Source: Gemmatimonadales bacterium (lineage in GTDB: Bacteria; Gemmatimonadota; Gemmatimonadetes; Gemmatimonadales; GWC2-71-9). Taken from it: 64,000 nucleotides of DNA. Below, piece after piece: positions 1 to 64,000 of this stretch. The stretch lies in contig DATAOI010000027.1 in the NCBI GenBank assembly GCA_036265815.1, forward strand, positions 1 to 64,000, in the 5' to 3' direction. A program made the position numbers and the translations under genes. Positions within the stretch are counted from its first letter, which is position 1. Each line of letters begins with the position of its first letter. The notes beneath the pieces were generated by a model. The model saw only the letters and a list, made by a program, of their open reading frames with translations, ran no database searches and was not told where the DNA came from.

Positions 1-1450
1 AGAGCGCCAGGATGAACGCGCCCACTGTCTCCAACTGGTTCAGCTGCTCGAAGCCCAGGCCCTCGGGATAGGTGTACACCCGCCGCGGCATTCCGTTCAG
101 GCCGAGGATGTGCATCGGGAAGAAGGTCACGTTGAAGCCGATCAGCATGAGCCAGAAGTGGACCTTGCCCAGCGTCTCGTCCAGCACCCGGCCGAACATC
201 TTGGGCCACCAGTAGTAGGCCCCTGCCGTGAGGCCGAAGATGCTGCCGCCGAACAGCACGTAGTGGAAGTGCGCCACGATGAAGTAGGTGTCGTTCTGCT
301 GCAGGTCCGCCGGCGGGGAGGCGTGCATGACGCCCGACAGCCCGCCGATGATGAACATCGCGATGAAGCCGAGCGCGAAGTACATCGGCGTCTTGAGCTG
401 GAGCGAGCCGCCCCAGATGGTGCCCAGCCAGTTGAAGATCTTCACCCCCGTGGGGATGGCGATCAGCATGGTGGAGAGCGAGAAGAACGTGTCCGCGATC
501 GGCCCCATGCCGGTCGTGAACATGTGATGGCTCCACACCCCGAAGCCGAGGAAGGCGATGAACGCGCCGGAAAAGACCATCGCCGCGTAGCCGAAGAGCG
601 GCTTCCGGGAGAAGACCGGCAGGACCTCCGAGATGATCCCGAACGCCGGCAGGATCAGGATGTAGACCTCCGGGTGCCCGAAGATCCAGAACAGGTGCTG
701 CCAGAGGAGCGGATCGCCCCCGCCCGACGGCACGAAGAAATGGGTGCCGAAGAAGCGGTCGAACATGAGCAGGATCAGCGCCACGGTGATGACCGGAAAC
801 GCCAGCAGCAGCAGGACCTGGGTGATGAAGCTCATCCAGACGAACATGGGCATCCGCATCAGCGACATGCCCGGCGCCCGCATGTTGAGAATGGTCACGA
901 AGAAGTTGACCGCGGCCGCCAGCGACGCCACCCCGAGGATCTGCAGGCCGAGCAGCCAGAAGTCCACGTTCATGCCCGGAGAGAACTGCCGCGAGGTCAG
1001 GTTGGCGTATCCGTACCACCCCTGGTCCGGCGCGGCGCCGAACAGGAAGCTGGAGTTGAGGAACAGTCCTCCCGACAGGAAGACCCAGTAGCTGAAGGCG
1101 TTGAGCCGGGGGAACGCCACGTCCCGCGCGCCGATCATGAGCGGGATCATGAAATTGAAGAACATGGCGCTGAGCGGCATGATCGCGAGGAAGATCATGG
1201 TCGTGCCATGCATGGTGAAGAGCTGGTTGTACGTATCCGGCGCCAGGAAGGTGTTGTTCGGCGTCCCCAGCTGAATCCGCAGCAGCAGCGCCTCGATGCC
1301 GCCCATGAGGAAGAAGGCGAAGGCCGTTGCCCCGTAGAGAATGCCGATCCGCTGGTGATCGACCGTGGTGAGCCAGCTCCAGAGGCCGGTCTTCTCGCCA
1401 TGGCCGGCGGCGGCGTGTGCCCGTTGCTGGTCGACTGCGGTGGTTGCCAT
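1..1450 (-). CDS. ctaD: Cytochrome c oxidase subunit I, partial (C-terminus beyond window)
   Basis: Catalytic subunit of an aa3-type haem-copper oxidase. It reduces oxygen to water at the haem a3/CuB centre and pumps protons across the inner membrane. Translation from ATG 1450 gives about 483 residues before the window edge, so the C-terminal end is missing. Visible motifs in order are TTVDHQRIGILY, MHGTTMIF (haem ligand His), GARDVAFPRLN (D-channel Asp), GHPEVYILILPAFG (CuB His with the Glu and Tyr of type A1 enzymes), SHHMFT (two CuB His) and AHFHYVLFGG (haem ligands). It starts 10 bases after the ctaC stop, so the two are co-transcribed. Family assignment is secure. Confidence 0.96.
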   Translation of the reverse strand, partial: MATTAVDQQRAHAAAGHGEKTGLWSWLTTVDHQRIGILYGATAFAFFLMGGIEALLLRIQLGTPNNTFLAPDTYNQLFTMHGTTMIFLAIMPLSAMFFNFMIPLMIGARDVAFPRLNAFSYWVFLSGGLFLNSSFLFGAAPDQGWYGYANLTSRQFSPGMNVDFWLLGLQILGVASLAAAVNFFVTILNMRAPGMSLMRMPMFVWMSFITQVLLLLAFPVITVALILLMFDRFFGTHFFVPSGGGDPLLWQHLFWIFGHPEVYILILPAFGIISEVLPVFSRKPLFGYAAMVFSGAFIAFLGFGVWSHHMFTTGMGPIADTFFSLSTMLIAIPTGVKIFNWLGTIWGGSLQLKTPMYFALGFIAMFIIGGLSGVMHASPPADLQQNDTYFIVAHFHYVLFGGSIFGLTAGAYYWWPKMFGRVLDETLGKVHFWLMLIGFNVTFFPMHILGLNGMPRRVYTYPEGLGFEQLNQLETVGAFILAL

Positions 1451-1460
1451 ACGAGGCCTG

Positions 1461-2642
1461 TTATTGGTGAGCGCGAAGGAAGGCGACGAGCGAGCGGGCC
1501 TCGTCCGGCTTGACGCCGAGGTTCGGCATCAGCACCCCTTGCTTGATGGCCTGGGCGTTCTGAATCCAGCGGGACAGGTTCTCGTCGGTATTCTTGAGGG
1601 TGCCGGCGGCGATGTACGTCCGGGCCCCCACGTTCGCCAGGTTGGGCCCGATCATGCCGGTCGGCGCGTTGAATGCGGCGAGCGAGTGGCAGCCGATGCA
1701 CCCCTTGGCCGTGAAGAGCTTCTCGCCCGCGGCATAGGCCGGGTCCTGGGGAGCGGCCGGCGCCTGGAGCGTGGCGCCCGAATCACGCGGCGCGGCGTTC
1801 TGCTGCGCCGCGCCCTGCGTTGGCTTGACCGTGGCGCCCGCGCTTGCCGTGCTCACCGAACCGGCGGGAGCGGTGGCCGGAGCGGCTCCGGTGGCCGCGG
1901 GCTTGGCCCCCAGTGTCTGCATATGAGACACCCACGCCTGGAACTCCGCCGGAGTCTGCGCCTTGATCCGGAACGCCATCCGGCCGTGCTGTATGCCGCA
2001 GAACTCGGCACACTGCCCCGAGTACTCGCCCGCCTTGTCGGCCTTGAACCAGAGCCGGGTCTCCCGGTTGGGAAAGACGTCCCGCTTGCCGGCGAAACGC
2101 GGCGCCCAGAAGCTGTGGATGACGTCGATCGTCCCCATCTTGGTGGCGACCGTCTGCCCCACCGGCACGTGCAGCTCGTTGGCGGTGGTGATGTGCAGCT
2201 CCGGATAGCGGAACTCCCACCACCACTGGTGCCCGATGACCTCCACCGTGAGCACGTCGCCATGGGGAGTGGCGGCGGTCGAGAAGATGCCCTTCACCGT
2301 CGGCACCGCGATGGCCGCGAGGATCAGCGCGGGGACCGCCGTCCAGATGATCTCCACCGCGGTGTTCCCGTGGATCTGCTTGGGCTCCGGGTCGCCCGGC
2401 TTGCCCCGGAAGCGGAAGATGGCGTACACCAGCGCACCTTCCACCAGAATGAACACGCCCAGCGCCCACCAGAAGGTGGTCGTCTGGATGTCGTCGCCGA
2501 TCTTGGCGAAGTCGGAGAGCGGCTTGAGGGCGGTCTGGGGGTAGTGCTCCGGGCTGCAGCCGGCCAGAGCCAGCCCGAGGGCGCCGAGCATCGAGGCCAA
2601 CGGAAATGCCCAGCGTCGGGTGGCGGCAATCCTGAGGGGCAT
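1461..2642 (-). CDS. ctaC: Cytochrome c oxidase subunit II with fused cytochrome c domain (caa3 type)
   Basis: Subunit II takes electrons from cytochrome c through the binuclear CuA centre. Here a C-terminal cytochrome c domain is fused on, as in caa3 oxidases. In the 393-residue product residues 24-29 are a lipobox ending in Cys29, transmembrane helices lie near 55-78 and 97-120, and CuA ligands are H176, C211, E213, C215, H219 and M222. A low-complexity Ala/Pro/Thr linker (about 245-300) leads to CIGCH at 315-319, with M372 the likely sixth haem ligand. ATG 2642 is chosen because it directly precedes the lipoprotein signal. An upstream in-frame ATG (2729) would lie before the predicted transcription start. 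Confidence 0.95.
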   Translation of the reverse strand: MPLRIAATRRWAFPLASMLGALGLALAGCSPEHYPQTALKPLSDFAKIGDDIQTTTFWWALGVFILVEGALVYAIFRFRGKPGDPEPKQIHGNTAVEIIWTAVPALILAAIAVPTVKGIFSTAATPHGDVLTVEVIGHQWWWEFRYPELHITTANELHVPVGQTVATKMGTIDVIHSFWAPRFAGKRDVFPNRETRLWFKADKAGEYSGQCAEFCGIQHGRMAFRIKAQTPAEFQAWVSHMQTLGAKPAATGAAPATAPAGSVSTASAGATVKPTQGAAQQNAAPRDSGATLQAPAAPQDPAYAAGEKLFTAKGCIGCHSLAAFNAPTGMIGPNLANVGARTYIAAGTLKNTDENLSRWIQNAQAIKQGVLMPNLGVKPDEARSLVAFLRAHQ

Positions 2643-2700
2643 TACACGGCCATCCTGTTTGGCAAGGATCCAAGCGGGCCAGAGGGTCATAAGCCGCCGC

Positions 2701-2729
2701 AGTTTACGGGGTTCTCGCGAGAAGGTCAA
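2701..2729 (-). promoter_or_regulatory. ctaC promoter with palindromic spacer
   Basis: On the minus strand TTGACC (2729-2724) and TAAACT (2706-2701) are separated by 17 bases, a good sigma-70-type promoter about 50 bases upstream of the ctaC ATG. The spacer contains the perfect 12-base palindrome TTCTCGCGAGAA (2712-2723), placed where a bound regulator would block or remodel polymerase binding. That role is an inference. Confidence 0.6.
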
Positions 2730-2962
2730 GGAACTCCGCGGCTATCGAATGACCCGGTCGAACGGCACCGCGCCTTCCAGCGGAGAGCCGAAATGCCACC
2801 ATTCCCGAGCGTAGTTGGTGACCCCTTCCGATTCCCTGATCCGGGGCCCGCCGCGCCCCCGGCAATTGCTCATAAAGCCATCGGCAGCAGGAGCTTACGC
2901 ATTTTCGCTATTCCCCGAGTGACACTCTCGTGGTATCTTGATCACAGGTTCCATCATCACTA

Positions 2963-2983
2963 CCTGGGAATCCTCCTCCCAGG
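2963..2983 (+). promoter_or_regulatory. Hairpin in the greA leader
   Basis: CCTGGGA and TCCCAGG form a perfect 7-base stem with a 7-base loop, followed by a T-rich stretch (CTCTTATTT). It lies between the possible -10 element and the chosen greA start. It could act as an attenuator or simply be leader structure. If GreA started at 2938 it would be coding sequence instead. Confidence 0.35.
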
Positions 2984-3009
2984 CTGACTCTTATTTCGCC
3001 TGGTCCACC

Positions 3010-3504
3010 ATGATCCGTGAGATGCGGGAAAAGCTGAGCCGGGAAATCGACCAGCTCAGCCATGAGCTCAATATTCTGCTGCCTCAGGCTATCGCCCAGG
3101 CGGTCGAGCTGGGCGATCTGCGAGAGAACTCCGAATACAAGGCGGCCCTCGAGCGCCAGCAGTTCGTGCAGGCACGCCTGGGACAGTTGCACCAGCGGCT
3201 GAATCAGTTGAGCCAGCTCGCCAACACGGAGGCGCCCACCGATCGCGTCGGGCTGGGCTCCCGGGTCACGGTGCTGGATCTCGAGACCAACGACACCGAC
3301 ACCTACATGGTAGTGCTGGCTGAGATGATGGACTTCGACGCCGGGCACATCTCGCTGGCCTCGCCGCTCGGACGGGCGCTCGCCAACGGCCGGGTGGGCG
3401 ACGAGGTCAGCCTCCGCCTCCCCAGCGCGGTGCGCCGGCTTCGCATCCTGGAGCTGACCACGGCCCATCAAACCGAGGGTACCGGAATCTCCGGCTCGGC
3501 GTAA
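3010..3504 (+). CDS. greA: Transcription elongation factor, GreA/GreB family
   Basis: GreA enters the RNA polymerase secondary channel and stimulates cleavage of backtracked RNA. The 164-residue product has the N-terminal coiled coil (about 1-75) with GDLRENSEY at its tip, in which D36 and E39 match the acidic pair that places the catalytic metal. A C-terminal FKBP-like domain follows (about 85-155, containing VGLGSRVTVLD and ISLASPLGRALANG). Length is close to the usual 158. ATG 3010 was preferred over an open extension to 2938 because that extension is not GreA-like. No strong ribosome site is visible, so the start is moderately certain. It lies 4 bases upstream of the GroES-like gene. Confidence 0.9.
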   Translation: MIREMREKLSREIDQLSHELNILLPQAIAQAVELGDLRENSEYKAALERQQFVQARLGQLHQRLNQLSQLANTEAPTDRVGLGSRVTVLDLETNDTDTYMVVLAEMMDFDAGHISLASPLGRALANGRVGDEVSLRLPSAVRRLRILELTTAHQTEGTGISGSA

Positions 3505-3508
3505 GTAA

Positions 3509-3877
3509 ATGGAATTCCCCAAGAAGCAGCTTCTGGTGGTGGGCGATCGGGTGCTGATCAGTGCCGAAGACGGAGATGATCGCACCCGGGTCGGCCTGTA
3601 TCTGCCGGCTACCGCCATCGACTCCCAGCAGGTGCAGACCGGATTGATCGTCGCTACCGGCCCGGGCACCCCCGTCGCCGACCTCAGCACCCTGGATGAC
3701 GAGCCCTGGAAAGTCGGCGATCGAGAGCCGCGGAATCGGGCCATGCAGGCCCGGGTCGGCGACCATGCCATCTTCTTCCGCAAGGCCGCGGTCGAGATCA
3801 CCTTCGAGGAGACCAAGTACCTCGTCGTGCCGCAGGCCGCCATTCTGGTACTCATCCGGGACGACCTCCCCATCTGA
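3509..3877 (+). CDS. GroES (Cpn10)-like co-chaperonin with an internal insertion
   Basis: The 122-residue protein has the Cpn10 fold pattern: VVGDRVLI, GLYLPATA in the mobile-loop region, VATGPGTP, then VGDHAIFFRKAAVEIT, KYLVVPQAAILVLI. Typical GroES has about 95 residues. The extra length lies mainly at about 57-82 (STLDDEPWKVGDREPRNRAM), in the roof part of the domain. No groEL is nearby; the gene follows greA by 4 bases. It may be a dedicated or secondary cap for GroEL. The family call rests on the conserved core; the specialised role is unknown. Confidence 0.75.
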   Translation: MEFPKKQLLVVGDRVLISAEDGDDRTRVGLYLPATAIDSQQVQTGLIVATGPGTPVADLSTLDDEPWKVGDREPRNRAMQARVGDHAIFFRKAAVEITFEETKYLVVPQAAILVLIRDDLPI

Positions 3878-3884
3878 ACCGCCG

Positions 3885-4400
3885 TTGTGCTATTTCCTCT
3901 ACCTCGCCACCCCGCTCACCCTGAGCGAGGTGCGCTCCATGGTGCCCCGCGGCATGACCGCCCATGTGGCGGAGCCTGCCACTCAGCAGGAGCTGCTGCC
4001 GCTCCTGCCGGAGGCGCGAACGGTGGTGCGACTCCTCGTCGGGGCCTGTTCCTGCGACCTGGTGCGCTCCCGGCACCCGGAGTCGAGAGAGGACGAGCGC
4101 CATCACCGCGAGCGATATCGCCGGCTCGGAGGTAGCCGTCCGGAGATGATCGCGGCGCTGGAGCGGCACCGCCGCGGGGCTGGCATCCGGCCGCCCGTGG
4201 GGGGCTGGGCCCGGGCGCTGGCCGATTTTGTGGCCGAGCACGCGAGGAACGCCGGCCCGAGCCTGTATCTCCTGCGCTTCCTTCCCGAGTCTCCCCGCGC
4301 CGCACCGGTTTCCGGTGTGCGGCCCTTCGCGCTCGACCTGGTCCTCGCGGCCCCCGACCAGTGGCTCGCCGAGGGCGTTCCCATCCTGGTGAGCCGGTGA
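3885..4400 (+). CDS. Conserved protein of unknown function
   Basis: A 171-residue soluble protein with no family I can name. It starts at TTG 3885, giving an N-terminus of CYFLYLATPLTLSEVR. Other visible features are the segment VGACSCDLV and an Arg/His/Glu-rich stretch near 70-85. It begins 7 bases after the GroES-like stop, and its stop overlaps the GTG of the next gene by 4 bases (GTGA), so it is translationally coupled. The start codon is an inference from frame and spacing. Confidence 0.6.
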   Translation: MCYFLYLATPLTLSEVRSMVPRGMTAHVAEPATQQELLPLLPEARTVVRLLVGACSCDLVRSRHPESREDERHHRERYRRLGGSRPEMIAALERHRRGAGIRPPVGGWARALADFVAEHARNAGPSLYLLRFLPESPRAAPVSGVRPFALDLVLAAPDQWLAEGVPILVSR

Positions 4401-5242
4401 CCGTGGACGCCCGAGGCTACGCAGAAGGCACCTTCGCCGGGGCACAGGAGGTCCCTCTCTTCCGGCGCGCCTGGCGCCCGACCGAGCCGCCTCGCGCCGT
4501 GCTCATCAATGTGCACGGTCTGGGTGACCACTCGGGGCTCTACGGCGCGCTTGCCGACCGCATGGTCGCTAGCGGGTTTGCGGTGCACGCCTTCGATCTC
4601 CGCGGCAACGGCCGCTCGCCCGGCAAGCGGGGCCACGTGGACTCCTGGGGCGACTACCGCGAGGATCTCCGCCGCTTCGTCGAGCTGGTTGGGCGGGAAG
4701 AGCCCGGCCGGCCGCTTTTCCTCCTGGGAAACAGCTTGGGCGGGCTCATCGTACTGGAGTACGCTTTGTATCACCCCGAGGGACTCCGGGGCGTGATGGC
4801 GGCGGCTCCTCCACTCGGCCGCCTCACGGTGCCGCCGGTGCTGCTGGCGCTCGGGCGGGTGGCGTCACGGATCTGGCCGAGCTTCACGCTGAAGACCGGC
4901 ATGGACCTCTCCGGCCTCGCCCAGGACCCCGCTGTCACGGCCGAGCTGCTGGCCGATCCTCTGTTCCATCGGCTGGGCTCCGCCAGGCTTTCGACCGAGG
5001 TGCAGTCGGCGATCGCGCGGGTGCAGGGCCGCGCGGCGGAGTTCCCCCTCCCGCTCCTCGTGCTGCACGGCTCCCGCGACGGGATGGTCCCACCAGATGG
5101 AAGCCGGACGTTCGTCGCGCGGGTGGGCCATCCGGACAAGCGTCTGATCGAGTATCCCGAGGGCCGCCACGTGCTCTTCGCCGACACCGGCCGGGAGCAG
5201 GTGCTCGCCGATCTGGAGCGGTGGATCGGGCGCCATCTGTGA
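4397..5242 (+). CDS. Alpha/beta hydrolase, monoacylglycerol-lipase-like
   Basis: A serine hydrolase of the Hydrolase_4 / lysophospholipase L2 type, 281 residues. The oxyanion region INVHGLGDHSG is followed by the nucleophile elbow GNSLGG, then LHGSRDGMV carrying the acid Asp and EGRHVLF carrying the catalytic His, so the triad looks complete. The likely substrate is a monoacylglycerol or another small ester; the sequence does not fix it. The start is GTG 4397, overlapping the previous stop; an upstream ATG at 4361 would overlap the previous gene further. No signal peptide, so cytoplasmic. It is coupled by another GTGA overlap to the DUF983 gene. Confidence 0.85.
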   Translation: MTVDARGYAEGTFAGAQEVPLFRRAWRPTEPPRAVLINVHGLGDHSGLYGALADRMVASGFAVHAFDLRGNGRSPGKRGHVDSWGDYREDLRRFVELVGREEPGRPLFLLGNSLGGLIVLEYALYHPEGLRGVMAAAPPLGRLTVPPVLLALGRVASRIWPSFTLKTGMDLSGLAQDPAVTAELLADPLFHRLGSARLSTEVQSAIARVQGRAAEFPLPLLVLHGSRDGMVPPDGSRTFVARVGHPDKRLIEYPEGRHVLFADTGREQVLADLERWIGRHL

Positions 5243-5697
5243 GCCTGGCCCTCGCACCCGGGCGCGGGATCGGCTACTCTGTATCCGTGCTGCGGCCGTT
5301 CTTCCGCGCCTTGCGCCTCAGGTGTCCCCATTGTGGCGGCGGACCGATCTTCGTGAGCTGGACCCGCCTCGTCCCCAATTGCCCCACGTGTGGTCTCGGC
5401 CTGGAACGGGGTGAGCAGGGGTACTGGCTCGGTGCGTACTTCTTCAACTTGATGCTGGTGGAGACGCTCTTCAGCGTCTGGGTGATCGGCTTCCTGCTCT
5501 GGACCTGGCCGACACCGCCGTGGGACCTGTTTCAGGTGACCACCATCATCTTGATGCTGGTGGCCTCGGTCGCCTTCTTCCCCTTCTCGAAGACCTTGTT
5601 TCTCGCGTTCGACCTGTTCGTGCGGCCAGCCACCGAAGACGACTTCGCGCTCCCGCACGAGGAAGCCCGCAGGATTCGCCCGGACCAGCAGACCTGA
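5239..5697 (+). CDS. DUF983 family membrane protein
   Basis: A 152-residue protein with a zinc-ribbon-like pair of Cys motifs, CPHCGGG and CPTCGLGLE, followed by two strongly hydrophobic helices (about 70-92 and 98-120), the usual DUF983 layout. Function in this family is not established. The start at GTG 5239 overlaps the upstream stop; GTG 5287, just before VLRPFFRALRLRCP, is an alternative. It is the last gene of the run that begins with greA. Confidence 0.8.
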   Translation: MSLALAPGRGIGYSVSVLRPFFRALRLRCPHCGGGPIFVSWTRLVPNCPTCGLGLERGEQGYWLGAYFFNLMLVETLFSVWVIGFLLWTWPTPPWDLFQVTTIILMLVASVAFFPFSKTLFLAFDLFVRPATEDDFALPHEEARRIRPDQQT

Positions 5698-5734
5698 CTC
5701 GGCAGGACATGCTCACCCGCGACCGGAGTTCCGC

Positions 5735-7126
5735 ATGGCGATGGATTTCCGTCGGTGCCTTCCGCTCCTCGTTCCTGCCGGCTCGCTCGTGGCGCTCGCG
5801 TGCGGGCCGGCCATCTCGACCACCAGCCCCACCAGTGCCGAGCGGCCGCAGTATCCCTCGACCTATCATCGCCACCCATACGCACCTGTAGTCATCCGGA
5901 ACGCCACCGTGCTCACGGCCGCGGGGCCCGAGCTGAGTCGCGGCTCGGTGAGCTTCGCGGACGGGCGCATCGTCGCGGTCGGAGCCGACGTGCCGACCCC
6001 GGCGGGCGCCACCGTGATCGACGGCAGCGGCAAGTATGTCACGCCCGGGATCATCGATACCCACAGCCACCTCGGCGTCTATGCCGCGCCGGGAACGCCG
6101 GGCCTGAGCGATGGGAACGAGGCCACCGCGCCGGTCACCGCCCAGGTGTGGGCCGAGCACTCGTTCTGGCCCCAGGATCCCCAGATCCCGCTGGCCATCG
6201 CCGGCGGCATCACCGCGCTGCAGATCCTCCCCGGCTCGGCCAATCTGATCGGCGGCCGGTCGGTCACCCTGCGGCTCATCCCCGCGCGCACGGTGCAGGA
6301 GATGAAGTATCCCGGTGCGCCCTACGGTCTCAAGATGGCCTGTGGAGAGAATCCCAAGTCGGTCTACGAGAAGACCGGCCCTTCCACCCGGATGGGCAAC
6401 GTCGCCGGCTATCGCGCGGCGTTCATCGAGGCCGAGAAGTATCGCCGGACCTGGGACGCGTGGGAGAAGAAGCACTCGGGCGTGCGGCCGGATCGCGATC
6501 TCAAGCTGGAGACCCTCGCCGACGTCCTCCGGGGCAAGATCCTGGTCCACAACCATTGCTACCGCGCCGACGAGATGGCCCAGATGCTGGACCTGGCCCG
6601 GGAGTTCGGCTTTCACATCCGTTCGTTCCACCACGCGGTGGAGGCGTACAAGATCGCCGACCTCCTCGCGCGCGACTCGGTGGCGAGCTCGGTCTGGGCC
6701 GACTGGTGGGGCTTCAAGATGGAGTCGTTCGATGGGATTCCGGAGAACGCCGCGCTGCTGCAGCAGGCCGGCGCGCGGGTGATCATCCACTCCGACAGCC
6801 CGGATGGCATTCAGCGCCTGAATCAGGAGGCGGCGAAGGCCATGCAGGCGGGCGAGCAGGCCGGCATCAAGATCACCCGGGAGCAGGCCATCCGCTGGCT
6901 CACCGCCAATCCGGCCTGGGCGCTGGGCATCGACAGCAGCACCGGCACGCTCGAGCCCGGCAAAGCGGCCGATGTCGTCGTCTGGTCGGGCGACCCGTTC
7001 TCGGTCTACAGCACGGTGGAGCAGGTGTACAACGACGGCTGGCTGGTGTTCGATCGGAAGGACCAGCCCCGCCGTCCGGAGACCGATTTCAATCTCGGCA
7101 CGAGCGAGCCGGGGGTGGGGCGATGA
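5735..7126 (+). CDS. Amidohydrolase family lipoprotein, metal ligands present
   Basis: A TIM-barrel amidohydrolase of the imidazolonepropionase-like group, 463 residues. A lipoprotein signal (VALACG, Cys23) puts it on the cell envelope. Metal-binding features are intact: DTHSH (H110, H112), VHNH (H272), the SFHH segment (H299/H300) and HSDSPD with D354. The C-terminal GTLEPGKAADVVVWSGDP is the usual beta-sandwich closing motif. Such envelope enzymes cleave amide, peptide or cyclic amide bonds; the substrate is unknown. Its stop overlaps the next start (ATGA), coupling it to a paralogue that has lost these residues. Confidence 0.88.
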   Translation: MAMDFRRCLPLLVPAGSLVALACGPAISTTSPTSAERPQYPSTYHRHPYAPVVIRNATVLTAAGPELSRGSVSFADGRIVAVGADVPTPAGATVIDGSGKYVTPGIIDTHSHLGVYAAPGTPGLSDGNEATAPVTAQVWAEHSFWPQDPQIPLAIAGGITALQILPGSANLIGGRSVTLRLIPARTVQEMKYPGAPYGLKMACGENPKSVYEKTGPSTRMGNVAGYRAAFIEAEKYRRTWDAWEKKHSGVRPDRDLKLETLADVLRGKILVHNHCYRADEMAQMLDLAREFGFHIRSFHHAVEAYKIADLLARDSVASSVWADWWGFKMESFDGIPENAALLQQAGARVIIHSDSPDGIQRLNQEAAKAMQAGEQAGIKITREQAIRWLTANPAWALGIDSSTGTLEPGKAADVVVWSGDPFSVYSTVEQVYNDGWLVFDRKDQPRRPETDFNLGTSEPGVGR

Positions 7127-8388
7127 TCCGGTGGACGGTTGGTCTCGCGGGCGCGCTGGGGGCCATGGTGCTGGCCGCGGCGGTCCCGTGCGTAGCGCAG
7201 AGCGTGGCGATCACTGGAGGCACCGTTTACCCCGTCTCCGGGCCCAAGATCGAGCACGGCACCGTGCTGCTTCGGGACGGCGTGATCGTCGCGGTCGGTG
7301 CCGGTGTGCCCGTGCCTGCGGGCGCGACCATCATCGATGCCACCGGCCGATGGATCACGCCGGGCCTCATCGCTTCGGCCACGACGCTCGGGATCAAGCT
7401 GTTCGAGAGCAACGCCGAGCTGGAGACCGAGGAAGACACCGTGGCTGGGGACGTGAACGCCGCCGTCAACCTGGCGGACGCGCTGGACCCGGCCTCGGTT
7501 ACGATCCCAGTGGCTCGGCTCCAGGGCATCACCACTACGCTGGCGGTCCCCTCCGGCGGGCTGGTCGCGGGCCAGGCCGTGCTCTTCGACCTGGCCGGCG
7601 ACCGACTGCCTGACCTGGTGGTCCGCTCGCCGGCCGCGATGGTGGCCGATCTCTCGCAGTCGAGCAAGGGCGCCGGCGGAGGCAGCCGGGCGGGTGCGGC
7701 CGCGCGGCTCCGCCAGCTGCTCCGCGATGCCCGCGAGTATCAGCGGCGGAAGAGCGATTTCGAGCATGCCCGGATGCAGCCGCTCTCCGCCCCCGGGCCG
7801 GATCTGGAGGCGCTGCAGCCGGTGCTGGAGGGTCAGCTACCCTTGCTCATCACCGCCAACCGCCGGAGCGACATCGAGACGGCGCTCCGGATCGGGCAGG
7901 AGTTCGGGATCCATCTGGTCATGCGCGGCGCCGCGGAGGGGTGGCAGATGGCGGCCGAGCTGGCGCAGGCGCGGATTCCCGTCGTGGTCGAGCCGCTCAC
8001 GGATGTGCCCACGTTCGACGCGCCCGGCGCGCGGCTGGACAACGCGGCCCTGCTCCAGGCAGCGGGCGCGACGGTCCTCATCGCACAGACCGATCTCGCG
8101 CAATTCCGAGACCTGCGTCAGGCGGCCGGCAACGCGGTTCGTACCGGCCTCGGCTGGGACGCAGCGCTGCGGGCGGTGACGCTCGGACCGGCGGAAGCGT
8201 TCGGGGTTGGGGAGAAGTACGGGTCACTCGAGGCGGGGAAAGTGGCCGATCTCGTGGTCTGGTCGGGCGACCCGTTCGAGTTCGCCAGCCGGGTAGAGCA
8301 CGTCTTCATCCGAGGGCGGGACCTGCCGCTGGTGAGCCGGCAGACCGAGCTGCTGCAGCGCTACCGGAGGCTGCCGCCGGCGTATTGA
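7123..8388 (+). CDS. Amidohydrolase-like protein lacking metal ligands (pseudoenzyme)
   Basis: A 421-residue paralogue of the preceding gene with a Sec signal peptide (cleavage near VPCVAQS). The fold ends are kept: an N-terminal ITGGTVYPVSG sandwich and C-terminal GSLEAGKVADLVVWSGDPF. The active-site positions are not. Where the first protein has DTHSH this one has ASATT (A86, T88), VHNH becomes ITAN, the SFHH histidines are gone, and the HSD Asp is Thr. It is therefore probably not a metal hydrolase. The 4-base overlap suggests both proteins are made together, possibly as an active/inactive heterodimer. A Gly/Ser/Arg-rich insertion (about 175-200) is also notable. Confidence 0.85.
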   Translation: MIRWTVGLAGALGAMVLAAAVPCVAQSVAITGGTVYPVSGPKIEHGTVLLRDGVIVAVGAGVPVPAGATIIDATGRWITPGLIASATTLGIKLFESNAELETEEDTVAGDVNAAVNLADALDPASVTIPVARLQGITTTLAVPSGGLVAGQAVLFDLAGDRLPDLVVRSPAAMVADLSQSSKGAGGGSRAGAAARLRQLLRDAREYQRRKSDFEHARMQPLSAPGPDLEALQPVLEGQLPLLITANRRSDIETALRIGQEFGIHLVMRGAAEGWQMAAELAQARIPVVVEPLTDVPTFDAPGARLDNAALLQAAGATVLIAQTDLAQFRDLRQAAGNAVRTGLGWDAALRAVTLGPAEAFGVGEKYGSLEAGKVADLVVWSGDPFEFASRVEHVFIRGRDLPLVSRQTELLQRYRRLPPAY

Positions 8389-8436
8389 GTCGTCACCGGC
8401 CGCTGTCCGGAGCCACAATCTCTCCGGAGCCACGAT

Positions 8437-8471
8437 CTGTCATCCCGAGGAGCGCGGCGCTCCGATGACAG
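8437..8471. repeat. Hairpin with dispersed repeat, between convergent genes
   Basis: CTGTCATC (8437-8444) pairs with GATGACAG (8464-8471), and GGAGCGC (8449-8455) pairs with GCGCTCC (8457-8463), with CCGA bulged on the left. The first 17 bases recur exactly at 28964-28980. It lies between the convergent amidohydrolase and DUF3011 genes, where it may serve as a two-way terminator. Confidence 0.5.
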
Positions 8472-8513
8472 TTCGGGGTGATTTCGTGCTCCGCGATCAA
8501 GCTGATCTACAGG

Positions 8514-9740
8514 TCACCGGGGCGGGCTCTCCACCTCGAAGTCGGCCCGGCAGCCGCTTGTGACCCAGATCCGATTGGCGTCCGAGCCCCAGCTCTGCCC
8601 CTCGGTGCAGGGTGCGTCGCTCAGCACCTTGACCAGGCGTACGCGGCCACCGCTCGGAATGGCACACTCCTTTCGATCGCCACCTTGCGACTCGCAGGTG
8701 ACCTGCCGCACCTGCCCAGGCCCCTGGCCAGGCCCCTGGCCAGGGGTGATGTCTTCTCTCCGCCCACCTGCCGGAGCCCCAGGCGCAGTCCGGAACTGCA
8801 CCACCTTTCCGATGCGATTGATCCGGCACTCGCCGCGTCCACCCCGTCGCATGCTCCAGTCGACCCGGATCAGTCCCTCGCCCTCACGCGAAGCCACCGA
8901 GGTCGTCACCTGGGCGTTCGGAGTGCCGGGGAACCGCCGCAAGACCTCCTCCCGGCAGGCACGCAGGGCCTGAAGGTCGGCCGCCGCGTCCGGCCGATTG
9001 AGATCGTATCCCGGCCGCCGCTTCGACTTGAGCTCGAACTCGGCGCGGCAGCCACCGGTGACCCAGATCTTCCGATCGTCCCACCCCCAGGAGCGCCCCT
9101 CCAGGCAGGGGCTCGCGCTGATGACCCGGACCAGCCGCACGTCCACGCTCTCCGGGAGGGGGCACTCGTTCCTGCGGTTCTCGCGGGACTCGCAGGTGAG
9201 CCGGCTCCTCCCGCCGGTGGCGGTCGGTTGGTTGGGATCGGCCCGGATTGTCCTGAAATCCACCACCTGTCCTTGGGCGTCGACCAGGCAGGTGCCCGCG
9301 GCGCCCCGCGGCGTACGCCAGCTCACCCCGAGATTTCCCTTGCTGTCGCTGCGTCCCGGCGTGACGGTGATCTGCCCGTCCGGGACCTGGGGCATGCGGC
9401 CCGAGACCTCGTTCTTGCAGGCCAGGGCGGCCGTGTTGCGGTCGAGCGGTCCGGTGACCGATACCGGAACGGGCTGGGTGAGGTTCTTGGCCTCGACCCG
9501 GACCACCCGTCCGCCCTCGATCACGCAGACCCCCGAGAGACCGCGGGCGGTCCGCCAGTTCACCACCGAGGGGGAGACCTGGCCCACGGTCACCTCGGAG
9601 GAGTCCGAGCCGCTGAACCTCGCGTACACCGCCTGGCGGCACCCCTCCGTCGGGGTGGATTGCTGCGCGTCGAGCCGGAGCGTGACGGTGACCGCGAGCA
9701 GCGCGAGCACGACGCTGGGAGAGCGGAATGGGGAGAGCAT
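8514..9740 (-). CDS. Secreted protein with two DUF3011 repeats
   Basis: A 408-residue exported protein. After a signal peptide (ending near LRLDAQQ) come two related modules with VNWRT or VSWRT strands, then two DUF3011 copies. Each copy has CES...KECAIP or NECPLP, VRLVRVIS or VRLVKVLS, and IWVTxGCRA, with conserved paired Cys that probably form disulfides. A GQGPGQGPGQ linker, encoded by a 12-base tandem repeat (about 8716-8746), separates the last two modules. DUF3011 has no proven role; lectin-like or wall-associated functions are guesses. ATG 9740 is supported by a GGAGGT ribosome site 5 bases upstream; an upstream ATG at 9857 lacks a signal. Confidence 0.82.
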   Translation of the reverse strand: MLSPFRSPSVVLALLAVTVTLRLDAQQSTPTEGCRQAVYARFSGSDSSEVTVGQVSPSVVNWRTARGLSGVCVIEGGRVVRVEAKNLTQPVPVSVTGPLDRNTAALACKNEVSGRMPQVPDGQITVTPGRSDSKGNLGVSWRTPRGAAGTCLVDAQGQVVDFRTIRADPNQPTATGGRSRLTCESRENRRNECPLPESVDVRLVRVISASPCLEGRSWGWDDRKIWVTGGCRAEFELKSKRRPGYDLNRPDAAADLQALRACREEVLRRFPGTPNAQVTTSVASREGEGLIRVDWSMRRGGRGECRINRIGKVVQFRTAPGAPAGGRREDITPGQGPGQGPGQVRQVTCESQGGDRKECAIPSGGRVRLVKVLSDAPCTEGQSWGSDANRIWVTSGCRADFEVESPPR

Positions 9741-9893
9741 CGACACCTCCGAAGCGCTGGCCGGGACCTTGGGTGCGAGCGATAAGGGAAAGCTAGCCTC
9801 GGGCGTAGGAGACGCTACGCTCGTGTTCCACTGGGCTGCCGGTAAGGGCCCGCTCATAGAGCGCGGGAAGGTGGCTTCGGCTCACCATGCCGG

Positions 9894-10373
9894 TCAGACC
9901 CAACGCGGCCACCAGCGTCCTACCCGCCGACAATACTCCTTGTACTCACCCCCGAACGTCCGGCGCAGCGTGGGTTCCTCGTACACTATGACGAACAGGT
10001 GCATCAGCACCAGGAACCCGGCTCCGTAGACGAAAAGCGGCAGGGATTCATAGTAGAGTGCCGCACCAAGCAACGCGGTGGTCGCTCCTACGTACATGGG
10101 ATTCCGCACCCATCGGTACGGCCCCCGAACGACCAGTCGACGAGGAGGATCGAAAGGCGCCGGCGTCCCCCGGCCGATGAAGGCGAACGTCAGGATACAA
10201 CTCACGGCCAGCGTTCCGCCCGCAACCGCAAGGAGGATCCCCAGCACCTGTATCGCTCCCACCTGACCGGGGGCGGCGATGCCGGACCGAGCCACCACCT
10301 GCGCCGGTAGAAACACCAGTAGAAGGCCGATGAAGAGACTGGCGTAGACAACGGCTCGAACGAGGGTGAACAT
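9894..10373 (-). CDS. Membrane methyltransferase, isoprenylcysteine carboxyl methyltransferase-like
   Basis: A 159-residue integral membrane protein with about four hydrophobic segments and the family signature GPYRWVRNPMYVGA followed by YEEPTLRRTFGGEYKEYC near the C-terminus. That region binds S-adenosylmethionine in ICMT/PEMT-type enzymes. Bacterial members methylate small or lipid-like acceptors, and the substrate here is unknown. It follows the protein kinase gene by 30 bases on the same strand, so the two may be co-transcribed. Confidence 0.85.
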   Translation of the reverse strand: MFTLVRAVVYASLFIGLLLVFLPAQVVARSGIAAPGQVGAIQVLGILLAVAGGTLAVSCILTFAFIGRGTPAPFDPPRRLVVRGPYRWVRNPMYVGATTALLGAALYYESLPLFVYGAGFLVLMHLFVIVYEEPTLRRTFGGEYKEYCRRVGRWWPRWV

Positions 10374-10403
10374 GGCTTTGGCGATGGGCGAAAAGTTAGC
10401 CTC

Positions 10404-12380
10404 CTAGCAGCCAGCCTCGGAGGGTGGTCTCGGCGTGATGAGCAGCTGCCGGAAGCGCTGGTCGGCGGCAATCGGTGCGAAGGGTGGGTCGCAGCGCAGG
10501 TGCACTTGTGAGTGGAGATCACCCCGGTCTTCGACACTGGCCAGCCACGGCAGGGCACGATCGATGTCGCCGAGCCCGGCGTACGCCTCGGCCAGCCAGA
10601 CCGCGGTGTGCAGGGGCGTCGGTGAGTAGGCCGCGGCCAGCGAGTCGGCGTGTCGCAGGAGGGCCCGCGCCTCCTTGAGCCGGCCGGCGCGGGCTTCCGC
10701 CAAGGCACTCCCCGCCAGCGCGTTCACGATCTCGATATCGTCGCCGAGCCGCCGCGCCGCGTCGAACGCCGCGGCGCCTTTCGCAAAATCGCCATGTTCG
10801 ATCGCGACAAATCCGCCTACCTCCCTGGGGAGGATGTAGTTCGCATCCAGCGCGACGGCGCTGTCCACCCACGCCTGGGCGCTGTCATATTGGTGCCGCC
10901 AGTAGTACGCCTGCCCGAGGAACGCGGCTCCCTCGGCATAGGTGGGCGCCACGGTCACACTGCGATGCCACGCCTTCATGGCTCCCGTGAAGTCACCGGT
11001 CTCGGCCATGCTCATCGCGAGAACGTGCCAGGCCGGACCTGACGCGGAGTCGAGAACCAGGGCGCGGCGAATGGCGCGGAAGGCAGGCGTCAGGTCCGTC
11101 GGGTCGACCGCGCGACTGACCATTGCCTGGGCAACCCAGGCCTCCGCGCTCCCGGAATCGGCGGCCCGAGCGCGCTCCACGGCCAGCACCGCCAGGCGCA
11201 GGGTGCTGTCCCGGGAGATTCCCGGCAGCGAGAAGTTCCGGATGTAGGCGCGGACGTAGGCCTTGGCGAGTCCGGTCCAGGCGGGCTCGTGGGTCGAGTC
11301 GCGCCGCACGATGGCGCTGTAGTCGGTGATCGCCGCGACGACGCCCGCCCTCGTGCGCCGGTCGAGACTGTGTTCCGCGCGCGCGTCCAGCGCCGCGAGC
11401 TCCGAGCCCGGCCGTGGCGGAGCTGGGTGGGCGTGGACCAGCTGGAACGCCAGCGCAGCCAGCCCGCCGATACCGGCGAACCAGGCCCACCACGGCAGGC
11501 GCCGACCGGCGGTGGGTCGACGCTTCCGGCCCACCTCTCCGGATGTGGGGGCGTCTCGCAGGGTGGCGCCGAAGGCGGCCGCTGTCGGGAACCGGTCCGC
11601 TGGGACCTTTGCAAGCGCTCGGACGATGGCGGCATCGATATGCTCCGGGACGGCGTCACGGACCGTCCGAAGCGGTGTGGGCGGCACAGTCATCAGCTTG
11701 GCGATCACCGCCCGTCCCGTGGCGCCGGTGAACGGCGGCTCGCCCGCCAACATCTCGTACACCACCGCACCGAGGCTGTAAATATCGCTCTTGCTGTCGA
11801 GTCGCCGCTCGGCGGTGGCCTGCTCCGGGCTCATGTAGTGCGGGGTGCCGACGCTGAGGCCGGTCTCCGTCAGCCGCTCGCCGCCCGCCTCGTGCAGTGC
11901 GAGCGCGATGCCGAAGTCGGTCAGCATCGGCTCTCCCTCGTGCAGCAGGATGTTCTCCGGTTTCACATCCCGGTGGATGACGCCGCGCTGGTGGGCATAC
12001 TCGAGCGCCCCGGCGATGGCACCGGCGATCGCGAGCGCCTCAGGGACTCCGAGCTGTCGGTCCCGCGCCAGCCGATGTCGCAGCGACTCTCCCCGGACGA
12101 GGGGCAGCACATACCACAGGAATCCGTTGCTTTCGCCGGAGTCGATCAGGGTGAGGATGTGGGGGTGGTCGAGCTTCGCGGTGACTCGGATCTCGGTCAG
12201 GAAGCGCTCGCGGCCCAGCACCGCTGACAGCTCAGGACGAAGGACCTTGAGAGCGACATCCCGGTCATGCCGGAGGTCGCGGGCGAGGTAGACCGTGGCC
12301 ATGCCCCCCTGGCCCAGCTCCCGCTCGAGGCGGTAGCGATCCTGGAGCGCGCTGATGAGGCTCGGCGGAACCAGCGTCAT
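10404..12380 (-). CDS. Transmembrane Ser/Thr protein kinase with TPR sensor domain
   Basis: A 658-residue Hanks-type kinase. GQGGMATV (23-30) is the glycine loop, VALKV holds Lys45, HRDVKPEN holds the catalytic Asp138, and DFG is at 155-157, so the kinase looks active. A basic linker and a single transmembrane helix (about 290-312) lead to an outer domain of TPR-like repeats (about 330-640) rich in SALA/AEAR helices. This kinase-TM-TPR layout is common in Gemmatimonadota and Acidobacteria. ATG 12380 is chosen because YRLERELGQGG begins soon after; the open frame upstream to 12500 is not kinase-like. The target is unknown. Confidence 0.92.
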   Translation of the reverse strand: MTLVPPSLISALQDRYRLERELGQGGMATVYLARDLRHDRDVALKVLRPELSAVLGRERFLTEIRVTAKLDHPHILTLIDSGESNGFLWYVLPLVRGESLRHRLARDRQLGVPEALAIAGAIAGALEYAHQRGVIHRDVKPENILLHEGEPMLTDFGIALALHEAGGERLTETGLSVGTPHYMSPEQATAERRLDSKSDIYSLGAVVYEMLAGEPPFTGATGRAVIAKLMTVPPTPLRTVRDAVPEHIDAAIVRALAKVPADRFPTAAAFGATLRDAPTSGEVGRKRRPTAGRRLPWWAWFAGIGGLAALAFQLVHAHPAPPRPGSELAALDARAEHSLDRRTRAGVVAAITDYSAIVRRDSTHEPAWTGLAKAYVRAYIRNFSLPGISRDSTLRLAVLAVERARAADSGSAEAWVAQAMVSRAVDPTDLTPAFRAIRRALVLDSASGPAWHVLAMSMAETGDFTGAMKAWHRSVTVAPTYAEGAAFLGQAYYWRHQYDSAQAWVDSAVALDANYILPREVGGFVAIEHGDFAKGAAAFDAARRLGDDIEIVNALAGSALAEARAGRLKEARALLRHADSLAAAYSPTPLHTAVWLAEAYAGLGDIDRALPWLASVEDRGDLHSQVHLRCDPPFAPIAADQRFRQLLITPRPPSEAGC

Positions 12381-12777
12381 GGGCACCGGTTTGGGAGTGT
12401 GAATACCCAATCTGCCGGTCGAAGAAGAGCCACGCCACCATCGCCGAGCTCCGGGCCACTCCTCCACGCTGGTATGGGTGATCCAACACAACATTCCCAC
12501 CCGTCGTACCGAATGACCTCGGGGTCAATGTCACTCTGCCAGGAATAGAAGACGGTCGCCTTCATGAGGGCACTCGCTGCCGACTGTCACCGGGGAGGGC
12601 TTCAGGAATGACGTAAGCTGCAATGCATCAATCGCTTGCGTAAGCAACCTGAAAGTGGAGCCTGCAGCTCAGTCAGTGAACTCAGATGAGCCGACTGTCT
12701 CTCCCTGCTTGACGCTCCCCAGCTTCGGGATATATTCGGTATTGTGGTCCGAACACACGCCGCCCCCGGGGTGCCCT
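12381..12777. other. Intergenic region between kinase and damage-type operon
   Basis: About 400 bases between divergent genes. Its right end holds the strong plus-strand promoter and operator (12709-12755). The left part (12381-12700) has no convincing gene. No clear kinase promoter was found in it, and the open frames there resemble nothing I recognise. Confidence 0.6.
12709..12755 (+). promoter_or_regulatory. Promoter and putative damage-response operator, zinc-ribbon operon
   Basis: TTGACG (12709-12714), a 16-base spacer and TATATT (12731-12736) form a near-consensus promoter. At the expected transcription start lies TTCGGTATTGTGGTCCGAACA (12735-12755), with TTCGG and CCGAA as inverted arms. 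The dnaE2 promoter at 50718-50764 has the same -35, the same spacer length, TAGATT, and TTCGGTATCCGAACA in the same place. A repressor at this site would block initiation. LexA-type control is an inference; no lexA is in the window. Confidence 0.7.
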
Positions 12778-12927
12778 ATGTCTTCCCCTCAGCTCTCCCC
12801 CTCCCCTACCATCGCCACGCCGGCCGGCTCCGCTCACACCCGCGTCTGCCCCGAGTGCGCCGGCCCGCTGGTACGCTCCTCCGGCTGTCTGAGCTGCACC
12901 CAGTGCGGGTGGGGACGATGCGGGTGA
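12778..12927 (+). CDS. Small zinc-ribbon protein
   Basis: A 49-residue protein. After a Ser/Pro/Thr-rich N-terminus it carries CPECAGPL...CLSCTQCGWGRCG, a four-to-six Cys zinc ribbon very like the C-terminal ribbon of B12-dependent ribonucleotide reductase (NrdJ), but here a free-standing gene. ATG 12778 lies about 35 bases after the predicted transcription start and is the first gene of the operon. Its 3' end overlaps the radical SAM gene by 10 bases. Whether it binds nucleic acid or a partner protein is unknown; the reading frame and cysteines argue that it is real. Confidence 0.65.
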   Translation: MSSPQLSPSPTIATPAGSAHTRVCPECAGPLVRSSGCLSCTQCGWGRCG

Positions 12928-13988
12928 CGCGGGTGACGGCATCCGCCGCTCGAGATCGGCCGGCGGCACAACTCGACCTGTTGCCCGGCCAGTCCGCGCC
13001 GGCCGGCTGGTCCCTGCTCGACCAGCGCGAGCGCGGCACCCGCTTCCTGGCGCTCTCCGTCCGCTCGGCGCTCAACACTCCGGCCACCACCCGCATGGGG
13101 TTCTGGTCCATCAATCCCTACGTCGGGTGCGAGTTCGGCTGCACCTACTGCTACGCGCGAGACACCCACCGTTACGCCATGGAGCGCCACGGGGCCGACG
13201 GCGAGGAGCCGATGCCCGCCTGGCAGGCGTTCGAGAAGCGCATCCTGGTCAAGACCGACATCGTCGAGGTGCTGGCCCGCACGCTCGATCCGGCCCGGCT
13301 CGCCGGGCACTCGCTGGTCATCGGCACCGCCACCGATGCCTACCAGCCAGCCGAGCGGCGGTTCCGCCTCACCCGCGGCATCCTCGAGCTCCTGCTGCGC
13401 TACCGCGGTCTGTCCATCGGGCTCATCACCAAGTCGCCGCTGGTCACCCGGGACCTGGGGGTGCTTCAGCGGCTGAGCGAGCGGCACGAGGTCACCGTCA
13501 ACATCTCCCTCGCCACCGCCGATCCCCGGCTGGCCCGGCGCCTCGAGCTGCGCTCGCCCATGCCGGCGGTCCGGCTCAAGGCGCTCCGCCGCCTCACCGA
13601 GGGCGGGGTCCACGCCGGACTGCTGGTGGCCCCCATCGTCCCCGGCGTCACCGACGATCGGGCTGGACTCTCGCAACTCATGGCGGCGGCGAAGGCGGCG
13701 GGCGCCCGCTACGTGGTCGGGTCGGCGCTCCGGCTCGGCCCCGCGGCACGGCACCGCTTCCTTCCCGTCCTCACCCGCGAGTTCCCCCACCTGGCCCGGC
13801 GCTACGAGCGGCACTACGCCCGGCGCGAAGGGGTGAGTCCCGCCTATCAGCAGGCGCTGAGCCGCCGGCTGCATGAGCTGCAGCGGCTCCATGGATTCCC
13901 GGTCGACGAAGGCATGCGAAGGAAGCAGCAGCTCGAGGGGCACGAACCGCGCGCGGTTCCCGCTCCCGAACAGCCGTCCCTGCTGTAG
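12918..13988 (+). CDS. Radical SAM protein, SplB-like (Rv2578c / PA0069 family)
   Basis: A 356-residue radical SAM enzyme. C71, C75 and C78 in CEFGCTYCYARD bind the 4Fe-4S cluster that cleaves S-adenosylmethionine. NPYVGC before it and the partial TIM barrel after it (LVIGTATDAYQPAE, LLITKS-like LITKSPLV, PIVPGVTD) match the SPL-related family of unknown function. Near the N-terminus, outside the catalytic domain, is QLDLL (18-22), which looks like a sliding-clamp binding motif. It sits between a zinc ribbon and an inactive Y-family polymerase, so a DNA repair or damage-tolerance role is likely. Spore photoproduct lyase activity itself is not implied. ATG 12918 overlaps the upstream gene. Confidence 0.85.
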   Translation: MRVTRVTASAARDRPAAQLDLLPGQSAPAGWSLLDQRERGTRFLALSVRSALNTPATTRMGFWSINPYVGCEFGCTYCYARDTHRYAMERHGADGEEPMPAWQAFEKRILVKTDIVEVLARTLDPARLAGHSLVIGTATDAYQPAERRFRLTRGILELLLRYRGLSIGLITKSPLVTRDLGVLQRLSERHEVTVNISLATADPRLARRLELRSPMPAVRLKALRRLTEGGVHAGLLVAPIVPGVTDDRAGLSQLMAAAKAAGARYVVGSALRLGPAARHRFLPVLTREFPHLARRYERHYARREGVSPAYQQALSRRLHELQRLHGFPVDEGMRRKQQLEGHEPRAVPAPEQPSLL

Positions 13989-13996
13989 CCGCCAGT

Positions 13997-15340
13997 ATGC
14001 CCCGCTCCGTCCTCTTCATCGATCCTCCCGCGTTCTGCACGTCCCTCGAGGGGCTCGTCGCCCCCGCGCTCAGGACCCGGCCGGTGGCGGTGGCGCCGCC
14101 CGGCGCCGATCGCGCCACCATCATCGCGCTGTCGGCCGAAGCGCGGCTGGCGGGAGTCTCCCAGGGGATGCCGGTGCGGCAGGCCCGGAAGATCTGCCCC
14201 GACCTGGTGCTGCTGCCGCCCAATCCGGTGCTCTACGCCCGCGCGTCGCGCGCGCTGCACGAGATCTTCCGGATGTACGCGCCGGCCATCGAGCCAAGAG
14301 GATACGGCCACGCCTTCCTCGATCTCACCGGCACCGGTCGGCTCTTCGGACCCGCCGTGGACGTGGCCGCGCGGGTGCAGCGCGAGGTGTGGCAGCGGCT
14401 CCGGCTGCCGGTCTCGGTCGGTGTGGCGGCCAACAAGCTGGTCAGCCAGGCGGCCACCACCGTGGTCAAGCCCGAGCCGCTGCTGGAGGTGCCGGGCGGC
14501 GCCGAAGCCAGCTTCCTGGCGCCCCATCCGATCATCGTGCTGCCCGACCTCTCGCCCCGCATCCGGAGCCGGCTGGACGATTACCAGCTCGACCGCATCG
14601 GCGAGGTCGCGGCCATCGCCGAGAGCGCGCTCTGCGCCGTCTTCGGCAGTACCGGGCGCACGCTGCGGGCGCGGGCGCGCGGCATCGATCCCCGCCCCGT
14701 GCTTCCGCCCGAACGGCAGGCCGAGTTCCACACCGCCCACACGCTGGCCACCGACACCAACGACATCGGCGTGCTCCACCCGCTCCTCCGGCTCCTGAGC
14801 GAGCGGCTCGGCCGCCGTCTCCGCCAGGGCAGGCTGGTAGCGCGGCGGCTCAGCGTGGAAGCCACCTACGCGGATCACACCACTGTAGTGCGCGCCGTCC
14901 CGCTGCCGGGCGCCATGCTCGATGCCGAGCTTTGGAGCGCCGCGCGCCGCGCCTTTACTCTGGCCAACGCCAAGCGTCTCGCGGTCCGGGCGGTGGCGCT
15001 CACGCTGGATCGGCTGGAGGAAGCGGATGCGCAGCTGGAGCTGTGGGAGAGCGGGCAGCAGGATGCGACGGCTCGTCCTTCCGTGCTCGACGGCGCTCGC
15101 GCCACTCTTCAGGTCCCCTCCCCGGTTCGCGAGCACGCGCTCCAGGGCGCGATGGATCGGATCCACTCCCGCTACGGCCGCCGCGCCGTGGCCTGGGCGC
15201 ACGCCGCGCCTTCCAGCAGGGGCTCCGCGCGCATCGTGCTGCTCAAGACGTTCGACGCGAGTTCATCTGCTTCGCTGACTCCTGAGTCAGCAGCGACCAA
15301 GGCCACTCTTGCGGCGTCACGCGACTCTGCGATACTATGA
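13997..15340 (+). CDS. Y-family DNA polymerase homologue lacking catalytic acids (ImuB-like)
   Basis: A 447-residue protein aligned along its length with DinB/ImuB polymerases (FIDPPAFCTSLE, SVGVAANKLVSQ, RARGIDPRP, little-finger region to about 400). One metal Asp remains (D9), but the normal SLDEA box reads GYGHA, with G104 and H105 in place of the essential Asp-Glu pair. It should therefore be unable to add nucleotides. Like ImuB it keeps a clamp-type motif, QLELW (346-350). In mutasomes ImuB bridges the clamp and the polymerase DnaE2, and a dnaE2 gene with a matching promoter lies at 50.8 kb. It is separated by 8 bases from the radical SAM gene. Confidence 0.85.
   Translation: MPRSVLFIDPPAFCTSLEGLVAPALRTRPVAVAPPGADRATIIALSAEARLAGVSQGMPVRQARKICPDLVLLPPNPVLYARASRALHEIFRMYAPAIEPRGYGHAFLDLTGTGRLFGPAVDVAARVQREVWQRLRLPVSVGVAANKLVSQAATTVVKPEPLLEVPGGAEASFLAPHPIIVLPDLSPRIRSRLDDYQLDRIGEVAAIAESALCAVFGSTGRTLRARARGIDPRPVLPPERQAEFHTAHTLATDTNDIGVLHPLLRLLSERLGRRLRQGRLVARRLSVEATYADHTTVVRAVPLPGAMLDAELWSAARRAFTLANAKRLAVRAVALTLDRLEEADAQLELWESGQQDATARPSVLDGARATLQVPSPVREHALQGAMDRIHSRYGRRAVAWAHAAPSSRGSARIVLLKTFDASSSASLTPESAATKATLAASRDSAIL
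15309..15338 (+). promoter_or_regulatory. Possible promoter of the DUF1080 operon
   Basis: TTGCGG (15309-15314) and TACTAT (15333-15338) are 18 bases apart, inside the 3' end of the polymerase gene and 33 bases before ATG 15372. Moderate match only. Confidence 0.4.
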
Positions 15341-15371
15341 GCCAACCGCTCGTGACGGAGCGTCCACGCCC

Positions 15372-16079
15372 ATGCACCTTAGGCCCAACCTCGTCATACG
15401 CTTCGCCGCCCTCGCGCTGGTAGCCTGTGCCCCGGCGCGTGGCAGCGCGCAGGTCAAGTCCGGTGAGCAGGATGTCGCAGCCGCGAGCCCCAACACGCTG
15501 ACCGCCGAGGAGCGCACCGCGGGCTGGCAACTTCTGTTCAATGGGGTGAGCCTGGACGGCTGGAAGGCCAGCGACAAGCCGGGCACGTTCAGCGTGGCAC
15601 ACGGGCAGATCATCGTGCGCGGTCCGACCTCGCACCTCTTCTATCTCGGTCCCGTCCAACATCACGACTTCACTGACTTCGAGCTCAGGCTCGACGTGAT
15701 GACCTATCCCGGGGCGAACTCCGGGGTCTATTTCCACACGGAGTGGCAGGAAAAGGGGTGGCCCGACAAAGGCTACGAGGTGCAGGTGAACAATTCGCAC
15801 GCCGACACCAGCCGCACCGCCGGGCTCTGGGGCATCAAGGACAACCCCATCCCCCCCGCCAAAGACAGGACCTGGTTCACTCTTTCGATCACCGTTCAGG
15901 GCAAGCACATCGTCACCAAGGTCGATGACAAGGTGATCGTGGACTACACCGAGGAAGACCACCCGGTCCGCCCACCCGAGCTTGCCCACCGCCTGATCTC
16001 GCACGGGACGTTTGCCCTCCAGGGACACGACCCCAAGAGCGAGGTGCATTATCGCAACATCAAGGTCCGGGTCCTCTAG
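15372..16079 (+). CDS. DUF1080 (3-keto-disaccharide hydrolase-like) exported protein
   Basis: A 235-residue envelope protein. The N-terminus is a signal peptide with a lipobox-like LVAC (about residues 16-19). The rest is one DUF1080 concanavalin-like beta-sandwich: WQLLFNGVSLDGWKAS, DFTDFELRLDV, GANSGVYFHTEW and the closing [10 protein letters not shown]. Characterised relatives act on 3-keto-glycosides, and others are carbohydrate-binding. A second DUF1080 gene follows directly, and a GMC-type dehydrogenase operon faces it. ATG 15372 begins the signal peptide. Confidence 0.88.
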   Translation: MHLRPNLVIRFAALALVACAPARGSAQVKSGEQDVAAASPNTLTAEERTAGWQLLFNGVSLDGWKASDKPGTFSVAHGQIIVRGPTSHLFYLGPVQHHDFTDFELRLDVMTYPGANSGVYFHTEWQEKGWPDKGYEVQVNNSHADTSRTAGLWGIKDNPIPPAKDRTWFTLSITVQGKHIVTKVDDKVIVDYTEEDHPVRPPELAHRLISHGTFALQGHDPKSEVHYRNIKVRVL

Positions 16080-16803
16080 GCCCCGGCTCGCGGCCGGATG
16101 GCTGCTCGCCTTCGCTCTCGCCGGCTGCTCATCCGAGAAGTCGTCCACCACGGTTTCGATGCCGATGAAGCCCGACTCCAGCGGCGGCGCTTCCGTCCCC
16201 GCCGAGGGAGAGTGGCGCACGCTCTTCGACGGCGGATCGCTCGAGGGCTGGCGAGGATTCAAGAAGGACAGCGTGCCCGCGGGCTGGCAGGTGGTGGACG
16301 GGGCGCTCACGCGGGTCGGGAAGGCAGGCGACCTGATCACCCGGGACGAGTTCGGCGATTTCGAGCTTACGCTCGAGTGGAAGGTCGCCGAAGGCGGCAA
16401 CAGCGGGATCATGTATCGGGTCACCGAGGATGCCGGCGAGACCTACGAGAGTGGACCCGAGATGCAGGTGCTCGACGACGCGCGCCACAAGGACGGCCAG
16501 TCGCGCCTCACCGCCGCCGGCTCCGCCTATGGGCTGTACCCCGCTCCGGCCGGTGTGGTGAAGCCGGCCGGCGAATGGAACGCGGTGCGCATCTTGGTTC
16601 GGGGAAACCACGTCGAGCACTGGCTCAACGGCACCAAGGTGGTCGAGTACGAGCTTGGGAGCCCCGACTGGAAGGCGAAAGTCCAAGCCAGCAAGTTCAA
16701 GCAGTGGCCGGGCTACGGGCGCGCGGCCTCGGGACACATCGCGCTCCAGGATCACGGCGACCGGGTGGCATATCGTAACATCAAGGTGCGCACGCTCCCG
16801 TGA
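16012..16803 (+). CDS. DUF1080 lipoprotein, second copy
   Basis: A paralogue of the preceding gene in another frame. It has a lipobox (FALAGCSS), [43 protein letters not shown] and [10 protein letters not shown], a complete DUF1080 domain. The only in-frame ATG before the signal sequence is 16012, which overlaps the upstream gene by 68 bases. The residues before the hydrophobic stretch look unlike a normal N-terminus, so a rare start nearer 16048-16090 is possible. Its stop overlaps the GTG of the MFS gene. Two different DUF1080 proteins in tandem is typical of glycoside-degrading clusters. Confidence 0.82.
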
Positions 16804-18092
16804 GCCACGCCGCGGGGTCGGCGCGGGCCCGTCTGTCGGCGATGATGTTCCTGCAGTACTTCGTCTGGGGCGCGTGGTTCGTCACCATGGGCACCTACCT
16901 GACCCGGACGCTGCATTTCACGGGCTCACAGGTCGGGCTGGCGTACGGCGCCACCGCGATCGCCGCGCTGGTCTCCCCATTCTTTCTCGGGATGGTCGCC
17001 GATCGCTTCTTCGCGAGCGAACGGCTCATGGCTGGCCTCCACCTGTCGGGCGCGGGCCTGCTCTGGTTCGCCTCCTCGCAGACCAGCTTCGCCACGTTCT
17101 ATCCCGCGCTGATCGCGTACGCGCTGTGTTACATGCCGACGCTCTCTCTGACCAACTCGATCGCCTTCCACCATGTGCACGACCCGGGCCGCGAGTTTCC
17201 GGTCATCCGGGTGCTCGGCACCGTCGGGTGGATCGCTGCCGGCATCCTGGTCGGCCGGGTCCTCCACGCCGATGCGCTCGTGCTGCCGATGCGGGTTGCG
17301 GCGGTCGGATCGGTGGTGCTCGGGCTCTACTCCCTCGCGTTGCCCCACACGCCGCCCAAGGCCGCGGGCGCGCCCTTCAGCGCGCGCGACGCGCTGGGGC
17401 TCGACGCGCTCGCGCTGCTCCGCGACCGCGCCTTCCTGATTTTCGTCATCGGCTCCTTCCTGCTCTGCATCCCGCTTCAGTTCTACTATACCTTCGCGAA
17501 CCCCTACCTCAACGAGATCGGCGCGCCTGACCCTGCCTTCATCCAGACGTTCGGACAGATGTCGGAGATTGGGTTCATGCTGCTCCTCCCTCTGGCACTC
17601 CGGCGCTTGGGGATCAAGGGGATCATGCTCGGCGGGATGCTCGCCTGGGCGCTCCGGTACTTCGCCTTCAGCGCCGGTGACGCCGGCCCGGGAATGTGGC
17701 TGGTCTTCGCCGGGATCCTGCTGCACGGCATCTGCTACGACTTCTTCTTCGTGGCGGGTCAGATCTACACCGACGATCGCGCCGGCGTGCGGAGCCGCGC
17801 CGCGGCGCAGGGTTTCATCAACTTCGTGACCAACGGGCTGGGCTACTTCGTGGGGGCCTTCGTGTCGGGAGCGGTGGTGGAGCGCTGGACCCGCCCGCCT
17901 GGGATCCACGACTGGTCGACCATCTGGCTGGTGCCCGCGGTGATGGCGCTGGTGGTGTTCGCCGCCTTCGCTCTGCTTTTCCGGCCCCGCCGGGTCAGCG
18001 GTTCGGATGCCAGCGGCCGCGAGCCACCGCAGGGACGAACGACTCCAGCCCCCGCGGCGGGAAGCGCACCGTCTTCTCCTGCTCGGCGCTGA
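16800..18092 (+). CDS. MFS transporter, nucleoside:H+ symporter (NupG-like) family
   Basis: A 430-residue membrane protein with about 12 hydrophobic helices and the NupG-type opening [18 protein letters not shown], followed by [10 protein letters not shown]. The family moves nucleosides or related sugars with protons. Beside two DUF1080 genes and a 3-dehydrogenase-type operon it may carry a glycoside or keto-sugar instead. The start is GTG 16800, overlapping the previous stop. Its last 98 bases overlap tail to tail with the convergent Gfo/Idh/MocA gene, giving a Pro/Ser-rich C-terminal tail. Confidence 0.85.
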
Positions 18093-19242
18093 GGTAGGCG
18101 CTCATGAGCACCCTCACGACGTCCAGGCCATCCTCGAAGGTGAGGAGGGGCTCTTCCTTTCCAAGGAAAACCCGCACGAAGTGGCGGTCTTCCGCTTCGT
18201 AGCCATACACCGCCGCCTCGCTGGCAACGACCGGCATCAGCCCGCTCTCAGCGTTCTGCTTCTCTACCAGATCCTCGCCGGCCCTTCCCTCTACTTCACG
18301 GCTGAAGAAAAGGTGGAGACCGGTGTCCAGTGAGTTCCATGACATGGAGTACTCCGGTCCCAGCAGCTCAGCCGAGAGCCGGAGACCAGCGCCCACGAAG
18401 CTCCAGGACGTGCTGGCCTCGCCGATCACGCGGCGGCCGTCCGGAGTCTGGAACTCGAGCACGATGCTCGCGTAGTCCTCCGCCGGCCGCTTCGAGTAGT
18501 CCACCGTCGTGCCCATCGTGCGCTTGAGGCGCCGCGCGTACTCGGGACGTGTCCACTTGAGGCTGGCGATGTGACCCGTCACCCGGCGGAGGTCGAGTGA
18601 CGAGGCCGGCCGGCCGGGCTCGGTGAGCAGGTGTCGCACCACCAGGGCCGAGTGGCACATCATGTCGTTGAGCACTCCCCCGCCCTGCAGGGCGCCCTGC
18701 CAGAACCACGGACGATGCGGCCCGGCGTGCTCCTCGGCCGCGCGCGCGAGGTAGGGCCGGCCGACGGCGCGGGCACCTCTGGCCCAGATCAACTCGCGCC
18801 CCCGCTGTACCTGCGGGGCGAAGATCTGGTTTTCCAGGTACCCGTGCGGAATCCCCGCCCGCCGCACCAGCCCCAGCACCTGCTTCGCCTCGGCGACGTT
18901 GCGGGCCAGCGGCTTCTCACAGGCCAGACCGAGGAGCTCGCCGTGGCCGCGCTCGACGGCGTCGGCGATCTCCTCGACGTTCTCGATGCGCGTGTGGTTG
19001 GGGCCACAGAGCCAGAGGGCATCGATGCCGGGGTCCGCGACCATCTTCGCGATCGAGCGAAATGGGCGGGCCTCCCCCACGTCGAGCCGCCGGGCTAGCG
19101 CCGCCGCCGCCGCCGCGTTGCCGGGATGAGGGCTCCAGACGCCCCGCACCTCGGCATCCCGCACCGCAGTGAAGGCCTGCAGGTGGAAGGTGGCATTGAA
19201 ACCGCTGCCAACGATGCCGATTCCGAGTCTCCGTCGGCTCAC
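17995..19242 (-). CDS. Gfo/Idh/MocA family oxidoreductase
   Basis: A 415-residue NAD(P)-dependent oxidoreductase. The N-terminal Rossmann fold starts with [27 protein letters not shown] holds the catalytic Lys region, and the C-terminal sheet domain follows ([12 protein letters not shown] with the expected His). Family members oxidise or reduce sugars, including 3-keto-sugars. The GTG start at 19242 overlaps the stop of the subunit-3 gene. The transcription order is GMC oxidoreductase, subunit 3, then this gene. Together with the facing DUF1080 genes it fits a route in which a glycoside is oxidised at C3, cleaved, and the keto-sugar reduced. Confidence 0.88.
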
Positions 19243-19853
19243 GTCGTCCGCTCCGGTTGATAGCTCACCCCCAGCTTCCGGAGCGCCGCGTCAGGGCAGC
19301 CGGCCCACTCCGGGAGGGCCTGGTTGCCCTGGTACCGCAGATCCCGCACGCCGATGCGGCTCGACCAGAACGCGGTGGCGACGAGGTCACGGAGGTCGCT
19401 GAAGAACGCGGCCCCGTTCGCGAGCGCAGGGGCGGTCCTGGCCGGCCACGCGATGTCGTCGAGGATCGCGATGCGCTGGCTGGGAGCGGCGTCCACGAAC
19501 GTGCGGCCGAAGCGCCGCTCAGACTCGGCGTCGAGCCAGGCCAGGCCGCCGCGCAGGGCGAGTCGCATGACGTCATCCTCCACCTCGCGCAGGGCGAAGT
19601 CGATGTAGGCCGGGGCGCCGGCCTCGCTCGCGCCACCGGAGCGATCGTCGGCGGGGATGACGAGGTCGGCCAGCACGGTGACGGTGGCGAACTCGTGGGG
19701 GGTGAAGAACTGCGGCGCCTTCATCGACAAGGCGGTGCTGTCAGCCTGGTGCTCGCTCTCGCCGCTCTTGCCGCCGGGCCGCCCGCCGCACGCGGCGGTT
19801 GCCGCGGTGACCCCGAGCAGCGTCACCAGGTCGCGGCGGGTCAGGTCGCTCAC
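19239..19853 (-). CDS. Gluconate 2-dehydrogenase subunit 3 family protein (Tat-exported)
   Basis: A 204-residue small subunit of a membrane-bound GMC dehydrogenase. TRRDLVTLLG at the N-terminus is a twin-arginine signal and ATAACGG looks like a lipobox. The mature part (FFTPHEFATVTVLADLVIPADD, then YIDFALREVEDDV) is the family hallmark. These subunits are needed to export or mature the flavin subunit. The GTG start at 19853 overlaps the GMC stop by 4 bases, which fixes the start; a longer frame to 19901 overlaps the GMC gene and precedes the signal. Confidence 0.88.
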   Translation of the reverse strand: MSDLTRRDLVTLLGVTAATAACGGRPGGKSGESEHQADSTALSMKAPQFFTPHEFATVTVLADLVIPADDRSGGASEAGAPAYIDFALREVEDDVMRLALRGGLAWLDAESERRFGRTFVDAAPSQRIAILDDIAWPARTAPALANGAAFFSDLRDLVATAFWSSRIGVRDLRYQGNQALPEWAGCPDAALRKLGVSYQPERTT

Positions 19854-21604
19854 AGGGCACCCGCCTTCCGCTGCTCCGCGATGTGGTCGCTGGCTCTCCA
19901 TGCGAGCGCCATGATCGTCCAGGTGGGGTTCTTGTCCGCCTGGGACACGAACGGCCCGCCGTCGGCGACGAAGAGATTAGGCACCCCATGCACCCGGCAG
20001 TCCGGGTTCACCACGGATCGAGCGGGGTCCCGGCCCATGCGCGTCGTGCCGAGCTCGTGGATGATGCGGCCGCCCGGCGCGATCCCGTACCCTTTCTCCT
20101 TCGTCGGCATCGGCGCGAGAGCCTCGCCGCCCATCTCCGCGAGGAGGCTGCGGAAGGTCCGCTGCATGTGGCGCACCTGGTTCAGCTCGTGATCGCTCCA
20201 CTTCCAGTGGAAGCGCAGCACCGGGATGCCCCAGCGGTCCACGACCTCGTGGTCGATCTCGCACCAGCAGTCGTCGTTCGGGACCATCTCGCCGCGCCCG
20301 GAGAAGCCGATGGTGGCGCCGTAGTACCGGCGGTAGTCGTCCTTCAGCTGCTTGCCGTAGCCCCCGCCACGGGGATACCGGTGGATGGCACCCATGAAGC
20401 CGTAGGACGGCTCGCCGAGGCCGCCCCAGACCTCGATGTGGTACCCGCGGGGGAAGTCGAGCTTCTGGTTGTCGAGCCACCACGGCATGTAGACGTGCGC
20501 GCCGCCGACACCGTCCTCGTTGTGCGGCACATGGTCCGCCATTCTCGGGATGAAGCCCCCGACGTCGGTACCGGTCGTGTCGGTGAGGTAGCGGCCCACC
20601 ACGCCGCCGGCGTTGCCGAGCCCATTCGGAAAGCGCGACGAGTGGCTGTTGAGGAGGAGGCGGGCCGACTCGCAGGCGCTCGCCGCGAGCACGACGACGC
20701 CGGCCCGGACGTGCTCGTCGGCGCCAGTGGCCTTGTTGATGTACGAGATGCCGGTGGCGCGTCCCGCCGTGTCGAGGGTGACCTCTCGGGCCATCGCACC
20801 GGTGACGAGGGTGAGCCGTCCGGTCTCCAGGGCCGGCTTGATGAACACGCCAGGGCTCGAGAAGTTGGCGTTCACCCCGCAGCCGCGGTTGCACTGACCG
20901 CAGTAGTGGCATGCGGAGCGGCCGTTGTGTGGCCGGGTGAGGACCGACATCCGGTTGGCGATGCAGGGGATCTGGAGTCGGCGGCTGGCCTGCTGCACCA
21001 GGAGCTCGTAACAGCGCGGCCGGGGCGGTGGAAGGAAGATCCCGTCGGGATGGTTCCGGAGCCCCTCGTTGCTACCGAAGAGGCCGATGAAGCGGTCGAG
21101 ACGATCATAGTACGGGGCGAGGTCGTCGTAGCCGATGGGCCAGTCGTCGCCGAGTCCGTCGACGCTCTTGCCGCGGAAATCGTCGGGGCCGAACCGGAAC
21201 GAGTAGCGGCCCCAGTGGTTGGTGCGGCCGCCGAGCATCCGCGCGCGCCACCAGCCGAACTCGGTGCCCGGCGCCAGCGTGTACGGCTCGCCGGCCACGT
21301 CCCAGCCGCCGATACAGCCGTCGAACTCGCCGAACTGCCGCTCCGCGGTCGCCGCGCCGCGGCGCGGTGAGTCCGCGGCGGCGGTCAGCATCATCGAGTC
21401 GCGCTCGCTGTACCACTCGGGGCCAGCCTCCAGCAGCACCACGTTGGCTCCCGTCCGGGTGAGCGCGTAGGCAGCCATCCCCCCACCGGCGCCGCTGCCG
21501 ACGATGCAGACGTCGTACCGCTCGCGACGCGGCGCGAGAGCCGGCCCCAGCCGGGCAGCTGGTGCGCTCGCCAAGGCAAGGAATCGGCGACGCGTCATTG
21601 TCAT
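19850..21604 (-). CDS. GMC family oxidoreductase, Tat-exported flavin subunit
   Basis: A 584-residue flavoprotein. TMTRRRFLALASAPAA is a Tat signal, YDVCIVGSGAGGGMAAYAL the FAD-binding loop, and NGRSACHYCGQCNRGCGVNA a Cys-rich segment seen in membrane sugar dehydrogenases. HELGTTRMG and NPTWTIMALAWR near the C-terminus hold the catalytic His/Asn pair of this group. With the subunit-3 partner it matches glucoside/glucose 3-dehydrogenase or gluconate 2-dehydrogenase complexes, which pass electrons to a cytochrome. A 3-dehydrogenase role is favoured by the DUF1080 neighbours. ATG 21604 starts the signal; ATG 21598 is equally possible. Confidence 0.9.
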   Translation of the reverse strand: MTMTRRRFLALASAPAARLGPALAPRRERYDVCIVGSGAGGGMAAYALTRTGANVVLLEAGPEWYSERDSMMLTAAADSPRRGAATAERQFGEFDGCIGGWDVAGEPYTLAPGTEFGWWRARMLGGRTNHWGRYSFRFGPDDFRGKSVDGLGDDWPIGYDDLAPYYDRLDRFIGLFGSNEGLRNHPDGIFLPPPRPRCYELLVQQASRRLQIPCIANRMSVLTRPHNGRSACHYCGQCNRGCGVNANFSSPGVFIKPALETGRLTLVTGAMAREVTLDTAGRATGISYINKATGADEHVRAGVVVLAASACESARLLLNSHSSRFPNGLGNAGGVVGRYLTDTTGTDVGGFIPRMADHVPHNEDGVGGAHVYMPWWLDNQKLDFPRGYHIEVWGGLGEPSYGFMGAIHRYPRGGGYGKQLKDDYRRYYGATIGFSGRGEMVPNDDCWCEIDHEVVDRWGIPVLRFHWKWSDHELNQVRHMQRTFRSLLAEMGGEALAPMPTKEKGYGIAPGGRIIHELGTTRMGRDPARSVVNPDCRVHGVPNLFVADGGPFVSQADKNPTWTIMALAWRASDHIAEQRKAGAL

Positions 21605-21646
21605 AGGGCGAGCTCTTGGAGGGTGTGGGCTGGGGGCGGACGAGAA

Positions 21647-21675
21647 AGTATAGGGCGATCGGGTGCGAGTATCCA
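21647..21675 (-). promoter_or_regulatory. Possible promoter of the GMC oxidoreductase operon
   Basis: On the minus strand TATACT (21652-21647) lies about 42 bases before ATG 21604, with TGGATA 17 bases upstream as a weak -35. The -10 is good and the -35 is not. Confidence 0.4.
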
Positions 21676-21753
21676 CCAGCACAGCGTCGTTCATCGGCCG
21701 GCGTGTGCGGGGCCTGACTATATTGCGGGCTTCTCAGCCAAGCTCTCAGTGAT

Positions 21754-22182
21754 ATGCTCTCCAAGAAAGCCAAGTACGCCATCAAGGCGCTGCTCGCCTT
21801 GGCCGACCAGGAACCCAGCGAGCCGATGCGGATCGAGGATCTGGCCCGGCGGGAGCAGATCCCCCGGAAGTTCCTCGAGGTCATTCTGCTGGCGCTCAAG
21901 AACCAGGGCGTCCTCCAGAGTCGGAAGGGCAAGGGGGGCGGCTACCGCCTCGCGCGCCACCCCAAGACCATCTTCCTCGGCCAGATCGTGCGGATGTTCG
22001 ATGGACCGCTCGCACCGGTGCCGTGCGCCAGCCAGACGGCGTACGTCCGCTGCATCGACTGCCGTGACGAAGCCGCCTGCGGTGTCCACCTCGCCATGAA
22101 GGACGTGCGGGATGCCACCGCACGGATCCTCGACAAGACCAGCCTGGCCTCGCTCGGGCGCCGGGTGCACGAGCTCACCTAG
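21754..22182 (+). CDS. Rrf2 family transcriptional regulator
   Basis: A 142-residue winged-helix regulator. MLSKKAKYAIKALLALA, IPRKFLEVILLALKNQGVL and RKGKGGGYRLAR are Rrf2 signatures. The C-terminal part has C91, C100, C103 and C109, so it may hold an iron-sulfur cluster or sense redox or sulfur state as IscR/RirA-type relatives do; a CymR-like sulfur role is suggested by the neighbours. A TATATT box at 21719-21724 may be its -10. The inverted repeat at 22227-22249 before the next gene is a plausible binding site. It starts a run of sulfur-uptake genes on the same strand. Confidence 0.9.
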   Translation: MLSKKAKYAIKALLALADQEPSEPMRIEDLARREQIPRKFLEVILLALKNQGVLQSRKGKGGGYRLARHPKTIFLGQIVRMFDGPLAPVPCASQTAYVRCIDCRDEAACGVHLAMKDVRDATARILDKTSLASLGRRVHELT

Positions 22183-22226
22183 CGCCACGTAGCACGGCAC
22201 GAGGCTTGCTACGGGCCGTAGGTGTT

Positions 22227-22249
22227 TACTCTACTTAGTCGATAGAGTA
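22227..22249 (+). promoter_or_regulatory. Inverted repeat, putative Rrf2 operator
   Basis: TACTCTA (22227-22233) and TAGAGTA (22243-22249) are perfect 7-base arms around 9 bases, 10 bases before the ATG at 22259. The site is A+T rich in a G+C-rich region and lies just downstream of the Rrf2 gene. The short distance to the ATG suggests that transcription starts at or very near the start codon. Confidence 0.55.
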
Positions 22250-22258
22250 TATAGATCT

Positions 22259-22480
22259 ATGACTCTGCACCCGTCGCCCCGCGACGAGCCCCAACGTGAG
22301 GCCGGCCCGGAGGCGCTCTCCCCGGCCATCCTCCACGCCCTGAGAGAGGCGCTCCGAACCATCCGCTATGGGACGGTCGAGCTGGTGATCCACGACGGGC
22401 GGGTGGTCCAGCTGGAACGCAGCGAGAAAGTCCGTTTCGAATCAGAGGTTAGCGACCGGAAACGGGAGCCGAAGCAGTAG
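22259..22480 (+). CDS. yezD: YezD-like small protein (DUF2292)
   Basis: A 73-residue protein with the DUF2292 core: ILHALREALRTIRYGTVELVIHDGRVVQLERSEKVRF split over two strands and a helix (about 24-61). The family is regularly found with sulfur assimilation genes and Rrf2/CymR-type regulators, as here. Its biochemical role is unknown. The ATG is 76 bases after the Rrf2 stop, with no ribosome site, which fits a leaderless or very short-leader message. Confidence 0.8.
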   Translation: MTLHPSPRDEPQREAGPEALSPAILHALREALRTIRYGTVELVIHDGRVVQLERSEKVRFESEVSDRKREPKQ

Positions 22481-22575
22481 CTGAATCAGGTTCGCGCTCG
22501 CACCCCGCGAGTGCCGAGCACCGGGGCTGACCGGACGGCCGGAAGTCCACCCCCGACGAAAAAGAGGAGCGCCGG

Positions 22576-23970
22576 ATGAGAACCGTTCACGGTTGGGCCG
22601 CAGGCATCGTTGTCGGGCTGGCGAGTGTCGGCCTGGTGCGACAGGGTGTGGCACAACAGGACTCCACCAAGGGCGACACCGTGCCGGCCTCCCTCGAGTC
22701 CCGCATCGACGCGCTCGACCAGCAGGTCCGCATCCTTCAGCGGCTGCGTGAGCTCGCCGCGGACAGCGCGGCCGCGGCCGCCAAGGACAAGGTGAGCGCC
22801 ACCGCGAGCGCCAAGGACGGCTTCAGCATCAAGTCGGCGGACGGGAAGTTCGCCGTCCGGCTCAAGGGGCTGGTGCAGACCGACGCGCGGATCTTCCTGA
22901 GCGACAAGGCCGCCCCGGCCACCACCACCTTCTTTCTCCGCCGGGCGCGCCCCATCCTCGAGGCCACCGTCGGCAAGTACCTCGAGTTCCGGCTGCAGCC
23001 CGATTTCGGCCAGGGCCAGACGGTGCTGTTCGACGCCTACTCCGACGTGAAGATCGCACCCGCGTTCGCCATACGGGTCGGCAAGTTCAAACCCGCGGTG
23101 GACCTCGAGCGCTACCAGTCGGCCAGCGACATCGTGTTCGCCGAGCGGGCGCTGGCGACCAACCTGGCACCCAACCGCGATATCGGACTTCAGCTCTCGG
23201 GCGATATCTCCACCGGCGCTTTCACCTGGCAGGCCGGGATCTACAACGGGGTTCCCGACCTGGGGAACGGCGACGGCGACGTGAGCGACGCCAAGGACGT
23301 GGCCGGCCGCGTCTTCCTCCAGCCGTTCAAGCTCGGCGCGCTCGCGGGACTCGGCTTTGGCGTGGCCGGGACCACGGGACTGGAGCGCGGGACCATTCTG
23401 GCCCCCGCGCTCGCCAGTTACCGGACGCCGGGGCAGCAGACCTGGTTCAAGTACCGAAGCAGCCTCACCACGCCGGCGAACAACATATTCGCCGACGGCC
23501 GCCGTTCCCGCGTGGCGCCCCAGGCCTACTTCTACTCCGGTCCGCTGGGTCTCCACGGCGAGTACATCCAGTCCTGGCAGGCGGTGACCAAGCTGGCGGG
23601 CACGCCCCTCAAGCTCAAGCATACCGCCTGGCAGACCACCGGCTCGATCTTCCTGACCGGCGAGAAGAACTCCTTCAAGAGCGCCGCCCCCAAGAAGCCG
23701 TTCGATCCCAAGGCGGGCACCTTCGGCGCACTCGAGCTGGCCGCGCGCTACAGCGAGCTCAGCATCGATGACGCCACCTTCCCCACCTTCGCCAACCCGG
23801 CGAACACGCCGAGCAAGGCCAAGGCCTGGGCGATCGGACTCAACTGGTACCTGGCCAAGGCGATCAAGGTCGTGGCCGACTATGAGCACACCACGTTCAC
23901 CGGTGGCACCGCCACGGGCGACCGCGAGGACGAGAACTTCGTCGCCACGCGGGTCCAATACTCCTTCTGA
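22576..23970 (+). CDS. Outer-membrane porin, OprP/OprO-like
   Basis: A 464-residue barrel. A signal peptide (cleaved near GVAQQ) is followed by a short coiled coil ([18 protein letters not shown]) and then the phosphate-selective porin pattern: [61 protein letters not shown], and a terminal RVQYSF ending in Phe. Porins of this type take up anions. Placed between a YezD-like gene and a sulfate-binding protein it probably admits sulfate or another oxyanion. An AAGAGGAG ribosome site lies 6 bases before the ATG. The sbp gene follows after 28 bases. Confidence 0.87.
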
Positions 23971-23998
23971 TCTCGACACGAGAGGCAAGTTGACGACC

Positions 23999-25027
23999 AT
24001 GCGCACCCGACTCGCGATGCACGGCTCTGCTGTCCTCCTCGCCTTGCTGGGAGGCCACGGCATCGCCGCGGCTCAGGCGGCTCCCAAGCCCGTGACGCTG
24101 CTCAATGTCTCCTACGATCCCACGCGCGAGCTGTACCAGGATTTCGATCGACAGTTCGCGACCTACTGGAAGGGCAAGACCGGCCAGGAAGTGACCATCA
24201 AGCAGTCCCACGGCGGGTCGAGCAAACAGGCCCGCTCGGTGGTCGATGGCCTCGAAGCCGACGTCGTCACCCTCGCGCTCGCCTACGACATCGACCAGAT
24301 CGCGGAAAAGGGCGGCCTGCTCCCGGCCAACTGGCAAACCCGGCTGCCCAACAACAGTTCGCCCTACACCTCGACGATCGTCCTGCTGGTCCGGAAGGGA
24401 AATCCCAAGCACATCAAGGACTGGGACGACCTGGTGCGGCCGGGTGTCTCGGTGGTGAGTCCCAATCCCAAGACCTCGGGTGGCGCGCGCTGGAACTACC
24501 TGGCCGCCTGGGGATACGCCCTCAAGAAGTTCAACGGCGACCAGGGGCAGGCCAAGGCGTTCGTCACCAAGCTCTACAAGAACGTGCCCGTGCTGGACGC
24601 CGGCGCGCGCGGCGCCACCACCACGTTTGTCGAGCGGGGCATCGGCGACGTGCTGATCGCCTGGGAGAACGAGGCGCTGCTCGCCATCAAGGAGCTGGGG
24701 CCCGGCAAGTTCGAGCTGGTCGCTCCCTCGGTCAGCATCCTGGCCGAGCCGCCGGTGGCGGTGGTGGACAAGGTGGCCAACAAGCACGGCACCCGGGCGG
24801 TGGCCCAGGCCTACCTGGAGTACCTCTACAGTGAAACCGGCCAGGAAACTGCCGCGCGGAACTTCTACCGCCCGCGCCTGGCCTCGGTCGCCGCGAAATA
24901 CCAGGCCCAATTCCCCAAGGTGACCCTGTTCACCATCGACGAGGTCTTTGGCGGGTGGAAGAAGGCCCAGGCCACCCACTTCGCGGACGGTGGCGTGTTC
25001 GACCAGATCTATCAGCCGGGAAGCTGA
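23999..25027 (+). CDS. sbp: Sulfate/thiosulfate-binding periplasmic protein
   Basis: A 342-residue ABC solute-binding protein. After a signal peptide (to about AAAQAAP) come [41 protein letters not shown] and [20 protein letters not shown], the Sbp/CysP signature segments that hold the oxyanion by backbone and Ser contacts. It delivers sulfate or thiosulfate to the CysTWA transporter encoded directly downstream. ATG 23999 is chosen; the in-frame TTG at 23990 is an alternative, since the AGAGG ribosome site at 23981 is rather far from the ATG. Confidence 0.95.
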
Positions 25028-25067
25028 GAGTGCGAGCTGTCGGTTCTACCCCTACGAAGGGATGACG

Positions 25068-25895
25068 ATGCCAGTTCGACCACGCAGTGTGCTCCCGGGC
25101 TTCGGGCTGTCGCTCGGAATCACCTGCACCTACTTGAGCCTGGTGGTGCTGCTGCCCCTGGCCACCGTGCTGTTCAAGTCGGCGGAGCTCACCCCCGCCG
25201 CGTTCTGGGCCACGGTGAGCTCGCCCCGGGTGCTCGCTTCCTACCGGGTCACCTTCGGAGCCTCCCTGGTGGCGGCGCTGGTCAATACCGTCTTCGGCCT
25301 GCTGGTGGCGTGGGTGCTAGTCCGCTATCCCTTTCCCGGCCGCCGGCTGGTGGACGCGATCGTCGATCTGCCGTTCGCGTTGCCCACCGCGGTGGCCGGC
25401 ATCGCGCTCACCACGCTCTACGCGCCGAACGGCTGGGTCGGCGCGCGGCTGGAGCCGCTCGGCATCCAGGTGTCCTATACCTGGCTGGGGATCACCGTCG
25501 CGCTGATCTTCATCGGGCTGCCGTTCGTGGTGCGCACCGTCCAGCCGGTGCTGGATGATCTCGAGGTCGAAGTCGAGGAGGCGGCGGCGAGTCTCGGCGC
25601 GCGTCGCTGGCAGACGTTCGTCCGGGTGGTCCTGCCCGCCATCGCCCCGGCCCTGCTCACCGGCTTCGCCCTGGCCTTCGCCCGGGCGATCGGGGAGTAT
25701 GGCTCGGTGGTGTTCATCGCGGGCAACATGCCGATGAAGACGGAGATCGCGCCGCTCCTCATCATGACCAAGCTGGAGCAATACGACTACGCCGGCGCCA
25801 CCGCGGTGGCCATGGTCATGCTGGTTGCGTCGTTCGGTCTCCTGCTGTCCATCAACCTGCTCCAGTGGGCCGCTCGCCGGCGGATGGCCGCCTGA
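25068..25895 (+). CDS. cysT: Sulfate ABC transporter permease CysT
   Basis: A 275-residue inner-membrane permease with six hydrophobic helices. [21 protein letters not shown] and the EAA loop [23 protein letters not shown] (which docks on the ATPase) identify the CysT/CysU family, and [24 protein letters not shown] is typical of the sulfate branch. ATG 25068 has CGAAGG at a suitable distance; the ATG at 25062 is too close to it. It overlaps cysW by one base (TGATG). Confidence 0.94.
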
Positions 25896-26806
25896 TGGCC
25901 ACCAGCGTCCTGCTTCATGCCACGACGGCTCCGCGCGCCGTCACCCGGGCCACCGGCGAGACCCGCCTGGTGCGCTGGCTGCTCATCGGCGCCGCGTTGC
26001 TCTTTCTTGGCCTGGTGCTGGTGATCCCGCTGGTCTCCGTCTTGACCCAGGCGCTCGCCAAAGGCCTGCCCGCCTACTGGGCAGCGATCACCGATCCCGA
26101 CGCGCTCAGCGCGGCTCGGCTCACGCTGCTGATCGCGGCCATCGTGGTGCCGGCGAACCTGGTCTTCGGCGTCGGCGCGGCCTGGGCCATCGCCAAGTTC
26201 GAGTTTCCCGGCAGGCAGGTGCTGGTGACACTCATCGATCTGCCGTTCGCCGTCTCGCCGGTGATCTCGGGAATGATCTTCGTGCTGCTCTTCGGCTCCC
26301 ACGGCTGGTTCGGGCCGTGGCTGCTGGAGCACGATCTCAAGATCATCTTCGCGGTGCCGGGCATGGTCCTGGCAACCACGTTCGTCACCTCGCCCTTCGT
26401 GGCCCGCGAGCTGATTCCGCTGATGCAGGAGCAGGGACCGGAGGAGGAAGAGGCGGCCATGGTGCTGGGCGCCACCGGCTGGCAAACCTTCTTCCGGGTG
26501 ACCCTGCCCAACATCAAGTGGGGCCTGCTCTACGGCCTCATCCTCTGCAACGCCCGGGCGATGGGCGAGTTCGGCGCGGTGTCGGTGGTCTCGGGGCACA
26601 TCCGGGGGCTCACCAACACGCTGCCGCTCCACGTCGAGATCCTCTACAACGAGTACAGCTTCGCGGCGGCGTTCGCGGTCGCCTCGCTGCTCACCCTGCT
26701 GGCGCTGGTCACCCTGGTGCTCAAGAGTCTGGTCGAATGGCAGCAGCGGCGCACCGCGGCCAGCGTTCCCGAGGACGAGCTCACCCCGGTCAGGAGCGGC
26801 ACATGA
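25895..26806 (+). CDS. cysW: Sulfate ABC transporter permease CysW
   Basis: A 303-residue permease pairing with CysT. It has about six helices, [22 protein letters not shown], the EAA loop [25 protein letters not shown], and [31 protein letters not shown] split across the last loop, which is characteristic of CysW. The start overlaps the cysT stop and the end overlaps the cysA start (ATGA), so the three are translationally coupled. Confidence 0.94.
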
Positions 26807-27867
26807 GTATCGAAGTTCGCAGCCTGCGGAAGACCTTCGGGCAGTTCGTCGCCCTCGACAACCTGGACCTGGACGTGCCCGGTGGCGAGCTGGTGGCGCT
26901 GCTGGGGCCCTCCGGATCGGGCAAGACCACACTGCTCCGGATCATCGCCGGGCTGGAGCCCGCCGACAGCGGCACCATCCGATTCCACGGCCAGGATGCC
27001 ACCGGCCAGCCGGTCCGCGAGCGGCAGGTGGGGTTCGTGTTCCAGCACTACGCCCTCTTCCGCCACATGAGCGTGTTCGAGAACATCGCCTTCGGGCTTC
27101 GGGTGCGGCCGCGGCGGGTGCGCCCGTCGGAGGCTGAGATCGTGGACACGGTCATGGGATTACTCCGGCTGGTGCAGCTCGACGTGCTCGCCGACCGGCG
27201 CCCATCGGAGCTCTCGGGCGGCCAGCGCCAGCGTGTCGCGCTGGCCCGGGCGCTCGCGGTGAAGCCCAAGGTGCTCCTGCTGGACGAGCCGTTCGGGGCG
27301 CTGGATGCCAAGGTGCGGAAGGAGCTCCGGCGCTGGCTCAGGCGGCTGCATGAAGAGGTGCACGTCACCAGCGTCTTCGTCACCCACGACCAGGAGGAGG
27401 CGCTCGAGGTCGCCGACCGCGTCGTCGTGATGAACGAGGGCCGGATCGAGCAGAGCGGAACGCCGGAGGAGGTGTACGAGCACCCGGCCACCCCGTTCGT
27501 CTACAGCTTCCTCGGGGACGTCAATCTCTTCCACGGCCGGCTCGAGCGGGGTCGGGTCAACATCGGGGAGAACGTGCTCGACGCGCCCGAGTGGGCCGAG
27601 GCGGAGGATCAGGCGGCGGTGGCGTACGTGCGGACGTTCGAGATCGAGGTCGCGCCATCGTCCAATGGCGACTCCTCCATCGAGGCGGTGGTGCGGCATA
27701 TCCGGGCGTTCGGTCCGGTGGTGCGGCTCGAGCTCGACCGGACCAACGATGGCAAGACCATCGAGGCACATGTCCCCCGGGCGCGCTTCGAGCAGCTCGG
27801 CGTTCGCAAGGGCGAGCGGGTCTTCGTGTCTCCGACGAATGTGCGGGTGTTCATCGACCAGGCGTGA
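26803..27867 (+). CDS. cysA: Sulfate ABC transporter ATP-binding protein CysA
   Basis: A 354-residue ATPase powering the CysTW permease. Walker A is GPSGSGKTT (35-43), the Q-loop lies in VFQHYALF, the signature is [15 protein letters not shown], Walker B is [12 protein letters not shown], and the switch His is in VTHDQEEAL. The C-terminal TOBE-like domain (about 240-354) with VRTFEIEV and [11 protein letters not shown] is the regulatory part found in CysA. It is the last gene of the sulfate run. Confidence 0.95.
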
Positions 27868-27903
27868 CCGCTCGGCGTTCACCGAGGAGCGGAGCCGACG
27901 CCG

Positions 27904-28884
27904 CTACCAGACCACCACGATCTTCCCGAAGGTCTCGTTCGACTCCATGGCCCGGTGCGCCTCGGCGAGCTCCGCCATCGGGTAGGTGCGCTCCAGCACC
28001 GGCCGGAGCGGCGCGGCGTGGTCGATCCGCTGGTCGAACAGAGGAAGCACGCGCTCGGTGAACTCCCGGACCAGCGGGATGCGCTCCTCCAGCGTCCGGG
28101 TACGCATCACCGTGCCGATGACCTCCAGCCGCTTGCGGAGGATCGGCCCGAGGTCGGCCGTGGATCGGCTCCCAGCCAGGAACCCGAGCAGAACCAGCCG
28201 GCCCCGTGACGCGAGCACCGCCAGGTTGTCGGCGAAGGCGGGGCCGCCCAGCACATCGAGGATGAGGTGGACCGGATCGTCATTCAGCGCTTCCCGGAAC
28301 CCGGTGCGGCTGGTGTCGATCCCGATGTCCAATCCGTAGACCAGCGCTCGCGCGAGCTTGTCGGGGCTCCGCGATGTCCCGAGGACCGTGGCGCCGAGGT
28401 GCTTGGCGATCTGCGCCGCGGCGGTGCCGACCCCGCTGCCCACCGCGTGGATCAGCACTCGCTCGCCGGAGGCCAGTCGCCCGCGGGTCACCAGCGCATC
28501 GTAGGCAGTGAGAAATACCTCCGGCACCGCCGCGGCTTCGGCATACGACATCCCCTCGGGAATGGCGAGCGCCTCGTCCTGATGCACCGTCACCAGCTCG
28601 GCCTGCGCCCCGCCGCCCACCAGGCCCATCACCCGGTCACCCACCTTCCAGCGGGATGCACCACGCACGGCCTCGACCTCGCCGGCGTATTCCAAACCAG
28701 GGATGTCGGCCGGCCAGCCCTGCGGCGCCGCGTACTGGCCGCGCCGCTGGATCAGGTCGGCCCGATTGACCCCGGCGGCGTGTACCCGCACCCGGATGTG
28801 CTCCGGCCGGACCTCGGGCTTGGGGACCTCGCCGATGCTGATGACTTCGGGACCACCGGCTCCGGCGTAGATCACTGCGCGCAT
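27904..28884 (-). CDS. Quinone oxidoreductase, zinc-independent MDR family (PIG3/QorA-like)
   Basis: A 326-residue NADPH:quinone reductase of the medium-chain dehydrogenase superfamily. Visible are AAGVNRADLIQRRGQY, GLEYAGEVEAVR, the cofactor loop HAVGSGVGTAAAQIAKHLGA, and GFLAGSRSTADLGPILRKRLEVIGT, typical of the PIG3 branch. It lacks the Cys/His set for structural or catalytic zinc. ATG 28884 gives the usual length; an upstream extension to 29061 does not look like protein. It is convergent with cysA. Confidence 0.9.
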   Translation of the reverse strand: MRAVIYAGAGGPEVISIGEVPKPEVRPEHIRVRVHAAGVNRADLIQRRGQYAAPQGWPADIPGLEYAGEVEAVRGASRWKVGDRVMGLVGGGAQAELVTVHQDEALAIPEGMSYAEAAAVPEVFLTAYDALVTRGRLASGERVLIHAVGSGVGTAAAQIAKHLGATVLGTSRSPDKLARALVYGLDIGIDTSRTGFREALNDDPVHLILDVLGGPAFADNLAVLASRGRLVLLGFLAGSRSTADLGPILRKRLEVIGTVMRTRTLEERIPLVREFTERVLPLFDQRIDHAAPLRPVLERTYPMAELAEAHRAMESNETFGKIVVVW

Positions 28885-28963
28885 GGGGACTCGGTTCCGC
28901 GGATCGAGGGTGCCGGAACATGACGCAAAGCGGCAGGGAAGAATAGCACGAGCCCTGCCCGCC

Positions 28964-28980
28964 CTGTCATCCCGAGGAGC
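28964..28980. repeat. Second copy of dispersed 17-base repeat
   Basis: CTGTCATCCCGAGGAGC is identical to 8437-8453. Here it is followed by a segment ending CGACGAGGGATCT, a pattern I know from dispersed intergenic elements in several GC-rich phyla. It lies in the 195-base gap between the quinone reductase start and the PPOX-family stop. Confidence 0.5.
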
Positions 28981-29079
28981 ACCAGCGACGAGGGATCTTG
29001 CTCGCGACTCCCCGAACCGGCGCTGCCGAGGCCGATCCGCCGGTTGACGACAGAACCGCACTATACCCCCCGCACACCC

Positions 29080-29985
29080 CTACCGTGGATTATGCGGCGA
29101 CCGGCTCAGCAGCTGCGCCCGCAGCGGCAGCACCCCCACTGTCTCCACCACCGCGTCGATCGAGAACTCCACCACCCGCTCGGCCCCGGGGAACCTGGTG
29201 GCCGCGTCCCGGCTCCAATCCACCGCGGCACAGCCGGTGAGCTGCAGGGTGCTCCCCTGGTCGAAATCCACGAACAACAGCCCCGCCCGGGGATCCGCCG
29301 CCAGATTGCCGAGTGTGTTGAACATCGCGTTTCCCGCATAGTCGGGGAACCGCAGCCGGTCCGGGGCCTCCACTCGCACAAACCCGGGATCCCCGCCCCG
29401 GTGGGACGCATCAGCTCCTGCCGCGGCGTGCCGGCTCGCGATGAAGAACGTGTCGCTCGCAGCGACTCGACGCGTCTGTAGCTCCCTCAGCTCGGACCCG
29501 CGCTCGACCCTGATTACGGCGCCGCCGGGGATGCCCCCTTCCCTCTGCACGGCGCGCTGCTGGATGTACTTGGGACAGTTCGCGTACACCTCGCGCGGGG
29601 CGATCTCCAGCCCCCGCTCTCCCAGCGGCCGGGCGTGGCCGTTGATCCGCATCCTGCGCCGGGTGGCGAGATCAATGACCAGCACCCCGAGCTCCGCCTC
29701 GCCATCTAGACGGCTCGCGAGCGGGTCTTCCCGCCCGGGCCGCGCCGCGATCTGAAGGACGTTCTCGGCGGAGACCGTCAGGAACCCAGGCTCTCCGTGC
29801 ACCAGTGTGGCCCAGACGCGCTCTCCCTCGTCGGCACCGGCGAGCACCGCGAAGGGCTGCTCGCTGAGGAACTCCCGGGCGACCTCCGGGATGTCGCTCC
29901 TGATGATGCGGCCCACACGCGCTGCATTCTCCGCCACGCCGGCGCGACGCTGCACCTCCAGCTCCCCCTCGTGATACGGGTCCAT
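29080..29985 (-). CDS. Pyridoxamine 5'-phosphate oxidase-like flavin-binding protein
   Basis: A 301-residue two-part protein. The first half has QPFAVLAGADEGERVWATLV and GEPGFLTV; the second has FIASRHAAAG, GNAMFNTLGNLAADPRAGLLFVDFDQGSTLQLTG, the split-barrel FMN fold of the PPOX/FMN-binding family. Relatives reduce quinones or bind flavin or F420; the substrate is unknown. The start ATG 29985 overlaps the VOC stop (ATGA), so this gene is coupled to the VOC gene under the divergent promoter next to the CGNR regulator. Confidence 0.82.
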   Translation of the reverse strand: MDPYHEGELEVQRRAGVAENAARVGRIIRSDIPEVAREFLSEQPFAVLAGADEGERVWATLVHGEPGFLTVSAENVLQIAARPGREDPLASRLDGEAELGVLVIDLATRRRMRINGHARPLGERGLEIAPREVYANCPKYIQQRAVQREGGIPGGAVIRVERGSELRELQTRRVAASDTFFIASRHAAAGADASHRGGDPGFVRVEAPDRLRFPDYAGNAMFNTLGNLAADPRAGLLFVDFDQGSTLQLTGCAAVDWSRDAATRFPGAERVVEFSIDAVVETVGVLPLRAQLLSRSPHNPR

Positions 29986-30317
29986 CAGAAGAACCCGCAC
30001 GACGGTGCGCCAGGTATCGGTGCGGTGAGCCCAGCCGCACCAGTGGGACTGTAGATCTCGAGCCTGATCCCGTCCGGGTCGGCGAAGAAGAGCGCAGCCG
30101 AGCCGGCCCTCTCGCGGTGGGGGACGACGTGGTGCAGTCCCGCGCGCCGATGATCGGCACTCTGCTGCCAGAGCGTCAGAAACAGCTGCCCGCCGGCGCC
30201 AAGGAAAGCGAACCGGCGGTCGAGGTCGAGCACCTCCTGGTAAAACGCGATGGACCGGTCGAGATCGGTGACGGAGAGACCGATGTGACCGGGGGCAACG
30301 CCGGCGGCGGGTGGCAT
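29985..30317 (-). CDS. VOC (glyoxalase-like) protein with probable internal deletion
   Basis: A 110-residue member of the vicinal oxygen chelate family: GHIGLSVTDLDRSIAFYQEVL, LFLTLWQQSA, AGLHH, then [20 protein letters not shown] and LEIYSP. Family proteins are usually 125-145 residues, with a conserved helix and strand between AGLHH and the VVPHRE segment. Here those parts are joined directly, so about 30 residues seem to be missing in frame. The metal positions (His in HIG, His in LHH, Glu in LEIY) remain. An AGGAG site precedes ATG 30317. It may be a natural deletion or an assembly collapse. Confidence 0.75.
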   Translation of the reverse strand: MPPAAGVAPGHIGLSVTDLDRSIAFYQEVLDLDRRFAFLGAGGQLFLTLWQQSADHRRAGLHHVVPHRERAGSAALFFADPDGIRLEIYSPTGAAGLTAPIPGAPSCGFF

Positions 30318-30350
30318 GTCGGTCTCCTGAGCAGGCGAGCACGGGTCGGC

Positions 30351-30431
30351 ACTTATCAGTGTCTAAAAGACATTTAGCTACTGATAAGTTCCCAGTGTCC
30401 GGTTGTCAACCGCCCCCCGGCCCCTTATACT
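30351..30431. promoter_or_regulatory. Divergent promoters with a 39-base inverted repeat
   Basis: ACTTATCAGT (30351-30360) and ACTGATAAGT (30380-30389) are perfect 10-base arms around 19 bases that contain a smaller palindrome TGTCTAAAAGACA (30360-30372). The plus-strand promoter for the CGNR gene is TTGTCA (30403-30408), 17 bases, TATACT (30426-30431). The minus-strand promoter for the VOC gene is TTGACA (30409-30404), 17 bases, TATCAG (30386-30381), whose -10 lies in the right arm. The two -35 boxes overlap. The CGNR regulator is the obvious candidate to bind here. Confidence 0.65.
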
Positions 30432-30442
30432 CTCGCACTGTC

Positions 30443-31060
30443 ATGATGAGCACCCGCCACCCCTCCCCCTTCGTCTTCGTCGGCAACCACCGTGCGCTGG
30501 ACTTCGTAAATACCCAAGTGGCCACCGAGGGCGTGCTGCGCGACCTGCTCGGCGACTTCGCCGACCTGGTGCAGTGGCTCGAGGCCACCGGGAGCATCGA
30601 TCGGCCCTCGGCCCGGAAGGCGTTGGTACAGTGGAAGGGAAAACGATCGGGCGCGGCAGCCCTGACCGAGGCGCGCGCGCTTCGAGCCGCGTTGCGCCGC
30701 TTGGCCGATGCGGCGGGGGCGGGACGGCAGGTGCCCCGCGCCACCCTCGAGCGGGTAAACCAGCTCCTGGGGCGCGGAGCCGCGGTGACCAGGCTGGCGC
30801 CCGGCTCATCCGGGTTCGTCGCCCAGCGCGGACTGCTCCTCACGGAGCCGTTGGATCTACTGGTGCCCATCGCCGAGGCCGCGGCGGATCTGCTCTGCCA
30901 CGCCGATCTGAGCCGGGTCCGCCGGTGCGCGCATTCCGCCTGCGTGCTCTACTTCCTCGACGGGACCAAGAACGGCACCCGGCGCTGGTGCGACATGCGG
31001 ACCTGTGGCAACCGGGCGAACGCCGCCGCCTACTACCTCCGCCAGCGGAGCGCCGAGTAG
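30443..31060 (+). CDS. CGNR zinc-finger (ABATE domain) regulator
   Basis: A 205-residue protein of the CGNR family. The N-terminal ABATE domain (FVFVGNHRALDFVNTQVA onward, about 10-130) probably binds a ligand. The C-terminal zinc finger has C-x4-C (RRCAHSACVLYF) and C-x4-CGNR (CDMRTCGNRANAAAYYLR), and binds DNA. It is divergent from the VOC/PPOX genes across an inverted repeat, the classic layout of a local regulator. The predicted transcription start is only about 5 bases before ATG 30443, so translation may be nearly leaderless; ATG 30446 is the alternative. Confidence 0.88.
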   Translation: MMSTRHPSPFVFVGNHRALDFVNTQVATEGVLRDLLGDFADLVQWLEATGSIDRPSARKALVQWKGKRSGAAALTEARALRAALRRLADAAGAGRQVPRATLERVNQLLGRGAAVTRLAPGSSGFVAQRGLLLTEPLDLLVPIAEAAADLLCHADLSRVRRCAHSACVLYFLDGTKNGTRRWCDMRTCGNRANAAAYYLRQRSAE

Positions 31061-31085
31061 CCGCGCACCCGACGCGTCGCGTCCG

Positions 31086-31863
31086 TCAGCGCATGCCTGC
31101 CCGGACCTCGACCAGCAGCTGATCGAAGTCCGAGATCTGGAAGAAGCCGAGCCGAGGGTACTCGAGATCCACGATCACGTAGATGGTGACCGCGAGGATG
31201 GCCGCGAGGCCGAGAATATGCACCCAGCTTCGCGACTCGCTCGCCCCCATGCCGTATCCCGCCAGGGAGCGCACACAGGAGGGAGACCACCCCCAGCAAA
31301 CCATAGATGATGGCAGGGGGATGAATCCTGGTCGATGCCAGACGGGTCGTGGAGAGGTCGAACATCTGGTTCAGGGCGGGGAGGAGCAGCCCGGCAAGCT
31401 GCGGAAGTGGCGCGTCGCGGACCGCCGTGACCGCCCGGGACCAGATCTCCCCTTGCAGGGCGGCGGCCTGGGCGTAGGCGGCGCGCACCCTGGCCGAATG
31501 CGGAATGGCGCGGTAGAGCGAGAGGCGGGCATCGACGTATCGACGAAGGAGCTCCTGCTGTACTTGCCGCGGCTCGGGCGGCAGGAGGTCCAGCCGCTGA
31601 TAGGCGCTCCCGATGGCGTTGGACTCTTCGATGACCAGCTCGCGGCGCGCGTCGAAACGGGAGGCCGCGCCGGAAAAGGTGAACGCGAGCAGCAGACCCA
31701 TGAGGCCGAACACGGCGCCCTCGATGGCACCGACGCCCTCGCCCACGCCCTCGCCGTGCCGGCTCCGGTGGCGCTGGCGGAGGCGCCGCCCCAGCTCGAG
31801 GAGGACGACCATGCCCACGAAGAGCCCGGCGGCGAACAGCGTACCGACGGCGATCTCACTCAT
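31086..31863 (-). pseudogene. DUF4239 membrane protein, interrupted by one frameshift
   Basis: From ATG 31863 the reading frame gives a typical DUF4239 start (two N-terminal helices, GAIEGAVFGLMGLLLAFTFSGAASRFD, EESNAIGSAYQRL), but after LLGVVSLLCAL it runs into Arg-rich nonsense. The expected ending, AGYGMGASESRSWVHILGLA with AVTIYVIVDLEYPRLGFF and a stop at 31086, is in another frame. Removing one base from the GGG at 31265-31267 restores one open frame of about 258 codons. It is either a recent pseudogene or a sequencing indel in a short homopolymer. Function of the family is unknown; some annotations call it bestrophin-like. Confidence 0.7.
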
Positions 31864-31895
31864 GGCTCGGACCCCGAATCATAGGGAAGATTTGG

Positions 31896-32447
31896 ATGGC
31901 CAACACCTATTGCGACATCGCGCCCGGCCACCAGTGGCACGGGCCCTACCACGACGAGGAGTACGGCTTTCCGCTCACCGACGACGCCGCGCTCTTCGAG
32001 CGGCTGGTGCTGGAGATCAACCAGGCTGGACTCTCCTGGCTCACCATCCTCAAGAAACGGGAGGCGTTCCGCCGTGCCTACGATGGCTTCGATCCGGAGA
32101 TCGTGGCGGCCTACCGCGCGCGCGATCGGAAGCGCCTGCTGGCGGACGCCGGCATCATCCGCAACCAGCTGAAGGTGGACGCGGCCATCGCCAATGCTGC
32201 GCGTATCCTCGAGCTTCGTGAATCGCACGGCTCGTTCGCCGGCTGGATGAATGCGCACCATCCCCGAACCAAGGCCGAGTGGGTGAAGCTGTTCAAGCAG
32301 ACCTTCCGGTTCACCGGTGGGGAGATCGTGGGCGAGTTCCTCATGAGCATCGGGTATCTCCCCGGCGCGCACGACCCCACCTGCCCCGTCTACGGGAGAG
32401 TTCTTGCCCTGGGGCCTCGCTGGGCACTGAAGGACGGCGGCCGCTAG
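31896..32447 (+). CDS. tag: DNA-3-methyladenine glycosylase I
   Basis: Removes 3-methyladenine from alkylated DNA to start base excision repair. The 183-residue protein has the Tag zinc site (C6 and H19 in CDIAPGHQWHGPYHDEEYG; H and C in AHDPTCPVY). The base-binding segment LVLEINQAGLSWLTILKKRE contains the catalytic Glu and a stacking Trp. It is divergent from the DUF4239 gene by 32 bases. Length and motifs match E. coli Tag. Confidence 0.94.
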   Translation: MANTYCDIAPGHQWHGPYHDEEYGFPLTDDAALFERLVLEINQAGLSWLTILKKREAFRRAYDGFDPEIVAAYRARDRKRLLADAGIIRNQLKVDAAIANAARILELRESHGSFAGWMNAHHPRTKAEWVKLFKQTFRFTGGEIVGEFLMSIGYLPGAHDPTCPVYGRVLALGPRWALKDGGR

Positions 32448-32453
32448 AGCCGG

Positions 32454-32482
32454 TTGACCCCTTCCGAAGCCGTCCGTAGGTT
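32454..32482 (+). promoter_or_regulatory. Promoter of the small membrane protein gene
   Basis: TTGACC (32454-32459), 17 bases, TAGGTT (32477-32482). The start point would fall at about 32489, next to ATG 32490, implying a leaderless message. Confidence 0.5.
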
Positions 32483-32489
32483 TTGCCAG

Positions 32490-32732
32490 ATGGATCCGGC
32501 GTTTCTCATCCCCGTCACCGCCATCGCCGTGTGGGGCGCGGTCAAGATCGCCAAGATCAAGGCCCAAAGCCGCATTGCCGGCGGAGACCCCGACGCCACT
32601 GCGCGGCTGCAGGCCTTGGAGCAGGAAGTCGGTGCGCTCCGCCAGGACATCGTCGAGGCCCAGGAGCGTCTGGACTTCACCGAACGGTTGTTGGCGCAGC
32701 ACAACCCCGACCGGATCGACCCCCCCAGGTAA
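32490..32732 (+). CDS. Small membrane-anchored coiled-coil protein (PspB-like)
   Basis: An 80-residue protein with one N-terminal transmembrane helix (FLIPVTAIAVWGAVKIAKI, about 5-23) and a following coiled coil (ARLQALEQEVGALRQDIVEAQ, about 38-70). This is the layout of phage-shock protein B and of small envelope-stress proteins in Gemmatimonadota, but the sequence alone does not prove a Psp role, and no pspA or pspC lies nearby. No ribosome site precedes the ATG, matching a leaderless start. Confidence 0.65.
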   Translation: MDPAFLIPVTAIAVWGAVKIAKIKAQSRIAGGDPDATARLQALEQEVGALRQDIVEAQERLDFTERLLAQHNPDRIDPPR

Positions 32733-32756
32733 TCGCCGCTGCCGGTCGAGCAGCGT

Positions 32757-33500
32757 TCAGTCGGTCGTCATTACCACGGGCGCGTGGTCGCTGGTACCCA
32801 CATCAGCGTGCACCACACAGCTCCTCGCGCGACTCGCCACGACCGGCGAGGCGAGCAGGTAGTCCAGACGCCAGCCGATGTTGCGGGCGCGGAGGTTGCG
32901 CCAGGGCGCCCACCAGGTGAACAGGCCGGCGTTGTCGGGATCCATCGCCCGCCCCACATCGCTCAGTCCCGTAGCAAGCAGCGTCTCGAACAAGGCGCGC
33001 TCCTCGGGCCGCTGCCCGATCGCCATCGGCTTCCGCTCCCTCGGATGCACGTCCATGTCGGTGCGCGCGATATTCACGTCCCCGGCGAGCAGCAGCTCGC
33101 GGCCGCCGGCCTGGAGGTCGCGCGCCCACTCCACCAGCCGGGTGAGGAAGGTGAGCTTCGCGGGGTAGTCTTTGCCGCCATTCGGCACGTACATCGAGGC
33201 GACGATCAGGTTGCCGAGCTCGACCTGCACGATCCGGGACTCGAGATCGAAGGGAGGATGGCTGTAGACCGGCTCGGCGGGAAAGATCTCCTTCCGGAGA
33301 TGCAACGAGACCCCCGAATATCCCTTACAGCAGTGCCAGAACGCATGGTAGTCCGCGCGCTCCAGCGCTTCGGGCACTTGCGCCCGCTCGGCCTTGAGCT
33401 CCTGCAGACACACGACATCCGGCTGCTCGCGATCCAGCCATTCCTGCACTTGGGCGGCGCGGGCCCGGATCCCGTTGACATTCCACGTGGCGATCTTCAT
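32757..33500 (-). CDS. xth: Exodeoxyribonuclease III / AP endonuclease
   Basis: A 247-residue EEP-fold nuclease that cleaves 5' to abasic sites and removes 3' blocking groups. Key motifs are present: TWNVNGIRAR (Asn), CLQELKAE (metal Glu), YVPNGG, LLAGDVNIARTDMDV (catalytic Asp-Asn), FTWWAPW, WRLDYLLAS and GTSDHAPVV with the catalytic Asp-His. It acts after glycosylases such as the Tag encoded just upstream on the other strand. Confidence 0.94.
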   Translation of the reverse strand: MKIATWNVNGIRARAAQVQEWLDREQPDVVCLQELKAERAQVPEALERADYHAFWHCCKGYSGVSLHLRKEIFPAEPVYSHPPFDLESRIVQVELGNLIVASMYVPNGGKDYPAKLTFLTRLVEWARDLQAGGRELLLAGDVNIARTDMDVHPRERKPMAIGQRPEERALFETLLATGLSDVGRAMDPDNAGLFTWWAPWRNLRARNIGWRLDYLLASPVVASRARSCVVHADVGTSDHAPVVMTTD

Positions 33501-33525
33501 GACCCTCTTCGCTCAGATCTGCGAT

Positions 33526-35055
33526 TCACGCCACCCGAATGGACAACGCATGCCGGAACACATTCCGCGGGTCCCACCGCGCCTTGATCCGCTGCAGGCG
33601 CGGATAGTTCGCCTGGTAATACAGCGTGGGCCAGGGCACGCCCGAGGTATTCAGCGCCGGGTCCGCGACGTCGGTATCGGGATGATTGATGAGCGCCCCA
33701 TCGTAGGCCTCGCCCGGAACCGGGACGCCCCCGCTCTCCGCGAACAGCTCTCGATACAACGCCCGCACCCACTCCAGGTTCGCCGCCTCTTCCCGCGGAT
33801 CCAGCCAGCCGGTGGTGCACGCCATGTCGAGAATGGCGTGCCGTTGCGCTGAGCCGGTCGCATCCGGCGCGACGGTATTGATCCGCCCGCCATAGGTGGC
33901 GAACCCCAGCATTCCGCCCATGACATCGTGGTCGGTGCGGGTGAGATAGTCGTACGCCACCGCCACCTGGCGGTCGGTGAGCCGTCGCTTGAGCAGCGCA
34001 TCTTTCACCTTGACACTCACGCCGCCGGGCGGCATGGCGAAGAGATCCGGGAACGGGTTCAGGGCGAACTCGAGCCAGGACATCCGTGCCAGCTCGCGGC
34101 CGATGGGTGCGCCGAGCCCCTCGGACAGGGCCGCCAGATGATCATCGACCTGCCGCTCGGCGGGGGCGCCGGCCGTGCTCACCCCCCGAATGATGATCTT
34201 TCCGAACTGCTTCCGATGGACCTCCAGGAGCGTCCAGAGCGAGGCGAACGGGGAATCGGCGCCGCTGTTCCGCTCGCACCAGGTCCCGTGATTCCGGCAG
34301 AGGCGCAGGAAGGACGACTGGTCGATGCCGCTCCAGCTCCATTCGGCCTTGAACGTCGTGATCGACCCTGGCGCACGGGGCAACAGCCCGACGGGATCGT
34401 CGCCGGACGCGCCCGGCGAGCGGAACCAGTACCGGGTGACGATGCCGAAGTTCCCCCCGCCACCGCCGGTGTGCGCCCACCAGAGATCGCGATGCGGGTC
34501 GGACGTCTCCCGGGTCGCCACCATACCGCTCGCCCGTCCGGCCTCGTCCACGGTGACAACCTCGACGGCATACAGATAATCCGCCGCGAGGCCGAGCTGG
34601 CGGCACAGGAAGCCGAAGGCACCCCCGACGACGTGTCCGCCCATGCCGATAGCGGGGAATTCGCCGAGCGGGAGCACGACTCCCCAGCCCTCGTACAGTG
34701 CGCGGAACGTCTCGCCCACGGTGACGCCGGCCTCGACGGCCACGGCACGCATGGCCGGGTCGTAATACACCCGGTTCATGGGCGTGACGTCGATGATCAC
34801 CCGCACTTCGGGATCCGAGACGAATCCCTCGAGGCAATGTCCGCCGCTGGTCACGACCAGCCGCTGTCCCTCCCGCACTGCCTCGTCGACCGCGGCGACC
34901 ACCTGCTCGGTGGAGGCGACTCGGCGGACGTAGTCCGGGGTGGCGCGGAATCGCTTGTTGAAACGCTTCTCGACCACCGCGAGATACCGCGGGTCGTCCG
35001 GGCCGATCCTGGAGGAATCAGTCGCCCTGTCTTCGGTCGCTTGTCGTGTCGACAT
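33526..35055 (-). CDS. FAD-binding oxidoreductase, berberine bridge enzyme-like
   Basis: A 509-residue flavin oxidase/dehydrogenase of the vanillyl-alcohol-oxidase fold. TSGGHCLEGF holds the His that forms an 8-alpha-histidyl bond to FAD; LGEFPAIGMGGHVVGGAFG is the second FAD segment. Bicovalent enzymes have a Cys near that point, here replaced by LGEF, so the link is probably single. The C-terminal BBE motif YYQANYPRLQRIKARWDPRNVF is intact. Substrates of relatives are oligosaccharides, alkaloids or other alcohols. It is divergent by 19 bases from a broken AraC-type regulator gene. Confidence 0.88.
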   Translation of the reverse strand: MSTRQATEDRATDSSRIGPDDPRYLAVVEKRFNKRFRATPDYVRRVASTEQVVAAVDEAVREGQRLVVTSGGHCLEGFVSDPEVRVIIDVTPMNRVYYDPAMRAVAVEAGVTVGETFRALYEGWGVVLPLGEFPAIGMGGHVVGGAFGFLCRQLGLAADYLYAVEVVTVDEAGRASGMVATRETSDPHRDLWWAHTGGGGGNFGIVTRYWFRSPGASGDDPVGLLPRAPGSITTFKAEWSWSGIDQSSFLRLCRNHGTWCERNSGADSPFASLWTLLEVHRKQFGKIIIRGVSTAGAPAERQVDDHLAALSEGLGAPIGRELARMSWLEFALNPFPDLFAMPPGGVSVKVKDALLKRRLTDRQVAVAYDYLTRTDHDVMGGMLGFATYGGRINTVAPDATGSAQRHAILDMACTTGWLDPREEAANLEWVRALYRELFAESGGVPVPGEAYDGALINHPDTDVADPALNTSGVPWPTLYYQANYPRLQRIKARWDPRNVFRHALSIRVA

Positions 35056-35074
35056 GGTCTCCTCATGTTACCGT

Positions 35075-35931
35075 ATGCCCGGGCCCATCCAGACGCTCGA
35101 CTATGAATCCTCGCCGGGGCGATGGCGTTTCTCCAGCGCCGCGCCGCATGAGGTACTGGCAGGCATCGTCCTGCAATATTGGGAGGTCGAGGGCCGGCTC
35201 AGCCCGTTTCGGGAGAGAATCCTTCCGAATGGATGCACCGAGCTCATGGTCAACCTGGGTCCCCCGCATCAGATGATGACCCACGCGGGGACCAGCGTGT
35301 GGGAGTCCCCTGGTTCTCCGGGCTCCACGAACGCGCCATCGTCATCGAGTCTCTGCAGGGCACCCACCTCGTATCCGCGAGGCTGCACCCGCTTGGTGCG
35401 TTGCGCCTGTTCGGTCCCGACGTCCCTAAGATCGTCAACGCGGTCATCGACCTGGAGTGTCTGCTTGGTGCCCCGGCGCGCGAGCTCCGGGCCCTGCTGC
35501 TCGCTGCCGACTCGACCGAAATGCGCTTCGAGTCTCTGGAGCGACTCCTCCTCCAGCGGCTGTCGCTGAGCGCCGTTCCCTCGCCGATCGTCGGACAGGC
35601 CGCGCGCCTCATCGAGGCACGCCACGGCCACCTGCGCATCACCTCGGTTCATCTGGACCTGGGTGTGAGCCGGAAGCAGCTCTGGCTCCGCTTCGCCCGG
35701 GACCTGGGCATGTCCGCCAAGGCCTACGCACAGCTTCAGCGCTTCGTATGGACGCTGGCGCGATTGCGGGAGAGCACCAGCGTCGACTGGCCCCGATTGG
35801 CCGCGGAGGCCGGATACTCCGATCAGGCGCACCTGGCGCGAGACTTCCGCCGCGTCGCCTCGGCCAGCCCGACCGAGTTCCTGCGGGTGCGATCGCCGGA
35901 TACCACGGCACTGCTGGACGAGGTGGGGTAA
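35075..35931 (+). pseudogene. AraC family regulator, interrupted by one frameshift
   Basis: Two frames together make one AraC protein. The first, from ATG 35075, gives the N-terminal sensor (LAGIVLQYWEVEGR, RILPNGCTELMVNLGPPHQM). The second continues with FSGLHERAIVIESLQG, HPLGALRLFG and the helix-turn-helix region ITSVHLDLGVSRKQLWLRFA, then RLAAEAGYSDQAHLARDFRR. The change falls between about 35295 and 35315 (GTGTGGGAGTCCCC), and inserting one base there would restore a single frame of about 286 codons. It is divergent from the FAD oxidoreductase and was probably its regulator. The N-terminal ATG is uncertain; 35054 is an alternative. Confidence 0.72.
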
Positions 35932-35974
35932 CAAATCTTCAAGACGTGGGAGCGCGGTCTGCCCATTGTGGCAC

Positions 35975-36475
35975 ATGCAACTTTCAATCGGCTGGACCGC
36001 GTTCGCGGCGCTCTCGGCTCTGTTCACCTTCGATAACCCGCCACCCGTTGCCCCCGACTTCGGACCGCTCGCGTTCGTGGTCGGAGATTGCTGGATGGGC
36101 ACCTTTCCCGACGGCAAGGCCACCGACGAACACTGCTTCGAGTGGGTGTACGGTCGAAAGTTCATCCGCGATCGGCATGTCGTGCGGAACGGCCCGGCAC
36201 CCTACGCCGGGGAAGCGCTCTACGGCTGGGACCCGAAGGAGAAGCGGCTGGCGTTCTGGTATTGGAACAGCGAGGGCGAAGTCCTGGTCGGAACGGTGGA
36301 GTACCGTCGGGACTCGATCGTCTTTCCGACTCGGCACGAGACGGAGAAGGGTACCATGGAGCTGCGCGCCATCTGGACCCGCATGGGCCCGGACAGCTAT
36401 CGGGTGGAGCAGAGCCAGGAGGTTGGCGGAGCCTGGAAACCGCTTTGGGTGATGGAGCTCAGACGAAAGCGGTAG
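35975..36475 (+). CDS. Exported protein of unknown function (lipocalin-like)
   Basis: A 166-residue protein with an N-terminal hydrophobic signal (IGWTAFAALSALF). The rest is beta-rich: FVVGDCWMGTFPDG, CFEWVYGRKFIRD, ALYGWDPKEKRLAFWYWN, a small-barrel pattern like DUF1579/lipocalin-type domains. Two Cys (in GDCW and EHCFEW) may pair. No function can be assigned. Its last 17 bases overlap the convergent ROK kinase gene. Confidence 0.65.
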   Translation: MQLSIGWTAFAALSALFTFDNPPPVAPDFGPLAFVVGDCWMGTFPDGKATDEHCFEWVYGRKFIRDRHVVRNGPAPYAGEALYGWDPKEKRLAFWYWNSEGEVLVGTVEYRRDSIVFPTRHETEKGTMELRAIWTRMGPDSYRVEQSQEVGGAWKPLWVMELRRKR

Positions 36476-37370
36476 CCGCCGGCCACAGCCATGCGGCTCC
36501 TCGTACGCCGCTCGAGTCGCCGTGAACGTTCCGCACCACCTTCGTCAGGACCGTGTCCGAGAATACATACCGGAGCAGCCGCTCCGACGCGGCCGACGGC
36601 AGACCCGGCAGGTTGGACATGCCTCCACCGAGGACCACCACGTCCGGGTCGAGCATATCGATCAGGACCGCGAGCGCCCGGGCGAGCCGATCCCCGTATC
36701 GCTCCAGCGCCCGCAGGGCATGGGGATCTGCGGCCGCGGCGGCCCGAACGATCTCCTGGCTCGAGCGCTCAATCCCCGAGAGGCGTGCATGGTCGCGCTC
36801 GAAGCCCGGTCCAGACAGAAACGTCTCCACACACCCGGTCTTGCCACAGTAGCAGCTCGGCGCCGTCGCCCGCTCTTCGTCCGTCATCCACGGCAGGGGC
36901 GTATGGCCCCATTCCCCGGCGATCTGATTGGGTCCCTCGTGAATGCGGTGTCGGATCGCGATGCCCCCGCCCACACCGGTGCCGAGGATCACGCCGAACA
37001 CCGCCTCGAAGCCGCGTCCGGCCCCGTCGATGGCCTCCGACAGCGTGAAGCAGTTGGCGTCGTTGGCAACGCGGATCGGCCGGGAGAGACGAGCCTCGAG
37101 ATCGGCGAGCAGAGGGCGACCGTTGAGCCAGGTGGAGTTGGCGTTCTTGACCACGCCAGTGGCGCGGCTCACCACCCCGGGTATGCCGACGCCGACCGAG
37201 CCGGTGCGCCCCGCGTCGGCCTCGATCTCCGCCACAAGCCGAGCGATTGTCTCGAGAGTTCGGGCGTAGTCACGCGGCGTCGGCACCCGGCGCCGGATGG
37301 CCACGGGCCGGTCGGCGTCCAGGCCGATCCCCTCGATCTTGGTTCCCCCCAGGTCAATCCCGATCTGCAT
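36459..37370 (-). CDS. ROK family sugar kinase
   Basis: A 303-residue ASKHA kinase of the ROK group (fructokinase, N-acetylglucosamine or glucokinase type). IGIDLGGTKIEGIGL is the phosphate-1 motif and VANDANCFTLSEA holds the catalytic Asp. GVILGTGVGGGIA is the phosphate-2 motif, and GEWGHTPLPW...CYCGKTGCVETFLSG is the ROK signature with the zinc-binding His and three Cys. The exact hexose is not determined by the sequence. ATG 37370 puts the conserved strand at the N-terminus; an upstream ATG at 37391 adds seven non-conserved residues. Confidence 0.92.
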   Translation of the reverse strand: MQIGIDLGGTKIEGIGLDADRPVAIRRRVPTPRDYARTLETIARLVAEIEADAGRTGSVGVGIPGVVSRATGVVKNANSTWLNGRPLLADLEARLSRPIRVANDANCFTLSEAIDGAGRGFEAVFGVILGTGVGGGIAIRHRIHEGPNQIAGEWGHTPLPWMTDEERATAPSCYCGKTGCVETFLSGPGFERDHARLSGIERSSQEIVRAAAAADPHALRALERYGDRLARALAVLIDMLDPDVVVLGGGMSNLPGLPSAASERLLRYVFSDTVLTKVVRNVHGDSSGVRGAAWLWPAATAFV

Positions 37371-37415
37371 CCGCGATAAGTAAGCGGACACCGGAGGGAC
37401 GCGCCAGCGATCGGA

Positions 37416-37868
37416 TCAAGGGGCGTTGAGCGGCGACCTCGCGGTAGCACCCCTGCTCTCGTGGCCGCTGGGCGGCACCGGCTCGTGGTGCTGCAGGACG
37501 AGGCCCACGACCTCGAGCAATTGATCGGGCAGGAATGGCTTTCTGAGGATGGGGACGATCCTCTCGCGCCGGCCGATCCGCGCCAGGCCACCGGGCACGT
37601 GACCCGACATGAGGATGATGCATTGGTCCGGAGTGTCCGTCAGGATACGGTCGGCGAGCTCCGTCCCGTTCATCTCCGGCATCACTACGTCGCTGAGCAC
37701 CAGGTCTAAGCTGCCATGGCGGCTCGAGAGAATGCGGAGCGCCTCGGGACCGTTCTGGGCCTCCAGGACGGTGCATCCCAGGGCCTCGAGCTGCCGCCGC
37801 ACCAGGTGGCGCATGGCAGGCTCATCGTCGACCACGAGGACCGTGGCGGGGAGCGAGCGGCTCGGCAT
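37416..37868 (-). CDS. Response regulator receiver protein (single domain)
   Basis: A 150-residue CheY-like receiver: VLVVDDEPAMRHLV (acidic pair), LVLSDVVMPEMNG with the phospho-acceptor Asp, ILMSGHVPGG (Ser) and ILRKPFLPDQLLE (Lys). No output domain follows, only a Pro/Ser-rich tail of about 25 residues, so it signals by protein contact. A strong AAGGAGG ribosome site precedes ATG 37868 and lies inside the arm of a hairpin (37870-37898). No histidine kinase is adjacent. Confidence 0.9.
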   Translation of the reverse strand: MPSRSLPATVLVVDDEPAMRHLVRRQLEALGCTVLEAQNGPEALRILSSRHGSLDLVLSDVVMPEMNGTELADRILTDTPDQCIILMSGHVPGGLARIGRRERIVPILRKPFLPDQLLEVVGLVLQHHEPVPPSGHESRGATARSPLNAP

Positions 37869-37869
37869 C

Positions 37870-37898
37870 GGCGCCTCCTTCCGGCCAGGAGAGGCGCC
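37870..37898 (-). promoter_or_regulatory. Leader hairpin covering the response regulator ribosome site
   Basis: GGCGCCTC (37870-37877) and GAGGCGCC (37891-37898) are perfect 8-base arms with a 13-base loop. On the transcript the ribosome site (AAGGAGG) and the bases next to the start codon fall in the 3' arm, so folding would hide them. Confidence 0.4.
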
Positions 37899-38310
37899 TC
37901 CTCCCACGAAAGGAGGCCTTCAGTGTGACATGAGGTATGCTGCGGCGATCCCAGGTTAGGAAGAGCCCCGGAAGGTGACAATGGCTCGAAGTGGCCATGC
38001 CACGCTCTGGCGCCAGGCTGCGAAGCTGCGCGTCCAGGATCGGCGTACCTACCGGGTGAACAGGAGGCTACAGGTCAGCTCGGTACTGGCACTCGGAATT
38101 GTTCCTGGAGAACAGCTCCCGTGACCCAGGTGGCCCTGGTCGTCCGCGATGTTCACATTGAGCACCGTGGACCAGGCCCGCGTCGGCCCCTGGCCACCGT
38201 ACCCATCCGGCGGGAGCTCGCTCGGCCACCCCGCCCATTGTCCCGTGAGGCTCGCCCAGCCCTGGAGGCCAACCGCCGAGGGATCCGACCATGGGTCACC
38301 GCCCAACGTC
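37899..38310. other. Gene-poor stretch
   Basis: About 410 bases with no confident gene. ATG 37981 has a good GGAAGG ribosome site and opens a 47-codon frame (to 38124) whose product resembles nothing I know; it could be a small protein or the start of a decayed gene. The rest has no clear codon structure in any frame. Confidence 0.4.
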
Positions 38311-38391
38311 GAAGAGGAATACGCACCTCTGCGGAGCGATCCACGATTTCGTACGTTCCAGGCTACCGTGGGCCTACCGGCCCGGGAGTAG
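38311..38391 (+). pseudogene. Remnant of the C-terminus of a TPR-type regulator
   Basis: The plus strand encodes EEEYAPLRSDPRFRTFQATV, then GLPARE and a stop. This closely resembles the usual last residues of TPR-containing kinases and SARP proteins (compare LDPIRQHPRFQATLARLGLP in the gene on the opposite strand). No upstream coding sequence in this frame matches the rest of such a protein, so it looks like a leftover 3' end. Confidence 0.35.
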
Positions 38392-38416
38392 CTCTCCGAG
38401 CCAAACGCGCGCGGGA

Positions 38417-40735
38417 TCACGGCTCCGTCCCTCGATAGGGCAGGCCGAGCCGCGCGAGCGTCGCTTGGAACCGTGGATGCTGGCGGATCGGATCGAGCGC
38501 GGGGTTCCACAGGTTGAGCACCGAGAAGAGGCTCGCGCGGGTCTTCAACCCTTCCACCGCGCGGAGCGCGGCCGTCGTGTCGCCCAGCAGGATGTACCAG
38601 TTCATCCGGTAGTCAGCGCTGAGGCTCCAAGGAGCGGTATCAGGGATGCTCGCGAGTGCGGCCAGCCCGTCCCGCCGCCGCGCGGAATCGGCCACGCCCC
38701 GGATCATCGGGGCGTACACCTGGGGGTCGATGCCGGCCGCCTGGGCGCCCTGCCGCGCAGCCTGCTGCGCCGAATCGTATCGCGTGGCATTCAGCTCGGT
38801 CCACATGAGCCACATGTAGGGAAGTGGCAGGGTCGGACCCAGACGGGAGGCCAGCCGGAGCATGACCGCGGCGGAGTCGTACCGGTGCACGAACAAGAGG
38901 GCGGTGCCACAGGTGGCCGCCGGAATCGGGGCGAGGGGATCGAGCCGGCGCGCCCGCTCCAGCCACGGCACCGCGCGCTCGGCCTGACCGCTCCAGAAGA
39001 GGAACTGCCCGTACTGCTGCACAGTCTCCGGATCGTTGGGTGCCAGAGCCAGCGCGCGGTGGTATGCCCGTTCGGCCTCGGCCCACTCCAGCCGGTCTCG
39101 ATGAATATTGGCGAGGACGGTGTAGGCCGGGCCCAGCGCGCTGTCGAGCGCCAGCGCCTTCCGTGCAGCGCGCTCCGCCTTTGGCAGGGCCTCCGCATAG
39201 GAGCTGAGGTAGAAGGCCGGGAGCAGCTCGGTCGCCGCCGCGAGCCCCGCCCAGGCGGGCGCGAAACTGGAGTCGCTGGCCAGGGCGCTCTCGAAGTGCG
39301 CGATGCTCTGCGGCAGTGACGCGCCCCGCTGAGCCAGGAGTGAGAGGCCGCGGAAATAGAGGTCGTGCGCCCTGGCGTCACCGCCACCACTGACGGGACG
39401 CGCGGCAAGGCCGAGAGAGACCTTGAGCGTGTCGGCGATGGTGCGGGAAATCTCGTCTTCCACCACGAAGAGATCGGCGACCGCGCGGTCGAACTTGCCC
39501 GACCAGAGATGGTAGCCGCTCCGCGCATCGATCAGCTGCACCGTAATCCGGACCGCATCGCCCTCCCGCTGGATGCTCCCCTCCAGCACCGCCTCCACGT
39601 CCAGCTGGCGGCCGACGTCTCGGACGTCCGTCTCCTTGCCCTTGAACTGAAAGGCTGAGGTCCGAGCCGCTACCCGCAGGTCTGGCACCTGGGCGAGCGC
39701 GTGCAGGATCTCCTCGGTCACCCCATCGCTGAAATAGTCGCCGGACGAATCCCCCCGGATATTGAGGAAGGGAAGCACCGCAATCGAGCGCGGGAGCTCG
39801 CGGGGGAGCGCACCGGCCCCGGAAGTGGCACCGTGCCTCGCCACGGCAAGCCAGGTGCCGGCGGTGAGCGCGCAGCCGGCCAGTAGAGCCGCCATGCGCC
39901 GGCGTCGGGCGGGCGGCCGCGAGGTCTCAGGCCGCGACACCATCCCCTCGACCGGGCGCGCCAGGGGAGTCTCCGGCTCCGGCGACTCCGGGGCCGGCGG
40001 CGCGGTAGCCGCGGTGGTCCTGGCGCGGATGCCCTCGAGCAGCGCCTGGGTCTGCTCGGACGGCTGCAGCTCGTACTCCTGCCAGAGGTGCCGGGCGAAC
40101 CCCTCGTAAGCCCGTACCGCCCCGGTCCGGTCGCCCAGACGATCGAGCAGGAGCACCAGCCGGCAGATCGCCGCCTCGTCGGTCGGGGCAAGCGAGGCCG
40201 CGGCCTGTCCCGCCTTGGCCGCTCCGGCGGCATCTCCCTCACGCTCCCTGGCACCCGCCAGGGCCCAGCCGGCTTCCTGGGCCCGTCCCCGAAGCCGCGC
40301 GCGCTCCTGGTCCAGCCAGCGCTCGAAATCAGGCGCGTCCGAGATGTGGAACCCGGGAAGCAGATCGCCCCGGTACAGCGCCAGTGCTGCCTCCAGCCGT
40401 CCTTCGTCTATCGCCCGCTCGAACTCTGCGGCGTCACACCGGACCTGATCCGGCGCCACGGCCAGCTCCTCGTCACCCCGGGAGACGATCGCGTTCGCGC
40501 CCAGTGCCTGACGGAGAAAGTAGAGCGATTGCCTGAGGGCGTGGCGGGCGTGCTCGGCATCGTGCTCGGGCCAGAAGAGGGCGAACAGGCTGTCCCGGCG
40601 ATGGAAGCCACGGGGCGAGGCCAGGGCGAGATAGCCGAAGAGCGCCATGCGCCTGGGCTGCGCGAGCACCGACCGAAGCGGTGTACCGTCGGCGGAGATC
40701 GCCTCCAGGGCGCCCAGCGTGCGCAGCTCGATCAT
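38417..40735 (-). CDS. SARP-type regulator with TolB-like and TPR domains
   Basis: A 772-residue protein. A winged-helix DNA-binding domain (about 1-95, MIELRTLGALEA...QPRRMALFGYLAL) is followed by a BTAD helical domain (about 97-240, DAAEFERAIDEGRLEAALALYRGDLLPGF split over helices). After a Pro-rich linker and one transmembrane helix (281-298) come a TolB/FlgO-like domain (IAVLPFLNIRGDSSGDYFSDG, VEAVLEGSIQREGD) and TPR repeats (about 470-740). It would be a membrane-bound one-component regulator of the CadC type, sensing outside and binding DNA inside. ATG 40735 begins the domain; upstream residues to 40807 are not conserved. Confidence 0.88.
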   Translation of the reverse strand: MIELRTLGALEAISADGTPLRSVLAQPRRMALFGYLALASPRGFHRRDSLFALFWPEHDAEHARHALRQSLYFLRQALGANAIVSRGDEELAVAPDQVRCDAAEFERAIDEGRLEAALALYRGDLLPGFHISDAPDFERWLDQERARLRGRAQEAGWALAGAREREGDAAGAAKAGQAAASLAPTDEAAICRLVLLLDRLGDRTGAVRAYEGFARHLWQEYELQPSEQTQALLEGIRARTTAATAPPAPESPEPETPLARPVEGMVSRPETSRPPARRRRMAALLAGCALTAGTWLAVARHGATSGAGALPRELPRSIAVLPFLNIRGDSSGDYFSDGVTEEILHALAQVPDLRVAARTSAFQFKGKETDVRDVGRQLDVEAVLEGSIQREGDAVRITVQLIDARSGYHLWSGKFDRAVADLFVVEDEISRTIADTLKVSLGLAARPVSGGGDARAHDLYFRGLSLLAQRGASLPQSIAHFESALASDSSFAPAWAGLAAATELLPAFYLSSYAEALPKAERAARKALALDSALGPAYTVLANIHRDRLEWAEAERAYHRALALAPNDPETVQQYGQFLFWSGQAERAVPWLERARRLDPLAPIPAATCGTALLFVHRYDSAAVMLRLASRLGPTLPLPYMWLMWTELNATRYDSAQQAARQGAQAAGIDPQVYAPMIRGVADSARRRDGLAALASIPDTAPWSLSADYRMNWYILLGDTTAALRAVEGLKTRASLFSVLNLWNPALDPIRQHPRFQATLARLGLPYRGTEP

Positions 40736-40817
40736 GGGGGAATCCTGCGGGCGGAGCGTCACCCGGGCCGGTGACGTTCCGGGGGTCCGTCGGGTGACGA
40801 GTCCCACGCAGACTGCT

Positions 40818-40830
40818 CGAACGTAGTTCG
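40818..40830. promoter_or_regulatory. Short palindrome between divergent genes
   Basis: CGAAC, GTA, GTTCG: perfect 5-base arms in the 142-base gap between the SARP-type gene and the cupin gene. A candidate operator for either gene. Confidence 0.35.
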
Positions 40831-40877
40831 CCGCTGGTTCCCAGGGAAGTGGTCACACCGCTTAGAGGAGGTCACCC

Positions 40878-41402
40878 ATGTCGCGCCACATGCTCGCAGG
40901 TCTGATCGTCACTGTCCTCACTGCAGGTGGGTTTGTCGCCTGCTCGGAGGATGCGCCCGTTGCACCCCGCGACATGCACCAGATGACGACGGATGTCGCC
41001 CCGGTCGGTCTGGAACCGTTCACCTTCCGCGCACCGATCGATCCGTTCACGCTCCAGCAGCAGCTCCCGGACTTCATGATTCATTCACATGCCAGGACGG
41101 ACATCGTCTTCCAAAGGATACTGCTCAGTTCAACGAGCCCCTTTGGAATGTGGCACACCCATCCCGGACCCAGCTTCGTCTACGTCATCGAAGGGTCGGT
41201 CAAGGTCGAGCGATTCACCAAGCAGGACGGGTGCACCGAGGGTCCCGTGACCGGTCCTGGCCAAGCCTATTTCGAGGTCGCGGAGCAGGTGCACCGGGCA
41301 ATCGTGGTGAGTGCTCAACCCGCGGTCCTCCTGGTCACGCGATTCAACATCCCGGTGGGCACAGCGTTCACGATCCCGGCAGCCGACCCGGGTTGCTCGT
41401 GA
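40878..41402 (+). CDS. Cupin-domain lipoprotein
   Basis: A 174-residue exported protein. GGFVACSED is a lipobox (Cys about 22). The cupin core is WHTHPGPSFVYVIEGSVKVE (metal-type His-x-His and a Glu-Gly turn) and GPGQAYFEVAEQVHRAIV with a later His, so a mononuclear metal site is possible. Cys in DGCTEG and at the very C-terminus may pair. Function unknown. A GAGGAGGT ribosome site precedes the ATG. It is divergent from the SARP-type regulator. Confidence 0.8.
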   Translation: MSRHMLAGLIVTVLTAGGFVACSEDAPVAPRDMHQMTTDVAPVGLEPFTFRAPIDPFTLQQQLPDFMIHSHARTDIVFQRILLSSTSPFGMWHTHPGPSFVYVIEGSVKVERFTKQDGCTEGPVTGPGQAYFEVAEQVHRAIVVSAQPAVLLVTRFNIPVGTAFTIPAADPGCS

Positions 41403-41561
41403 CCCGGGTAATACCGAAAAGCGCCGTTTTGACGGGGAGGGACGCGACTCTCAGGCGGAGACTTTGAGCAATTCGCCAGCCGTGTCCGTCTCATACTCGT
41501 GGAGCTGCGACCGTTGCCGTCCCGGGTGAACCGCGTGCGTCGTCACTTCCCGCTTCTCGGG

Positions 41562-41589
41562 TTGCGCAGCGTGGACCGGGCGGTAAACT
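41562..41589 (+). promoter_or_regulatory. Possible promoter of the sigma factor gene
   Basis: TTGCGC (41562-41567), 16 bases, TAAACT (41584-41589). The -10 is the same hexamer as in the ctaC promoter; the gene starts 67 bases downstream. Confidence 0.4.
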
Positions 41590-41656
41590 ACGGTCACCCT
41601 CACCGACGCCGAACCGCGCTCCTCTTCCAGCGGGTAACGCCGCCTGTGAGGCCGGC

Positions 41657-42427
41657 ATGGAGGACTGGCTCCTCCCGCTCCAGCAGGTTCAGACGGAGGT
41701 GGCGTGGGATGGGTTCCTCTCGCGCTACCGCCGCCTCATTTTCGCTTCCATCCGGCACTACACCCAAGACCACGACGACGGGATGGACGTCTTCGCCGAC
41801 GTCTGCGAGAAACTGCGCTCGGACGGGATGGCGCGCCTGCGGACCCGGGCTGAAGCACCGAGCCGGGCCCGCTTCTCCACCTGGCTGGTGACGGTCGTTC
41901 GCCATCTCACCGTCGACTGGTATCGGCACCGTGATGGCCGCCAACGGATCTCCCGTCTTGCTCAGGGGCTCGCGCCGCGTCACCGCCGGATCTTCGAGTT
42001 GGTCTTCGTGGAGCGGCGTAGCCACGTCGAGGCCTACGAGCTGCTCCGCGCCGGAGCAGAGCCCGACCTTCCCTTCCGCGCCTTTCTCGCCGACCTGCGG
42101 GAGACCTATCGGACCGTGACGGCGGGACGCCGGGGCCGACTGCCGCGGGAGCTGGCCGCCGCTCCGCCCCCTCCGGAGGCGAGCGAGCCGCCCTCTGCAT
42201 TGGAAGCGGCGGAGCGGCATCAGCGTCTGGAGTCGGCGCTCGCGGAGCTGTCATCCGAGGACCGTGTTGCGATCGAGCTCTACCTGATCGAAGAGCTGCC
42301 CGCCGATCGAGTCGCGGCGATCGTCGGGATGGCCAACGCCAAGGCAGTCTACAACCGGGTCTACCGGGCTCTGGCCCAGCTCCGGGCCCAGCTGGGACGG
42401 GTGGGGATCGGAGCGGGTGACCTCTGA
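41657..42427 (+). CDS. ECF-type RNA polymerase sigma factor
   Basis: A 256-residue sigma-70 family protein. Region 2 is WDGFLSRYRRLIFASIRHYTQDHDDGMDVFADVCEKLR, shown here only as its ends WDGFLSRYRRLIF and MDVFADVCEKL, followed by FSTWLVTVVRHLTVDWYR. A long Pro/Ala-rich linker (about 160-182) precedes region 4 (ELSSEDRVAIELYLIEEL, AAIVGMANAKAVYNRVYRAL), which reads the -35 element. The linker makes it longer than most ECF sigmas (about 190). A possible zinc-finger anti-sigma gene follows 184 bases later. Confidence 0.85.
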   Translation: MEDWLLPLQQVQTEVAWDGFLSRYRRLIFASIRHYTQDHDDGMDVFADVCEKLRSDGMARLRTRAEAPSRARFSTWLVTVVRHLTVDWYRHRDGRQRISRLAQGLAPRHRRIFELVFVERRSHVEAYELLRAGAEPDLPFRAFLADLRETYRTVTAGRRGRLPRELAAAPPPPEASEPPSALEAAERHQRLESALAELSSEDRVAIELYLIEELPADRVAAIVGMANAKAVYNRVYRALAQLRAQLGRVGIGAGDL

Positions 42428-42611
42428 CCGGCATCCTGTCGTAAGCAATTCCCTCCACCTCGTCCGTCTCACGACTTCGTTCGATCGTACGATCGCCGCG
42501 GGCGCGAATCCCGGAAGGGGGCAACATCGTGAGCGCATCTGATCCTGCAGGCCATGAATCCGGCGAGCCGATCGCGATCACCCAGCGTGCCACGCTGGGA
42601 AGCCGTGTTTC

Positions 42612-43082
42612 GTGTCCACTGTGGGTCCTGAGATGAGACACCTCGATCTGCTCGCACTGCTCCGAGCTCGCACGATCACCATCCGGGAAGCTCCGTCCAC
42701 TCCCGAGTGCCTGGGCGACGATCTCCTCGCGGAGCTGGTCGAGGGAACCGTCGATCCGGAGCAGCGGATCGAAGCGCTTCGGCATGTCGCCCGGTGCCGC
42801 TCCTGCGGGCACGCGGTCGCCTCGCTCGCTCGCGTGCTCACCGACCCGGCGGTGGCCGCCGCGGCCGAGTTCGGCCGGCGATTGGGCGGGATCATCCTCG
42901 ATGACCTGCACCTCGGCCACGCGATGGCCTCGCTGGGTGAGATGTGTGGCGAGTCCCGCCTGCAGGAGATGCTCGGGGCCGGCTCCGGTACGCCACCCCC
43001 GGCGGGCGGAGTCGTAGGGGACGAGGAGAAGCTGGATGTCCATTGGAAACCAGTAAGGGAAAGGAGTGAGAGGGACGTGTAG
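42612..43082 (+). CDS. Putative zinc-finger anti-sigma-like protein
   Basis: A 156-residue protein with CLGDDLLAELVEGTVDPEQR and HVARCRSCGHAVASLARVL. The His-x3-Cys-x2-Cys pattern (about residues 58-65) is that of ZAS zinc fingers, which bind and inhibit ECF sigma factors. There is no transmembrane helix, so it would be soluble. It lies directly after the sigma gene on the same strand. GTG 42612 has a GGGAAG site upstream; ATG 42633 is an alternative start. The partner relation is an inference. Confidence 0.65.
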   Translation: MSTVGPEMRHLDLLALLRARTITIREAPSTPECLGDDLLAELVEGTVDPEQRIEALRHVARCRSCGHAVASLARVLTDPAVAAAAEFGRRLGGIILDDLHLGHAMASLGEMCGESRLQEMLGAGSGTPPPAGGVVGDEEKLDVHWKPVRERSERDV

Positions 43083-43153
43083 TCCCCGAGCGCTCGGAGC
43101 TCAGCCTCGCGGGTGCACCACTCGGCCCGGCACGTCCATCCTACCTCAGATAG

Positions 43154-43170
43154 TGGTCTATCCAATAGAC
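43154..43170. promoter_or_regulatory. Short inverted repeat before msrA
   Basis: GGTCTAT, CCA, ATAGACC: perfect 7-base arms in the 230-base gap between the zinc-finger gene and msrA. It may be a weak terminator stem without a T run, or an operator. Confidence 0.35.
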
Positions 43171-43312
43171 CCCCCGTTGCCCAGGAACAGGGTCGACATC
43201 GTAGATTTCGGGCACCTGCCCTGGAGGGCGAGGTGGACGAATACGCGCGCTGATCACGACCTGGTGGGCTGGAGGCCAGGCGATCGCCAGGTCCTGATGG
43301 GGGAGAACCGAT

Positions 43313-43849
43313 ATGACCGCGAAGGACAGTGGAGCTCGCTCGGCCGTGGCCGCCGGGCGGCAGACCGAGGTGGCCGTGCTCGCCGGCGGCTGCTTCTGGG
43401 GCGTTGAAGAGATCCTCCGAGCCGTACCCGGCGTGATCGACACCGACGTAGGCTATACCGGCGGCTGGCTGGAGAATCCGACCTACGAGGACACCCACGA
43501 CAGCAAGTCGGGTCACGCCGAGGCGATCCGGGTGACCTTCGATCCGTCGGTACTCAGCTACGAAGAGCTGCTGGAGCAGTGGTTCTTCAAGCTGCACGAC
43601 CCGACCACGCTCAACCGCCAGGGCAACGACGTCGGAACGCAGTACCGCTCGGCGATCTTCCCACAGAACCCCGAGCAGAGGCGTATCGCGGAGGAGGTCA
43701 AAGCGCGGATCGAGGCCTCCGGCAAATGGAAGCGGCCGATCACGACGAGCATCGAGCCCGCGTCCACCTGGTACAGCGCCGAGAGCTACCACCAGGATTA
43801 CCTGCGCAGACACCCCGGCGGATATAGCTGCCATTACATGCGCGACTAG
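43313..43849 (+). CDS. msrA: Peptide methionine (S)-S-oxide reductase
   Basis: Repairs oxidised methionine. The 178-residue protein has the active-site GGCFWGVEEI with catalytic Cys, GYTGGWLENPTYED, SGHAEAIRVTFDP, and the HDPTTLNRQGNDVGTQYRS segment with the substrate-binding acids. YSAESYHQDYLRR and a later Cys (GGYSCHYM) may provide a resolving Cys. A GGGGGAG ribosome site precedes the ATG. No msrB is fused or adjacent. Confidence 0.95.
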   Translation: MTAKDSGARSAVAAGRQTEVAVLAGGCFWGVEEILRAVPGVIDTDVGYTGGWLENPTYEDTHDSKSGHAEAIRVTFDPSVLSYEELLEQWFFKLHDPTTLNRQGNDVGTQYRSAIFPQNPEQRRIAEEVKARIEASGKWKRPITTSIEPASTWYSAESYHQDYLRRHPGGYSCHYMRD

Positions 43850-43865
43850 CGAGCCCGTCCGACCA

Positions 43866-44408
43866 CTAACGATGGGATGTCTGAATCCACGTAAGGACGA
43901 TGCAGGCGAACGAAGCTGCTTCGATCGTGGTAGCGGCGAGCAGAGACATTCGAGCCCAGCGGCTTGGGGCGAACAGGGCGGAGAGGAGAAACAACACTGT
44001 GAACAACGGCGCGAGGAAAATCCTGAGCACGGCGAAAGCCGACCAGGAGCGGAGGAGGTCACCCGAATCGGCACCCATCGATCCGAGGTAGACGACGACA
44101 GCCGCGAGACTGGTGCACCCGATGGCGAGAGACGCCACCGAAAGCGTCACCCAGAATCCGCGCTGTCGTCTGAGGAAGAAGAGGGCGACGGCCGTCGCGG
44201 GCAGAGCTGCCAGTCCGAAGACCGCCAGAAACAGGAGACTGTCGCCAAAGGCGAACATTCCCTGGTAGGTTCGCCGGTCCGAGCCACTGGTAGCGGCGAC
44301 ATAGAGATCCATGACCAGCCAGGCGATCGCCACGGCAGCGACGTAGCCAAGCGCGACGACGCCCACCTTGGCCGCTGGTGTCATGGACTCAGCTCGTAGA
44401 AGGAACAT
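43866..44408 (-). CDS. Integral membrane protein of unknown function
   Basis: A 180-residue protein with about five hydrophobic helices (near 15-37, 53-78, 84-108, 125-147 and 153-175). No catalytic motif is recognisable. ATG 44408 or ATG 44384 (which removes eight residues before the first helix) could start it. It lies 15 bases after the SDR stop on the same strand and may be co-transcribed. Confidence 0.6.
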   Translation of the reverse strand: MFLLRAESMTPAAKVGVVALGYVAAVAIAWLVMDLYVAATSGSDRRTYQGMFAFGDSLLFLAVFGLAALPATAVALFFLRRQRGFWVTLSVASLAIGCTSLAAVVVYLGSMGADSGDLLRSWSAFAVLRIFLAPLFTVLFLLSALFAPSRWARMSLLAATTIEAASFACIVLTWIQTSHR

Positions 44409-44423
44409 GGCACGCCACCCCCG

Positions 44424-46034
44424 TCACCAGTCGGTCGGTCGATAGTCCTTGAGGAACTTGCCCCAGACGTGGACGCCGGTGTTCATCCCATCGATGATCG
44501 GATCCACGATCCGCGCCGCCCCGTCCACGATGTCCAGTGGCGGATGGAAGCGGTGCTCCGCCACCTTCCGCGCCGCGATCTCCGCCGGGTCCTCGTCGGT
44601 CACCCATCCCGTGTCCACCGCGTTCATGTGGATGCCGTCCTGCTGGTAGTCGGCCGCGGCGGTGCGGGTCATCATGTTGAGCGCCGCCTTCGCCATGTTG
44701 GTATGGGGGTGGCGGGTCGTCTTGAAGTTGCGGTAGAACTGCCCCTCCATCGCCGACACGTTCACGATGTGCTTCGCCCGCCCAGGGTGGCGCAGCATGA
44801 GGGGCTTGAGGCGGGCGTTGAGGATGAACGGCGCCACGGCATTCACCAGCTGCACTTCGAGCAGCTCGACCGACGGCACGTCCGCCATCAGCATGCGCCA
44901 GGAGTTCTGCTCACGAAGATCCACCTGCTGGCGGTCCTGATCGAGTCGTCCGGGCGGAAAGAGGTGCGGCGCCGGCTCGCGCTCGTCAGGCAGCAGCGCC
45001 GCCTGCGAAAGCTCGGCGGCATTCGCGATGCCGGCGAGACTCGGCAGCCGCCGGTCGAACACCGCGGGCCCGACGCTGGTGAGTCCTTCCGGCGCCGGAT
45101 GTGCGCCGCGCCAGTGCTCGTAGTGGCCGAGCAGCGAGCGGGCGGGTAGCGGCAGCGTCGCGGCCGCGGCGCGCTCGGCCGCCATCATGTGCACGTAGAA
45201 GGCTGGCGGTCGGCGGACGGTCTGGCAGGCGTTGTTCACGATGAAGTCGAGGCGCTCCCGGGTTTCCGCCATCTCCCGACAGAACGCCTCCACGCTTGGC
45301 GTGTGCCGCAGGTCGAGGCCGAACACCTCGAGCCGATCGCTCCAGTCGGTGAAGTCCGGCTCGCGGGCATAGCGGGCGGCGGAATCGCGGGGGAAGCGGG
45401 TGGTGACGATCACCCGCGCCCCGGACCGGAGGAGCTTGAGCCCTGCCTGGTAGCCGATCTTGACCCGGCCGCCGGTCAGCAGCGCCACCGTGCCGCGGAG
45501 ATCGGCGAGCTCGGTGCGCTTGGCGAAGTTGAATTCGGCGCACGGCGGGCAGAGCTGGTCGTAGAAGTGATGGAGCTCGGTGAACGAGCCCTTGCAGACG
45601 TAGCAGTGCTGCCGGTCGAGCCGCTCCCGAGGCGCATCGGCATCGTGGACGTCCTCGGCGGCAAAGGCGTCGGGCGGGACCGGGGGGAAAACGTTGGGGG
45701 TGGTGAAGACCGGATGCCGGCGCAACGTGCGGATGCCGGTGCGGCGGCGGGCCGACTCCTCGCGCTCGACCCGCTCCGCCTTCCGGCGCCGGGCGCTGGC
45801 GCGCACCAGCTGCCGCCGGCTTGTGGGGTCGGGGGAGTAGACGTGACCGGCGGCCTGGAGAAGCCGCCGTCGGTCGTCTCCGGGGACAGCGGCGAGGAGC
45901 GTGCGGTCGGCGACGATGCGCTCGAGGACGGCCACGGCAGATCGGAGCTGGGCCAGAAACTCGGGCGAGCCGGAGGGTGCGCCGGCCAGGCCGAGCGGTG
46001 GGTCCGGCTCGGCGGGGGATGGCGAAGTCTGCAC
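44424..46034 (-). CDS. SDR family oxidoreductase with Cys-rich N-terminal domain and altered active site
   Basis: A 536-residue protein. The first 200 residues are Arg/Ala-rich and include CYVCKGSFTELHHFYDQLC with a further CAEF, a probable zinc-binding knuckle. The SDR domain follows (GTVALLTGGRVKIGYQAGLK cofactor loop; FIVNNACQTVRR). In the catalytic region HIVNVSAMEGQF keeps the Ser, but the usual Tyr-x3-Lys reads TNMAK, with Thr in place of Tyr. A VNAVAP...DTGWV end is kept. A long insertion (about 310-400) is unusual. GTG 46034 is chosen because a GGGAG site precedes it; the frame is open to 46121. Confidence 0.78.
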   Translation of the reverse strand: MQTSPSPAEPDPPLGLAGAPSGSPEFLAQLRSAVAVLERIVADRTLLAAVPGDDRRRLLQAAGHVYSPDPTSRRQLVRASARRRKAERVEREESARRRTGIRTLRRHPVFTTPNVFPPVPPDAFAAEDVHDADAPRERLDRQHCYVCKGSFTELHHFYDQLCPPCAEFNFAKRTELADLRGTVALLTGGRVKIGYQAGLKLLRSGARVIVTTRFPRDSAARYAREPDFTDWSDRLEVFGLDLRHTPSVEAFCREMAETRERLDFIVNNACQTVRRPPAFYVHMMAAERAAAATLPLPARSLLGHYEHWRGAHPAPEGLTSVGPAVFDRRLPSLAGIANAAELSQAALLPDEREPAPHLFPPGRLDQDRQQVDLREQNSWRMLMADVPSVELLEVQLVNAVAPFILNARLKPLMLRHPGRAKHIVNVSAMEGQFYRNFKTTRHPHTNMAKAALNMMTRTAAADYQQDGIHMNAVDTGWVTDEDPAEIAARKVAEHRFHPPLDIVDGAARIVDPIIDGMNTGVHVWGKFLKDYRPTDW

Positions 46035-46083
46035 GACGGGTGCTCCCGCGAGACTGGGTGAGTCGGAGGCAGGAATATACAGC

Positions 46084-46392
46084 TCAACCAGACGCTGCTG
46101 GCGGCAGGCCCACGCCGCCAAGCGGGATGGTTTCCACCCGGGAGTCGAATCCTGCGATCAATGGCCGTCCCCGGGCGATGGCCGCCTTCACCGCCGGCAG
46201 CCCCAAGGACGCGCGATGACTCTCGGGGCTGTCCCAGACTTCGGTGACCCAGAGCGCATCGGCGTCGGCCGGGTCGGCCGCGAGGATGTAGCTCAGGCAG
46301 CCCGGCATCGCCGCCGTGCCTTCCATCAGAATGCCGGCGAGGGGGTCGCGCTGGCCCGCTACGGCGGTGATCTTCCCGATCAAACCGTACAT
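46084..46392 (-). CDS. Antibiotic biosynthesis monooxygenase (ABM/YgiN-like) domain protein
   Basis: A 102-residue ferredoxin-like alpha/beta protein: YGLIGKITAVAGQRD, MPGCLSYILAADPAD, LWVTEVWDSPESHRASL and AIARGRPLI match the putative quinol monooxygenase family, which forms dimers without cofactors. The natural substrate is unknown. It lies 49 bases upstream of the SDR gene in the same direction. Confidence 0.85.
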   Translation of the reverse strand: MYGLIGKITAVAGQRDPLAGILMEGTAAMPGCLSYILAADPADADALWVTEVWDSPESHRASLGLPAVKAAIARGRPLIAGFDSRVETIPLGGVGLPPAASG

Positions 46393-46445
46393 CGGCGCTC
46401 CGGGTTCGATGGTTTCGAAGCTCGACGTTCGCGCAGCCTACGAGC

Positions 46446-47351
46446 TCACGGCGCTCTGCTGTGGACGTCGCCGCGCGTGGACGCGATCGGTTGATTGGAA
46501 CGCGTCGCCGGAAGGTGCTCGGGGAGCGGCTCGCCGGTAGACCGGACCGCGTCGCGCCGACGCCAGAACAGCCACGAGGTCACCCCAACGGTGAGAGCCA
46601 GCGCGGCGCCGAACTCACTCGTCAGCCAGCGGGTCGGGCCGGTGTCGACCGTCACACGGTCGAAGAATCCCTGCACATACAGGTTATGGCTCGCGTGCAG
46701 GATCGCCGCCGGCCAGACGCTCCCCGAGCGCAGTCGCAGCCACGCGAGCGGGAGCGCCAGCGAGATGACCATGACCGCGAAGCAGAGCACGGCGTACCAG
46801 GTTGGGGTGCCCGAGTTGTAGTCCGCGAAGGCGATGAGTGGCACGTGCCAGGCGGTCCAGATCGCGCCGCTCACCAGCGCCGTGCGCCCGAGCGACACGG
46901 TCCGGAAGAGCGTGGGCACCAGAAAGCCGCGCCACCCCAGCTCCTCGCCCGTTGCTGAGAGCAGGCTCTGGAACGACCCGAGGACGACGAACACGAGCAC
47001 GCCGCTCCGGAACCGAGTGAGATCCAGGCCCCCAAGCCCGGCCACCCACACCATCCCGTACGCCGCGGCCGCATAGCCGATCGGGAGCAGGTAGGCGAGG
47101 ACTGCCCAGCGCGCCGCGCCCAATCGCCAGCCCTCACCCCGCAGGTTACGCTGGAAGATGAGACGGGTGAGGAGCGCGCTCACTCCGGGACACCACATCA
47201 GCGCCAGCACGTACGACCCGCCCTGCGCGCCAAGAGTTCCCGCGGCGATGATCAGCCACCAGAACACGGCGCTCGAGGCGAACGTGAGGCCGAGAAACGT
47301 GGCCAGCTCGGCACGTGTACTGGGCGCGGGCGTCTCCCTCATATGAGACAT
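46446..47351 (-). CDS. CPBP family intramembrane metalloprotease
   Basis: A 301-residue membrane protein with about eight helices and the CPBP (Abi) motifs: EELGWRGFLVP (motif 1, Glu-Glu and Arg), TAWHVPLIAF (motif 2 His) and HASHN (motif 3). These residues form the Rce1-type active site in the membrane. Bacterial members take part in protein or peptide processing. ATG 47351 has an AGGAG site upstream. It follows a gene of unknown function by 10 bases. Confidence 0.9.
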   Translation of the reverse strand: MSHMRETPAPSTRAELATFLGLTFASSAVFWWLIIAAGTLGAQGGSYVLALMWCPGVSALLTRLIFQRNLRGEGWRLGAARWAVLAYLLPIGYAAAAYGMVWVAGLGGLDLTRFRSGVLVFVVLGSFQSLLSATGEELGWRGFLVPTLFRTVSLGRTALVSGAIWTAWHVPLIAFADYNSGTPTWYAVLCFAVMVISLALPLAWLRLRSGSVWPAAILHASHNLYVQGFFDRVTVDTGPTRWLTSEFGAALALTVGVTSWLFWRRRDAVRSTGEPLPEHLPATRSNQPIASTRGDVHSRAP

Positions 47352-47361
47352 CGCAGCTCTC

Positions 47362-47787
47362 CTATGACGCGCTGCCTTCGTCGTTGAGTACCCGGAGGCC
47401 CGGGGTAGAGTCCAGCACCTGCCAGATCCGGCGGCGCACCACGGCAATGGCCTCCGGGTCGGGCTTGTGGAACAGGCGTTTGAGCAGGTTCAGCCCCGGA
47501 TCGTAGGCCACGGACACGACCCACTCCGCCGGGTCTTCGCATGGCCCATCGCCGCAGAACGAGAGCGTGACCCAGAACGGGTCCCTGCCGCGAGTGGCCC
47601 AGAAGCCCCAACCATAATCTTCCTGGATCGGCTCGGACAGCTCGAATCCGGCCACGGCGAGGTCCGCGACTTCCCGCCTGAGCCATCCTGCGAAGTCTTC
47701 GCCAAAACAGCAGGGATTGATGAAGTGTGGCTTGACCTCTCGATGCTCGAAGAGGTCCGTTACTACGGTCCTCGACTCAATATCCAT
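47362..47787 (-). CDS. Conserved protein of unknown function
   Basis: A 141-residue soluble protein containing HFINPCCFGEDFAGWLRR, LSEPIQEDYGWGFWA and WVVSVAYDPGL. The FxNP...GxD...W and QEDWGW-like patterns recur in a widespread but uncharacterised family. Paired Cys (PCCF) are notable. It is in an operon with the CPBP protease (10-base gap). A short palindrome (47825-47840) lies upstream. Confidence 0.65.
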   Translation of the reverse strand: MDIESRTVVTDLFEHREVKPHFINPCCFGEDFAGWLRREVADLAVAGFELSEPIQEDYGWGFWATRGRDPFWVTLSFCGDGPCEDPAEWVVSVAYDPGLNLLKRLFHKPDPEAIAVVRRRIWQVLDSTPGLRVLNDEGSAS

Positions 47788-47824
47788 GACTGGACCTCAC
47801 CTTCCGCTCCCGGGCTTGCCCAGT

Positions 47825-47840
47825 AATCACCTCGGTGATT
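47825..47840. promoter_or_regulatory. Perfect 16-base inverted repeat upstream of the CPBP operon
   Basis: AATCACC, TC, GGTGATT. It lies 37 bases before ATG 47787 of the minus-strand operon and could be an operator or leader hairpin. Confidence 0.35.
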
Positions 47841-47925
47841 TCCCTGGGGTCGGCCACCGCAAGCTTCCGATACGTGTAGCGCCGCCAGCGTACAAGACGA
47901 TTCGTTCCATTTCACGGTGGCCACA

Positions 47926-48504
47926 TCATGAAGGCGCACCTTCAGCCCAGAGGTAGAGGTCGAACACGCGCCTGCGGAACCATTCTTTCTCGAGCGGCGC
48001 ACCGGGTATGCGAACGCGCGAGGTAGCCCGTCGGATTCCGGAAGCGTGCTGGGAGTACAAAGCGTGCCACCGGCTCACGTAGGCGGGATAGTCACCCGGC
48101 GGAACACGAAGTGACGCGCGGACCTGGCTGTCATATATGATGACCGGGTCCTGGTGCATCACCCACAATAGCTTCGTAGCCGCGGAGAGCAGGCCCTTCT
48201 TGCCGTAGAGGCTCGCCAGACGTCGGCTGGTAAGGTCGACGATCTCCAGGAGACGACCCGCTCGTAGAGGCGCGCGTACCGTGTCGAGAATGGCAAGAAC
48301 CGGGTCGAGGCGAGGGAGCCCTCTCTCTACGTCGAATCTCGTCGGAAAATTCCGCGCGATCCTGAAGAAGCCGGCACAGCGCTGAAGGCCGCTGAGCCTG
48401 GTGGCGCGATCAACAGCACGGAGGTCAAGGACCAGACCCTTCTCACGGTCCATCCACGTCCTCGCGTACCCGTTCGCGGCAAGGGTGATTGCACGTTGAG
48501 ACAT
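47926..48504 (-). CDS. Protein of unknown function
   Basis: A 192-residue, mainly helical and basic protein with no signal peptide or membrane segment. Recognisable pieces (LYGKKGLLSAATKLLWVMHQ, PVIIYDSQVR) do not match a family I can name with confidence. ATG 48504 is a reasonable start. It is followed by the CPBP operon in the same direction after 138 bases. Confidence 0.5.
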   Translation of the reverse strand: MSQRAITLAANGYARTWMDREKGLVLDLRAVDRATRLSGLQRCAGFFRIARNFPTRFDVERGLPRLDPVLAILDTVRAPLRAGRLLEIVDLTSRRLASLYGKKGLLSAATKLLWVMHQDPVIIYDSQVRASLRVPPGDYPAYVSRWHALYSQHASGIRRATSRVRIPGAPLEKEWFRRRVFDLYLWAEGAPS

Positions 48505-48570
48505 AGGGAGCTCTCAGAGCTCGACGGCGGCATCGGACAGCACCCGCATCTGCCGCTGCCAGAATGCGGA

Positions 48571-49084
48571 TCAGGTGTCCTGTGTCTGCAGCAGGTAGCT
48601 CACGCCAAGTGCACAGACATACAGTCCGACCCCGAAGACGGTATGAGTCATGAGGCTCTTCAGCCTGGCCTGCCTTGGATGGGGCGTGCGTGATGCAGCA
48701 ATGCCGAGGCCGAACGACGGCTGCATGATGAAGAACGGGAACACGACGGTGCCAATTCCGTAGAGCAGCGCCGGCCACAGCGTTGGTCGCGCAAGCCAGT
48801 CACCCCGATGTACCGACCACGAGCACAAGCGCGAATACGACGCCAATAGTGTAGTGGGCGATCAAACCGACTGCACACTCAAAAGATCTCGGTGGCGCGG
48901 CGGCGATACTCGCGTGCCTGAAAACGCCTGTAGGCATGTGGCGAAGCCAGCGTCCGAGCAGGCAGTAGTTGAGCGATGGAATGCTGAACGCACGCCTCAG
49001 GAACAGGTTCCAAAGGTCCATGACCAGAGTTGCGCCGATGCCCACGGCGATTGCGCCAAGGATGGAGCGTGCTTCAATGTTCAT
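48571..49084 (-). pseudogene. DUF2938 family membrane protein, interrupted by one frameshift
   Basis: From ATG 49084 the frame gives a DUF2938 start (ILGAIAVGIGATLVMDLWNL, YCLLGRWLRHMPTGVF, AHYTIGVVFALVLVVGTSG) and then a stop at 48800. The next frame continues without a break in the family pattern: DWLARPTLWPALLYGIGTVV, FFIMQPSFGLGIAASRTPHP, ending LLQTQDT. Removing one base near 48801-48803 (GGGGTGAC) joins the halves into about 170 codons. It is a recent pseudogene or an indel error. The family has four helices and no known role. Confidence 0.72.
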
Positions 49085-49298
49085 GGTCAGGTGGCAGAAG
49101 TGGGTGTCCCGTCGCCTCAAAGATGCATCTGCCTGCCCCCTCGGTCGACCCTCGGTCGGGGCCGACGATGCGAGCAAGCTGTCACCTCGGAATGAACGGA
49201 CGCAGCGGCGGTCCTCGAGCCCGGCCCCAATGCGGTCCCGGCGCCACCTGTATATCTGGAGTGAGCCACAACGTCTTCGCAAACAAGGACCGAAGTCA

Positions 49299-49709
49299 AT
49301 GCGTACCTCCCGAGCTTTCCTCACCGCTTCCCTGCTCCTCGCCGCGGGCTGCGCCCGGTCACCTGGCCCCAGCGCGAGCCCCTCGCCTCTCGCGGCCGGC
49401 ACCGCGGACAGCGCCCGGACCTCCCGCGCTATCCCGGTCGAGGTCGACAACCAGAACTTCAGCGACATGGACGTCTACCTGATCAACGGTGGCGCGAAAT
49501 GGTTGGTGGGCAACGTGGCGGGTCTGACCAAGACCACTCTGACGATCCCATCGGGCGTCGCACCGACCGATCTGCGGGTCAGGCTCCGCGCCCAGGCGAT
49601 CGGCGCGCGCGGCTCGATCAGCACGCCATTGCTGATCGTGGCTCCCGGTCAACAGGTCTACTGGACCATCGGCGCCGATCCGGCGATGTCCAGCGCCTCG
49701 GCGGGATGA
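49299..49709 (+). CDS. Lipoprotein of unknown function
   Basis: A 136-residue exported protein with a clear lipobox (LLLAAGCARS, Cys about 18). The mature part is a single beta-rich domain: IPVEVDNQNFSDMDVYLI, KWLVGNVAGLTKTTLTIP, LRVRLRAQAIG, VAPGQQVYWTIG. I recall similar small lipoproteins in Gemmatimonadota but know of no function. AAGGA lies upstream of ATG 49299. Confidence 0.7.
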   Translation: MRTSRAFLTASLLLAAGCARSPGPSASPSPLAAGTADSARTSRAIPVEVDNQNFSDMDVYLINGGAKWLVGNVAGLTKTTLTIPSGVAPTDLRVRLRAQAIGARGSISTPLLIVAPGQQVYWTIGADPAMSSASAG

Positions 49710-49767
49710 AATAAGAAGGAGTGGGCGGCCACCCTCCGGCGGCCGCCCGCTCCACTTGCATCGAAGC

Positions 49768-50538
49768 TCAGCCCTCCGCCCGCCGCTCCCGCACCGCGGC
49801 TGCGATCCGTTCTCCCAGGTATGCGCACACCGCCGCCGCCAGCAGCGGCAGCCCGAACTGCATGGCCTTGTAGCTCGATCCGCTCACCACGTGCGTCCCC
49901 CCGTGGCCGATGCCGATCGAGCGCAGGATCGAGCGCGCGTGCGAGTCGGTGTACCGGCTCGTGATCCACCACCCCATCGCCATTCCCGCCAGCGCCGGCG
50001 CCTTCGGCGTGAGCTGCGCGCGAAGTTGGAGCCATACGGCGCGTCCCAGCTGCCTTGTTTCCGCTCGCGCCCGCTCCAACCACGGCGGGAGCGGCCGGGC
50101 CTGGAGCGCCGCCATCTCCGCCCGAATGGCCTGCACCTCCCGCGCGGCCGGATTGCTCGCGTGAGTCATGGCCAGCCGGCCGGCGGTAAGGTGGAGCTCG
50201 TTCAGGGCCTGCTCCACCCCCGCGCGCCGCCGCCGGAGCGCCGCCTGCGCCGAAGCGCCGCGGACCAGCGCCACCGGCGCCAGCCAGCGTGGCCCCGCGC
50301 CTACGTCGGCGCGCGTGGACGCGCGCGCCGTCCGCCGCTCTTCCTCCAGGGCGCCCAGCCGGCTCCGCGCGTTAGCTGCCTCCGCAGCCAGGGTTGCCAG
50401 CCGGCCCTCCCGGGAGCCGCCGTCGCCCAGCGTTACTCGGCCCAGCCGGGCGAGCGCGCCGCGCTCGCGGCGGTCAAGGCCGTGTCGGCGGACGCCGAGC
50501 CGGATCGCATCGAGCTGCGCGTGAATCTGATCGATCAT
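49768..50538 (-). CDS. Coiled-coil membrane protein of unknown function
   Basis: A 256-residue Ala/Arg-rich protein. The first 180 residues are almost all helical and partly coiled coil. Hydrophobic segments lie near 190-202 (APALAGMAMGWWI) and 224-243 (FGLPLLAAAVCAYLGE). No family was recognised. ATG 50538 is the first Met after the divergent promoter region of dnaE2; an open frame upstream to 50910 crosses that promoter and is not credible. Confidence 0.5.
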   Translation of the reverse strand: MIDQIHAQLDAIRLGVRRHGLDRRERGALARLGRVTLGDGGSREGRLATLAAEAANARSRLGALEEERRTARASTRADVGAGPRWLAPVALVRGASAQAALRRRRAGVEQALNELHLTAGRLAMTHASNPAAREVQAIRAEMAALQARPLPPWLERARAETRQLGRAVWLQLRAQLTPKAPALAGMAMGWWITSRYTDSHARSILRSIGIGHGGTHVVSGSSYKAMQFGLPLLAAAVCAYLGERIAAAVRERRAEG

Positions 50539-50717
50539 GGGTATTGATACCGCAAGGTCCGTGGTCGTCCGTGCGAGGCGAGGGATGGCGATCTGAAACG
50601 TCCCGGTAAGTCGCGTCTCCAACGCGAGTTGCGGCCCATCCTGGAGCGGCCTCCCAGCGACGCCCCACGCGCTGAGCCCCTGCCCCAGGCGCTCGTCTCT
50701 CCGCATTCTGCACGCGC

Positions 50718-50764
50718 TTGACGCCCCCCTCCCCGGCCGTAGATTGAGATTCGGTATCCGAACA
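50718..50764 (+). promoter_or_regulatory. dnaE2 promoter and putative damage-response operator
   Basis: TTGACG (50718-50723), 16 bases, TAGATT (50740-50745), then TTCGGTATCCGAACA (50750-50764), in which TTCGG and CCGAA are perfect inverted arms around TAT. Box spacing and operator position match the promoter at 12709-12755, where the same half-sites are 6 bases further apart. The GTG start lies 28 bases after the operator. Confidence 0.7.
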
Positions 50765-50791
50765 AAGGCCGAACCTCCGCCGCCGAGCCAC

Positions 50792-53700
50792 GTGGTCCAC
50801 CTCCACCTCCACACCCACTTCTCTTTCGGCATCGGCGTGTCGAGCCCGGAGACGCTCGCCACGGCGGCCGCGGAGCGCGGGTTCCAGGCGCTCGCCTGCA
50901 CCGACACCAACGGGGTCTACGGCGCGGTCGAGTTCCAGCGCGCCTGTCTGGCCGCCGGCATTCGACCGATCCTCGGCGCGCATCTGGTCGCGGACGGGCA
51001 GGAGACGGTCGCCCTCGCCACCAGCCAGCGCGGCTGGGCCGCGCTCTGCCGGGCTGCCACCGCCATTCACTGGCGGGCCTCGCTCCCCGCCTTCTGTCTC
51101 TCCGCCCAGCTCGCCACCGACCGCGAGGGGCTCATTCTCATATCCCAGGACACCGCTTTCCTGGAGCGGGTCGTCCGGCTGAGCGGGCCGCGCGACCTCT
51201 ACGCCGAGCTCCGCCCCGGCAAAGAGCGCCACGTGGTACTGGCCGCAGCGCGGCGGCTGGGGGTGCCGGCGGTGGTGACCAACGGGGTCGTCGCGGCACA
51301 TCCGGAGGATTGGGGACGGCACCGGCTGCTCCGGGCCATCGCCCTCAACACCACGCTCTCCGCCCTCACCGCCGGCTCCGGCCAGGCCAGTGTGTCCGCC
51401 GACCTGGCGCCCCGCGAGGCGTGGCTCCGTCCAGCCGACGATCTCGCGCGGCTCTTCCCCGACTGTCCCGAGGCCGTGCGCGCCACCGACGCCATCGCCG
51501 AGCGCTGCGAGTATCAGATCCCCATAGGTCGCGTGGTGGCGCCGCGATTCGCCGACGCGGGCGACGCCCTCCAGCAGCTCCGCGCCCTTGCCTACGCCGG
51601 CGCCGAGCGCCGCTACGGCACCATCGCCCCGGTGACGCGGGACCGGCTGGAGCGCGAGCTCGGGATCATCGGGATGAAGGGGTTCGCCGACTATTTCTTG
51701 GTGGTGCGGGACATCGTCGCCAACGGCCCCACCCACTGCGGCCGTGGCTCCGTCGCCAACTCGATGGTGAGCTACTGTCTCGGCATCACTCACGTGGAGC
51801 CGCTGGGGGCCGGGCTCCTCTTCGAGCGCTTCCTCAACCCCGAGCGGAAGGACCCGCCCGACATCGACCTCGATTTCCCCTGGGACGAGCGCGACAAGGT
51901 CCTGGCCTACGTCTTCCGCCGCTATCCCCATCCCCAGGCGGCGATGGTGGCCAACCACAACTGCTTCCGTCTCCGCGGCGCGCTGCGTGAGGTGGCCAAG
52001 GTGCACGGCCGACCGGCGGGCGAGATCCGCGAGGTCACCCGTCGGATTCCAATTTTTGAGGACGTCTCGCTGGCGGAAACGCTGGAGACCCATCCCAACT
52101 TCAGGGCGCTCGACCTGCCGCCCGCCTGGCGGGAGTTCGCCCGCCTGGCGGAGCCGCTGGTAGGGACGCCGCGCCATCTCTCGGTGCATCCGGGCGGCGT
52201 GGTCATCGTGCCCAGCGCACTCACCGACTACGTCCCCACCGAGCCGGCGGTGAAGACCCTCGCGGTGGGTGGGGCAGCCGGCCCTGAGCAAAGCGAACGG
52301 GTCCCCGTCATCCAGTTCGAGAAGGATGGCGCCGAGGACGCGGGGCTGGTCAAGATCGACCTGCTGGGCAACCGCTCGCTCGCCGTCATCCGCGATGCCA
52401 TCGACGCGGTGCACCGGCACACCGGCCGGCAGATCGACTACACCTCCAGCGACCCCGCGGATGACGAGCCCACCAAGGCGCTCTTCCGCACCGGCCGGAC
52501 CATGGGCGTCTTCTACACCGAGTCACCCGCCTCGCGGATGCTCTGCGCCAAGAGCCGGGCCGACACGTTCGAGCTGCTGGTGCTCAATACCAGCATCATC
52601 CGGCCCGCCTCCAACCGCTTCATCCGGATCTATCTCGAGCGGCTGCACGGCGCGCCCTATGAGCCGCTCCACCCGGTGCTGCGCGATACCCTGGGCGACA
52701 CCTTTGGCGTGATGGTCTACCAGGAGGACGTGGTCAACGTCTGCGCCGCCTTCGCTGGCATGCCGCTCGCCACGGCCGACGGGCTCCGCAAGTCGCTCTC
52801 CAAGAAACGTCCGGGCAAGCATCTCGGCGCCTATGCGGAGGAGTTCTTCACCGGCGCCCTGGCGCTGGGCCGCGACATCGAGACCATCAAGCGGGTGTGG
52901 GAGATGATCATGTCGTTCGCGGGGTACAGCTTCTGCAAGGGGCACTCCGCGTCCTACATCCAGGTGGCGCAGCACTCGTGTTACCTGCGGGCGCACTATC
53001 CCGCGGAGTTCATGGCGGCGGTGCTGGGGAACGGCGGCGGGTTCTATCACCCCTTCGTCTACGTGGCGGAGGGGATGCGGATGGGGCTCACGGTGCTGCC
53101 ACCGGACGTGAACGCCAGCGAGTTCCGCTCGAGCGGGGAGGGTCGGGAGCTCAGGATCGGACTGCAGTTCGTGAAGGGGCTCTCGGCGGAGGGGGTGGAG
53201 CGGCTGCTGGCGGCACGGGAAAGTCGCCCGTTCAAGAGCCTGGTCGACCTCCGCGCCCGCACCGGCATCGCACCCGCGGACCTGCGTGCCCTCATCAAGG
53301 TGGGCGCGCTCGACTCGATCGCCGGCGGCTGGACCCGCCCAATGATGCTCTGGCTGGTGGATTCCATTGCGGACTGCGTCCAGAGCCCGGACGATCACCC
53401 GGGCGACTGGTTCGATCACCTGCCGCCGGCCGTGCCCGTGCTCAAGGAGTACGCCCCCGAGCGCCGGCGGCGGGAGGAGTTCGCCTCACTCGGCTTCATC
53501 ACCGACGACCACCCGATGCGGCTCCACGCCGAGGAGCTCAAGCGCTTCCGGATCTGCCCCAGCACCGAGCTGCACCGCCACGTGGGCGAGCACGTGCTGG
53601 CGGCGGGGATGCTCACCACCGCCAAGCCGGTGCACACCGCCAAGGATGAGCCGATGGAGTTCGCCACCTTCGATGATGGGGATGGCCTGATCGAGACCGT

Positions 53701-53914
53701 GCTCTTCCCCCAGGTGTATCGTGAGCGGGGTCACGTGCTGTTCGATCAGGGGCCGTTCATCTTTCGGGGGAAGGTCGAGGAGGAGTTCGGCGCGGTCACC
53801 CTTACCGTCACTGATTTGGATCGACTGGACCGGATGCTCGTGAAGCTGTCTGCCCGAAGGTCATCTTACCTTCCTGGGCAAAGCGGATCTTCCGCTTCCC
53901 GAAAGGGGTCGTGA
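50792..53914 (+). CDS. dnaE2: Error-prone DNA polymerase DnaE2 (ImuC)
   Basis: A 1040-residue C-family polymerase. The N-terminal PHP domain starts HLHLHTHFSFGIGVSSPE. The palm has PPDIDLDFPW (near 356) with two catalytic Asp, preceded by HCGRGSVANSMVSYCLG. CKGHSASYIQVAQHSCYLR and the fingers region follow, and a C-terminal OB fold ends near FRGKVEEEFGAVTLTV. Length and sequence fit DnaE2, the damage-tolerance polymerase, rather than replicative DnaE1 (about 1160). GTG 50792 is chosen; an in-frame TTG at 50744 lies upstream of the predicted transcription start. The 3' end overlaps a convergent gene by 107 bases. Confidence 0.93.
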   Translation: MVHLHLHTHFSFGIGVSSPETLATAAAERGFQALACTDTNGVYGAVEFQRACLAAGIRPILGAHLVADGQETVALATSQRGWAALCRAATAIHWRASLPAFCLSAQLATDREGLILISQDTAFLERVVRLSGPRDLYAELRPGKERHVVLAAARRLGVPAVVTNGVVAAHPEDWGRHRLLRAIALNTTLSALTAGSGQASVSADLAPREAWLRPADDLARLFPDCPEAVRATDAIAERCEYQIPIGRVVAPRFADAGDALQQLRALAYAGAERRYGTIAPVTRDRLERELGIIGMKGFADYFLVVRDIVANGPTHCGRGSVANSMVSYCLGITHVEPLGAGLLFERFLNPERKDPPDIDLDFPWDERDKVLAYVFRRYPHPQAAMVANHNCFRLRGALREVAKVHGRPAGEIREVTRRIPIFEDVSLAETLETHPNFRALDLPPAWREFARLAEPLVGTPRHLSVHPGGVVIVPSALTDYVPTEPAVKTLAVGGAAGPEQSERVPVIQFEKDGAEDAGLVKIDLLGNRSLAVIRDAIDAVHRHTGRQIDYTSSDPADDEPTKALFRTGRTMGVFYTESPASRMLCAKSRADTFELLVLNTSIIRPASNRFIRIYLERLHGAPYEPLHPVLRDTLGDTFGVMVYQEDVVNVCAAFAGMPLATADGLRKSLSKKRPGKHLGAYAEEFFTGALALGRDIETIKRVWEMIMSFAGYSFCKGHSASYIQVAQHSCYLRAHYPAEFMAAVLGNGGGFYHPFVYVAEGMRMGLTVLPPDVNASEFRSSGEGRELRIGLQFVKGLSAEGVERLLAARESRPFKSLVDLRARTGIAPADLRALIKVGALDSIAGGWTRPMMLWLVDSIADCVQSPDDHPGDWFDHLPPAVPVLKEYAPERRRREEFASLGFITDDHPMRLHAEELKRFRICPSTELHRHVGEHVLAAGMLTTAKPVHTAKDEPMEFATFDDGDGLIETVLFPQVYRERGHVLFDQGPFIFRGKVEEEFGAVTLTVTDLDRLDRMLVKLSARRSSYLPGQSGSSASRKGS

Positions 53915-54299
53915 AGGTGGTCCGCCCGTGGACGGCGAAGGCGTGCGTCCCGATCCCTAAGATCCGGAGCTGGGCCGGACCGACCCCGGTGGAGCGATCC
54001 AGCGCCACGGCCAGGATCGAGGTCGCAAACTGGGGGAAGGAAACCGTGCTGTCGCTGGTCAGCCAGCCGACGGTCAGACCATCCAGCTGAAGCTGGAGCT
54101 CGACCCGGGCCGTGGCGATCGGGAAGTCGTTCGGATTGCGCACCGCCAGCGCCACCACTACCGGCATCTCCTCCGACGACTCGGCCGGCAGCCGCACCCG
54201 CGAGACCGATACCTCCGGGTCGTTGTAGACCCAGAGCCCGAGCGGAGTACAGGCCAGCGCCGGGACGACCCAGAGAATCGCTCGAAAGGAACCGGTCAT
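53808..54299 (-). CDS. LEA type 2 (WHy domain) lipoprotein
   Basis: A 163-residue envelope protein. VVPALACTPLGLWVY is a signal with a lipobox. The mature part is a WHy/LEA14 domain: VSVSRVRLPAESSEEMPVVV, LAVRNPNDFPIATARVELQL, RTTFTTPFGKRKIRF. Such domains occur in desiccation-related proteins. Its ATG (54299) overlaps the divergent ATG at 54298 in the shared bases CATG, and its tail overlaps dnaE2 by 107 bases, so it is hemmed in on both sides. Confidence 0.8.
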   Translation of the reverse strand: MTGSFRAILWVVPALACTPLGLWVYNDPEVSVSRVRLPAESSEEMPVVVALAVRNPNDFPIATARVELQLQLDGLTVGWLTSDSTVSFPQFATSILAVALDRSTGVGPAQLRILGIGTHAFAVHGRTTFTTPFGKRKIRFAQEGKMTFGQTASRASGPVDPNQ

Positions 54300-55476
54300 G
54301 GCCCGCTCGCGTCCTCTCCTGATCCTGATCCTGTCGCTCCTCGGGCTCGCTCCTGCGAGTGCCTGCGGATCCGATTCAGACGGAACCGTCGGCCCGCCTG
54401 ACGGGACCGCGGCGGTGGGCCTCGAGCCGGTGGCCACCGGTCTCAACAATCCACTTTATCTGACCGCGCCGCCAGGGGATACCAACCGACTGTTCATCGT
54501 GGAACAGGCCGGCACCATCCGGATCGTGAAGGGAGGGACCCTGCTGCCCGATCCTTTCCTGGATATCGCCGACCGGGTCTCGACCGGAGGCGAGCGGGGA
54601 CTGTTCGCGCTGGCCTTCGACCCCGGGTACGCCTCGAACGGGCGCTTCGTCGTGCACTACACCGATAGTAACGGAAACACCCGGCTGTCAGTGTTCCACG
54701 TCTCCGCCGACCCGGACCGCGCCGACCCGGCCAGCGAAACGGTCGTGCTCACGGCGCAGCAGCCGTTCAGCAACCACAACGGTGGGCAGATCCTCTTCGG
54801 CCCCGACGGCTACCTGTACCTGGGCCTGGGTGACGGCGGGGGCGGCGGCGACCCCCAAGGGAACGGCCAGAAGCTCACCGACCGGCTCGCCGACATCCTC
54901 CGCCTCGACCTGAGCTCGGGCACGAGCGCGGTTGCGCCGGCCGACAACCCGTTCGTCGGCCGCGCCGGCGCGGAGCCCGGCGTCTGGAGCTACGGCCTCC
55001 GCAACCCGTGGCGGTTCAGCTTCGACCGCGCCACCGGAGACCTCTACATCGCCGACGTGGGAGAGAACGCCTGGGAGGAAGTGGACCTTGCCACCGCGGC
55101 GTCGGGTGCCGGCAAAGGCGTCAACTACGGATGGAACCTGATGGAAGGCCGTCACTGCTACGTCACCTCGCCCTGCGATACCACCGGGCTGGCCATGCCG
55201 GTGCTGGAATACGATCACGGGCAAGGCTGCTCCATCACCGGCGGCTATGTCTACCGGGGCGCTGCCATTCCCGCACTGCAGGGACATTATTTCTATGGCG
55301 ACTACTGCGGCGGGTGGGTCCGGAGCTTCCGGATCGAGGATGGTCAGGCGGTCGATCAGGCGCAATGGCCCACGCTGGCTCCCGGGGGGCCGGTGCTGAG
55401 CTTCGGTGAGGACCAGGCGGGCGAGCTCTACGTGCTGAGCGGCAACGGCACCGTGCTCAGGATCGTCCCCCGTTGA
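54298..55476 (+). CDS. PQQ-dependent sugar dehydrogenase family protein (sorbosone/HHIP-like)
   Basis: A 392-residue six-bladed propeller. A signal with lipobox-like PASACGSD is followed by GLEPVATGLNNPLYLTAP, LFIVEQAGTIRIVKGG, GERGLFALAFDPGYA, NHNGGQILFGPDGYLYLGLG, YGLRNPWRFSFDRATGDLYI and DVGENAWEEVD, the glucose/sorbosone dehydrogenase signature. Members oxidise sugars with PQQ or bind sugars without catalysis. The start ATG 54298 has AAAGGA upstream, inside the coding region of the divergent LEA gene. The stop overlaps a TTG at 55473. Confidence 0.9.
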   Translation: MARSRPLLILILSLLGLAPASACGSDSDGTVGPPDGTAAVGLEPVATGLNNPLYLTAPPGDTNRLFIVEQAGTIRIVKGGTLLPDPFLDIADRVSTGGERGLFALAFDPGYASNGRFVVHYTDSNGNTRLSVFHVSADPDRADPASETVVLTAQQPFSNHNGGQILFGPDGYLYLGLGDGGGGGDPQGNGQKLTDRLADILRLDLSSGTSAVAPADNPFVGRAGAEPGVWSYGLRNPWRFSFDRATGDLYIADVGENAWEEVDLATAASGAGKGVNYGWNLMEGRHCYVTSPCDTTGLAMPVLEYDHGQGCSITGGYVYRGAAIPALQGHYFYGDYCGGWVRSFRIEDGQAVDQAQWPTLAPGGPVLSFGEDQAGELYVLSGNGTVLRIVPR

Positions 55477-55490
55477 CCGATGAGGAGACG

Positions 55491-56438
55491 ATGTCCGCGG
55501 CGGACCCCGCCCGCTCCCTGTCCGACGAGCTTCGGGCGCTGGCGTTCCGGATCCCGGCCGATGTCCGGTTCGGGGCCTCCTCCTGGAATTACCCCGGCTG
55601 GCGAAATCTGGTGTACCACCGGGAGTACGAGACGCGCGGCGCCTCCGCCCGCATGCTCAGCGAGTACGCCGCCTTCCCCCTCTTCCGCACGGTCGGAATC
55701 GACTCCAGCTTCTACGCGCCGCCGTTGGAGGCGACGTTCGAGGCCTACAACGAGCATCTGCCGGCCGGCTTCCCCTGTGTGAGCAAGGTCTGGAACCAGG
55801 TCACCGTCCACACCTTCAGCAAGGCGCAGGACAAGGCCCGGGCAGGGCAGCTCAATCCCGATTTCCTGAATCCCGAGGTATTTCTCGAGGCGGTCCACCA
55901 GCCCTACCGGCAGCACTTCGCCGATCACATGGGCCCCTTCGTCTTCGAGTTCCAGGCTATCGGCCGCGGCCCCGGCGGGCTCACCCCCGAGGCATTCGCC
56001 GCTCGGCTCGACGAGTTTTTCGATGCTCTACCGCGGGACGCCATGTTTGCGGTAGAGGTCCGGAACGAGGAGTTTCTGACTCCGATGTACTTCGCCGTCC
56101 TGCGGGAGCACGGCGTTGCCCATGTCTTCAACTCCTGGACCCGGATGCCCTCGATCGGCGATCAACTCGACCTTCCAGGCTCGGTGTCGGGCCCCTTCCT
56201 GATCGCCCGGGCGCTGCTCCGGCCCGGTCGGAGCTACGACGAGGCGGTGGATGTCTTTGCGCCCTACGATCGCATCCGGGAGCCCTACCCGCCCCTCAGG
56301 CGCGACCTGGCTCGGCTGGTGGAGACCGCGGTCCGGACCCGAATCCCGGCCTACCTCCTGGTGAACAACCGGGCCGAAGGGAGCGCGCCACTCACCATCG
56401 CCGAGGTGGCGAGACTGCTGCCGGAGCCGGCCAGGTGA
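55491..56438 (+). CDS. DUF72 family protein
   Basis: A 315-residue TIM-barrel-like protein: [50 protein letters not shown] and [14 protein letters not shown] are DUF72 hallmarks. The family (YecE-like) has no settled function. ATG 55491 has GAGGAG five bases upstream and is preferred to the TTG at 55473 that overlaps the previous stop. It is coupled to the cation transporter by a GTGA overlap. Confidence 0.88.
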
Positions 56439-57376
56439 TCCAGCAACCCAGGTTGGTGCGCTACGCCGCCCTCTCGGTAGTGGCGGCCCTGCTGACCATC
56501 GCTCTCAAAGGCGGCGCGTATCTTGTCACCGGTTCAGTGGGTCTCCTGTCCGACGCGCTGGAGTCGCTGGTCAACCTGGTGGCTGCGGTGGTGGCGCTCT
56601 TCGCGCTCTCGGTGGCGGCCCGGCCGGCCGACGAGGATCACGCCTACGGCCACACCAAGGCGGAATATTTCTCCTCGGCCTTCGAGGGGGCCCTCATCCT
56701 GCTGGCCTCCGCCAGCATCGTGGTCGCCGCGTACGAGCGTCTGCTCTCCCCGCGGCCGATCGAGACGCCCGGCCTGGGACTCGCAATCTCCACTTTCGCC
56801 ACGATCATCAATTTTGGCGTGGCGCGGGTGCTGTTCCGGGCGGGGCGGCGGTATCAGTCGATCACGCTCGAGGCCGACGCCCATCATCTGATCGCGGACG
56901 TCTGGACCTCGATGGGCGTGGTGGTGGGCGTGGGCGCGGCGGCGCTCACCGGCTGGCACCGGCTCGACGCGGTGGTGGCGATCCTGGTCGCGGTGAACGT
57001 GATGCGGCTGGGCGTGTCGCTCTTGCGTCGCTCGATGATGGGGCTGCTCGACACCGGTCTGCCGGAGGACATTCGCGGCAAGATCACCGCCATCCTCGAG
57101 GCCCGCTCGGCCGAAGGCGTTCGCTACCACGCGCTCCGCACCCGCCAGGCCGGAGCCCGGCGGTTCATCGCCTTCCACATCCTGGTGCCGGGTCAGTGGA
57201 GCGTGCAGCGAGGGCACGATCTGCTGGAGGAGATCGAGGAAGAGGTCCGCGCCGCGGTGCCCAACAGCAGCGTGGACACCCACCTCGAGCCGATCGAGGA
57301 TCCGGTGTCCTGGGCCGATTTGCCGCTCGAACGGACGGAGGGGACGGTGGACAAGGAAGGAGCGCCGGAAGGCTGA
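56435..57376 (+). CDS. Cation diffusion facilitator family transporter
   Basis: A 313-residue metal/proton antiporter with about six helices and a C-terminal cytoplasmic domain (about 215-300). [13 protein letters not shown] (helix 2) and [13 protein letters not shown] (helix 5) carry the acidic and His residues of the transport site. [12 protein letters not shown] is the conserved loop after helix 2. Likely cargo is zinc or a similar divalent cation. The start is GTG 56435, overlapping the DUF72 stop. Confidence 0.92.
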
Positions 57377-57395
57377 CTCCAGCGCCGCCCTGTCC

Positions 57396-58049
57396 TCAGA
57401 CCACCGCGAACGCCCGCACCGGCCAGCTCCCGAACCCTGCGACCTTGGGCGGCACAGCCGAGAACTGAAAGCCGCGGTCCGGCAGCGCCCCCAGCTTGCA
57501 GAGATGCTCGACGATGGGAATCTCGGCCCCCAGCAGGGTGGAGTGGACCGGCCGCGCCTGGTCACCGATGTCGTCGATATTGAGCGAGTCGATGCCCACC
57601 AGCGCCGCACCCTGGCCCACCAGGTACTCCGCCGCCGCTGCGGTGAGAAACGGGTTGTTGGCCAGATAGCCCGGCGTGCCCCACCGGGCATCCCAGCCGG
57701 TTCGCACCAGCACCGCCTTGCCCCGGATCTCCCGCCCATCGAACGCGGTCCAGTCGACCGCGCGGGATCCGTCGGCCGGCCCCTGAATGAGCACGGCCTC
57801 GAGATTGGCCAGGGAGTCCAACCGGAGGCCGGCGATGTCCTTGCCCCCCGCATAGCGATGAAACGGCGCGTCGATGTAGGTACCGGTGTTGGCCACCATC
57901 TCGATCTTGCCGATCTGGAACTCGACGCCCTCCGCATAGCGGCCGTGCGAGTCTGTCCGGCTCAGGTAGTCGCAGATGATCGGCCCGGGCAGCCCCGGGT
58001 AGGTCACCATGCCATGTTCGATGGTGTGGCTGAGATCGAGCAAGGTCAT
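57396..58049 (-). CDS. Cyclase family protein (kynurenine formamidase-like)
   Basis: A 217-residue metal-dependent hydrolase: LLDLSHTIEHGMVTYPGLP at the start and NTGTYIDAPFHRY as the metal motif, in which the usual His before Asp is Tyr. VGIDSLNIDD and a later VEHLCKLGALP also fit. Relatives hydrolyse N-formylkynurenine or isatin; the substrate is not fixed here. It is convergent with the cation transporter gene and follows ispH by 11 bases. Confidence 0.87.
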   Translation of the reverse strand: MTLLDLSHTIEHGMVTYPGLPGPIICDYLSRTDSHGRYAEGVEFQIGKIEMVANTGTYIDAPFHRYAGGKDIAGLRLDSLANLEAVLIQGPADGSRAVDWTAFDGREIRGKAVLVRTGWDARWGTPGYLANNPFLTAAAAEYLVGQGAALVGIDSLNIDDIGDQARPVHSTLLGAEIPIVEHLCKLGALPDRGFQFSAVPPKVAGFGSWPVRAFAVV

Positions 58050-58060
58050 CGGAGCGACCG

Positions 58061-59272
58061 TCAGGCGGTCACCGAGCGGAGCTGCTCCACCACCCCCGCG
58101 AGCTCGCAGACCCGGGCGATCGTCTCCCCGATCTTGTTGTTGGGCGTCGAGGCTCCGGCGGTCACCCCGATGATCCGTCCCCCGGAAAGCCAGTCGTCCG
58201 CCTGCTCCTCGCGCTTGGTGCCGATCGGCTGGTGCCGGATCGTACCGCTGGCGGTGTCGACGCAGGCGGCGTCCTCGATGTGAAAGGTGCGGACCCCCTT
58301 CGACTGCACCAACGCCGCGAGGTGACAGGTATTGCTCGAGTTGTACCCGCCGACCACCAGCATCACATCGAGCGGCTCCTCCAGCAGCGCCACCACGGCG
58401 TCCTGCCGCTCCTGCGTCGCCGAGCAGATAGTGTCGAACGAACGGAAATGCTCGGCGAGTGCGGCGGCGCCGTAGCGTCGTTCGATGCTCTGGCGGATCT
58501 CCGCCGCGATCGCCAGCGATTCCCCCGACAGCATCGTCGTCTGGTTGGCGATCCCCACCCGAATCAGGTCGCGCGCGAAATCAAAGCCAGGGGAAACGCT
58601 CCGCGCGAAGCGGTCGGCCAGCGCGTCGGCGTCGCCCCCGTGCTCGATGAACTCGCAGACGATCCGCGCTTCCTCCATGTTGAGCACCACGAGATACCGG
58701 CCCCCGGGATACCGCATCACCTGGCTGGCCGTGGCCTTGGTCTCCTCGTGATAGTGCTTGCCATGGATGATGGCGGTGAAGCCGTCCCGGGCGTAGCTGT
58801 CCACCCGCTTCCAGACATTGAGCACCGAGCCGCAGGTGGTGTCCACCAGGACGCACCCGATCTGGCGGAGCCGCTCGAAGTCGGCGATGGTCACGCCGAA
58901 GGCCGGCAGGATCACCACGTCCTCCGCACCGATGGAAGAGAAGTCGAACTCGCCGGCCTCGCCGCGGGCCAGGAAGTTCACCCCCATGTCATGCAGCTTT
59001 TGGTTGACATGCGGATTGTGGATGATCTCGCCGATCAGGTACAGCGTCCGGTCGGGAAACTTGAGGCGGGCCTCGTAGGCGTAGTCCACCGCCCGGTCCA
59101 CCCCGTAGCAGAAGCCGAACTCCCGCGCCAGCCGGAAGGTCAGCGGGCCGACTTCCAGCCGGTACTGCCGCCGGCGCAGGGCCTCCACCACGGCGCTGTG
59201 GTAGTCCGCGGTGAGCTGGACCTCGATCTCGGACTTGAGGCCGAAGCCCCGGCGGAAGTAGGTGCTCTCCAT
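58061..59272 (-). CDS. ispH: 4-hydroxy-3-methylbut-2-enyl diphosphate reductase
   Basis: The last enzyme of the MEP isoprenoid pathway. It reduces HMBPP to IPP and DMAPP with an iron-sulfur cluster. Three conserved Cys are visible, in FGFCYGVDRAV (Cys55), VDTTCGSVLNVWKR and NSSNTCHLAAL, with GEIIHNPHVN and TSGGRIIGVTAG-like SGGRIIGVTAGASTPN also present. At 403 residues it is the longer plant/cyanobacterial-type form, not the roughly 315-residue E. coli type. ATG 59272 precedes the conserved start; a TATACA box lies a few bases before it. Confidence 0.94.
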   Translation of the reverse strand: MESTYFRRGFGLKSEIEVQLTADYHSAVVEALRRRQYRLEVGPLTFRLAREFGFCYGVDRAVDYAYEARLKFPDRTLYLIGEIIHNPHVNQKLHDMGVNFLARGEAGEFDFSSIGAEDVVILPAFGVTIADFERLRQIGCVLVDTTCGSVLNVWKRVDSYARDGFTAIIHGKHYHEETKATASQVMRYPGGRYLVVLNMEEARIVCEFIEHGGDADALADRFARSVSPGFDFARDLIRVGIANQTTMLSGESLAIAAEIRQSIERRYGAAALAEHFRSFDTICSATQERQDAVVALLEEPLDVMLVVGGYNSSNTCHLAALVQSKGVRTFHIEDAACVDTASGTIRHQPIGTKREEQADDWLSGGRIIGVTAGASTPNNKIGETIARVCELAGVVEQLRSVTA

Positions 59273-59276
59273 GGCT

Positions 59277-59822
59277 CTAATGTATACCCGCGCTGGTATC
59301 GGGGTGCGTCGGCCGGGGCGCGCATCCACTGCTCGCTGGACGCGGCGTCAGATCCCGGAACGTGCCCTGGACCGTGAGCCGGGCGTAGTCGGTCACCGAG
59401 AGGGCGAACGCCTCCAGGTGGCCGGAATACCTCCCCTCCGGCGACCGCTCCAGCACCACCGCTCCACTCTCCGCCTTGAATCCCCGGATCGAGGTCTGCG
59501 CGAACCAACGGAGCGCCACCGCCGCCGCGGGCGGAGACGTATCTGCCACCTCCGGGCGCAACACACGGTAGCGCCCCGGCCCAGGCGCGCCCTTGGGATA
59601 AATCGCGACCCCAATCCCGGTGTCCCCTCTGATCCCCCGGATCTCCAGCAACCCCAGCGTGTCGCACCACTCGGCGGTCGCGGGCGCGTCGACCCTTCCG
59701 GAGTCGGAGCCGGTCCATCGCACCGTGATCCGAGGCCCCTGGGCCATCGGCTGTCGGCCGCAGCCGAGGAGGGTCGCGAGCCCCAGCGCGGCGGCCACCA
59801 GGCCGACCCGGTCGCGGCTCAT
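59277..59822 (-). CDS. Lipoprotein of unknown function
   Basis: A 181-residue exported protein with lipobox LATLLGCGRQ (Cys about 21). Mature segments include EWCDTLGLLEIRGIRGDTGI, VLRPEVADTS, VALRWFAQTSIRGF and AFALSVTDYARLTVQGTF, beta-rich without a known family. It is coupled to the Omp85-like gene upstream by a 4-base overlap (59819-59822), so it may work with that barrel. Its stop is 4 bases before the ispH ATG. Confidence 0.65.
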   Translation of the reverse strand: MSRDRVGLVAAALGLATLLGCGRQPMAQGPRITVRWTGSDSGRVDAPATAEWCDTLGLLEIRGIRGDTGIGVAIYPKGAPGPGRYRVLRPEVADTSPPAAAVALRWFAQTSIRGFKAESGAVVLERSPEGRYSGHLEAFALSVTDYARLTVQGTFRDLTPRPASSGCAPRPTHPDTSAGIH

Positions 59823-60976
59823 CGCGGTGCCCGGAGGACCAGATCGAACCGGACCTTGCGATGGGTGTCGGGGGAGATTGGATGACTCAGGTCGAAGCGA
59901 AGCGCCCCGTTGAAGAGCGACAGCCCCACTCCGCCGCCGACCAGCGCGCGGGTGGAGAAGAGGTCGCCTGCGCTCGCGGCCTGGCCCGCATCCAGGAATG
60001 CCACCGGCCGGAACCGGCCCTTCAACGGCGCGATGTCGAGCTGTGCCGACCAGAAAGCGGAACCCCGTCGCTCGCCATAATCGAAGCCCCGCACTGTGGC
60101 GAGGCCGCCCAGCCGGAAGAGCGACTGCGTGATCGTCGGCTGAGTCGCGACGCCGGCCTTCACTCCCAGGGTCACGCCCCGGCGTCCGCCCACCGCGTGG
60201 CGCAGCTCGCCGTAGAGCCGCCCGGTCGAGCGTCCCTCGCCCCCGATCACGTCCGCGGCGACACTCCAGCGAATCGCTCCGGTCCCGGTGACGCGGCCCC
60301 AGGCGCTGCCGAAGGTCCCCTGGTCGACAGCCGGATTGGGCGGGAAGAGGCCCGAGCCGCCCAGGAAATCGTTCACCGCCGATCTGGCTGTCCGACCCAC
60401 GCTCGTCTCCCGCTCCACCCTGAGGCCAAGATCGAAATCGAGCCCGAGGGCGAGCGGTGTCTCGAAGCCCAGCGAGCCTCCCTGGACCAGAGAGTAGTCG
60501 CCATTGTCGTGCGCGGCGAACAGCGCGTTGAGTGTGTTCCCTATCCCGTGCCCTTGCGCGAACGGATCGAGGTCTCCGATCTCACGGTATCCGCTCACGG
60601 CTACCCGGCCCCCGCCAGGAGCGTCGCGGAGGAGCGTGAGCCGCCCGGTGACCCGGTCATCGCTCAGCCCGTAGCGGATCGTGCCATAGAGACCAGTGAA
60701 GCGAAGGCCGGGAACTCGGACCTGGTACCCGATCCCGAGCGAGAGGCCTTGAACCCGGTCGTAGCGCAGCACGTCAGCCAGGCGCTCGTAGGCAATCCCG
60801 TGCGCCCGCTCGTCGCTCAGGGTATCGGTCAGCAGCGAATCTCCCGTCCGGCCGCGCGCCCTGGGACGCTCCGCGAGCCGCTGGACGGGGGCTGTGGTGT
60901 TGGGAGAGGTAGTATCGGGAGGGGGGGACTGGGAGACGGCGAGTGACAGGCAAAGGCTCAGGATGTTTGCGCCCAT
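59819..60976 (-). CDS. Omp85-like outer-membrane barrel without POTRA domains
   Basis: A 385-residue protein: a signal peptide (to about AVSQS), a Pro/Thr/Arg-rich segment, then a 16-strand-like barrel of alternating residues from about 75 to the end. GGLATVRGFDYGERRG is the conserved loop 6 motif (RGF) of BamA/TamA/FhaC surface antigens. There is no room for POTRA domains. It could export or insert a substrate, perhaps the lipoprotein encoded directly after it. Its first 19 bases overlap the PAS-Fis regulator gene. Confidence 0.75.
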   Translation of the reverse strand: MGANILSLCLSLAVSQSPPPDTTSPNTTAPVQRLAERPRARGRTGDSLLTDTLSDERAHGIAYERLADVLRYDRVQGLSLGIGYQVRVPGLRFTGLYGTIRYGLSDDRVTGRLTLLRDAPGGGRVAVSGYREIGDLDPFAQGHGIGNTLNALFAAHDNGDYSLVQGGSLGFETPLALGLDFDLGLRVERETSVGRTARSAVNDFLGGSGLFPPNPAVDQGTFGSAWGRVTGTGAIRWSVAADVIGGEGRSTGRLYGELRHAVGGRRGVTLGVKAGVATQPTITQSLFRLGGLATVRGFDYGERRGSAFWSAQLDIAPLKGRFRPVAFLDAGQAASAGDLFSTRALVGGGVGLSLFNGALRFDLSHPISPDTHRKVRFDLVLRAPR

Positions 60977-61413
60977 TTGCTCCGGCCGTCTCGATGGAGC
61001 CCGTATGCCTTGAGTCGACGCCAGAGAGTGGTCCGGCTGATGCCCAGATGCCTGGCCGTCTCGGCGAGCTTCCAGTTGTTCGCGTCCAGCGTCTTGACGA
61101 TAGCCTCCTTTTCCCGGGCCGCCAACGTGGTGGGCCCCTCCACGCCGGGAATGAACATCGCCTCGCCCAGCTCCAGACCGCCGACCCGAAGTGGCCGGAG
61201 TCGCCCGCCCAGTGCCGCCAGCCGGGGCTGGAGATCAGGCGCGTTCTCGGCCAGGTCCATTCCGGTGAGCGCCTCCCGGGCGGGCTGGTTGGCATAGAGC
61301 AGCCGACCGTCGACATCGAAGACGATCACGCCTTCGCTAAACCCGTCGAGGAGGGCTTTGGCAAGCGGAGAGAAGACCGAGGGTAGCGAGTTGAGCGGCA
61401 ATGTATCTGGCAT
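60958..61413 (-). CDS. PAS domain regulator with Fis-type helix-turn-helix
   Basis: A 151-residue one-component regulator. A PAS domain (LLDGFSEGVIVFDVDGRLLY, NQPAREALTG, about 18-90) senses a small ligand or redox state. A C-terminal Fis-type HTH (EAIVKTLDANNWKLAETARH, LGISRTTLWRRLKAYGL, about 103-140) binds DNA. It resembles the ends of NtrC-type activators without the AAA+ domain. It leads the operon of barrel, lipoprotein and possibly ispH. Confidence 0.85.
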   Translation of the reverse strand: MPDTLPLNSLPSVFSPLAKALLDGFSEGVIVFDVDGRLLYANQPAREALTGMDLAENAPDLQPRLAALGGRLRPLRVGGLELGEAMFIPGVEGPTTLAAREKEAIVKTLDANNWKLAETARHLGISRTTLWRRLKAYGLHRDGRSKWAQTS

Positions 61414-61638
61414 AGCTCGAATTACGGTCGCATAGAACGGCGGGTTTCAGAGGGGGACGCGACCGGATTGGTCGGTCGCTACGTCCTAATCCACTGTCCC
61501 GCCATACCTTGAACTCATTTTGGGGTCCGGAAACCGAGCCGCTCGGGCGACGGCGGGGATGAGGAACCCTGCTCTCTTCTAGACGCACACCAGCCGCAGG
61601 GGTGCACAGTGGAGCGTCGCTGGCGCGCTGCGGGGTAG

Positions 61639-64000
61639 CTAGCGCCGTCGTTTCGGACTTGGGCGGCGCCGGGGGGAGCCCCGCGGACCCCGGCCGGCGC
61701 GCTCGTCCTCGTTCCGTTCCGCCTTCGGCCCGCGCCGGAGGAGCTCCAGGAGAGCGGGAAGCGAGTCTGCCAGGAGCGGCGCGTGCCCGCCTCTTTGAAT
61801 CGCGAAGCGGAGTGGCCGGTCCAGCGGTGGGATCTCGTCGGCGCGGAGCCGCCTCGCCTGGCCCTCGCGCAGGCGGACCCGGGCGATTCCTTCCCCGTCG
61901 ACCACCTCGTAGTCGAGCGGCGCCGCATCGCCGCGGAGGCGGATGCTTGATGGCATCGCCTCCAGGCGCGCGCGCACGTCGCTCTCGACCAGCGCGGAGG
62001 GATCCAGCGCGACGCGGGTGCGCAGGAACTGCTCCCAACTGTCGACGGAGTCGAGCTGGGCCCGGACCCGCTGGCGCAGGGCGCTGGGAGCGATCGACGA
62101 GAGGGCGCCACCCGATCTGCGCCAGAGCTCGTTCAGCTCGTCGACTGCTCGGCGGAGACGCTGCTGGTCCGGATGGGTCGTCTCGCCCGTCAGGAGCGCC
62201 TCAGTGAGCGCGTCTCTCGCCACGGCACGAAGCGCCTCGGGAACCTCACCGGTGACCGGCTCCACCTCGGTGTCCAGCTGAAAGCCGAAATACGTTCGCC
62301 GCCGCTCCAACGAGAGTCCCTGGTGTTTGCGCGGCCCCCTCAGGACCACCTTTGGCGGGCCGAGCGAGGCGTACTGCCTGACCAGATCGTAGGAGAGGGT
62401 AGTGCCCTCGATCCCCGCGCGCGGAATGCCGAACCGGTCGGCAAAGAATCGCAGATTACCGGCGACAGCGCCCCAGCTTCCCGCCACCGAGGTCTTGGAG
62501 ACGCGAGCCTCCTGGCCGTCGGCGGTGTGCTCGTCGATCACCAGATCGAACGGCATGATCCGGGCGAGCAGATCGGCCCACAGCTTTCTGAGCTCCTTGG
62601 AGGCGTACGGCAACTGCTTGGGCAGCGGCTGCTCCAGGGAGCGGTAGACCGACGCGACACCAAGCGCCGTGTCCTCGATCGCCTTCACCAGCACGCCACG
62701 GCGCTCGGCCCACTCGGCCAGCCCGTCCTCGAACAGGTGCCGGGGCAGGCCATACACCAGGCCCACGTATCCGTGCTGGTTGACGGCTTCCGCGTACAGA
62801 TTGTACGCCGTGAGATGGTCGCTGCCGCTCACGACGACGCCGTGCAGGTCGCGTTCTTCCCGGGTCATCCGGTGCAGCGAGTCGATGTTGGAGCACACGG
62901 CCACGATCGGCACTAGCGCTTCATCCGCATGCACCAGGAGCTCGCCCCAGGCGCGCTCCACCGGCAGCGCCTCCACTTCCCGACCGTACGGGGTGAGGCG
63001 GCCTTCCTCGACCAGGCCTCTGCTCGTGAGCATGCCGAGCGCGCGGCGGTAACTGGTGCGGTCCAGCGGGACCGGGAGGTCGAGGTCCGCCGCATCCACG
63101 CCCAAGGCGGCGCAGGTGATCGCCACCCGCTCGGCGTCTCCCGCCAGCTGGAACTCGGGTGGCGTCGGCCGGAGCTGCTCGAAGACGAGGTCCCGGTCAC
63201 TGAGGATGACGACCTCGCCGTTCGGCACCCGGCCGTGCACCCGGCCGGCCATCTGGAGGATCTCGTTGGATCCCAGATAGAGCCGGTGCAGCACATTGCG
63301 ACCCCGCTCCACCACGTTGCCGTAGCGCGCGTCGTAGATGACGACCGTGTCGAGCCCCCGGACGTTCAATGCCGACTGCCCCGCGGCGGTCATCGCCAGC
63401 AGGAACGGCCGTTCCACCTCTCCTTCCAGAAACGGGCGGATCACTCGAATCGGCTCGCCCCCGTGATAGAACGCTGTGGTGAGGCGCTTCCATTGCTCGC
63501 CCAGTCCCTGGGCCAGCCGCTCCACCTCCGCCCGGGTCGGGACGAACACGGCCACGCCCCGCCGCTCCTTGATCACGTGCCTGATGTAGCGCTCGTTGAG
63601 GAACTCGTCCGGCGTCTGCGGCAGTACCTGCACGTTGGCCCGGCGCGCCGGGTCGAATGCCTCGGTCACCAGCACCTCGGCGCTCTCCAGATACCGGGCG
63701 TAGAACGCGGGGTCGACGGTGGCACTGAGCCAGATGAAGCGGCATCCGGCACGCTTGCCCAGCGCGAGGCACAGCTCCAGTTCGGCCGAGGTCTGGTGGA
63801 TCTCGTCGGCGATGATGGTATCGCGCCCGGTGATGAGATCGTCCTGGAACCAGCGACGCGCGATGCCGGTGGTAACGATGACCACGTTCCAGGTGGGCGT
63901 CTCCGGTGTGGCCTCGCGCTCCCGGTTGACCACGCCGACCTTGAGCGGCTCGCCCAGGATCGCTTCGGCGATGGGCCGGATGCCCAGCGTCTTGCCGGTG
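61639..64000 (-). CDS. DEIH-box (DEAH/RHA) ATP-dependent helicase, partial (N-terminus beyond window)
   Basis: At least 787 codons are visible, and the N-terminal end lies past 64000. The Walker A end (TGKT) is at the window edge, ADEIHQTSAELEL is motif II, WLSATVDPAFY motif III, FVPTRAEVERLA the start of the second RecA domain, and QMAGRVHGRV motif VI (normally QRxGRxGR). The HA2/OB-like part follows and the tail is Arg/Lys/Pro-rich. It resembles HrpA/HrpB-type RNA helicases, but the exact subfamily is not certain. Confidence 0.85.
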   Translation of the reverse strand, partial: TGKTLGIRPIAEAILGEPLKVGVVNREREATPETPTWNVVIVTTGIARRWFQDDLITGRDTIIADEIHQTSAELELCLALGKRAGCRFIWLSATVDPAFYARYLESAEVLVTEAFDPARRANVQVLPQTPDEFLNERYIRHVIKERRGVAVFVPTRAEVERLAQGLGEQWKRLTTAFYHGGEPIRVIRPFLEGEVERPFLLAMTAAGQSALNVRGLDTVVIYDARYGNVVERGRNVLHRLYLGSNEILQMAGRVHGRVPNGEVVILSDRDLVFEQLRPTPPEFQLAGDAERVAITCAALGVDAADLDLPVPLDRTSYRRALGMLTSRGLVEEGRLTPYGREVEALPVERAWGELLVHADEALVPIVAVCSNIDSLHRMTREERDLHGVVVSGSDHLTAYNLYAEAVNQHGYVGLVYGLPRHLFEDGLAEWAERRGVLVKAIEDTALGVASVYRSLEQPLPKQLPYASKELRKLWADLLARIMPFDLVIDEHTADGQEARVSKTSVAGSWGAVAGNLRFFADRFGIPRAGIEGTTLSYDLVRQYASLGPPKVVLRGPRKHQGLSLERRRTYFGFQLDTEVEPVTGEVPEALRAVARDALTEALLTGETTHPDQQRLRRAVDELNELWRRSGGALSSIAPSALRQRVRAQLDSVDSWEQFLRTRVALDPSALVESDVRARLEAMPSSIRLRGDAAPLDYEVVDGEGIARVRLREGQARRLRADEIPPLDRPLRFAIQRGGHAPLLADSLPALLELLRRGPKAERNEDERAGRGPRGSPRRRPSPKRRR

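Follow-up and report, generated by a model that had tools for sequence, protein, structure and literature searches.

The direct repeat TTCGG-N6-TTCGG is very probably the LexA (SOS) operator of the class that contains the Gemmatimonadales genome examined here, and LexA is predicted to bind it. The repeat has a period of 11 bp and is the element common to two promoters in the window (the whole stretch of 64,000 nucleotides of DNA that was analysed), one preceding an operon with an imuB-like gene and the other preceding dnaE2. An earlier note on this DNA had raised the possibility that a motif at these promoters is the damage-response operator of the lineage. This proposal is well supported once the motif is recast as a direct repeat, which is present before lexA, recA, uvrA, imuB and dnaE2.

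Two related promoters and their genes

The predicted promoter of the imuB-like operon (TTGACG-N16-TATATT, 12709-12736, plus strand) carries its -35 box (TTGACG) at 12709-12714 and its -10 box (TATATT) at 12731-12736. In a pattern scan it was the sole promoter-like match in the region 12500-16900, agreeing at 10 of 12 positions. The predicted dnaE2 promoter (TTGACG-N16-TAGATT, 50718-50745, plus strand) has its corresponding boxes at 50718-50723 and 50740-50745. CCGAACA follows downstream of both, at 12749-12755 and 50758-50764, which gives the common consensus TTGACG-N16-TANATT, then CCGAACA in exact register. Measured from the first base of TTGACG, CCGAA begins 40 nt downstream in each of the two promoters, and the same register is seen in the dnaE2 promoters of three congeners. 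The two -35 boxes, the 16-base spacers, the -10 boxes and CCGAACA are all found at both loci where the earlier note had placed them, and the promoter-plus-motif pattern as a whole occurs genome-wide at these two promoters only.

The first gene of the operon (12778-12927, plus strand) encodes a zinc-ribbon protein of 49 residues with a weak resemblance to the C-terminal ribbon of class II ribonucleotide reductase, and relatives also have a gene of this kind next to that for the radical SAM protein. The second (12918-13988, plus strand) encodes a radical SAM protein of the Rv2578c/PA0069 kind, with matches to Pfam Radical_SAM (7e-16) and to NCBIfam rSAM_Rv2578c (5.5e-66, below the equivalog cut-off of that family). 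The third (13997-15340, plus strand) encodes a Y-family polymerase homologue without catalytic residues (Pfam IMS, 2e-37, with an IMS_C domain), in which residues D103-E104 of E. coli DinB are aligned with G-H when the protein is aligned to DinB structures. Loss of this catalytic pair is the hallmark of ImuB, the dead partner of DnaE2 (PMC3919608).

At the second locus, dnaE2 (50792-53914, plus strand) encodes a second DnaE-type polymerase of 1040 residues, to which the other DnaE of the genome (G000:C102) is 34% identical. The window protein scores 559 bits, short of the NCBIfam error-prone cut-off of 939 bits, and the name dnaE2 is taken from its copy status and its company. Each of the two promoters is predicted to drive one half of a split translesion-synthesis cassette, an arrangement that would account for their common control.

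A direct repeat adjoining SOS genes

The candidate LexA box of the imuB-like operon, TTCGG-GATATA-TTCGG (12724-12739, plus strand), extends over the -10 box and the last part of the spacer. The candidate box of dnaE2, TTCGG-CCTTTG-TTCGG (50758-50773, minus strand), lies just past the expected transcription start and stands in the same place in dnaE2 orthologues. These are the only two copies of TTCGG-N6-TTCGG in the window, where 0.13 would be expected. When all spacings from 0 to 15 between TTCGG pairs are considered, N6 alone occurs twice.

Searches of the whole genome, which were made with exact patterns only, returned 18 copies of TTCGG-N6-TTCGG compared to three of a reversed-pattern control that is not a strict null. 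The genes adjoining these sites include recA (one copy in its promoter), lexA (two tandem copies), uvrA, a uvrA paralogue, the imuB operon, dnaE2 and a TIGR03916-like repair-type radical SAM gene. The core SOS genes recA and uvrA and the translesion-type genes imuB and dnaE2 all carry a site in the genome under study. About seven of the 18 sites fall within coding sequence or near genes without an evident repair role. As a rough estimate, 18 sites in 4.59 Mb correspond to a chance of about 0.0008 that any given 200-base promoter carries one, and at that rate the occurrence of sites at recA, lexA, uvrA, imuB and dnaE2 together is not luck.

At uvrA (L036) the site ends 4 bases before the ATG, and the uvrA paralogue (L023) has its own site, distinct from that of uvrA, about 30 bases before its start. 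Sites also precede three genes that have no Pfam or NCBIfam match. These genes follow directly after intergenic sites in L022 (1706-1975), L028 (1215-1472) and L033 (1558-2517), and are candidate new SOS genes.

Conservation across the phylum

LexA was detected in 197 of 200 genomes of the phylum, and the lexA promoters of 65 genomes were read, including 61 from the same class (nine families, f1 to f9) and four from f10, which belongs to another class. At least one exact copy of TTCGG-N6-TTCGG is present before lexA in all 61 class genomes, and 48 of them have at least two. The predominant distance between TTCGG starts at lexA is 11 (109 pairs). These promoters are typically arranged as TTGnnn - TTCGG-N6-TTCGG - n - TANNNT, wherein the first copy fills the 17-base spacer and the second begins about 25 to 27 bases past the start of the first.

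Exact copies of the repeat outnumber the reversed control by 2.9 to 7.4 fold in the summed counts of eight class families, which leave out f5. No such excess of the TTCGG pattern is seen in f10 (44 compared to 61 for the control, a ratio of 0.72). The lexA genes of this family are instead preceded by TTCGC-N6-TTCGC, once or twice, in all four genomes, although genome-wide counts of that variant are not enriched there.

Beyond lexA, most dnaE2 orthologues whose promoter could be read are preceded by the site, and nine have it near the start. It is missing at five dnaE2 loci whose start was readable, and some of these may be inside operons. Replicative dnaE promoters provide a clean internal control, with the site in none of the 14 that were read. 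In relatives, the site also accompanies the imuB-like and zinc-ribbon/radical SAM genes, in some cases with a separate copy for each. At recA the site is weaker or absent in some families. Outside f1, an exact copy is found in eight of 22 class genomes and most of the others have TTCG[C/T]-N6-TTCGG, while no site was found within 400 bases of recA in f9 and in one f4 genome.

Other site-bearing genes in relatives, named from sequence reading, encode an Lhr-like helicase, a UvrD-like helicase and a DinB-like polymerase. In three relatives from f1 (L175, L188 and L254) the gene for an AcrB-like efflux pump has a site upstream, which hints at damage-linked efflux. Further sites (L239, L247, L241 and L249) precede genes that encode secreted or outer-membrane barrel-like proteins, for which no link to repair is apparent.

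LexA as the predicted repressor

The LexA protein of this genome is canonical. It contains a winged helix-turn-helix domain and scores 213.7 bits against TIGR00498 (cut-off 110.95), and its Ala-Gly cleavage site and the Ser and Lys of LexA self-cleavage align with those of E. coli LexA. All 61 LexA proteins associated with TTCGG boxes have TVHEH in the recognition helix, and all four f10 proteins associated with TTCGC boxes have TVHKH. This parallel change is suggestive of LexA as the binder, although it may represent a single evolutionary event. A broader reading, on which our judgement is evenly balanced, is that the LexA of Gemmatimonadota came to recognise a direct repeat whose core is particular to it (TTCGG-N6-TTCGG), and that the charge swap in the helix accompanies the replacement of one base in each half-site, with the 11-bp geometry left unaltered. 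If so, a repressor and its regulon shifted specificity in concert, and the two classes would be a natural document of that shift.

Many genomes from f2 to f9 also encode a second, diverged LexA-like protein with another helix (TVSEHL, TVTEHL and others) and no box in front of its gene. Such proteins were noted at L084, L086, L087, L088 and L089 (families f2, f6 and f9). In one genome of two contigs (G159; L083 and L235) only a diverged paralogue was detected, and yet TTCGC-N6-TTCGG is present near recA. In this organism LexA may have been lost, be missing from the assembly, or have been replaced.

The existence of these paralogues raises the alternative that another damage regulator, either a paralogue with the TVSEHL or TVTEHL helix or a WYL/PafBC-like activator, binds the repeat and that lexA is merely one of its targets. 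We consider this very unlikely. Most f1 genomes, including this one, have a single full-length LexA match and nonetheless keep the box, and a paralogue is therefore not needed as an explanation. Moreover, the paralogue genes lack the box that precedes lexA itself, the site overlaps core promoter elements as would be expected for a repressor, and it is the helix of LexA that changes together with the box in f10.

We infer LexA binding, the dimer geometry, repression and induction from sequence, site positions, conservation and the association with SOS genes. In the proposed mechanism, the two half-sites, separated by one turn of the helix and exposed on one side of the DNA, would be bound by a LexA dimer that blocks RNA polymerase. 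At the lexA and dnaE2 promoters the sites overlap the -35, -10 or start region, a placement suited to such a block. At lexA, one copy would act from within the 17-bp spacer and the second from near the start point. In the imuB operon the bound copy would cover the -10 box, and at dnaE2 the reverse-oriented copy would cover the start region. Upon DNA damage, activated RecA would presumably trigger self-cleavage of LexA and release these genes, including the split mutagenesis cassette of a catalytically dead ImuB-like protein and DnaE2.

The inverted arms

The earlier note had described the shared operator-like motif as an inverted pair in which TTCGGTAT faces CCGAACA. Part of this description holds, in that CCGAACA is in register and the pair is beyond chance in the window: TTCGGTAT-N0-8-CCGAA occurs twice compared to 0.02 expected, and none of 100 shuffles reached two copies. 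When the gap is widened to TTCGGTAT-N0-9-CCGAA, the two window copies are the only ones in the 4.59 Mb genome. However, the TTCGGTAT arm lies at differing positions, overlapping the -10 box in the imuB-like operon and standing 4 bases past it in dnaE2, and the inverted pair is not a conserved unit. The note had also suggested looking for TTCGGTAT-N0-6-CCGAACA, with arms 3 or 9 bases apart at the two promoters, before recA, lexA and uvrA, where it is absent; genome-wide it is found at these two promoters only. At lexA, which the note had singled out as the informative gene, the direct repeat is present and the inverted form is not. Absence before other repair genes, which the note had named as refuting evidence, applies to the inverted form and not to the direct repeat.

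An inverted third half-site is nevertheless real at both window promoters and recurs in some imuB/zinc-ribbon and dnaE2 promoters, often with a 9-base gap (9 bases in L011, L148 and L151; 8 in L016). This recurrence could indicate that TTCGGTAT-N3-9-CCGAACA serves as a palindromic operator for some regulator dedicated to the mutagenesis cassette. Such an operator is very unlikely, since the third arm accompanies only 11 of the 115 direct-repeat sites examined, with gaps that range from 0 to 19, and lexA promoters are essentially without it. With the motif also missing before other repair genes genome-wide, we rejected the inverted pair as an operator.

A better account of the arms is that two convergent direct-repeat sites meet there, and we read them as a second, often degenerate, candidate LexA site. 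In L016 the second site is full, convergent with the first, and a perfect copy. In the window, the predicted second copy of the operon is CCGAA-CACACG-CCGcc (12749-12764, minus strand), a partly degenerate direct repeat in reverse orientation located where dnaE2 has its full site. The plus-strand copy of the operon is perfect and the minus-strand copy half-degenerate, while dnaE2 has the opposite arrangement. A chance resemblance of two GC-rich promoters, which might be suspected from the differing spacing of the arms, has next to no probability given the shuffles, the genome counts and the conservation over nine families; the likeness of the two promoters is not due to chance.

Comparison with known LexA boxes

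LexA boxes are known for many phyla, and Gemmatimonadota is an abundant soil phylum with few cultured members. Our literature searches, which covered freely accessible full texts, found no published description of a LexA box from this phylum. Among the direct-repeat boxes, GTTC-N7-GTTC is found in Acidobacterium capsulatum. It is also the LexA box of the Alphaproteobacteria (PMC3323433; PMC8565304). This box and the candidate described here share a period of 11, the pattern TTC-N8-TTC and an association with core SOS genes. The earlier note had recognised none of the standard LexA boxes at the two promoters, and this needs amending for dnaE2, whose minus strand at 50760-50774 literally fits GTTC-N7-GTTC. 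However, a G precedes the first half-site in only 19 to 31% of the lexA sites in our collection, and the conserved core is TTCGG, with GG after TTC. The alphaproteobacterial box as such was rejected because dnaE2 alone fits it, by overlap, and GTTC half-sites are not conserved in the lexA sites.

The statement of the note does hold for the Gram-positive palindrome, as CGAAC-N4-GTTCG has no match at the two promoters even with one mismatch. The half-sites of GAAC-N4-GTTC have TTC(G) in common with those of the candidate box, but they form a palindrome rather than a direct repeat.

The LexA box of Balneolaeota is the direct repeat TTACACATATTTTWTACATA, which was validated by EMSA and controls a regulon that includes TLS polymerases, a helicase and a radical SAM protein (PMC7739468). 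This box can be read as ACATA-N6-ACATA and then has the same 5+6 geometry, with a period of 11, as the Gemmatimonadota candidate. The half-site sequence differs from TTCGG, and the Balneolaeota box is experimentally validated whereas that of Gemmatimonadota is predicted from sequence.

With a firm motif, SOS regulons could be predicted for hundreds of Gemmatimonadota genomes, and the motif places the dead-ImuB and DnaE2 mutagenesis genes under predicted damage control. Point mutants offer a way to test the change of helix and box that separates the two classes. Direct-repeat LexA boxes as such are already established, and the present candidate adds another with an 11-bp period, whose predicted TTCGG core differs from both the alphaproteobacterial and the Balneolaeota boxes. 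With regard to its targets, imuA-imuB-dnaE2 is a LexA-regulated mutagenesis cassette (reviewed in PMC3919608), and the genes described here resemble it in that a dead Y-family homologue and DnaE2 stand under one candidate operator. Unlike that cassette, they are split between two loci 38 kb apart, with the imuB-like gene in an operon with zinc-ribbon and radical SAM genes.
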